Source: Actinomycetota bacterium (GTDB taxonomy: Bacteria > Actinomycetota > Rubrobacteria > Rubrobacterales > Rubrobacteraceae). Taken from it: a DNA stretch of 34,211 nucleotides. A program made the translations under genes and the position numbers. Location of the stretch: positions 1-34,211 of the forward strand of contig CADDZK010000003.1 in NCBI GenBank assembly GCA_902812425.1, in the 5' to 3' direction. Below, in pieces: positions 1-34,211 of the stretch; within the stretch, counting starts at the first letter, position 1, and the number at the start of each line of letters is the position of its first letter. The notes beneath the pieces are model-generated. The model made no database searches. It was not told the DNA's origin and saw only the letters and a program-made list of their open reading frames with translations.

Positions 1-3000
1 GCTCCTTGCGTTCCTCGACCTTTACGTGGTGGAACTTCACGCTCTCGCCGTGTAGAGACCCTGGAGGGGAGTTCACGCGCCGCGTCCCGCCGCGCACCCT
101 GGCCTCTATCCCCTGTATGGCTGCTGCGGCCCCTGCGAGGGTCGTGATGCAAGGGACGCCGTGCATGAGGGCCCGGCGACGGATCAGGTACCCGTCAGTG
201 CGTGCCCCGCGGCCCCATGGGGTATTGACTATGAGATCAACACTTCCTGCCTCTATGAGGCCGAGAACGTCCTCGCCGAGCTCCCCGATCTTGGGCACGA
301 CCATGACCGGAAGGCCGTTGTTCTTGAGCACCTCCGCCGTCCCCTCGCTCGCGGAGATCTCGAACCCCAAGTCAGCGAAGGCCCTGGCTATGAGCACGAC
401 GCCCCGCTTCTCGCGGTTGGAGACGGAGATGTAGACCCTTCCTGAGACGGGAAGCTCCTGCCCCGCCGCGGTCAGCGCCTTGGCGAAAGCGCCGCCGAAG
501 GTGCGGTCTATCCCCATCGCCTCACCCGTCGAGCGCATCTCGGGCCCGAGCAGTGGGTCTACGTCGGCGAAGCGGTCGAACGGGAAGACGGGCGCCTTTA
601 CGGAGAAGTGTCCGTTGGTTGAGGCCTGCAACCTCATGTCCTTGAGCTTCTCGCCGAGTAGTACCCTGGTCGCTATCTTCGCCAGCGGCACGCCCGTGGC
701 CTTGGAGATGAAAGGCACGGTGCGCGAGGCGCGCGGGTTGCACTCGATCACGAGCACGTCGTCGCCCCTCACCACGAACTGCACGTTCATCAACCCTACG
801 ACGCCCACGGAGAGCGCCAGCCGCCTGGTATAGTCTTCGATCCGCTGCAGTAGCGCCTGGTGGATAGTGATCGGGGGCGTCACGCACGAGGAGTCGCCGG
901 AGTGAACCCCCGCTTCCTCGATGTGCTCCATGATGCCGCCGACGTAGACCTCCTCCCCGTCCGAGACGGCATCAACGTCGACCTCGGTGTAGTCCTCCAT
1001 GAACTTGTCGATGAGGGTAGGATGCGCGGGACTCGCGCCCGCGCTGGTCCTGAGGTAGAGGTCGAGGTCCTCGTCGTTGTAGACGATCTCCATCCTGCGC
1101 CCGCCGAGGACGTAGGAAGGCCGCACGACGACGGGGTACCCGAGCTCGCGGGCGACCTCGCGGGCCTCCTCGGCGGTCGATGCCGTTCCGAACCTGGGGT
1201 GCGGGATGCCGAGCTCGGCCAGAAGCCGCCCGAACCTGGCCCTGTCTTCAGCGAGGTCTATGGCGTCGGGGGAGGTGCCGAGGATGCGCGCTCCAGCCTT
1301 CTCCAGCTCGTGTGCGAGCTTCAGCGGACTCTGGCCGCCGAACTGCAGGATCACACCGTAAGGATCCTCGCGCCCGATGACCTCGAGCACATGCTCAGCC
1401 GTGAGCGGCTCGAAGTACAGGCGTGTGGACGTGTCGTAGTCGGTCGAGACGGTCTCGGGGTTGGAGTTGATCATGACGGCGTCGTAGCCGCTCTCCCTGA
1501 GGGCGTAGCTCGCGTGGACGCAGGCGTAGTCGAACTCTATGCCCTGCCCGATGCGGTTCGGTCCGCTGCCGAGCACGACGACGGAAGGGTTCTCCCCGCG
1601 CCGAACTTCGTCTTCTTCCTCGTACGTCGAGTAGTAGTACGGCGTGCGGGCGGGGAACTCCCCCGCGCACGTATCCACCGACTTGTAGGTTGGAGAGACG
1701 CCGAGGGCCCGCCTCACACCACGCACGACCTCCACGGAAGTACCTGCCGCCGCGGCCACCGTCTCGTCGGTGAGACCCACCCTCTTAAGCTCCCGAATCT
1801 CCTCGACGCCGAAAGACCCCGAGACCGAACCCTCGGCTGCCACGATCCTGGCTATGGACGCGATAAAGAAAGGGTCTATGGAGGTCCGCTCAAAGATCTC
1901 CGGTATGTCCATCCCCGCGCGCAGGGCGTCGAAGATGGCGAAGACGCGATACGGGCTGGGCTCGTCGAGCCCGGCGTGTACGTCCTGCGGGTCGACCTCG
2001 AGCGAGGCCATAGCCTTCATCAGGCTCTCCGTGAACGTCCTCCCTATCGCCATTACCTCACCTACGGAGTGCATCCTGGTCGTCAGCCTCGGCGTAGCAC
2101 CGGGGAACTTCTCAAAGGCGAAGCGCGGTATCTTGGTCACCACATAGTCGAGCGCGGGCTCGAAAGAGGCTGGCGTCGCACGGGTTATGTCGTTCGGGAT
2201 CTCATCGAGCGAGTACCCGACCGCGAGCTTCGCCGCTATCTTCGCAATGGGAAACCCCGTCGCCTTGCTCGCCAGAGCACTAGAGCGGCTCACCCGCGGG
2301 TTCATCTCGATCACGTAGTACTCGTCACTCTCGGGGTCGACCGCAAACTGGATGTTAGATCCCCCAGTCGAAACCCCGATCTCACGTATTATGCGTAAAG
2401 ATGCGGTACGGAGGGTCTGGTACTGGCGGTCGGAGAGGGTCTGGGCGGGGGCGACGGTTATGGAGTCGCCGGTATGGACGCCCATCGGGTCGACGTTCTC
2501 GATGGAGCAGATGACGACGACGTTATCCGCGAGGTCGCGCATGACCTCGAGCTCGAACTCCTTCCAGCCTGCGACGCTCCTTTCGACCAGGGCGCTTCCC
2601 ACGGGGCTCGCGTCGAGGCCGTCGAGGACGGCGCGGCGAAGTTCGCTGTGGTCGCGGGCTGTGGAGCCGCCCTTTCCGCCGAGGGTGAAGCTAGGACGGA
2701 TGATGAGGGGGAAGCCGATCTCGTCGGCGAGTTCCTCGGCCTCGGCGAGGTTGCGGACCGTGCGGCTCGCCGGCACCTTCAGGCCGATGCGCTGCATGGC
2801 CTCCGAGAAGAGTTCGCGATCCTCGGCCTTCTGGATCGAAGGTATGGATGCTCCAAGGAGCTCGACGTCGAGCTCGTCGAGGACGCCCATCTCGTACAGC
2901 TCGACGGCGAGGTTCAGGGCGGTCTGTCCTCCGAGGGTTGGGAGGAGGGCGTCTGGACGCTCGCGGCGCAGGATCTCGGCCACCGTCTCTACGGTCAGGG

Positions 3001-3202
3001 GCTCGACGTAAGTCGCGTCTGCGACCTCGGGGTCGGTCATTATCGTGGCCGGGTTCGAGTTCACCAGGATCACCCTGTATCCCTCGTCGCGCAGGGCGCG
3101 GCAGGCCTGGGTACCGGAGTAGTCGAACTCCGCGGCCTGGCCGATCACGATCGGGCCCGAGCCGATTATGAGTACGCTCGAGATGTCGTCTCGCCGCGGC
3201 AC
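1..3202 (-). CDS. carB: Carbamoyl-phosphate synthase large subunit (3' end outside window)
   Basis: CarB makes carbamoyl phosphate from bicarbonate, ATP and ammonia channelled from CarA, feeding pyrimidine and arginine synthesis in the cytoplasm. About 1067 codons are open with no stop before the left edge. The protein begins [20 protein letters not shown]. The two ATP-grasp halves are visible: an N-terminal half with a SFTLGGKGG loop and [12 protein letters not shown], and a second half with [24 protein letters not shown] and [12 protein letters not shown]. The family is about 1070-1090 residues, so only a few C-terminal residues are missing. The GTG start at 3202 lies one base after the carA TAG, so the two are translationally coupled. 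I translated the whole 422-860 stretch and found it open and well conserved. CarB identity is certain; only the terminus is unseen. Confidence 0.96.
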
Positions 3203-3203
3203 G

Positions 3204-4313
3204 CTAGGCCGGCGCCTTCTGAGAGATGCCCTCAATGAACTCCTCGAAGAGATAACCCGAGTCTCTGGGTCCTGGGCTCGATTCTGGGTGGTACTGCACG
3301 CTCCAGGCCCTGAGTTCCGGGCTCGCGATGCCCTCGACGGTGCCGTCGTAGAGGTTGCGGTGAGTAAGCTCGACGCCGTCAGAGAGCGAGTCTTCGTTTA
3401 CGGCAAAACCGTGGTTCTGACTCGTTATCTCTATGCGTCCCGTTCTGAGGTTCCTGACAGGATGGTTTGCGCCGTGGTGGCCGAAGGGCATCTTGTACGT
3501 CTCGCAATCCAGGGCGAGTCCGAGGAGCTGGTGGCCGAGGCAGATGCCGAACGTCGGGACCTCCCCTAGCAACGGACGCAGGGTCTCTACCGCTTCTCCG
3601 AGGGCGGCGGGGTCGCCCGGTCCGTTCGAGAGGAACAGGCCGTCTGGCTCGGCGGCGAGGATCTCCCCGGAGCTCGTCGAGCCAGGCATCGCGAGGACGG
3701 AGGCACCGCGGCTACGGAGTTCCCTGTAGATAGAACCCTTCACCCCGTAGTCAAGGGCGAGGACGCGGCAGCGTTCCTCCCCGAAGGCAGGAAGCAGCGT
3801 GGGCTCCGTTAGCTCCGAACTCGTCGAGGCGAGGTCCAGGCCGACCATCGAGGGATGGGCCGTAGCCTTCTCGCGCAGGACGCTGCGGTCTGACTCTGAG
3901 GTCGAGATCACACCCCGCATAGCACCCTTGTCCCTGAGGTGCCGCGTGAGGGCACGGGTGTCTATGCCCTCGATGCCGAGGACGCCGTTCTCGTCGAGGA
4001 GGGCGGCCAGGGAGCGTTCGCTCGCCCAGTTACTCGGGTGTGGCGTGTACTCGCGGACGATGACGGCTGCGGCCTGTACCCTGCGGGACTCGTCGTCGCC
4101 GGGGATCACACCGTAGTTCCCGATGAGCGGGTAGGTGAAGAGCAGGATCTGACCGCGGTAAGAGGGGTCTGTTATGGTCTCCTGGTAGCCGACCATGCTC
4201 GTCGTGAAGACGACCTCGCCCGCCACTTCGTCCTCGCCGGCAAAGCTCCAGCCCTCGAAGACGGCCCCGTCTTCGAGGACCAGCGTCGCCCTGCTCCGCC
4301 CCTGGCTATGCAC
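3204..4313 (-). CDS. carA: Carbamoyl-phosphate synthase small (glutaminase) subunit
   Basis: CarA hydrolyses glutamine and passes ammonia to CarB. The 369-residue reading starts at GTG (4313), whose first bases overlap the end of pyrC. The frame is open further upstream to 4361, but there it would run deep into pyrC, and homologues begin close to the [11 protein letters not shown] segment. An N-terminal CPSase small-chain domain (residues 8-140, with [16 protein letters not shown]) precedes a class I glutamine amidotransferase domain with the nucleophile in FGICLGHQ (Cys258) and the His in VQYHPE near the C-terminus. Length is typical. It ends with TAG directly before carB. A GGAG lies only 3 nt from the GTG and a GAGG about 10 nt upstream, so the exact start is moderately certain. 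Confidence 0.95.
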
Positions 4314-5613
4314 GTACTCCAAACCTCGCTCCAGTTCTGTCGTGTACAGGCTCGCCCCCAACTATAGTACCCACGACCCGACCCGTCAGCGTCCTTCCCA
4401 GATAAGGAGAGTTCGAGGAGCGGCTGATCAGGGTCTCCCTCCCGACCGTCCACTCCTCGGAGAGGTCGACGAGCGTGAGATCCGCAGGCGCGCCTATTCT
4501 GAGGCTTCCGCCCTCACCGACCCACTCGCCCGGGGCGCAGCTCATCGTTTCGACCAGGCGCGTGAGCGAGAGCCTGCCGGTGAGCACGAGATCCGTGTAC
4601 AGTGCGGCGAACGCCGTCTCGTGGCCGAGGAAGCCTGGCGCGGCCTCCTCCATCGGGAGCTCCTTCTCCTCCGAAGCGTGCGGCGCGTGGTCCGTCGCCA
4701 CAAAGTCCAGGATGCCCTCTCGCAAGGCCGCTTCGACACCTCCGCGGTCGCCGTCGGGCCTGAGCGGCGGGTTGACGCGGTAGAGCCCTTCCAGGGTAGA
4801 GACGAGATCGTCCGTCAGAGTGAGATGGTGGGGCGTGGTGTCCGCGGTCACGTCAGCCCTCTCCTTGAAGAAGCCAACCAGGGCCGCCGAGAGGGCCGTC
4901 GAGACGTGGGTGATGTGCACCTTAGCACCCGTCTCCGCGGCAAGGATGAGGGCCGTCGCCGTCGCGGCGTCCTCCGCGCTCGCGGGTGAGCCAGGGAGCC
5001 CGGCGAGGGAGGCAGCGACGCCGTCGTGCACGACGCCTGTGGCCAGCGTGTGGTCCTCGCAGTGCAGGAACACGGGCAGCCCCGCCGAGTGCGCATAGAG
5101 CATCCCGTTCCTCAGGACGCCGGCAGACGCCGTCCCGAGCCCGTCGTCGGAGACGCAGAATGCACCCGCTTCTTTCAGCAGGCGCATCTCCGTCAGCCTC
5201 TCGCCCGCCAGCCCGACGTGGAGGGCCGCCGATACGCGCGCCCTCACCCGCGATTCCCGCTCCACGCGGCGCACCAGACCGCTCACCATTACTGGCCGGT
5301 CCACTACGGGGTCCGTGTTCGGCATCATTACGACGCCGGTGAAGCCACCGGCGGCCGCTGCTGCCGAGCCGCTCTCTATATCCTCCTCGTCCTCGCGTCC
5401 CGGCGTGCGCCAGTGGGCGTGGACGTCCACGAAGCCGGGGAAAAGGTGCAGGCCCTCGGCGTCGAGCTCTCGGGGGCCGTGAAGCCCTTCTCCGACCTCC
5501 GAGATCCTGCCCGACGAGAGGCGCACGTCCATGACGCCGTCGAGACCAGAGCCAGGGTCGAGTATGTGGGCCTGGCGGATGACGAGTTCCGTCGGAGCGC
5601 TATCCTCCCGCAT
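4306..5613 (-). CDS. pyrC: Dihydroorotase (type I, zinc amidohydrolase)
   Basis: PyrC cyclises carbamoyl-aspartate to dihydroorotate, the third step of pyrimidine synthesis. The 435-residue protein has the amidohydrolase metal motif VHAHWRTPG (His65, His67), the MMPNTDP segment after a run of alanines and glycines ([10 protein letters not shown]), and the late DHAPH motif. The classical HVHLREPG is here HAHWRTPG, so the Glu of the REPG part is Thr. The start is ATG 5613, forming a TGATG overlap with pyrB; upstream in-frame sequence belongs to the pyrB region. The TAG stop lies inside the start region of carA. The order pyrR-pyrB-pyrC-carA-carB is the classical Gram-positive pyr operon. Confidence 0.95.
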
Positions 5614-6530
5614 CACGCGGCGGCCCTCTGTGCCACACCCGTCGAGAGGGCGAGGACGGCGGATCGGACGCAGATACCGGCGGCGACCTGGTCGGGGATC
5701 AGGGACGAGGCGTCGAGGACGACGTCGCCTGAGATCTCGACCCCCCTGTTGACAGGCCCCGGATGCATGACGAGCAATCCACTGTGAAGATGGCGGCGCG
5801 CGACGCCGTAGAACCTGGCGTACTCGGCGACGGAGGGTATGCGCGCGCCCGTCATCCTCTCCCGCTGCAGCCGCAGCATGTACAGAACGTCGGCGCCCCA
5901 TTCAATTGCGTCGTCGACGGAGGAGAGCACGGGGAGTCCCCATGCCCCGGCGTCGGGCGGAAGTAGCGTACGTGGAGCCACGAGGGACACCTCGATCCCG
6001 GCCCGCACGAAGCCGGGTATGACGCTACGGGCGACGCGGCTGTGCAACACGTCCCCGACGATGGTGAGGCGGCGTCCCGCGAGCTCCTCGAAACCGCCGA
6101 GCGCGTCGCTCAGGGCGTAGAGGTCGAGGAGGGCCTGGGTCGGGTGCTGGCCGCATCCGTCCCCGGCGTTTATGACCGGCGCGGCGGTATGGTGAGAGGC
6201 AAGGGCCGCCGCCCCTGCTGAAGGATGTCGCAGCACGATCGCATCCGCCCCGAGGCGGTCGAGGGTGACGACGGTGTCGATCAGAGACTCTCCCTTCGCT
6301 ATGGCCGAGCCCTTCTCTGAGAGTGAGATCACATCCGCCCCCGAGCGCTTCGCCGCGAGCTCGAAGGAGACGGCCGTCCTGGTCGATGCCTCGAAGAAGG
6401 CGAGACAGACGGTCTTTCCGGCGAGCGCTTCCCTGACGTGTCCCCCTGCATAAGCGCGCGCAAGGTCGAGTACCTCACGAAGGTCCTCGCGACTTGTATC
6501 CTCCAGCGTCAGAAAGCTCCTAGTCTCCAA
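5613..6530 (-). CDS. pyrB: Aspartate carbamoyltransferase catalytic subunit
   Basis: PyrB condenses carbamoyl phosphate and aspartate. The 305-residue protein carries the carbamoyl-phosphate loop FFEASTRT (STRT at 49-52; FFEPSTRT in most relatives), the mobile-loop lysine in AKGES (around 79-82), the [11 protein letters not shown] segment and HPGPVNRG near the C-terminus. No PyrI regulatory chain is present, as in Bacillus-type operons. The start chosen is TTG at 6530, overlapping the last codons of pyrR. A CTG 18 nt further in has AGGAG 4-5 nt upstream and is a real alternative, giving [10 protein letters not shown] as N-terminus. Function is certain, the first residues are not. Confidence 0.95.
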
Positions 6531-7074
6531 CGACGATCACCCCGTCCTCCCCATCGGTCTCCTCCAGGTTGACCAGTACTCTTTGGCCCCGCGCCGTCGG
6601 CACGTTCTTGCCGACGTAATCCGCCCGGATCGGCAGCTCCCTGTGTCCCCGATCCACCAGTATCGCCAGCCTGACGGCGGCTGGCCTTCCGAGCTCCAGA
6701 AGCGCATCCATCGCCGCGCGCGCCGTCCTGCCCGTATAGAGAACGTCGTCCACGAGGACTACCGTCTTGCCTGTCACGTCGAAGGGTACGTCGCTGCCGC
6801 GGACCTCAGGGTCCTCCTGCTCCAGGTCGTCGCGGTGCAGCGTTATGTCCAGCGAGCCTACAGGGAGCTCGATCCCTTCGAACTGGCGGACGTTCGCGGA
6901 GATCCTGTGCGCCAGAGGCACCCCGCGCGTTAATACCCCGACGAGCGCGAGGTCGTCGAGGCAGGAAGCGTTTCTTTCGAGGATCTCGTGCGAGATGCGG
7001 CGTAGCGAACGGCTCAGACCGTCCGGGGTGAGCACCGTCGAGTGCGCGTGCTCGTAGACGCTTGATCGGCTCAA
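6520..7074 (-). CDS. pyrR: PyrR, UMP/UTP-responsive RNA-binding regulator with uracil phosphoribosyltransferase fold
   Basis: PyrR binds pyr mRNA when UMP or UTP is high and represses pyr gene expression; many also have weak uracil phosphoribosyltransferase activity. The 184-residue protein shows the type I phosphoribosyltransferase PRPP loop [16 protein letters not shown] (105-120) and the [11 protein letters not shown] segment typical of PyrR. The start is TTG at 7074, supported by the strong Shine-Dalgarno GAAGGAGG six bases upstream (7081-7088). Directly upstream of that is a PyrR-type hairpin (7089-7104), so the gene heads its own regulated operon. The 60-nt gap to the upstream gene is one of the few real gaps in the chain. 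Confidence 0.95.
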
Positions 7075-7088
7075 GCCCTGCCTCCTTC

Positions 7089-7104
7089 GCGTCTCACGGG
7101 ACGC
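7089..7104 (-). promoter_or_regulatory. Putative PyrR-binding hairpin (CNGNGA hexaloop) abutting the pyrR ribosome binding site
   Basis: Read on the minus strand this is a perfect 5-bp stem GCGUC/GACGC closing the hexaloop CCGUGA, which fits the PyrR anti-antiterminator loop consensus CNGNGA at every fixed position. The 3' arm is followed at once by the Shine-Dalgarno GAAGGAGG and, after six bases, the TTG start of pyrR. In Bacillus the same loop acts by attenuation; in mycobacteria a loop at the pyrR ribosome binding site controls translation. No terminator is visible here, so the mycobacterial mode is inferred. Confidence 0.7.
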
Positions 7105-7134
7105 CGTTAAAGGATCGGTATTCCGAAGGTCAAG

Positions 7135-8028
7135 CTACCAGAGGGCGAGGGAGCCGTCAAGCTCGGTGGCCGAGCCTCGCAAATCCTCAGGAATCTCCGA
7201 GCGGAACTCCAGCGCCTCACCGCTCACGGGATGCTCGAAGGACAGGTGCTCCGCGTGCAGCCAGAGGCGATGTTCAGGAACGGGCTCTCCGTACAGCGGG
7301 TCGGCGTAGACCGGGTATCCGATGGCCGAGAGGTGGACCCGGATCTGATGCGTCCTCCCCGTCTCGAGCCTTACACGGAGCATCGCGTACCCCGTGGCCT
7401 CGGTGAGCACCTCGAAGTGTGTGATAGCAGGTTTCCCTACGCCTGCGGCCATGAGCGTGGGGTTATCGGGGTCGCGACCGACGGGGGCGTCTATCGTCCC
7501 CGTCGCGGGCAGGCCTTCGCCCACCACGAGCGCCCTATAGACGCGGCCTACCCGCCGCGCCGACATCATCTGTACGAGCCTGAAGTACGCGGGCTCGCCT
7601 TTCGCCAGCACCATAAGGCCCGACGTGTCGCGGTCGAGACGGTGGACGACGCCGGGACGAGGCGGGTCGTCCCCACCAGCGATACCCCTGTTCAGAAGCG
7701 CGTTCACGAGCGTCCCGGAAGGGTTGCCAGCGCCGGGATGTACGACGAGGCCTGCGGGCTTGTCCACGACGAGGATGTACTCGTCCTCGAAGACTACTGG
7801 GACGGGGATCTCCTCCTGCGCGAGACCCTCCTCGGGGACCTGTGCCTCGACGCGTTGCCCCAGGTGAACCTTGTGGGAAGGAGGAACCTCCTCGCCATCG
7901 ACGAGCAGCAGACCGTCCCCGATCAGACGTTGCGCGAGGCTCCGGCTTATGCCGAAACGCCTGGCGGCCAACCGGTCGATCCGCTCCCCGGCGTCCGCGG
8001 GGTCTACTTCGAAGCTCGGGGACGGCAA
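7135..8028 (-). CDS. RluD/RluA-family ribosomal large-subunit pseudouridine synthase
   Basis: This enzyme isomerises uridines to pseudouridine in 23S rRNA. From the TTG at 8028 it is 297 residues: an S4 RNA-binding domain (about 13-65, GERIDRLAARRFGISRS), then the catalytic domain with the signature HRLDRDTSGLMVLAK, catalytic Asp132, and RLETGRTHQIRVH. The frame is open upstream to 8148 but that part overlaps the DUF167 gene, so I use the TTG just inside its TAA. No clear Shine-Dalgarno is seen, so the start may be a few codons off. In many actinobacteria lspA lies just upstream; here it is replaced by DUF167. RluD is the best guess by length and S4 domain; the target uridine is not readable. 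Confidence 0.9.
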   Translation of the reverse strand: MPSPSFEVDPADAGERIDRLAARRFGISRSLAQRLIGDGLLLVDGEEVPPSHKVHLGQRVEAQVPEEGLAQEEIPVPVVFEDEYILVVDKPAGLVVHPGAGNPSGTLVNALLNRGIAGGDDPPRPGVVHRLDRDTSGLMVLAKGEPAYFRLVQMMSARRVGRVYRALVVGEGLPATGTIDAPVGRDPDNPTLMAAGVGKPAITHFEVLTEATGYAMLRVRLETGRTHQIRVHLSAIGYPVYADPLYGEPVPEHRLWLHAEHLSFEHPVSGEALEFRSEIPEDLRGSATELDGSLALW

Positions 8029-8032
8029 CCGG

Positions 8033-8338
8033 TTACTGGAGGTGTTCGGATAGGATCTCGCGCACTTCCTCGGGCGCGGCGCCCCTGATGAGAACGGCTT
8101 TGTTCCGGCTCGATGCGCCCCTGACGACACAGATGTCCGAGGAAGCAACCCCGAGTAACCGTGCCAGGTAACGCTCCGCTTCGGCGTTGGCCCTGCCTTC
8201 GACGGGTGGCGCAGCGACCCTGAGCTTCAGGGCGTCCTCGCCGTAGGCACCCTCGATGGAGGTGCGCCTGGCACCGGGCGAGACCCTCAGGTTGAGTACG
8301 GTTCCTTGTGGGCTCGGGACGACGAAGCCCCTACTCAC
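8033..8338 (-). CDS. DUF167 / YggU family protein
   Basis: A small 101-residue protein of the DUF167 (YggU) family, of unknown biochemical role. The family signature is present: NLRVSPGARRTSI near the N-terminus, then LKLRVAAPPVEGRANAEAER and a C-terminal RGASSRNKAVLI segment. The GTG start (8338) overlaps the divIVA stop by eight bases, and the gene ends just before the pseudouridine synthase. Members often lie next to yggT and yggS, and both of those are close upstream here, which supports the call. No membrane segment or catalytic motif is visible. Confidence 0.9.
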   Translation of the reverse strand: MSRGFVVPSPQGTVLNLRVSPGARRTSIEGAYGEDALKLRVAAPPVEGRANAEAERYLARLLGVASSDICVVRGASSRNKAVLIRGAAPEEVREILSEHLQ

Positions 8339-9413
8339 GACGGCGCAGAAAGCGGCTCGCCCGGAAGATGCGGCTGTCTCCCTGCTCGCCTTCTCCCCGG
8401 TCGAAGAACTCCTGCGAGCTGCTCTCCTCGGCCAGTGCAGGCTCCTCCCGCTCCACCTCGTCCGCCGCCTCCGGCTCTGAGACGGGAGACTCCTGAACCG
8501 TCTCTCCCTGCGCCGTTGACGGCTCCCCCGCGGGCTCTTCGGCAGGCGCCTCTTCAGGTGGTTCCTCTGCTTCCGGTTCGGCAGAGAGTGGTCCTTCCGT
8601 CCGCAGCACCTCCGTCGGCTGCTCCTCTGCCGGTGGTTCGTCTACCGCCGTCTCGGGATGCTCGGGCGAGACCTCAGTAGCGGCAAACTCCTCTTCTCCT
8701 GCCTCAGGCTCGACGTTCTGGGTAGCGCCGGCATCTTCCGAGCCGGTAACGGTGAACGCCGTGGGCTCTTCCTCAGGCTCGACGACCTCGGGCTCGGAGA
8801 CCGGCTGATCCGGCTCCTCGCCCGCCTGTGCGGCGAGCGGCTCTTCTCCCTGGGCTGCCGCCGCCTCGCGGACGACGGCGATCGACTCTGTGTCGAGCCG
8901 CTCGCGCAGGGAGGCTTCGATCTCCCTGGCCGAGGAGACCTCCATGTTCTCCATCATGTCCATGTAGGTCTTCAGAAGGTGCCTGAAGTCGTTAGCGAAG
9001 CTTCTCTTCGCCTCCTGCAGCGCCTCGTAGGAGTCCTGGACGCGTTCTATACGAGCGGCGGAGTCCGCGAGCATCTGGTGCGAGCGGGTCTGCGCCTCGC
9101 GGATCGTAAAGTCCGCCTCCCTCTGGGCGTTCTGCCTCACGTTCTCGGCCTCCTGGTTCGCCGCCCGGCGCAGGTCGTTCGAGGCCTGCTCGGCGTGGAC
9201 GAGGGCGGCCCGGATCGAACCTTCCAGGTCCTCGAACTGCTGCAGTCTGTCGCGGAGGCTCGATACCTCCTCGCGCATCCTCTGGTTCTCCGTGTAGGTG
9301 CGCTCGAACTCGTCGGCCACGGCGTCGAGGAAGTCGTCGACCTGGTTCGCGTCGTAGCCGCGGAAGCCGTTCTTGAACTCCTTGCGCCTAATATCTATGG
9401 GTCGTATCGGCAT
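8331..9413 (-). CDS. divIVA: DivIVA-domain polar/septal scaffold protein with long acidic tail
   Basis: DivIVA (Wag31) proteins bind curved membrane and recruit growth or division machinery. The 360-residue protein opens with the conserved lipid-binding region (PIDIRRKEFKNGFRGYDANQVDDF; the central piece is IRRKEFKNGFRGYD), then a long predicted coiled coil rich in Q, E, R and A to about residue 190. A Glu/Pro-rich disordered tail of about 150 residues follows, ending in a basic peptide FRASRFLRRRE. Classical DivIVA is shorter; a long tail is common in actinobacteria. The end resembles the FtsZ C-terminal peptide encoded nearby (see findings). ATG start; it lies between yggT and DUF167 with almost no spacing. 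Confidence 0.93.
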   Translation of the reverse strand: MPIRPIDIRRKEFKNGFRGYDANQVDDFLDAVADEFERTYTENQRMREEVSSLRDRLQQFEDLEGSIRAALVHAEQASNDLRRAANQEAENVRQNAQREADFTIREAQTRSHQMLADSAARIERVQDSYEALQEAKRSFANDFRHLLKTYMDMMENMEVSSAREIEASLRERLDTESIAVVREAAAAQGEEPLAAQAGEEPDQPVSEPEVVEPEEEPTAFTVTGSEDAGATQNVEPEAGEEEFAATEVSPEHPETAVDEPPAEEQPTEVLRTEGPLSAEPEAEEPPEEAPAEEPAGEPSTAQGETVQESPVSEPEAADEVEREEPALAEESSSQEFFDRGEGEQGDSRIFRASRFLRRRE

Positions 9414-9419
9414 CTCTTA

Positions 9420-9764
9420 TCACCCCGTAACAGGTCGTATGAAGTTTGCAACGACGATCAAGAGCAAGGTTCTCGCGATGGAGAGCCCGAAGATCGCGAT
9501 GATCGGCGAGAGGTCTATCCCGAACCCTCCGAACTGCAGCATGGGTATCCTGCTCCTTATGGGCCAGAGGATAGGGTTGGTCACGGCCTTGACCGCATCG
9601 TAGATGGCCTGCATGAAGCCGCTCGAAGGGTAGCCGGGGAACCAGGAGAAGAGGATGGAGGCGATGATGAACCCGAAGAGGATGTAGTAGGTGTAGTTTA
9701 TCGCCGCGGCGAGAAGGCTCGACACGCTGAACCCGAAGTCCTGCAGTAGAAGGCCCACCATCAT
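9420..9764 (-). CDS. YggT family integral membrane protein
   Basis: A 114-residue membrane protein with two hydrophobic segments (about 17-45 and 86-108) joined by the family loop SWFPGYPSSGFMQAIYDAVK and NPILWPIRSRIPML. YggT/Ycf19 proteins are linked to osmotic tolerance and, in cyanobacteria and chloroplasts, to thylakoid or nucleoid organisation; no enzymatic activity is known. Its ATG overlaps the proC stop in an ATGA junction and divIVA follows. The sepF-proC-yggT-divIVA order is standard for Gram-positives, which supports a division-linked role. Confidence 0.92.
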   Translation of the reverse strand: MMVGLLLQDFGFSVSSLLAAAINYTYYILFGFIIASILFSWFPGYPSSGFMQAIYDAVKAVTNPILWPIRSRIPMLQFGGFGIDLSPIIAIFGLSIARTLLLIVVANFIRPVTG

Positions 9765-10546
9765 CCGCCGAGCCCCCGCGCCCTCTCGGTCGCAGCCTCG
9801 ACCCCGTCGTAGACCGCCGCGACGAACCCTGCCTTCTCCATGGCGACGAACGCGGCGGCCGTCGTGCCGCCGGGCGTCATCACCTCGTCGCGCACCTGGT
9901 GGGCGCTCCGCTCCTTCAAGAGCACAGCTGTGCCACCTATCGTACCGACGACAAGCCTGCGCGCTACATCGCGCGGGATGCCCTCCCTGACGCCGGCCTG
10001 GATCAGGGCGTCGGCGAAGAGCGCGACGTAGGCGGGTCCGGAACCGTGCAACGCCGTCGCTGCGTCGAAGAGGCGTTCGGGCAACTCGAGTACGTCGCCG
10101 ACGTGGCGAAAGATGTCCATGACCGTCGGAAGCGCGGCGCGCCCGGCTTCATTCGATGTCACCACGGCGGAGCCGAGCCCCACCGAGGCGCAGACGTTAG
10201 GCATCACGCGCAGGACCGCCGTCCCTTCAGGCAGGCTCTCGGAGATGCGCGCGATGGAGACGCCGGCTGCGACGCTCGTCACGGCCTTCTGCGTGCCTTC
10301 CAGAGAAGGTGAGATCTCCTCCATCACCTGCCCCACGTCCCACGGTTTGACGGCGACGATGATCAGGTCGCTCGACTCGGCGAGGTCGCTGTTGGATGAA
10401 GTGGTGCGTACGCCGGCCTCTTCGTAGAGCCTCAGCTGCTCGGGATGGATGTCGCTTACGCCGAGGTCGAAACCCCCGGACTCGGCGAGCCTGAGGAGAA
10501 GAGAGCCTCCGATCTTACCCGCTCCAATTATCCCGACCTTCTTCAA
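9761..10546 (-). CDS. proC: Pyrroline-5-carboxylate reductase
   Basis: ProC reduces pyrroline-5-carboxylate to proline with NAD(P)H. From TTG at 10546 the protein is 261 residues, close to the usual 265-270. It begins MKKVGIIGAGKIGG, a Rossmann dinucleotide-binding motif, and has the family segments VMPNVCASVGLG, HGSGPAYVALFADALIQAGV and DEVMTPGGTT. AGGGGG lies 3 nt before the TTG; the longer open frame would overlap sepF by about 70 bases, so the TTG is preferred. The next gene, yggT, overlaps its stop. It is a metabolic gene regularly embedded in this division cluster. Confidence 0.94.
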   Translation of the reverse strand: MKKVGIIGAGKIGGSLLLRLAESGGFDLGVSDIHPEQLRLYEEAGVRTTSSNSDLAESSDLIIVAVKPWDVGQVMEEISPSLEGTQKAVTSVAAGVSIARISESLPEGTAVLRVMPNVCASVGLGSAVVTSNEAGRAALPTVMDIFRHVGDVLELPERLFDAATALHGSGPAYVALFADALIQAGVREGIPRDVARRLVVGTIGGTAVLLKERSAHQVRDEVMTPGGTTAAAFVAMEKAGFVAAVYDGVEAATERARGLGG

Positions 10547-10565
10547 AGTCCCCCTGATAAGGCTT

Positions 10566-11141
10566 CTAGAGCTGGTTGAAGAAAGCCCGCTCGGCGATGC
10601 GCTTGCGCTCCTCCGCGCTGACCTCGACGTCACGCGGCGTGAGCAGGAAGACCCTGTTGGCCACAGACTGGATGTTGCCGTCGAGGGCGTAGGTGAGCCC
10701 CGAGCAGAAGTCCACCATCCTGCGACTCAGGTCGCCGTCAACGTTCTGGAGGTTCAGAATGACGGGCTGCTGGCGCTTGAAGCGGTCGGCGAGGTTCTGG
10801 GCGTCGTTGAAGCTGGAGGGTTCGAGGACGCTCACGCGCGTCGGGCGCTGATCTGGGACGGGGCGCAGGTGCGCGGGCGGGTTCTGGCCGCCGTAGCGCT
10901 CTCCCCTCGCGGAGGCTTCGCTCCCGAAGAGATCCCCGAGAGATGTACCGAAGGCCGAGGAGCGCTCGGCGCGACCGAGGCGCCTGACGGTCGGTCCCGG
11001 TTCGGCGCTGCGGCCGCCGCTCACGTAGGCCTCGTTCCCATAACGGCGGTCTTCTTCCTCTTCGTCCTCATAATAATCGTCGTCATCGACACCGAACCCG
11101 AACCAGGCCGCGATCCGGTCCAGACGGTCCCTAACTCCCAT
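10566..11141 (-). CDS. sepF: SepF, membrane anchor and FtsZ-bundling cell division protein
   Basis: SepF tethers FtsZ to the membrane and organises its filaments. The N-terminus MGVRDRLDRIAAWFGFG is the expected amphipathic membrane helix. It is followed by an acidic Asp/Glu/Tyr-rich linker and the C-terminal SepF domain (RVSVLEPSSFNDAQNLADRF, then VILNLQNVD and RRMVDFCSGLTYALDG). Two adjacent ATG codons exist (11144 and 11141). AGGAGG sits one base from the first and four from the second, so the second is preferred. The gene overlaps the end of yggS. FtsA is also encoded here, so the organism has both FtsZ anchors. Confidence 0.95.
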   Translation of the reverse strand: MGVRDRLDRIAAWFGFGVDDDDYYEDEEEEDRRYGNEAYVSGGRSAEPGPTVRRLGRAERSSAFGTSLGDLFGSEASARGERYGGQNPPAHLRPVPDQRPTRVSVLEPSSFNDAQNLADRFKRQQPVILNLQNVDGDLSRRMVDFCSGLTYALDGNIQSVANRVFLLTPRDVEVSAEERKRIAERAFFNQL

Positions 11142-11859
11142 CATGCCTCCTTACGGGCCCATCCTCCTCTATTAGCATCCGCCCGATCCTTACCACGGTC
11201 GCTCCCTCTTCGACCGCTACCTCATAATCACCACTCATGCCCATGGAGAGTTCCGAGAGATCGAAGTGCGGACTCCAACTTTCCCGTAGACTATCACGGA
11301 TCGTACGAAGTTTCGCGAAAACGGGGCGCACGTCCTCGGGGTCTTCGACGAGCGGAGCGAGCGTCATAAACCCTCTGGCGAGGACCTTGCCTTCAGTCTT
11401 CGCGGCGGCTTCCAATAGCTCCTCCACCTCCCCTTCCGAGACGCCGTACTTGGATTCTTCATCAGCGACGTTTACCTGCACAAGGATCTCCGCTCCGCCC
11501 ACCGGCGCCCTGTTGGAGATCTCCTCGATCAGCCGCACGGAATCGACGGAGTGTACGAGGCTCACCCTCGGAACTACTACCTTCGCCTTGCGCCGCTGCA
11601 GATGGCCGATGAAGTGCCACTCGAATTTGTCTCCGAAGAGCTCCTGCTTTTCGACGAGGTCCTCGGCTCGGTTCTCGCCCACGAGGCCGACACCGGCCTC
11701 GGCGAGCGCCGAGAGCTGCTCAGGCGCGTAGTACTTGGTGGCGACGAGCACGCGGACGTCCTCGCCTGCGCGCCCGCTCCTCTTGCGGGCCTCCTCTATA
11801 TTCTCGCGCACGCCCGCGAGCCTCGCCCTGAGGTCCGTCCCTGTGACGTTGGCGCTCAT
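11131..11859 (-). CDS. YggS/PLPBP pyridoxal-phosphate homeostasis protein
   Basis: This family binds pyridoxal phosphate on a single TIM-barrel domain and helps keep PLP and amino-acid pools balanced; no catalytic reaction is established. The 242-residue protein has the PLP lysine in VLVATKYY (Lys42), the GENRAEDLVEK motif, FEWHFIGHLQRRK, HSVDS, and the phosphate-binding SMGMSGDYEVAVEEG region. The ATG overlaps the pgeF stop (ATGA) and its own stop overlaps the sepF start. Its position upstream of sepF is widely conserved. Confidence 0.94.
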   Translation of the reverse strand: MSANVTGTDLRARLAGVRENIEEARKRSGRAGEDVRVLVATKYYAPEQLSALAEAGVGLVGENRAEDLVEKQELFGDKFEWHFIGHLQRRKAKVVVPRVSLVHSVDSVRLIEEISNRAPVGGAEILVQVNVADEESKYGVSEGEVEELLEAAAKTEGKVLARGFMTLAPLVEDPEDVRPVFAKLRTIRDSLRESWSPHFDLSELSMGMSGDYEVAVEEGATVVRIGRMLIEEDGPVRRHDGS

Positions 11860-12611
11860 CGCGTCTCCCTCACCACAGACGCCAGGTTGCGGCCCGTGAA
11901 CGGGCCCTGCTTACGATGGGAGTAGAAGAGATCCAGCCTGCACCCGCTACAGACCTCCAGATCGTGAACCTCGACCCCTGCCCGTTCGAGGTCGACCCTG
12001 ATCGCGTCCGGCAGCGAGAGGTACCGGCCGGTGACGACCTCGTCCCCGAACTCCGCGGCGAACTTCTGCGCAAGCTCTTCGGAGACCTCGTAGCAACAAC
12101 GCCGGATGCACGGCCCGATGTATGCCAGCACCCTGGAGCCCCCTAGCTTCCGCGCGGCCTTCCCGGAGACCCCGGCGAGGGTCCCGCGCCAGCCCGAGTG
12201 GACCATCCCGACCTCCCGCTCGCCCACGAGCGCGATGGGGACACAGTCGGCCACGGCAACGGAGAGGCAAAGGTCAGACTCTGCTGTTACCAGGGCGTCG
12301 GCCTCGCCGGCGAAGTCGGCCTCGGAGACACGGACCACGCCATCCCCGGCGACCTGGCGTACCCACGCCGCGGGCCTCTCGTCCATCGCCTCCCTGATTA
12401 TGGAGAGGTTCTCCTCGACCGCGTCGGGGGCGTCACCGACCTTCCTGGAGACGTTCAGGGAATCGTACGGAGGCTCGGAGACGCCGCCGAGACGGGTGAA
12501 GAAAAAGATCCCGGCCCCTTCCGGTTCCGGGTCCGGCGCGACGTAGACGGCGCCCCCTTCCGCGGTGCGGACGGAGGCGCCGTATCCGGTCTGGGTATGA
12601 GCCTTGCGCAC
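11856..12611 (-). CDS. pgeF: PgeF/YfiH family (DUF152, laccase-domain) protein
   Basis: PgeF-type proteins have been reported to remove wrongly built UDP-MurNAc precursors carrying L-Ser instead of L-Ala. Other members (FAMIN/YlmD-like) act as purine nucleoside enzymes. The 251-residue protein has the zinc-site pattern of the family: FFFTRLGGVSEPPYDSLNV, AVADCVPIALV, VHSGWRGTLAGV and IGPCIRRCCYEV. The GTG start lies 15 bases after the ftsZ stop. Location inside a wall-synthesis cluster favours the peptidoglycan-editing role, but substrate cannot be decided from sequence. Confidence 0.9.
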   Translation of the reverse strand: MRKAHTQTGYGASVRTAEGGAVYVAPDPEPEGAGIFFFTRLGGVSEPPYDSLNVSRKVGDAPDAVEENLSIIREAMDERPAAWVRQVAGDGVVRVSEADFAGEADALVTAESDLCLSVAVADCVPIALVGEREVGMVHSGWRGTLAGVSGKAARKLGGSRVLAYIGPCIRRCCYEVSEELAQKFAAEFGDEVVTGRYLSLPDAIRVDLERAGVEVHDLEVCSGCRLDLFYSHRKQGPFTGRNLASVVRETR

Positions 12612-12626
12612 GCCCCGGGCGCGGAC

Positions 12627-13697
12627 CTACCGGCGCCTGAGGAAGGCCGGTATGTCCAGGACGTCCCCCGACTCCTGCGAGGCGGCGGGCTCCTCCTGCT
12701 GCTGTTGCGGCTCTGCGGCGGGACGCTCAGTCCTGCGCTGATTGGCGAGGCGCTGGTCGAAGCCTGTCGCTATGACCGTCACGCTGACCCTGTCACCGTT
12801 GTTCTCGTCGATGACCGCCCCGAAGATCAAATTAGCGTCCTGGTGCGCCGCGTTGTGCACGATCTCCGCGGCCTCGTTGACCTCGAAGAGCCCGAGGTCG
12901 GGACCACCGGTGATGTTCAATATGATCCCCGTCGCCCCCTCGATGCTCGCCTCGAGCAAGGGGCTCGAGATCGCCGTCTTCGCAGCCTCGGCCCCCCTCG
13001 TCTCGCTGCTCGACTCGCCAATGCCCATAAGCGCAGACCCAGAGTTGTGCATGATCGTGCGCACATCCGCGAAGTCGAGGTTGATGAGACCAGGCACCGT
13101 GATGAGGTCGGTGATGCCCTGGACGCCCTTCCTGAGGATGTCGTCGGCCATCTTGAAAGCGTCCATCATGCTGGTGCGCTTCTCGGCGACCTGCAAGAGC
13201 CTGTCGTTCGGAATAATAATCAGGGAATCGACGTTCTCCTTGAGGCGCTTGATGCCCTCCTCGGCGTACGTCGAACGCCTGCGCCCCTCGAAGGCGAAGG
13301 GCCGCGTCACGACACCGACGGTCAGCGCCCCCGAGTCCCTGGCTATCTTCGCCACGACGGGTGCTGCGCCCGTACCCGTGCCGCCACCTTTACCCGCGGT
13401 GACGAAGACCATGTCGGCGCCGCGCAGCGCCTCCTCGATCTCCGCCTTGTTCTCCTCTGCGGCCTCCATCCCGATCTTCGGGTCGGCGCCGGCGCCGAGG
13501 CCGCGGGTGATCTTCTCCCCTATGTGTATCTTCTGGTCGGCGTCGGTCATCTGGAGAGCCTGGGCGTCCGTGTTTACCGCTATGAACTCAACCCCCTGCA
13601 GACCGGAGTTGATCATGCGGTTCACGGCGTTGGTTCCCCCTCCCCCAATGCCGACAACCTTTATGACCGCCAGATAGTTAGTCGCCGCGTCCAACAT
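12627..13697 (-). CDS. ftsZ: Cell division protein FtsZ
   Basis: FtsZ is the tubulin-like GTPase that forms the Z-ring at midcell. The 356-residue protein has [14 protein letters not shown], the tubulin signature GGGTGTG (104-110), and the T7 catalytic loop NLDFADV (206-212). A short Q/E/P-rich linker leads to the C-terminal conserved peptide [12 protein letters not shown] that contacts FtsA, SepF and others. The linker is short for an actinobacterium. It begins with ATG, with AAAGG only one base away, so initiation may lean on coupling to ftsA 45 bases upstream. The TAG stop is followed closely by pgeF. Confidence 0.98.
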
Positions 13698-13742
13698 GCC
13701 TTTCTAACCCTCCATCACACGCTCTCCGGGGGCGCCGCCGGT

Positions 13743-14945
13743 CTACCTGCCCCGGAACCAGCCCTTGACCGCCTCCACTATGCTACCAAAACTACTCGCC
13801 CCTGCACCTTTACCCTTTGGTCTAGGGTCATCGTTTCTGGCCGAGAAGTATAGCAGACCTACAGACGTTGCATACTGAGGTTTCTGTACAGGTTTAACCT
13901 CGCCTCGCACGCGGCGAGGGGCTACGGTTCTGGCGCGCATGCCTAAGGCGTCTTCGGCGAGATCGGTCATACCGTCGAGTAGGGAGCCGCCTCCGGTAAG
14001 TACGACGCCGCCAGGGACCAGATCTCTCATCCCGGTTTTGTCCAGCGAATCGCGCACGTAGTCGAAGACTTCGCGGGCGCGGTACTCGAGGATCTGGCTG
14101 ATGAAGTGGGCGTTGTAGTGTCGGTCGTCGAGCTTTACGGCGGCGACGGAGTCGATGGTGCGCGAGAGGACCGTGCCGTAGCGCAGCTTGAGCTCTTCTG
14201 CTTTGTGCTGCGGGAGCTTGAGGCCGTAGGCGACGTCCGAGGTGAAGCTCTCCCCGCCAATGGGTATGACGGCGGTATGGGTGAGGGCACCCCTGAAGAA
14301 GGTCGCGATGTCGGTGGTGCCGCCGCCCATGTCGAGGAGCACGACGCCTGACTCGCGGTCTGCGTCGAGCAGACAGGCCTCCGCCGAGGCGAGCGGCTCT
14401 AGCACGATCCTCGAAACCCTCACGCCGCAGTCCTCGACTGCGCGCAGGAGGTTCTGGATGCTCGAGACCGCCCCGCTCACCACATGGGCTCGCATGGTTA
14501 CCTTGCGGGCGGCGAGTCCAACGGGGTTCTTGACGCCCTCGGACCCGTCCAGGACGTAGCCACGAGGGACGACGTGTATCACCCTCTCGTCCTCGTCCAG
14601 GTCGAGTTGCCTGGCCTCCTGTTCCAGCTTACGGACGAACCTGTCGGTGACCATGAGGTTCCTGCTGCGGTTCAGGAGGGTGACCTCGGTATTGAAAGAC
14701 GAGATGTGGCTACCAGCGATCCCGACGGTCACAGGACCGCCGCGAACGCCGCAGGCGTCTATGGCCTCGGCGACAGAGTCCGCCGCGGCCTGGCGGTCTA
14801 CGACGACGCCCCGCTTGAGCCCGTAGCTCGGGGCCTCGCCCATGGAGAGCACCTCGACCCATCCCCTTCGCGGGTCCACCCGACCGGCGAGCGCGACGAT
14901 CTTGGTGGTACCCACGTCTATACCATAGACCAGCGGCTGTGCCAC
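13743..14945 (-). CDS. ftsA: Cell division protein FtsA
   Basis: FtsA is an actin-like ATPase that anchors FtsZ to the membrane. The 400-residue protein begins near YGIDVGTTKIVALAG (phosphate 1 motif), carries LLDMGGGTTDIATF (phosphate 2), an adenosine motif near GGVVLTGGGSLLDGM, and ends with an amphipathic helix GSIVEAVKGWFRGR that serves as membrane target. The GTG start (14945) has AGAGGA about nine bases upstream and lies six bases after the ftsQ stop. Many actinobacteria (for example Streptomyces, Mycobacterium) lack ftsA, so its presence supports a deep-branching lineage. Confidence 0.96.
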   Translation of the reverse strand: MAQPLVYGIDVGTTKIVALAGRVDPRRGWVEVLSMGEAPSYGLKRGVVVDRQAAADSVAEAIDACGVRGGPVTVGIAGSHISSFNTEVTLLNRSRNLMVTDRFVRKLEQEARQLDLDEDERVIHVVPRGYVLDGSEGVKNPVGLAARKVTMRAHVVSGAVSSIQNLLRAVEDCGVRVSRIVLEPLASAEACLLDADRESGVVLLDMGGGTTDIATFFRGALTHTAVIPIGGESFTSDVAYGLKLPQHKAEELKLRYGTVLSRTIDSVAAVKLDDRHYNAHFISQILEYRAREVFDYVRDSLDKTGMRDLVPGGVVLTGGGSLLDGMTDLAEDALGMRARTVAPRRVRGEVKPVQKPQYATSVGLLYFSARNDDPRPKGKGAGASSFGSIVEAVKGWFRGR

Positions 14946-14951
14946 GGCAGA

Positions 14952-15620
14952 TTATCCTCTGGGCTCGCTGTTCGTTTGGTCCGGGGCCGACGCGTCGACC
15001 ACGACCCTGTGGGGCGAGCGCAGATCGAAGATTCGAGCGTCGGGATGCTCGGGCATGATGTCCTTCAAAGCCAGAACCTGTCGTTCACCCACATCACCAG
15101 AGAAGATCACCGGCCGGCCCTCCACGGTCGCCTCGATGCCACCGGCACCGGCCCCGTCGACCGAGTCCAGCGTTACCCCGCTCCTGTTCAACACGCTCGC
15201 GAACTCCAAGATCTCCCCTACCTGGTCGCGATCCAACTTCACCCTCGCAAGGCTCGCTCCCCCGAGCCCAGGAAGTTCCTTGCCATCCGACGACAGAATG
15301 ATCCGCCGCCCGTCGACCTCGGCATCGAGCACAGGTCGACGCTCCTCAACCTCAATCGTAACTATACCGGACTTCCAGTTCTCGTTCACCTTTACACCCT
15401 CAACCCAAGGATTAGACGCTACTTTACGCTTCAGCTCTTCCTCGTTCAGGGTGAGTAGACTCGCGTAGTCGTTGACGGCGTTGCGGGCTTCGGACTCGGG
15501 GTACATGCGGGCGCCTTCGACCCTCACGCCGGTAACGGGGTAGCTAAAGTAGGTGACGAGGAGGACGGTGAGGCCGGTAACGACGGCCACGGCCGCCGAG
15601 ATCAGGATCGCACGCAGCAA
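14952..15620 (-). CDS. ftsQ: FtsQ/DivIB divisome protein
   Basis: FtsQ is a bitopic membrane protein that bridges early and late divisome parts with FtsL and FtsB. The 222-residue protein has one N-terminal membrane segment (about 3-25), then a POTRA-like domain (VTGVRVEGARMYPESEAR, EEELKRKVASNPWVEGVKV) and a C-terminal beta domain ending near LRSPHRVVVD. The start is TTG at 15620, six bases after the murC stop; the N-terminal cytoplasmic tail is therefore nearly absent. Identity rests on position between murC and ftsA plus the POTRA pattern, as FtsQ is poorly conserved. Confidence 0.92.
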   Translation of the reverse strand: MLRAILISAAVAVVTGLTVLLVTYFSYPVTGVRVEGARMYPESEARNAVNDYASLLTLNEEELKRKVASNPWVEGVKVNENWKSGIVTIEVEERRPVLDAEVDGRRIILSSDGKELPGLGGASLARVKLDRDQVGEILEFASVLNRSGVTLDSVDGAGAGGIEATVEGRPVIFSGDVGERQVLALKDIMPEHPDARIFDLRSPHRVVVDASAPDQTNSEPRG

Positions 15621-15625
15621 GCTTC

Positions 15626-16990
15626 TCAGGGTTGGGATCCCGGGTCCTCCAGTATGTCGAGCAGGTCTTCAGCCGCCTTCGAGATATCGCCGGCGCCCAG
15701 GGTGAGGACGAGGTCACCCCTTCTGGAGATGTGTTGCAATACCCGTGGTATAGCGTCTTGCTGGGGTATGTAGTAGACCTCGGGGTGTGCCAGGGTCTCG
15801 CAGATGGCGTCGGCGATCAACTTCCCGTTCACGCCGGGCTGGGGCATCTCGCCCGCGCCGTAGACCTCTGTTACGAGCACGGCGTCGGCCGACGAGAACG
15901 ACTCACCGAACTCCCTGTAGAGTGCGCGGGTACGCGAGTAACGGTGCGGTTGGAAGACTGCGATCACCCTCCCGTCCGTGGGCATGGTGGAACGGGCGGC
16001 GGCGAGCGTAGCCGTGAGCTCTGTAGGATGGTGGGCGTAGTCGTCGACGACGCGGACCTCGGCACGCTCCCCCTTGAACTGGAATCGACGGCGCACGCCC
16101 CCGAAGTCTTTCAGGGTGGCGGCAGCCTCGTAGGCGTCGTAGCCGAGCCAGCGGGCCACGCCGGACGCGGCCAGGGAGTTGAGCGCGTTGTGGCGTCCGT
16201 AGACCCCGAGTTCGACCTCGCCGCGTCTCTCGCCGTCCTCCATTAATACGTAGCTGTTCGGGCCGACGATCTCGGCCCTGAGGTCTCCGGCGTCGAGGCC
16301 GTAAGACGTTACGGGGCATGGAGCCTCGGCCGCCACCGTGAGGGAGGACGGATCGTCCGCGCAGATGACCAGGTGGCCGTCATCCGGCAGAGATCGGACG
16401 AACTCTTTGAAGGTCGCAACCACGTCGTCGAGGGACGAGTAGAAATCCGGGTGATCGAACTCCATGTTCGTGACCACCGCGGCCTGGGGTCTCAGGTACA
16501 GAAAAGAGCGGTCGCTCTCGTCGGCCTCGGCGACGACGAGGTCGGAGCTCCCGAAAGCCACGTTGCTCCCGATGTCGTTCAACTCGCCGCCAACCAGGGC
16601 GGTCGGGCTCTCACCCAGAGCCTTCAGGACGTGCGTAGTCATGCTCGTCGTCGTCGTCTTGCCGTGTGTCCCTGCGACGGCGACGCTTCGGCTGCCCTCC
16701 AGGATCCAGGCCAGGGCAGCGGCGCGCGGAATGATCGGGATAGAGCGGCGACGAGCCTCCAGAAGCTCCGGGTTCGTCTTGGGTATGGCGGTCGAGATCA
16801 CGACGCTGTCGGCATCGCCTACCTGATCTGCAGCGTGCCCGATGTGGACGGTGATACCGGCCTCTCGCAGCCTTCTCGTGTAGGGTGACTCTTTGAGATC
16901 CGAGCCCGTAACGTCATGGCCTCTGCTCGCAAGGACCTCAGCAATGCCACTCATCCCGGCCCCGCCGATGCCGATCATATGGATCTTCAT
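15626..16990 (-). CDS. murC: UDP-N-acetylmuramate--L-alanine ligase
   Basis: MurC adds L-alanine to UDP-MurNAc, the first peptide step of wall precursor synthesis. The 454-residue protein opens with the Rossmann-like MIGIGGAGMSGIAEVL, then the ATP-binding loop GTHGKTTTT (107-115), the EADESDRSFL metal/Lys region and the C-terminal-domain motif DDYAHHPTE. ATG start overlaps the murG stop (ATGA). In most bacteria murB follows; here ftsQ follows directly, so UDP-MurNAc must be made from a gene elsewhere. Length and motifs are normal. Confidence 0.97.
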   Translation of the reverse strand: MKIHMIGIGGAGMSGIAEVLASRGHDVTGSDLKESPYTRRLREAGITVHIGHAADQVGDADSVVISTAIPKTNPELLEARRRSIPIIPRAAALAWILEGSRSVAVAGTHGKTTTTSMTTHVLKALGESPTALVGGELNDIGSNVAFGSSDLVVAEADESDRSFLYLRPQAAVVTNMEFDHPDFYSSLDDVVATFKEFVRSLPDDGHLVICADDPSSLTVAAEAPCPVTSYGLDAGDLRAEIVGPNSYVLMEDGERRGEVELGVYGRHNALNSLAASGVARWLGYDAYEAAATLKDFGGVRRRFQFKGERAEVRVVDDYAHHPTELTATLAAARSTMPTDGRVIAVFQPHRYSRTRALYREFGESFSSADAVLVTEVYGAGEMPQPGVNGKLIADAICETLAHPEVYYIPQQDAIPRVLQHISRRGDLVLTLGAGDISKAAEDLLDILEDPGSQP

Positions 16991-18081
16991 GAACCCGACT
17001 CCCTCTCTCCGGCTCGCAGTAATCTCTCTGCCACCTCGGCGGCGGCCCCGGGGGTGGCGAGCGCACCCATGCGGCCCGCGATTCGCTCGCGTCGTTCGTC
17101 GTCTCTCAGCAAATCCTCGACGCGCTCGCGCAGCGTCTGCGCGCTGACCTCGGAGTCGAGCATCAACTCCGCGGCCCCCCTCTCGGTGAAGTACCTGGCG
17201 TTGTGTAGTTGATGGTCGCCCGTAGCGTAGGGGAAGGGGATGAGGATCGCCGCCCTCCCTGCCGCCGCTATGTCGAAGAGCGATCCCGCACCGGCCCTGC
17301 TGACGACCAGATCAGCAGCGGCCAGGTACCGCCAGATGTCGTCCACGTACTCAAGGATACGGTGCCGTGGATTGTCCGTCGAGAGCCTGGCGAAATCCCT
17401 CCTGCCTGAGATCTGCGCGACGGTATACGGCGTCGTGCCTGCGAACGCCTTGGCGGCCGCGAGGTTGAGCCTGAGCGCACCCCCACTCCCGCCGAAGATG
17501 AGGACGACCGGCGGCTCCAGGCCGAGGTCCCGGATCGCCTCCTCCCGCGAGGTATCGAAGACCTCAGCCCTCGTCGGCATCCCGACCCACACGGCGCGCC
17601 GAAGACTCGCCTCCGCCTCAGGGAACGTAACCAGCGTCTCCGTCATAAAGCGGCTCGCCAGGCGGTTGACACGCCCCGGCACCGAGTTCTGCTCGTGTAG
17701 GAACGTCGGTACGCCTACCGTTCTGGCCGCGACCACCGCAGGTGCACTCGCGTAACCTCCGACCCCGAGAACGGCACTCGGTGCCGTTCGTTGTATTATG
17801 CGTCGACAGCGGGCGGTCGCTTTGAGGGCGAGGAGAGCAGCGCTGGCCTGTGAGATGGGGTTTCCTGCGAGGCCTCGCAGGGGCAGGGCGTGGAGGGTGT
17901 AGCCAGCGCGCGGGACGAGGTCTCTCTCTATACCGGACTCAGACCCCACGAATTCGACCACGGCTCCTCGCTCCCTCAAGTCAGCCGCCACGCACAGCGC
18001 GGGGATAGCGTGTCCGCCCGTGCCGCCGCCTGCGATCAGGACGTGTGGCCTTTTGCGGTTGGATCTCTCTGGCTCGTTCAC
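16987..18081 (-). CDS. murG: Undecaprenyl-PP-MurNAc-pentapeptide GlcNAc transferase
   Basis: MurG converts lipid I to lipid II on the inner face of the membrane. The 364-residue GT-B protein has the glycine loop GGGTGGH (18-24), a second Gly-rich motif in FGGSGGALRLN, HEQNSVPGRVNR, and the donor-site run SRAGAGSLFDIAA. The GTG start at 18081 has GGAGG three bases upstream and no later start exists before the essential glycine loop. This forces a 101-base overlap with the end of ftsW in another frame, unusual in a cluster whose other overlaps are mostly 1-11 bases. Confidence 0.96.
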   Translation of the reverse strand: MNEPERSNRKRPHVLIAGGGTGGHAIPALCVAADLRERGAVVEFVGSESGIERDLVPRAGYTLHALPLRGLAGNPISQASAALLALKATARCRRIIQRTAPSAVLGVGGYASAPAVVAARTVGVPTFLHEQNSVPGRVNRLASRFMTETLVTFPEAEASLRRAVWVGMPTRAEVFDTSREEAIRDLGLEPPVVLIFGGSGGALRLNLAAAKAFAGTTPYTVAQISGRRDFARLSTDNPRHRILEYVDDIWRYLAAADLVVSRAGAGSLFDIAAAGRAAILIPFPYATGDHQLHNARYFTERGAAELMLDSEVSAQTLRERVEDLLRDDERRERIAGRMGALATPGAAAEVAERLLRAGERESGS

Positions 18082-19126
18082 TGTCCTCCGATATCCTGTA
18101 GAGGATGCCCACGGCGGCGAAGCATACCAGCAGACTCGAACCGCCGTAGCTCACGAAAGGGAGCGTCATCCCCGCGAGTGGGAGGACCACCATGGCGGCC
18201 CCGATGTTAAAGATGGCTTGGACGGTGAGCATCGTGGTCAGGCCGGCGGCGACGCAGCGCGCCATCACGGAAGGGGCGCTCAGGGCTATCCTGAGTCCTG
18301 CCAGCGCGATAAAGCCGAAGGCGGCGATCACCGCGACCATACCGAGAAGTCCCAGTTCCTCCCCGATCAGGGCGAAGATCATGTCCGTGCCGACCTCGGG
18401 CACGTATGGTCCTTGTCCTCCTGAGCCTGCCCCCGCCCCGAAGAATCCCCCGGCCTTTATGGCGATCATCGACTGGACTACCTGGTAGCCCGAGCCGTCC
18501 GCGGTGGCCCAGGGGTCCAGGAACGTCAGGAAGCGCTCGCGCCTGTAAGGGGCTAGCATCATCGTGGCCGCCACCGCGAGCAGCCCCGCGAGCCCGGAGA
18601 GCAGCAGGTCCTTCGTCCTCAGCTCGGAGGCCCAGAGCGTACCCGCCACGCCTGCGAGCAGGACGACCGAAGTGCCGAAGTCGGGTTCGATCAGGATCAG
18701 GGCGAAGAGTACCCCGACCGCGGCGAGGGGCTTGACCGGCAGTCCCGAACCGGGAGGGAGGCGTGCGATTACGCAGCTCAGGGCAAGCACCGCGGCGAGC
18801 TTCGCGAACTCCGCGGGCTGCACGGTCAGGGGACCGACGTCGAGCCACCTCCGTGCGCCGTTGATCTGGCTCCCGATCCCGGGTATGAGGACGAGCACGA
18901 GACCGACGAGTACGATCAGGTACAGGGCCGGGGCGTATCTGCGCCATGCCGTGTACCTGATACGGCTCGTGGCGATGAAAGCACCCACCCCGAGCACCAT
19001 GTGAACGCACCGCTCTAACAGGAAGGCCGCGCCGGCTTCCCTGTAGGTGGCGGAGTAGACCATTACGAGCCCGAGCAAGGAGAGCCCGAGCGCCACCAGG
19101 AACAGGTTCGCCCGCAAGCTGTTCAT
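17981..19126 (-). CDS. ftsW: FtsW, SEDS-family septal peptidoglycan glycosyltransferase
   Basis: FtsW polymerises lipid II at the septum together with FtsI. The 381-residue protein has about ten hydrophobic segments and SEDS motifs: LGLVMVYSAT near the start, ARRWLDVGPLTVQPAEFAKL, ILIEPDFGTSVVLL with the likely catalytic Asp, QGPYVPEVGTDMIFALIGEE, and SYGGSSLLVCFAAVGILYRI. The ATG overlaps the murD stop (ATGA). After the last helix the frame continues about 35 residues as a very basic tail (RPDRRRRHGRTRYPR) overlapping murG, whereas many FtsW end near ILYRI. Confidence 0.95.
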   Translation of the reverse strand: MNSLRANLFLVALGLSLLGLVMVYSATYREAGAAFLLERCVHMVLGVGAFIATSRIRYTAWRRYAPALYLIVLVGLVLVLIPGIGSQINGARRWLDVGPLTVQPAEFAKLAAVLALSCVIARLPPGSGLPVKPLAAVGVLFALILIEPDFGTSVVLLAGVAGTLWASELRTKDLLLSGLAGLLAVAATMMLAPYRRERFLTFLDPWATADGSGYQVVQSMIAIKAGGFFGAGAGSGGQGPYVPEVGTDMIFALIGEELGLLGMVAVIAAFGFIALAGLRIALSAPSVMARCVAAGLTTMLTVQAIFNIGAAMVVLPLAGMTLPFVSYGGSSLLVCFAAVGILYRISEDSERAREIQPQKATRPDRRRRHGRTRYPRAVRGG

Positions 19127-20448
19127 CGTCCGAGGACCCCTCCTGGGAGCTGCCGTGCGAACCTGGCGAAAGCGTCTCCCCTCTCGGCATATCCCGAGAA
19201 CTGGTCGAAACTGGCGCACCCTGGCGAGAGCAGGACGACGTCGCCCGCCCTGGCGAGTGATCCGGCTCTCTCGACGGCATTCTCCAGGTCGGAAGCCCTG
19301 TGAACGACTTCCTGCCTGCCTTCACCTTCGAGATACGAGGCGATGCGTGGTCCCGCCTCGCCCTGGCACACGACCGCCCGGCACGCTTGCAGAGCAGGCA
19401 GCAACTCGGAGAAGTCGGTGTCCTTCTCCGATCCCCCGAGGATGAGTACCACAGGTACGTCGAAACCGCCGAGGGCCGCCGCGACCGCGGCGGGGTTGGT
19501 GGCCTTGGAATCGTCCACGTAGGTAACACCCGCGTGCTCGGCGACGACCTGCATGCGGTGCGGCCTGGTTTCGTACCCGAGCAGTGCCTCCCTGATGTCT
19601 TCGAGCCCAGCGCCGAGCCTCTGTGCGGCGCCGGCGGCGAAGAGCGCGTTCTCGTAGTTGTGCGTCCCTGCAAAGCGCAACTCGGCAACATCCGCCAGAT
19701 GGGCACCGCGAAGCAGCAGACGCCCGTCCCGTAAGGCTGTGTCGCCCTCACCCACGATCAGAGTTTCGGCCCTGAGGTCTTCGAGGACGGCGTGCCCGGC
19801 TTCGTCTCCTGCGCTTACCAGGGCAAGATCCTCTTCGCGTTGTCCCTCGAAGATGCGGAGCTTGTCGCGGACGTACTCGTCGAAAGACGAGTGCCAGTTC
19901 AGGTGATCCGGCCTCACGTTCAGGAGCGCGGCGACCTCGAAGCCATGACTCTGCATGTAGTGGAGCTGAAACGAGGAGACCTCGAGGACGAGGAGTCCGG
20001 CGCCACGCGCCTCCTCGACGCACCCTGTCAGGGCCCTCCAGGAGTTGCCCGCCACCGCATGCGGCACGCCCGCAGCCCCGAGCATGCGGTGCAGCATATC
20101 CACGACCGTTGTCTTGCCGTTCGTGCCCGTGACCGCAGCCACTTGTGTGTTCCCCCCTAGCAACTCCAGTCCGAGCCCAACTTCGGAGAGGATAGGGATT
20201 CCCAGCGCCTCGGCGGACTGCAACACGGGGTCCGTGGGCCTGACGCCGGGGCTGGCTACCACCCTGTCCGTCCCTTCGAGGATCTCGGGTCCGGCGCCCA
20301 GGATGCCGGACACGTCGAGCCCGGCCAGGGTGTCGCACAGGCGTTCGTCGTCCCCCGCATCGGCCACGAAGACCCGTTCGCCACGTTCGATCAGGGCTCG
20401 CGTGGCCGCGACGCCCGACTCTCCGAGCCCGTATACCAGCGTCCTCAC
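19123..20448 (-). CDS. murD: UDP-MurNAc-L-Ala--D-glutamate ligase
   Basis: MurD adds D-glutamate to the precursor. From GTG 20448 the protein is 441 residues: N-terminal LVYGLGESGVAATRAL, ATP loop GTNGKTT (108-114), the LEVSSFQL and LNVRPDHLNWH region, the central HNYENALFAAGAA, and C-terminal DDSKATNPAAV and LLSPGCASFDQF. The open frame reaches upstream to 20553 but that stretch is mraY, so the GTG five bases past the mraY TGA is chosen. ftsW overlaps its stop. Length is typical and all catalytic landmarks are intact. Confidence 0.96.
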   Translation of the reverse strand: MRTLVYGLGESGVAATRALIERGERVFVADAGDDERLCDTLAGLDVSGILGAGPEILEGTDRVVASPGVRPTDPVLQSAEALGIPILSEVGLGLELLGGNTQVAAVTGTNGKTTVVDMLHRMLGAAGVPHAVAGNSWRALTGCVEEARGAGLLVLEVSSFQLHYMQSHGFEVAALLNVRPDHLNWHSSFDEYVRDKLRIFEGQREEDLALVSAGDEAGHAVLEDLRAETLIVGEGDTALRDGRLLLRGAHLADVAELRFAGTHNYENALFAAGAAQRLGAGLEDIREALLGYETRPHRMQVVAEHAGVTYVDDSKATNPAAVAAALGGFDVPVVLILGGSEKDTDFSELLPALQACRAVVCQGEAGPRIASYLEGEGRQEVVHRASDLENAVERAGSLARAGDVVLLSPGCASFDQFSGYAERGDAFARFARQLPGGVLGR

Positions 20449-20452
20449 GGTC

Positions 20453-21448
20453 TCACCGTACCGTGTTGTAGAGGAAGATGTAGTAGAGGAAAAAGCCGAC
20501 CGAGGAGAACGCGGCCTGGGCGATCCAGAAGCGGACCACGACCTTGTTCTCATCCCAGCCCAAGAATTCGAAGTGGTGGTGGATCGGGGCCATCTTGAAG
20601 ACCCTTCGGCCCGTGAGCTTGAAGACGAAGACCTGCACGATCACCGAGAGCGCCTCGACCACGAACAGCCCGCCAACCACGGGCAGTAGTAGCTCCGTCT
20701 TGGTTAGTACGGCGGCTGCGGCGAGGACACCGCCTATCGCGAGGGAGCCAGTATCCCCCATGAAGATGTCGGCGGGGTGCGAGTTGTACCAGAGAAACCC
20801 GACGATAGATCCTACCATCGCGCCGCAGATGACGGCCACGTCGTACTGGCGCTCCAGGAACGCTATAGCCGTGTAGGCGAGCAGGGCTATGGCCGCAGCC
20901 CCCGCGGCGAGCCCATCGAGGCCGTCCGTCAGGTTCACGGCGTTGGTGGTGCCTGCGATCACGAGCAGCAAGAAGACGCTGAAGAGCGCGATCCCTATGA
21001 GCCCCGGTCCAAGGACGAGGCTACGGTCGAAGTAGGGTACGAGGACGGTCTGGGTGACGCCGACGTAGCGCACCGCAAGGACGTCGGCAAGGACGACGGC
21101 CAGGGTCAGGAGAAGGAACTTGTAGCGTGCGCTCAACCCCTCGGGGCGCTTTTTGGAGATCTTCTGCCAGTCGTCGTAGAGGCCGATGCCGGCGACGACG
21201 GCGACGAGCAGGAGCGTCGTGAGCGTGGACACGTTGGGACGCGCCACCACGACGAGCGCCCCGAGGAGGCCCGTCAGCATCACGATCCCACCCATCGTAG
21301 GGGTGCCGGCTTTGATGAGGTGCGTCTGCGGTCCCTCTTCGCGCACGAACTGCCCGAACTTGCGCGACTGGAGGAACTCGATGAACTTGGAGCCGAGCAT
21401 TACCGTCACCATGAACGCCACGGCCGCCGCGAGTACAACGCTAAACAA
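20453..21448 (-). CDS. mraY: Phospho-MurNAc-pentapeptide translocase
   Basis: MraY transfers phospho-MurNAc-pentapeptide to undecaprenyl phosphate, making lipid I. The 331-residue polytopic protein has the family motifs GTPTMGG (48-54), the YDDW pair (91-94), NAVNLTDGLDGL (169-180), GDTGS (231-235) and PIHHHFE (288-294), with about ten membrane segments between. The TTG start at 21448 overlaps the last codons of murF by eight bases, so translation is coupled to the downstream part of murF. This matters because murF carries an internal stop. Length is normal (about 320-360). Confidence 0.97.
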   Translation of the reverse strand: MFSVVLAAAVAFMVTVMLGSKFIEFLQSRKFGQFVREEGPQTHLIKAGTPTMGGIVMLTGLLGALVVVARPNVSTLTTLLLVAVVAGIGLYDDWQKISKKRPEGLSARYKFLLLTLAVVLADVLAVRYVGVTQTVLVPYFDRSLVLGPGLIGIALFSVFLLLVIAGTTNAVNLTDGLDGLAAGAAAIALLAYTAIAFLERQYDVAVICGAMVGSIVGFLWYNSHPADIFMGDTGSLAIGGVLAAAAVLTKTELLLPVVGGLFVVEALSVIVQVFVFKLTGRRVFKMAPIHHHFEFLGWDENKVVVRFWIAQAAFSSVGFFLYYIFLYNTVR

Positions 21449-22814
21449 GAGCTAAACTCTCCCTCAACTTGCGGGTCAGGGCATCGAGCCCGATCCCGCG
21501 CGAACCCTTGACGATCAGGTAGTCTCCGCTCTGCAATTGGTCTTGCAGGGCGTCAGCAGCCTGCTCAGCGTCCTCGTAGTAGAGCACCTTCCGGGGGAAG
21601 GTCTCCGCGTACCAGCGGGCCTCATCGCCGACGCAGACGAGCAGATCGACACCGACTTCGCCGGCCAGTTCGCCTGCCTCCCTGTGGTAGGCGCGGGCGC
21701 AGGCCCCCAGCTCGAACATTCCACCGAGCACGACGACGAGCCGTCTCCCCTGCCTGGACGCCTGATCCGCACCGTACCTCAGTACCGCGGCGACGGCTGC
21801 GGGCGAGGCGTTGTAGGTGTCGTCGTAGACCGTAATGTCTTCCCTGAGCCGGTAGACGTCGCCACGGAGCCCCGTCCGCCGCAGGCGGGAGAGGCCGCGG
21901 GCGGCCTGTTCCAGTCCGAGACCGAGTGCGAGCGCGCCGCCTACGGACGCGAGCAGCGGCTCGACCAGGTGCGTTCCGAAGACGGGCGAGCGCACCTCGG
22001 CGGACTCACCGCCCAGGTGCGCGATAAAGCGGAGACCTTCGTCTCTGCCCTCGATCTCGGAGGCGACCAGGTCAGCTTCGCCTGAGCGGGCGAAGGTAAT
22101 GCGGCGCTTCAGTTTGCGGCCCGCTCCTGTCGCAGCGTCGGGTGCACCCGCGGGGGCGATGAGCGTGCCGGTCTACGGGAGGGCCAGGGCGAGCTCACCT
22201 TTCGCAGCGGCCAGGGCTTCGAGGCTTCCGAAAGAGTCCAGGTGGACCGGCGAGATCGCGGTCAGAACCCCGACCTCGGGCGGGGCTATAGCGCACAGGT
22301 ACTCTATGTCCCCGGCGTGGGTGGCGCCCATCTCGAGGACGAGGATCTCGGTGCGCGGGTCTGCGGAGAGGACGGAGAGGGGAAGCCCGATCTCGTTGTT
22401 CAGGTTCCCCGTGGTCGCCGAGACACGCTTTCCGGAGTGCCTGATGATGGTCGCGAGCGCGTCCTTCGTCGTCGTCTTTCCCACTGTGCCTGTGATCCCG
22501 ACCACGGTAGGCGAAGGAGCGTCCGTGCGCCCGAGCGTCCACCGCGCGAGCCTCTGCATCGCCTTCAGGGGATCTTCGACTACGAGGGTCGGTACGTCGA
22601 GTTGTCGAGTGGCCACGGTCGCCACCGCGCCGCGCAGGTGCGCCTCGGGGGCGAAGTCCGCGCCGTCCGTGCGCCCGCGCAAAGCGAAGAACACGTCCCC
22701 TTCGCGCACCTTCCTGGAATCGGTAGCAGCCCCGCTCACCAGGGCGTTCTCGTGCTTGCCCGGGGGCTCTGCGCCCATAGCGCGCGCGACCTCGGTAAGG
22801 GTAGCGGGCCTCAT
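21441..22814 (-). pseudogene. murF: murF interrupted by an in-frame TAG at codon 214 (UDP-MurNAc-tripeptide D-Ala-D-Ala ligase)
   Basis: MurF adds D-Ala-D-Ala, an essential step. Read through, the frame gives a normal 457-residue MurF: ATP loop GTVGKTTT (109-116), GNLNNEIG, EMGATHAGDI, SPVHLDSFGS, KGELALALP, then TAG (22173-22175). It continues in the same frame with TGTLIAPAGAP and on to DDTYNASPAAV and GSRGIGLDALTRKLRE. I read every codon from the TAG to 21993 and saw no second stop or frame change. The next in-frame start after the TAG that I see is GTG 21995, which would lose about 60 residues of the central domain. It starts at ATG 22814 (ATGA with ftsI). Options are sequence error, a real nonsense mutation with another MurF elsewhere, or readthrough. 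Confidence 0.85.
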
Positions 22815-24643
22815 CGGCTGTCCTCGGCTACGAAACCTCTACGGTCGGGCGGGACGTTGAAGTAGCCCAAGGTGAAGGTCATGACCTGGTGGAAGGCGGG
22901 TACGGCGACGACCTCTCCCCAGTACGAGGTTTGCGGCTCGTCGATGGCTATAAGTATCACGTACTTGGGATCGGTGACGGGGGCGAACCCTATAAAGGAG
23001 GCCACGTACTGATCACCGTAGGTCCCGGTCTCGGGGTCGACTTTCTGCGAGGTGCCCGTCTTGCCGCCCACCGTGTAACCGGAGATCTGGGCGGAATGGC
23101 CCGACCCATCGTCGACGACGCCCTGCAACATCCCGCGTACTATAGCCGAGGTCTTCTCGCTTATCACACGTGGTCCCTGGGCAGCGGAAGCGTCCTGTTG
23201 GCTCACGTGCGGCGTCACCTTGTGGCCCCCATTAACGAGGGCGCAGTAGCCCGCGACGAGCTGAAGCGGTGTCACGGTGAAGCCCTGTCCGAAGGGCATC
23301 TGGCCGATCGAGACGCCGCTCCAATCCTCGTAGGCGGGGACGATACCGGGGTCCTCGCCCCACAGGTCGACGCCAGTCTTCTGGCCGAAGCCGAAGGCGC
23401 GCATGTACTCGTAGAGCTTCTGCCCACCCAGTTGCTCGGCGATCTTCGTCGCCCCGACGTTGCTCGACTGCTTCAGCACGTCGCCAGGGGTCATTATCTC
23501 GGTCTCATGCGGCAGGGAATCGTTTATGACGCGGTCTGCGACGGTCATGTGATCTGGGACCACGAACCTGCTCGATGGCGTGACGGCCCCCTCCTGAAGG
23601 GCCGACGCCACGGTAAAAGCTTTGAAGGTGGACCCCGGCTCGTAAGGATCGGTGAGGACCCGATCCCGCTGATCCTCAGCGGAGACCTCCCCGAAGTCGT
23701 TGTTGTCGTAGGCTGGCGTGTTGGCGAGCGCGACGATGGCGCCGTCGTCCACGCGCATGACCACGCCTACGGCGCCCTTCGCCCTGCTCTTCTCGACGGC
23801 GTCGCCGAGGGCCTTCTGTAACTCTTGCTGCACCGCCGTATCCACCGTCAGCTTTACGTCCTGGCCACTCTTGAGAGTGTTGTCGTAACGGGCCTCGACC
23901 CCGCCGAAGGTCTCGTCGTAGTCTCCGGCGTGACCGAGGAGTTGGCTCGCCAGCGACCCGTCGGGATAGACCCTCACGGTGTCAGGAGCGATGGTGATGC
24001 CCTCTATACCCATAGCCTGCACCTTGGCCGCGGTCTCCGGCTTTACCCCTGTTGCGACTACGCTGTATCCCGCGGGGCGGCCGTTCGCGTCACGCTTGGT
24101 GAGCGAGGCGAGTATCTCCTCCTCGCTCCTGCCAGCCTCAGGGCCGAGCACGGCGGCGAGCCTCTGGGCCGTCCCGTGGGGGTCTTCGATCTGATACGGG
24201 GTCGCGACCACGCGCGCGACCTGGAGGCTCGTGGCGAGATCTCTGCCATCGGCGCTGATTATGCTGCCGCGCGTCGGCGCCACGGCCTGCGCCTCTCCTC
24301 CGCCCTGCTCAGAGGCGAACGCCCGATAACTCTTGTCATCAGTGAGGCTTATGTGCACGGCCCTCCCGCCGAGGAGGAGACCCGTCACCGCGAACACCGC
24401 GGCCACCATCCACAGCCTCCTGTGGCCGATGGTCCGCACTTCTGCCGTGGTAGACGCAACACGAGGCTTCTTCCTCGCGCCGGTGCGCCTCTGCCGGGAG
24501 AGGGGTATGACCTCGCCACGGACGCCGTGGCGGTCTCGAGTTTTGGTGCGAGGGGGGGTTTTCGCGCCACGACCGCTCTTTGCGTTGCGAGACCTGAGCC
24601 GGTCAACGCTACCGCGGCTTCCCCCCTTCCTGGGATTTCCCAT
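22811..24643 (-). CDS. ftsI: FtsI / PBP3-type septal peptidoglycan transpeptidase
   Basis: FtsI cross-links septal peptidoglycan and is the main partner of FtsW. After a very basic cytoplasmic stretch of about 70 residues comes one membrane helix (about 79-96), a dimerisation domain (TRGSIISADGRDLATS), and the transpeptidase domain with the Ser-x-x-Lys motif STFK (Ser338), SSN (393-395) and KTGT (528-531). No PASTA repeats follow. Two starts are possible: ATG 24655 directly abuts GGAGG, so I prefer ATG 24643 (about 610 residues), 12 bases downstream of it. murE, which usually follows ftsI, is missing: the stop overlaps murF directly. Confidence 0.95.
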   Translation of the reverse strand: MGNPRKGGSRGSVDRLRSRNAKSGRGAKTPPRTKTRDRHGVRGEVIPLSRQRRTGARKKPRVASTTAEVRTIGHRRLWMVAAVFAVTGLLLGGRAVHISLTDDKSYRAFASEQGGGEAQAVAPTRGSIISADGRDLATSLQVARVVATPYQIEDPHGTAQRLAAVLGPEAGRSEEEILASLTKRDANGRPAGYSVVATGVKPETAAKVQAMGIEGITIAPDTVRVYPDGSLASQLLGHAGDYDETFGGVEARYDNTLKSGQDVKLTVDTAVQQELQKALGDAVEKSRAKGAVGVVMRVDDGAIVALANTPAYDNNDFGEVSAEDQRDRVLTDPYEPGSTFKAFTVASALQEGAVTPSSRFVVPDHMTVADRVINDSLPHETEIMTPGDVLKQSSNVGATKIAEQLGGQKLYEYMRAFGFGQKTGVDLWGEDPGIVPAYEDWSGVSIGQMPFGQGFTVTPLQLVAGYCALVNGGHKVTPHVSQQDASAAQGPRVISEKTSAIVRGMLQGVVDDGSGHSAQISGYTVGGKTGTSQKVDPETGTYGDQYVASFIGFAPVTDPKYVILIAIDEPQTSYWGEVVAVPAFHQVMTFTLGYFNVPPDRRGFVAEDSR

Positions 24644-25040
24644 CTTGTGTCCCATCCTCCGCTTCGCTTCTGTAGACCTTCAAGGCTCCGCTACCGGGCT
24701 CGTGCATACCCAGCTTCTCCTCCGCAAGCTCCCGGATCCTCGCCGCACCCGACAGCTCAGCGACCCGGACCTTGAGTCTCTCCCCTTCTTCTCCGGCCCT
24801 GTCGAGCTTCACGCCGAGTTCGGCAGCCTTGGTATCGAGTCCTGCGGCGATGGTGTGCATATAGACGCTCCCCAGCATCAAGAACACGGGTACGACGACG
24901 AGCATCGCAAACCGGCGACGCCTGGCGGCCGCCTTCCGACGGAGCGCCCGATCCGGCGAGCGCCGCACGGCGTGCTTGCGTACCGGCCACGCGGGTTCCG
25001 TAGGGAACGTAGCCCGGTATCTGCGCTGCGGCGCAGCCAT
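24609..25040 (-). CDS. FtsL/DivIC-like septum formation protein
   Basis: A 143-residue bitopic membrane protein in the position of ftsL, between rsmH and ftsI. It has a strongly basic cytoplasmic N-terminus (residues 22-43 rich in Arg and Ala), one membrane helix (about 44-62, FAMLVVVPVFLMLGSVYM), and a heptad-like extracytoplasmic coiled coil (AGLDTKAAELGVKLDRAGEE) ending with the FtsL/DivIC-like pattern RIRELAEEKLGM. Its ATG forms a TGATG overlap with the rsmH stop. FtsL proteins bind FtsQ and FtsB and activate FtsWI. FtsL against FtsB/DivIC cannot be told apart by sequence alone; position favours FtsL. Confidence 0.85.
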   Translation of the reverse strand: MAAPQRRYRATFPTEPAWPVRKHAVRRSPDRALRRKAAARRRRFAMLVVVPVFLMLGSVYMHTIAAGLDTKAAELGVKLDRAGEEGERLKVRVAELSGAARIRELAEEKLGMHEPGSGALKVYRSEAEDGTQDGKSQEGGKPR

Positions 25041-25975
25041 CAGGCATCTTCCCCTGGCGGCTCTGCGGTCCTTATCGCCGCCCGAAGCCGGGCAGAGGCG
25101 CTGCGCGGGTTCTCCTCTATGTCGCGCGCAGAAGGCCTCTGAACGACACCCCGCCGGAAGACGGGACGCGCACCGCAGACGCAGACAGGTAGCTCGGGCG
25201 GACAGACGCACCGCCCCTCCCGCTCGGAGATGAAGCGCTTGACGAGGCGATCCTCCCCCGAATGGAACGTGATGGCCACGAGCCTCCCACCGGGCGTGAG
25301 AAGACGTTCCGCCGCATCGAGAGCCCGTCTGAGTCCACCAAGCTCGTCGTTCACACGGACGCGCACGGCCTGGAAGACCCTCTTGGCAGGGTTACCGCCC
25401 CTCTCCTTCCAGCCGACGGCAGCCCGCACCGCGTCGTACAGATCCGTCGTAACCTCGAGCGGTCTTCTCCGAACGATCTCCCGCGCCACACGCCTGGCCT
25501 CGGCGCGCGGCACGTCTCCGTACTCAGAGAGCACCCTCGCCAACTCTCCGGCCTCGACGGTGTTGAGAAACTCCGCAGCCGACACCCCGGAGCGCGGGTC
25601 CATTCGCATGTCGAGCGGCCCCTCCATGACGTAGGAGAACCCGCGTTCGGGCTCATCAACCTGAAAGCTGGAGAGACCAAGATCGAACAGGATCGCATCC
25701 GCCCCCCTGCCTTCCTCCACCAGCTCCCACAGCGCTTCGTCGTATGCCCCCGAGACGAACTCGAAGCGTGGGTCCTGCAAGAGCCCTGACGCTCGCCCCG
25801 CCGCCTCGGGGTCCCTGTCGATGCCGACGAGGCTACCGCCAGCCCCGAGCTCGTCCAGTATCCTCCTGGAGTGGCCGCCACCACCGAAGGTAGCGTCCAC
25901 CACAAAATCGTCGGGACCCAGCTGGAGGGCGGCCACCGCCTCCTCCAACATCACGGGACGGTGTCCTGTCGCCAT
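25040..25975 (-). CDS. rsmH: 16S rRNA (cytosine-1402 N4) methyltransferase RsmH (MraW)
   Basis: RsmH methylates C1402 in the P-site region of 16S rRNA with S-adenosylmethionine. From ATG 25975 it has 311 residues: HRPVMLEEAV, the SAM-binding VDATFGGGGHSRRIL (GGGGH 31-35), GIDRDPEA, FDLGLSSFQVDEPERGFSY, and the C-terminal FHSGEDRLVKRF, then RPSARDIEENPRSASARLR. The open frame runs to 26476 but overlaps mraZ throughout. The ATG forms a TGATG junction with the mraZ stop. Typical length and complete motif set. Confidence 0.97.
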   Translation of the reverse strand: MATGHRPVMLEEAVAALQLGPDDFVVDATFGGGGHSRRILDELGAGGSLVGIDRDPEAAGRASGLLQDPRFEFVSGAYDEALWELVEEGRGADAILFDLGLSSFQVDEPERGFSYVMEGPLDMRMDPRSGVSAAEFLNTVEAGELARVLSEYGDVPRAEARRVAREIVRRRPLEVTTDLYDAVRAAVGWKERGGNPAKRVFQAVRVRVNDELGGLRRALDAAERLLTPGGRLVAITFHSGEDRLVKRFISEREGRCVCPPELPVCVCGARPVFRRGVVQRPSARDIEENPRSASARLRAAIRTAEPPGEDA

Positions 25976-26415
25976 CACCCGCCGAGATCCCTTCCGGCGA
26001 ACTCCTCCACGATCTCGGAGAACGAGTCGTCTGCGCCTGACACGTAGCGATCCCACTCCTCGGTATCCCAGATCTCCAGCCGGTCGTCCACGCCCGTTAT
26101 GGTCACGTCGCGCCGCAACCCCGCATAGCGCGCGAGCTTCGTCGGGATCAAAACGCGACCCTGCCTGTCGAGCGTCGCCTCGAAGGCCATGGAGAAGAAC
26201 ATCCGCGAGAGCTGGCGCCCCCTGGCCGACAGATCGGCGTTGGCCTTGATGTTGGCCTTGAACGCCGCCCACTCCTCCGGCGGAAAGGCGAACAAACACC
26301 TGTCGACCCCCTTCGTCACGACGATACCGCCCTCGAAGTAAGGACGGAGACGTGAGGGGAGGGTCATGCGACCTTTCTCGTCCAGCGTGTGCTCGTACTC
26401 GCCTAAAAGGGCCAG
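25975..26415 (-). CDS. mraZ: MraZ transcriptional regulator of the dcw cluster (CTG start proposed)
   Basis: MraZ is a SpoVT/AbrB-like DNA-binding protein that represses its own operon. A shorter reading from ATG 26367 (130 residues) would lack the first repeat motif. The frame stays open upstream to TAG just before 26431 and contains LLGEYEHTLDEKGR, aligning with the usual N-terminus FLGEYEHTLDDKGR. The only sensible start there is CTG at 26413-26415, giving MALLGEYEH and 146 residues, the normal length. GGGAGG lies eight bases upstream at ideal spacing. The two half-site motifs DEKGR (12-16) and DRQGR (83-87) are then both present. The CTG start is inferred; the MraZ identity is firm. Confidence 0.92.
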   Translation of the reverse strand: MALLGEYEHTLDEKGRMTLPSRLRPYFEGGIVVTKGVDRCLFAFPPEEWAAFKANIKANADLSARGRQLSRMFFSMAFEATLDRQGRVLIPTKLARYAGLRRDVTITGVDDRLEIWDTEEWDRYVSGADDSFSEIVEEFAGRDLGG

Positions 26416-26423
26416 AGCCGTGT

Positions 26424-26429
26424 CCTCCC
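26424..26429 (-). promoter_or_regulatory. Shine-Dalgarno that decides the CTG start of mraZ
   Basis: GGGAGG on the minus strand, followed by eight bases and CTG (26415). It also forms part of the third MraZ box, so bound MraZ would cover the DNA encoding its own ribosome binding site. Confidence 0.7.
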
Positions 26430-26451
26430 ACTACGCTCCACTTTGACCCAC
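26427..26451 (-). promoter_or_regulatory. MraZ operator: three GTGGR boxes at 10-bp period
   Basis: On the minus strand the stretch reads GTGGG, five bases, GTGGA, five bases, GTGGG. Direct GTGG(A/G) repeats spaced by five bases are the known MraZ binding pattern upstream of mraZ in several phyla. There are three boxes here and the next register upstream does not match. They lie just upstream of the CTG start and downstream of the putative -10, a position suited to repression. Confidence 0.85.
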
Positions 26452-26460
26452 AACAGCGAA

Positions 26461-26489
26461 ATTCTTGCATATGCACGGAAAATTAGCAA
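26461..26489 (-). promoter_or_regulatory. Putative dcw promoter (TTGCTA-N17-AAGAAT)
   Basis: On the minus strand TTGCTA (26484-26489) and AAGAAT (26461-26466) are separated by exactly 17 bases, each matching four of six consensus positions. A start about seven bases downstream would fall just before the three MraZ boxes. No better pair is seen close to mraZ. A sigma-70-like hit of this quality can arise by chance. Confidence 0.45.
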
Positions 26490-26748
26490 TCTCGGCGCCC
26501 GAAAACGCCGTCAGAGACCCGCATTTCACCTACAAAAGTGCTCTTAGCCCTCTACCCCAGGGGCAAGGACCCCTACCGAGAAAACTTGAATGACTGATCT
26601 GCGAGGGTTTATATCATCGGGCGGCGATGGGTCTCGGGCCTAAGATGTTGAGTGTGTGGTCGATGGACCCCAATATCTTGGGGCGTGGGGAAATAAGTGA
26701 GGGAGACCGAGTCTTCGGGCGCATACTTCCGAAGCTGCGTGGCTCCGG
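26490..26748. other. Gene-free stretch between the dcw promoter and the CAT tRNA
   Basis: No coding signal on either strand, and visibly less GC-rich than its surroundings. Three inverted repeats are seen: CTTCGG/CCGAAG arms at 26713-26734 just past the tRNA 3' end, a perfect CCCCAA-TATC-TTGGGG at 26668-26683, and AGGGG/CCCCT arms around 26558-26574. None is followed by a T-run on the minus strand, so I do not call a rho-independent terminator, though the first may end the tRNA transcript. No further promoter or small RNA can be supported. Confidence 0.4.
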
Positions 26749-26822
26749 TGGGCCCACCAGGACTCGAACCTGGGACCGTCCGATTATGAGTCGGATGCTC
26801 TAACCAACTGAGCTATGGGCCC
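26749..26822 (-). tRNA. tRNA with CAT anticodon (elongator Met, or Ile2 if lysidine-modified)
   Basis: A 74-base cloverleaf on the minus strand: acceptor GGGCCCA/TGGGCCC, D-loop with AGTTGGTTA, anticodon stem TCCGA/TCGGA with loop CTCATAA, a 5-base variable loop, T-loop TTCGAGT and discriminator A. CCA is not encoded (ACCG follows). G1-C72 pairing and the anticodon stem exclude the initiator. Acceptor pairs C4-G69 and C5-G68 are the features TilS uses to pick tRNA-Ile2, so Ile2 is a serious alternative to Met. Confidence 0.93.
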
Positions 26823-26852
26823 TCGATGGGAAACCTGGACGGTACCCCCTAG

Positions 26853-26925
<73 letters not shown>

Positions 26926-26940
26926 ATGCCGCAAACAGAG

Positions 26941-26969
26941 ATTATACGGTTCGGGGCTCGCGGCTTCAA
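26941..26969 (-). promoter_or_regulatory. tRNA-Asn promoter (TTGAAG-N17-TATAAT) overlapping the dnaG stop
   Basis: On the minus strand a perfect TATAAT (26941-26946) lies 17 bases after TTGAAG (26964-26969), four of six to consensus. A transcript would begin near 26934, about nine bases before the mature tRNA-Asn 5' end. The -35 box contains the dnaG TGA stop codon. The pair of tRNAs is therefore likely transcribed independently of dnaG. Confidence 0.75.
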
Positions 26970-29866
26970 GCTCCGGAGGAGACAGAACGCAGCGCCTCTT
27001 TTAGCCGCTGAATCTCTGACTGGAGCGCCTCCTTCCGGTCATAGTCCTCGCTCTCCCTCTTGCTTCGTTCGCGGCTCAGTATCGCCAGTCGCAACCAGGC
27101 CTCGCGCACGGAGGTTTCGGAAGGGTATAGCCTCTCGCCCTGGGAGGCGAGAGCACCGATCTGATCCATCAACGGCCTGGCCCTCTCGTCTGAGAGCAAG
27201 GCATCGAAATCTTCGCCCCGATGTTCTTTTAACAGCGTGAACATCCTGGCGTGGGCATCGTCCCGAAAATCCTCGGCGCGCAGCGTCAAGGGCTCAGGGA
27301 GCTCCTGGGTCTGTACGCCGTCCTCCAGAAGGGGTGCGGTGAGGTCGGGCCTGGCGAGAATGAGGGCGAGCACAGCGCTACCGGCTTCCGTGTGAGGATC
27401 AGCCGGGCCATCTCTCCGTGAGGAGAACTCCCGCCCGGCGACCGGCTCCGGGGACTGCAGGACCTCGGGGCTAACCCCGAGGGATTCGGTGGCAAGACGG
27501 AGGGCCTCACGGTAGAGGACTGGGTCTTTGATCTCCCGAATCATGTTCTTTATCTCGGGTACGGCCTTGGAGCGCTGTGTGGCATCAGCTCCCCTGGTAC
27601 GGGCGACGATGCGCCGGATGCCGTACTCGAGGACTGGCAAGGCACCCTTCAACAACTCCTCGAACTCCTCTGGCGGATGCTCCAGTAGCCAGTCTGCTGG
27701 ATCGTCGGGCAGACGCAGGACACGGAGATCCAGCTTCAAATCGGCCGCCGTCGCCGCCGCCCGCTCTATCGCCTTCTCTCCAGCTGCGTCGGGGTCGAAG
27801 AGGACGTAGATCCTGTCAGCGTAGCCGCTGAGCATGCGCAGGTGGCCAGGGGTGGTGGCCGTACCGAGCGTGGCCACCGCGTTCTTGATGCCAGACTGAT
27901 AGAGCATCAGCACGTCTGTGTAGCCCTCGACGACGAGTGCCGCGCGTTCCCTGCGGATCGCTTCTGAGACCTGCGGGAACCCGTAGAGAAGGTCTCGCTT
28001 GTTGAATATTTCTGTCTCGGGAGAGTTGAGGTACTTGGGCTGGGCGTCCCCGAGCGTCCTAGCCCCGAAGCCTACGATCCTGCCCCGCCGGTCCGAGATG
28101 GGGAAGGTGATCCTACCCGCAAACCTCTCCCCACCCCGCGACGAAAGAAGACCTGCCGCCTCCAGAACACGCCTGTCGAAGTCCAGCCTCCTCGCCGCTT
28201 CCGTAAACCCCGGAACACCCCGCGGTGGCGTAAATCCCAGGCGAAATTCTTCTATAGTAGAACGCTCTATATGGCGTTCTTGCAGGTAGCGGCGGGCCTG
28301 GCCTGCTTCGGGGGATTGGGATCTCAGGAGGTATTTATGGTAGTAGACGGCGGCGGCTGCGAGGGCTTTGTGGATCTCGCGTCGGCGGAGGGTGCGTTGC
28401 CTTGCTGCGTCGGGGTCTCCCCCACCTTCGAATTGCAGATCCACACCCGAGCGTTCGGCGAGGTAGGAGACGGCTTCGGCGAAGTCGAAGGACTTGAGGT
28501 CCATAACGAGCTTGATAGCGTCGCCGCCCCTCTGGCAGTTGTGGGTTATACCCATCTTGGTAAGGAAAGTGTGGGAACCTGTTGTGGTGATGTCCACGAC
28601 CGTCGTCGGCTCGTCTCGCACACTCTGCACCTCATTGACGACCGACAAGTAATACTGCATGCCGTCGATCTCGGTAAAGAAACCTCTCAATGATTCTTTG
28701 CTCAAGATGTGAATGTAGTAGGCTGTTCTATGCTTCGTGCCGTCCCTCCCCCTACGAGCGGGTATAGACGACAAAGAGGACACCTTGCCCGCTTGAACGC
28801 ACAAGGCGAAGATACCGTAGGCTAACTCCTCTGAAACCGTGGTAGCGCTCGTCGTACCGTTGCTGGTACGGCCGTCTCCATCAACGTAGCCTTCTATGAG
28901 CGACGCCTGACATTCCACCGTCCAGTTCAGGACGTCAATCGGCACCCTCTTGTTCGCGCAGCCGCGTCCGAACCAGTGGCCGAAGAGCATCGAAAGATCC
29001 GTGCTGGAACAGGTAACTTCGCAGATGCTCTTGTGCGGCCTCAGGAGGCAGGTGCTGGACTTACCAAATTCCTCTTTCAGAGTCTCCACCACCCTCGCGG
29101 CCAGACTCTTCGCTTCGTGGATACCGAAGCTCCACTTGACCCCTCCCCTGTACAGCGATCCCTCGGCGAGCCAGATACCGTACAACCAGGCTGTCCTGGG
29201 GTTCACAGGCAGATCCGTGATCCGCCGCGTTCGCGGCCCCTTGGTATAAGGTTTGATCACGTACTCGCCTGGGAGAGGTAAGTCGTGACGTTCCTCGTCA
29301 GGAACGACGGGGTAAAGCCAGAAGTCACCCTCGCGGACTTCCGAGGCGTGCTCTACAGAGAGTCGGACATCTGCGTTCTTCTTGCTATGCCTGCTAGAGA
29401 AGCGAAGGTTCTTCCCCCCCGACTGCCTGGTGTGGACCCTGGGGATAGCGCGTAGTGCCTCTTCCCTCTTTACGAATACACACCAATGGTCCGGCGTAAG
29501 CTCGATACCTTCTTTCGCGGCACCAGTCCTCAGGAGCATGGTGGGGCCTGACTTGAACCATTTGTCGGTCACCGTCTCGCGGTGTCCGTCCAGACCGATT
29601 ACCTCGTCGCCTGGTTCGACCGCGCCTATCGGGATCAAACCCCGCGAGGTCCAGATACGCTCATTGGCCTCCAAACACCCGAAACAGTAGTAGAAGCCCC
29701 GATCGGGGGAGACGCTGAAGGACGGTGTCTTCTCCTGGTGGTCAGGGTAGGGGCAGAGGCCGGCGAAGCGGGCCCCCTGGCGCTTCAGGGCTGTGAACTC
29801 GGAGGTGACTTCGACGATGTTCGCCGCCTCCCGGACCTCCTCGATGCTGCGTTGTGAGATCCTCAA
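26966..29866 (-). CDS. dnaG: DNA primase DnaG precursor containing an intein
   Basis: DnaG synthesises RNA primers for replication. The 966-residue precursor splits into N-extein 1-63, intein 64-443 and C-extein 444-966; spliced length is 586. The zinc ligands are Cys38, His43 and Cys61 in the N-extein and Cys444 after splicing (CFG joined to CQRGGD). The spacing C-x4-H (CPYPDHQEKTPSF) is two longer than the usual C-x2-H. The catalytic core shows RFAGRITFPISDRRGRIVGF (581-600), the Toprim EGYTDV (647-652) and DPDAAG (691-696; usually DGDxAG). The TTG start has GGAGG seven bases upstream. ppc lies divergently upstream, two tRNAs downstream. Confidence 0.96.
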   Translation of the reverse strand: MRISQRSIEEVREAANIVEVTSEFTALKRQGARFAGLCPYPDHQEKTPSFSVSPDRGFYYCFGCLEANERIWTSRGLIPIGAVEPGDEVIGLDGHRETVTDKWFKSGPTMLLRTGAAKEGIELTPDHWCVFVKREEALRAIPRVHTRQSGGKNLRFSSRHSKKNADVRLSVEHASEVREGDFWLYPVVPDEERHDLPLPGEYVIKPYTKGPRTRRITDLPVNPRTAWLYGIWLAEGSLYRGGVKWSFGIHEAKSLAARVVETLKEEFGKSSTCLLRPHKSICEVTCSSTDLSMLFGHWFGRGCANKRVPIDVLNWTVECQASLIEGYVDGDGRTSNGTTSATTVSEELAYGIFALCVQAGKVSSLSSIPARRGRDGTKHRTAYYIHILSKESLRGFFTEIDGMQYYLSVVNEVQSVRDEPTTVVDITTTGSHTFLTKMGITHNCQRGGDAIKLVMDLKSFDFAEAVSYLAERSGVDLQFEGGGDPDAARQRTLRRREIHKALAAAAVYYHKYLLRSQSPEAGQARRYLQERHIERSTIEEFRLGFTPPRGVPGFTEAARRLDFDRRVLEAAGLLSSRGGERFAGRITFPISDRRGRIVGFGARTLGDAQPKYLNSPETEIFNKRDLLYGFPQVSEAIRRERAALVVEGYTDVLMLYQSGIKNAVATLGTATTPGHLRMLSGYADRIYVLFDPDAAGEKAIERAAATAADLKLDLRVLRLPDDPADWLLEHPPEEFEELLKGALPVLEYGIRRIVARTRGADATQRSKAVPEIKNMIREIKDPVLYREALRLATESLGVSPEVLQSPEPVAGREFSSRRDGPADPHTEAGSAVLALILARPDLTAPLLEDGVQTQELPEPLTLRAEDFRDDAHARMFTLLKEHRGEDFDALLSDERARPLMDQIGALASQGERLYPSETSVREAWLRLAILSRERSKRESEDYDRKEALQSEIQRLKEALRSVSSGA
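28538..29677 (-). mobile_element. DnaG intein with LAGLIDADG homing endonuclease domain
   Basis: 380 residues inserted between Gly63 and Cys444 of DnaG. Splicing blocks: A begins at Cys64 (CLEANERIWT, then GAVEPGDEVIGLDG); B is LTPDHWCV (His127); F is VVDITTTGSHTFL (His432); G is THNC, with His442, Asn443 and the +1 Cys444. Endonuclease blocks: C LYGIWLAEG (228-236, acid Glu235), D NKRVPIDVL, E LIEGYVDGDG (323-332, acid Asp331). All catalytic positions for splicing and both endonuclease acids are present, so it looks like a full, active intein. Base use is partly different: 25 G/C in the 60 bases at 28681-28740 against 39 in 29821-29880. Confidence 0.95.
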
Positions 29867-29879
29867 TCCCGGTCCTCCG

Positions 29880-29902
29880 TTGTACCTATGTACAAATATT
29901 TG
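29880..29902. promoter_or_regulatory. Two overlapping palindromes between dnaG and ppc
   Basis: TTGTAC-CTAT-GTACAA (29880-29895) is a perfect 6-bp inverted repeat, overlapped by the perfect 10-base palindrome CAAATATTTG (29893-29902). They lie just upstream of the dnaG ribosome binding site in the divergent region and could be an operator. No regulator is suggested by context, and no convincing -35/-10 pair could be placed for either gene. Confidence 0.35.
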
Positions 29903-29971
29903 CGTTCTGTCGTGGTCTGGACCGAGGGTAATGTTACTCTACCAGGCGTGAATATCCGCGATAGATCTACG

Positions 29972-32767
29972 ATGGTGCCCGAGTCGGGGTATGCTGACCT
30001 CCCGCCGGGGATCGGCTTCGAGCCCAAAGACGAGCCGCTGCGAAGGGACATCAACCTTCTCGGGCGGGTGCTAGGCAGGATCCTCATCGAACAGGAGGGT
30101 GAGGACCTCTTGGAGACCGAAGAGGAGTTACGGCTGCTGTGCAAGCGGTTGCGCTTCGACTACGACTCCAACCTCGACGAACAACTCAGACGGCGGATAG
30201 ACGCCATGAGCGTCGGGGAGTTGCGACGTATCGTGCGCGCCTACTCCGTGTACTTTCAACTGGTGAACATCGCGGAGCGCTACCACAGGGTCAGGCGCAG
30301 GAGACAGTACGAATCCTCGCCGGGCAACCCACCTCAGCGCGCCTCGGTGGCCAGCGCGCTCGCGCGCCTCAAGAGCGAAGGTCTCGTGCAAAGTGCGTTG
30401 CGGAGGGTGCTGGAGAGAATGTCGGTGGGGCTCGTCCTTACGGCGCATCCGACGGAGGCCATGAGGCGGAGCGTCAGGCGCAAGCACGTCAGGATCGGGG
30501 AGATGCTCGAGTCCATGGAGTCCTCTGCACTCACGTGGAAGGAGCAGAGGCGTCTGGAGGAGGATCTCGCGGAGGAGATCACCATCCTGTGGCAGACCGA
30601 CGAGCTGAGGGTCCGCCGGCCCGAGGTCAAGCAGGAGATAGAACGGACGCTCCTCTTCTTCGAAAATCCTTTGATCTCAGCGACCCTCGAAGCGTATCGG
30701 GAGTTCGAGGACGAGCTCTCCCGCCAGTTCCCGGAAGGTACCCCGAGCCTGGGCCGCGTCCTCGAGTTCGGCTCGTGGGTTGGCGGCGACCAGGACGGCA
30801 ATCCTTTCGTCGAGCCCGAGATGATAACCACCGCACTCGGTCTTCACCGTGAGATCATCCTCAAGCGCCACCTCGCCTCCGTACGGTGGATGACGGATCA
30901 CATGAGCCAGTCTGCGAGGATGATCCCTGTCTCAGAAGATTTGCGCCGCTCGGTCAAGCGGGACGAAGATCTCATGCCGGAAGTAGCCGAGCGCTACCGC
31001 GGGATCGACCCGAACGAGACCTACCGCCGCAAACTTCTGTTCATGGCCGAGCGCCTGCGGCGCACGCTTGAGCGACCAGAATCGTCTGCAGCCTATCCCG
31101 GCGTGACGGAGTTCCTGCACGACCTCTCGACCATCCGCGACAGCCTGCTGCAGAACGACGGGGAACGCGTCGCCGAAGGCGCTCTGCGGGATCTCATCCG
31201 CCAGGCCGAGGTCTTCGGCTTCCACCTGGCGAAGCTGGACGTGCGCCAGGAGAGCGCCACGGTGGTGAACGCCGTCGCCGAGCTGGTCTCCGCAAACACG
31301 GGTGAAGACCTTCTGGATAGGGACGAGGCGGAGCGCGCAGGGCTCCTGCGGAACCTCCTCGCTGCCCCTGACCTCCGGCTCCCGGAGCCGGAAGACATCT
31401 CGGAAGAGTCACACAAAGTCCTCGAAACCTTCGAGCGCATCAGGCGCGCGAAGGAAGACTTCTCGGGCACCCCGATCGAGACGTTCGTCTTGAGCATGGC
31501 CCACCACGCGAGCGACGTCCTGAGCGTACAGTTGCTCGCCCGCCGGGCAGGACTCCTGGAGGCGGACGAGAACGGCACCTGCACCGCGAACTACCTCAAG
31601 GTCTCGCCCCTCTTCGAGACCGTCGACGACCTGAAGCGCGCGCCCGAAGTACTGCGTTATCTGCTCGAAGATCCCTTCTACCGTTCATCGCTCCGGGAGA
31701 GCGACGACCTGCAGGAGATAATGCTCGGCTACAGCGACTCGGGCAAGGACGCAGGCTACATCACGAGCAACTGGACCCTGTACGAGGCCCAGGGTCTGCT
31801 CTCCTCGGTCGCCCACGACTTCGGGGTGGACCTGCGGCTCTTCCACGGTCGAGGCGGCAGCGCGGGACTCGGAGGAGGCCCGAGCTACCAGGCGATCATG
31901 GCCCAACCCCCCGACACCTTGCGAGGCAAGATCCGGATAACCGAGCAGGGAGAGGTGATCTCTTTCAAGTACAGCATGCGGGGCTTGGCCCGCCGCAACC
32001 TCGACACCGTGCTCGCGGCCGTCCTCGAAGCTTCGGCCGACGACACCCCGCGCGAACCTGAATCCCACTGGGTCGAGACGATGGAAGAGCTCTCTTCAGA
32101 GGCCCATGAGGCCTACCGGGGCCTGGTCTACGAAGATGAGGACTTCCTGGCCTTCTTCTCCGAGTCATCCCCTATCAGCGAGCTCTCGCTGCTCAACATG
32201 GGCAGCAGGCCCGCGCGCAGGATGCAGAACCCGGAGGTGGATGGCCTCAGGGCTATACCCTGGGTGTTCGCCTGGACCCAGAACCGCTTCCTGCTCCCAT
32301 CCTGGTACGGCGCGGGAACAGCCCTGAGCGGCTACACGGCTACGGAAGGGGGGCTTGCTGTACTCCGCGAGATGTACGGGGGATGGCCTTTCTTCCGGAC
32401 GCTCGTCGACTTCATGCAGATGACCCTGGCGAAGAGCGACCTGCGGATAGCCAAACACTACACCTCGCTGGTCTCAGACCCCGCGACCCGAGAACGGCTG
32501 TGGGCCAGGATCTCCGCCGAGCACGCCGCCTGCGTGGAGGCGCTGCTCCAGATCACAGGCAACGAGAACCTCCTCGACGATAGCCCCGTGCTCCAGAGAT
32601 CGATACGCCTGCGTAACCCCTACGTGGACCCGCTCTCCTACGTTCAGGTAACGCTCCTGCGCAGGCTGCGCGCCCTCCCTGAAGATGCCCCCGAGCGCGA
32701 GGGCGTGCTGAATACCCTGCTGCTCACCATCTCTGGAGTATCCTCAGGGATGCTGAACACCGGCTGA
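29972..32767 (+). CDS. ppc: Phosphoenolpyruvate carboxylase
   Basis: Ppc carboxylates PEP to oxaloacetate, replenishing the TCA cycle. From ATG 29972 it has 931 residues. The frame opens earlier (ATG 29888), but that ATG lies inside a palindrome 21 bases from dnaG, lacks a Shine-Dalgarno, and homologues begin near LRRDINLLGRVLG. Motifs: VLTAHPTE (catalytic His159), GSWVGGDQDGNPF, GYSDSGKDAGY, FHGRGG (His625, Arg627), RAIPWVFAWTQNRFLLPSW, and the C-terminal NTG. In the glycine-rich loop the second Arg of GRGG-x2-GRGG is Leu633 (codon CTC, 31868-31870). That Arg is required for carboxylation in E. coli (Arg587). No N-terminal phosphorylation site is visible. Confidence 0.95.
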   Translation: MVPESGYADLPPGIGFEPKDEPLRRDINLLGRVLGRILIEQEGEDLLETEEELRLLCKRLRFDYDSNLDEQLRRRIDAMSVGELRRIVRAYSVYFQLVNIAERYHRVRRRRQYESSPGNPPQRASVASALARLKSEGLVQSALRRVLERMSVGLVLTAHPTEAMRRSVRRKHVRIGEMLESMESSALTWKEQRRLEEDLAEEITILWQTDELRVRRPEVKQEIERTLLFFENPLISATLEAYREFEDELSRQFPEGTPSLGRVLEFGSWVGGDQDGNPFVEPEMITTALGLHREIILKRHLASVRWMTDHMSQSARMIPVSEDLRRSVKRDEDLMPEVAERYRGIDPNETYRRKLLFMAERLRRTLERPESSAAYPGVTEFLHDLSTIRDSLLQNDGERVAEGALRDLIRQAEVFGFHLAKLDVRQESATVVNAVAELVSANTGEDLLDRDEAERAGLLRNLLAAPDLRLPEPEDISEESHKVLETFERIRRAKEDFSGTPIETFVLSMAHHASDVLSVQLLARRAGLLEADENGTCTANYLKVSPLFETVDDLKRAPEVLRYLLEDPFYRSSLRESDDLQEIMLGYSDSGKDAGYITSNWTLYEAQGLLSSVAHDFGVDLRLFHGRGGSAGLGGGPSYQAIMAQPPDTLRGKIRITEQGEVISFKYSMRGLARRNLDTVLAAVLEASADDTPREPESHWVETMEELSSEAHEAYRGLVYEDEDFLAFFSESSPISELSLLNMGSRPARRMQNPEVDGLRAIPWVFAWTQNRFLLPSWYGAGTALSGYTATEGGLAVLREMYGGWPFFRTLVDFMQMTLAKSDLRIAKHYTSLVSDPATRERLWARISAEHAACVEALLQITGNENLLDDSPVLQRSIRLRNPYVDPLSYVQVTLLRRLRALPEDAPEREGVLNTLLLTISGVSSGMLNTG

Positions 32768-33186
32768 CGCGCCAAGGTGCAAAATCCCGGCCTCTGTGGC
32801 CTTGAAGCCACAGCCATCGTAGAAGCTCCTCAGATGAGGCTCGAAGTCCACGTGCAACCATTCTACGTTCCGGTCCCTGGCATCGGCCACAGCCCTCATT
32901 ACCAGGCTACGGCCGATGCCGCGACGGCGCATCTCGGGATGGACGGTAGTGTCGAGGATGAAAGCGTGAATACCACCGTCCCATGCGACGTTGACGAACC
33001 CGACGAGCCACCGCTCCCTGTACGCGCAGAGGTATACGAGGCTCCGGTTCACCACTGAACTCCAGTCCCGCGGCGTGTGTCCGTACCATCCCGCAGCGAA
33101 CAGCTCGTCGAGCTCCTGCGAACTGACGTGGGATCGACGCGATACACGATGCGATCTTCGGTCGAGCCGCTCTCGTCGCGACTCAC
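32744..33186 (-). pseudogene. GNAT acetyltransferase with an apparent one-base frameshift near 33125
   Basis: The C-terminal 103 codons (33055 to 32744) encode a GNAT core: LVGFVNVAWDGGIHAFILDTTVHPE, then the acetyl-CoA loop RRRGIGRSL and a C-terminal FYDGCGFKATEAG. The same frame continues upstream as ELDELFAAGWYGHTPRDWSS without any start codon, while GTG 33186 in another frame gives VSRDESGSTEDRIVYRVDPT, a fitting N-terminus. Joining them near 33125-33130 needs one extra base and yields about 147 residues, a normal GNAT. So the gene looks broken, or the sequence has an indel. Substrate is unknown. Its 3' end overlaps convergent ppc by 24 bases. Confidence 0.65.
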
Positions 33187-33193
33187 GGTCTTC

Positions 33194-34177
33194 TCAAGCG
33201 AAGATCTCACCCCGCGGCAGGAAGAGCCGCCTGTACCTCGCAAGGGCGTATCGGTCCGTCATCCCGGCCACGAAGTCTATGGTCTCGGTGATTGGGTCGG
33301 GGTCGCTCGTCGTCCGCTCCTCGGGGTGCTCGAGGTAGTACTCGAAGAGCGCCGTAACCACACCCGCCGCCTTCTGGTTCTCCCGCGAGTTCGGGTTGTT
33401 GTACACGTGCCTGAAAAGCCACGCCCTCAACTCCATCAGCGCCTCGTATACCGAATCAGAGAGAGATATCTCACCTTTCGCTTCAGAGTTATAGATCATG
33501 TCTCTTACGAGGGTATCGATCCTGACGCTCATCTGCTCCCCGAGGACCGAGATCGGGGTCTTCGGGAGGTCGTGCCGGGAGATTATTCCCGCGCGCAAAG
33601 CGTCGTCTACGTCGTGGTTGACGTACGCTATGCGGTCGGCGACGCGCACGATCTCACCCTCCCTCGTAGATGGATAGCCCTCTCCAGTATGGTTACGTAT
33701 GCCGTCTCTCACCTCGAATGTGAGGTTCAATCCGTCCCCTCCCTTTTCGAGATGGTCGACGACGCGCAGGGAGTGCTCGTTGTGGCGGAAGGTGCGTCCG
33801 TGGGCGGAGAGGGCGCTGGAGAGGGCGTCTTCTCCTGTGTGCCCGAACGGGGTATGTCCGAGGTCGTGGCCGAGCGAGATCGCCTCCGTAAGGTCTTCGT
33901 TGAGGCCGAGAGAGCGAGCTATGGTCCTTGATATCTGCATCATCTCGAGGGTGTGCGTCAGGCGCGTCCTGAAGTGGTCGCCATCGGGGGAGATGAAGAC
34001 CTGGGTCTTGTGCATGAGCCTGCGAAAAGCCTTGGCGTGGATTATGCGGTCACGGTCACGTTGGAAGGCGTTGCGGACGCCGTCTGGAGGTTCTGGCCTC
34101 GGGCGCCCTGCGCTCTCCTCTACGGCCCATGCAGAAGGGTCGTGCCGGAGGCCGGGTCTCGGACGAGGAGCACTCAT
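33194..34177 (-). CDS. dgt: Deoxyguanosinetriphosphate triphosphohydrolase-like protein (HD domain)
   Basis: These HD-domain enzymes hydrolyse dNTPs to nucleoside and triphosphate, shaping the dNTP pool. The 327-residue protein has HAKAFRRLMHKTQVF, the first metal His in RTRLTHTLEM (His75), the HD pair in SLGHDLGHTPFGH (His104, Asp105), HNEHSLRVVDHLE, and the last metal Asp in VADRIAYVNHDVDDA. Length fits the type 2 subfamily. dgt next to dnaG is common in actinobacteria; here ppc and the acetyltransferase lie between them. Starting at ATG 34177, about 30 bases from the right edge, no good Shine-Dalgarno is seen. Confidence 0.93.
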   Translation of the reverse strand: MSAPRPRPGLRHDPSAWAVEESAGRPRPEPPDGVRNAFQRDRDRIIHAKAFRRLMHKTQVFISPDGDHFRTRLTHTLEMMQISRTIARSLGLNEDLTEAISLGHDLGHTPFGHTGEDALSSALSAHGRTFRHNEHSLRVVDHLEKGGDGLNLTFEVRDGIRNHTGEGYPSTREGEIVRVADRIAYVNHDVDDALRAGIISRHDLPKTPISVLGEQMSVRIDTLVRDMIYNSEAKGEISLSDSVYEALMELRAWLFRHVYNNPNSRENQKAAGVVTALFEYYLEHPEERTTSDPDPITETIDFVAGMTDRYALARYRRLFLPRGEIFA

Positions 34178-34211
34178 GCCGGATGCCGGGTGAGCCGGGG
34201 CCCGACGAGCG

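Follow-up and report, generated by a model that had tools for sequence, protein, structure and literature searches.

What interrupts the primase gene dnaG in this member of the Rubrobacteraceae, and how does an essential replication enzyme tolerate it? In the window, as we call the whole stretch of 34,211 nucleotides analyzed here, an open frame at 26966-29866 on the minus strand, the strand of every feature described below, begins with a TTG codon and encodes DnaG with an insert in 966 codons. The DnaG flanks matched TIGR01391 with 363.5 bits (cut-off 283.6), and a profile search of the extein parts returned Zn_ribbon_DnaG, DNAG_N, and Toprim, identifying the host protein as a DnaG with a CHC2 zinc ribbon; DnaB_bind scored 17.6 bits, under its cut-off of 20.6. 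An earlier note made from the sequence had placed an in-frame, 380-residue insert in the zinc-binding domain at 28538-29677, and its coordinates, strand, and length proved exact: the segment translates without a stop as CLEANERIWTSRG...TKMGITHN and corresponds to residues 64–443 of the DnaG precursor. The N-extein (29678-29866; DnaG residues 1–63 from the TTG start) carries the zinc ribbon through YYCFG, and the C-extein (26966-28537; 523 residues and the stop) carries the ribbon end, the catalytic core, Toprim, and the C-terminal domain. Removal of the insert does restore a normal DnaG, of 63 + 523 = 586 residues, in which YYCFG is joined to CQRGGD (junction FYYCFG-CQRGGDAI). Motifs, fold, and translation together lead us to conclude with high confidence that the insert in this chromosomal dnaG of Rubrobacteraceae is an intein of class 1 that includes a LAGLIDADG homing endonuclease; its self-splicing and homing we infer from the established biochemistry of class 1 inteins. 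A second, short, DnaG-like CHC2 zinc-finger ORF was also observed in the window's genome (G000 C126:5109-5321, 35% identity).

The insertion point coincides with the metal site of the primase. From CHC2 family knowledge, we take the zinc ligands of the ribbon to be Cys38 in CPYPDH (29753-29755), His43 (29738-29740), Cys61 in CFG (29684-29686), and a fourth cysteine. The intein directly precedes this fourth cysteine; thus, its own Cys1 (29675-29677), the block A nucleophile, fills the ligand place in the precursor, and Cys+1 (Cys444, 28535-28537), the splicing nucleophile of the C-extein, fills it in mature DnaG after splicing. Every empty-site relative that we read has a cysteine at this place. 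The assignment of Cys38 as ligand 1 also draws on PMC6163395, according to which the primase zinc domain recognizes the template. Because the insert splits this template-recognizing domain, DnaG that has not been spliced probably cannot carry out normal priming, and efficient splicing should therefore be essential; the conservation of the splicing residues would agree with such a requirement. The C-x4-H spacing of CPYPDH (29738-29755) was seen in most Rubrobacteraceae DnaGs, as opposed to the usual C-x2-H, and the short C-x2-H ribbon form was seen in the DnaG of two genomes (G010 and G018).

All of the splicing blocks and both LAGLIDADG acids that the earlier note had listed were recovered. 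Block B (TxxH) reads TPDH (intein residues 61–64, 29486-29497); the first LAGLIDADG motif is AWLYGIWLAEGS, with the acid E172 (29156-29191), and the second is LIEGYVDGDG, with the acid D268 (28871-28900). They are followed by block F, VVDITTTGSHTFLT (VVDI...GSHTF, with D362 and H369; 28559-28600), and block G, GITHN (H379 and N380; 28538-28552). Cys1, the N-terminal nucleophile of class 1 inteins, is invariant in the 12 aligned family members, as are T61 and H64 of TPDH and the acids E172 and D268 that end the two LAGLIDADG helices. D362, H369, H379, and N380 occur in all eight DnaG inteins (8/8), and Cys444 provides the Cys, Ser, or Thr required at position +1 of the C-extein. In the eight orthologous inteins, which are 61–82% identical, the splicing and LAGLIDADG positions of the intein are invariant throughout. 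Between the splicing and endonuclease parts lies the signature IKPYTKGPR (intein residues 141–149, 29231-29257), which possibly has a role in DNA recognition; it is retained in most family members.

Searches with curated profiles gave a passing score for LAGLIDADG_3 (36.5 bits, cut-off 22.5, E 6e-9), and scores below the cut-off for Intein_splicing (13.7 of the 35.8 bits needed, E 0.054), intein_Nterm (15.6 of 24.5 bits, E 0.024), and intein_Cterm (11.2 of 15.6 bits), a curated cut-off being a detection threshold and no defining chemical feature of class 1 inteins. We attribute the low splicing scores to divergence, as the blocks align fully with those of accepted inteins of DnaB, GyrB, PcrA/UvrD, and a DnaE-like protein, hosts that we presume from reading the flanks. 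A Pfam Intein_splicing search of the window's genome had likewise suggested that it held no DnaG intein, a result we rejected as a miss caused by this divergence. The weak scores of the curated splicing models and the short second CHC2 zinc-finger ORF could also be taken to mean that the intein is degenerate, with cleavage only or no splicing, and that the cell has an impaired DnaG or relies on a second primase instead. We consider this very improbable, given that the splicing residues are invariant across 61–82% identity and under purifying selection and that the C-extein, useless unless joined, is conserved as well.

The fold of the intein was predicted with AlphaFold2. The model built from 16 aligned inteins reached a pLDDT of 90.3 and a pTM of 0.89; a model from the eight close inteins alone reached a pLDDT of only 52 and was not used, and the addition of eight diverse inteins raised this value to 90. 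The best match in the PDB was the TliVMA intein (7qsu, E 9.2e-19), with PhoVMA, PI-SceI, and PI-PkoII also matched. The top matches were all intein-homing endonucleases, after which came mainly I-DmoI, for the endonuclease half. With these full-length matches to intein structures, the predicted fold is that of a Hint domain, and the sequence profile of the eight inteins independently matched PI-SceI (E 8e-6). The earlier note had held that its reading would fail if the segment were a conserved domain of the primase rather than an intein. This is practically excluded: the modeled fold is Hint plus LAGLIDADG, and most DnaGs of the family lack the segment, with an exact junction in its place; nor was it found elsewhere in the phylum sample.

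We surveyed 60 related genomes for the dnaG insert. It is present at the identical codon in seven besides the window's own, namely four with the same genus code (G003, G004, G005, and G007) and three of other genera (G022, G028, and G033), making eight carriers; those that can be named are metagenome-assembled genomes of uncultured Rubrobacteraceae or Rubrobacter. Alignment with intein-free relatives, the check proposed at the outset, showed a continuous dnaG with the exact empty junction in most other members of the family. As relatives have either the same insert or the exact empty site, the insert is no chance feature, and the claim of a full-length intein with an apparently intact LAGLIDADG endonuclease is backed by motifs, fold, and full and empty alleles in close relatives. 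No match beyond the eight carriers was found in 397 Actinomycetota genomes, and a search at codon level for Y[YH]CFGC followed by a hydrophobic residue revealed no other intein at the DnaG site. The pattern matches in G385, G332, and G212 were rejected as intein-free DnaG (CLASGD, CLEGGN), and those in G191 and G377 as proteins other than DnaG.

Full and empty alleles were then compared in pairs. Between G004 (full) and G002 (empty), dnaG differs at 7.0% of sites and the flank is undisturbed. Between G005 (full) and G008 (empty), it differs at 7.1% of sites, and the most divergent 48-base segment of the compared dnaG, with 17/48 differences, lies at the insertion point, centered 9 bases upstream. 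The divergent patch of G008 (L016) extends from about 45 bases before the empty site to 11 after it. The zinc knuckle of G008 is KNLYHCFGCKMGGD, as in a more distant genus (G015), whereas its own genus otherwise has RGFYYCFGCQRGGD. The simplest reading of this one case is that G008 may have lost or escaped the intein when the patch was replaced. Co-conversion as a general rule was rejected: divergence within dnaG is highest in the flank beside the insert in G005/G008 only, and not in the other full/empty pairs.

On a 30-taxon C-extein tree, intein presence or absence changes at least 7 times, against an average of 7.2 with shuffled labels; the carriers are scattered over the DnaG tree to the degree expected of labels placed at random. 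In most comparisons, the dN/dS of the intein is ~0.08–0.15, alike in the splicing and endonuclease regions and no higher than that of DnaG, values that point to purifying selection on both halves of the intein. Such a distribution might reflect an intein inherited vertically since ancient times, lost on many occasions and not spread by homing of late, a history with which several observations are compatible: the bacterial inteins form a single clade, intein and C-extein distances correspond approximately among close pairs, and the tree of the eight inteins shows no strong conflict with the DnaG tree. However, retained endonuclease acids and a low dN/dS are unexpected if the enzyme does not cut. 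In addition, the inteins of different genera are mostly as similar as their DnaGs or more so (61–68% versus 56–65% identity), which hints at movement across genera, although the order is reversed in the closest pair, where the inteins are less similar (74.5% versus 82.2%). On balance, we regard purely vertical descent as unlikely and prefer an intein that has remained mobile.

Several inteins per genome were observed in many Rubrobacteraceae. Those further ones seen in the window's genome (G000 C63, C128, and C41; L001/L004, L002, and L003) comprise two in a PolA-like polymerase, one in a UvrD/PcrA helicase directly after GDDDQ, and another in DnaB before SGAIEQDADM. Hint- or intein-like segments also occur there in proteins that look phage-derived or are hypothetical (G000 C57, L005; C432, L007).

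Relatives of the DnaG intein were found in phages by searching with DNA patterns for the CFGC knuckle, IKPYTKGP, and CLDExELxWT; a first viral scan with the eight Rubrobacter inteins had given no match, a misleading negative that we ascribe to overly restrictive peptide patterns. Three phage contigs encode related inteins (35–40% identity) at the same CHC2 zinc-finger cysteine. With slashes marking the intein ends, the sites read YYCFG/C...HN/CHAKG in IMGVR_UViG_3300037851_001030 (210 kb, intein of 392 aa), YFCYG/C...HN/CQTTGD in IMGVR_UViG_3300005077_000003 (178 kb, 386 aa), and AFCFG/C...HN/CPPGE in IMGVR_UViG_3300044713_000194 (108 kb, 387 aa). The host proteins of the first two match DNA primase families and are clear primases, and both contigs carry phage genes, for example for terminase, sigma factor, exonuclease, or ribonucleotide reductase; in 3300037851_001030, a PHROG terminase family was found and Terminase_6N was not. 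The third host protein, in 3300044713_000194, has a CHC2 zinc finger under the cut-off and no Toprim was found in it; it adjoins a family A DNA polymerase. The intein of 3300037851_001030 aligns with that of the window over its full length (35% identity, E 2e-69). The phage CHC2-site inteins thus share with the DnaG intein the same CxG/C insertion point and full-length homology; they differ in that the block F histidine (H369), present in all eight DnaG inteins, is replaced in the two phage relatives inspected in full.

A fourth relative is inserted in the large subunit of a phage terminase (L129, L130, and L131; SLP/C...HN/CTTNK). All twelve aligned inteins form one clade (support 100/99), within which the bacterial eight form one shallow clade (100/100); the separation of the CHC2-site inteins from the terminase intein has a support of just 69/75. 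With phage CHC2 inteins at the same cysteine and in one family with the bacterial ones, it is plausible that phages serve as a reservoir or vehicle of the intein, and the greater diversity of the phage inteins suggests that phages may be the older reservoir. Together, these observations suggest that phages and bacteria have exchanged the intein within the replication machinery. Around the insertion site, 12–14 of the 24 central bases are identical between the window and two of the phages; therefore, cross-homing between these present-day alleles is not assured.

Other candidates were set aside. An IKPYTKGP match (L123) was a short chance frame, matches in the phage collection at about 22–29% identity sit in other genes, and L119 is an intein at a different site, in a phage portal-like ORF. 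A plasmid search gave no related intein. The terminase ORF of L129–L131 apparently holds a second intein and is identical in the three contigs over the stretch read. Contig 3300037851_001030 (L118–L121) is rich in inteins, with one in the primase, one in a terminase-like ORF, and two in a single ORF (L121); a further Hint/LAGLIDADG ORF (L120) was also seen.

By analogy with other class 1 inteins, Cys1 would undergo an N–S acyl shift and Cys+1 would attack the resulting thioester; Asn380 would then cyclize with the help of His379, and an S–N shift would join the exteins. The predicted products are a 586-residue DnaG with Cys+1 as the fourth zinc ligand and a free 380-residue endonuclease, which would cut intein-free dnaG at the site and thereby let repair insert a copy of the intein.

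Because Cys1 replaces the fourth zinc ligand in the precursor, metal loading of DnaG and splicing might compete for one thiol. Cys1 stands directly behind YYCFG, in the very position of the native fourth ligand, which would allow a CHCC zinc site to form, and the three native ligands stand ahead of it at native spacing; as far as geometry goes, zinc could therefore sequester Cys1. A conceivable, though unlikely, extension is that splicing is gated by zinc or redox state, the CHCC site (C38, H43, C61, and Cys1) holding the catalytic thiol. Equally tentative is the detail that zinc loading pauses splicing, and hence priming, until the zinc or redox state permits. The ligand spacing with Cys1 is intact and kept in all eight DnaG inteins and, within the CxGC knuckle, in the three relatives from phages, and a precedent exists in the DnaB intein of M. 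smegmatis, which zinc inhibits by binding the nucleophilic cysteine (PMC7360933) and whose +1 serine is a metal-coordinating P-loop residue (PMC6195587). However, any Cys1 intein placed ahead of a cysteine ligand has such geometry, which may be meaningless, and the ribbon lies partly in the C-extein, across the intein. Still more doubtful is the wider proposal that the intein is a zinc or redox gate on replication that large phages and Rubrobacteraceae have exchanged at the same codon.

DnaG is listed among intein-containing replication proteins in Table 1 of a review (PMC5874633), where the entry for bacterial DnaG gives no insertion site, organism, or sequence. Inteins at conserved sites of host proteins and intein exchange between phages and bacteria are already known (PMC2814812; PMC5050341). 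In keeping with the initial impression that the insertion point is little described, we found no description, in the open-access literature searched here, of an intein inserted at the zinc-binding cysteine of the primase. What is new beyond the earlier note is that the DnaG site is shared with phages. The locus represents a niche for inteins that recurs within an essential enzyme of replication, where a single residue serves as splicing nucleophile and as zinc ligand; one intein family occupies it in phages as well as in a single family of bacteria. With donor and empty-site alleles defined, phage–bacterium intein exchange becomes testable, and the question whether an extein can control splicing by binding metal can be put to a well-defined example.

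Among known systems, the structurally nearest are TliVMA, PI-SceI (Sce VMA), and PI-PkoII, which, like the DnaG intein, have a Hint fold interrupted by a LAGLIDADG domain with two motifs and share with it Cys1, TxxH, HN, and Cys+1. They reside in V-ATPase or archaeal DNA polymerase rather than in DnaG, and sequence identity is 13–20%; PI-SceI also has a separate DNA-recognition insert, and none was identified in the DnaG intein. The mycobacterial DnaB inteins (DnaBi1 and DnaBi2) resemble the DnaG intein in residing in a core replication protein and in having a +1 residue that is also metal-coordinating in the mature protein (a P-loop Ser, Mg2+; PMC6195587). In contrast, DnaBi1 belongs to the class 3 mini-inteins, lacks an endonuclease, and has another host and site. 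Inteins related to these mycobacterial DnaB inteins are shared with phages but lie in different genes (PMC5050341).
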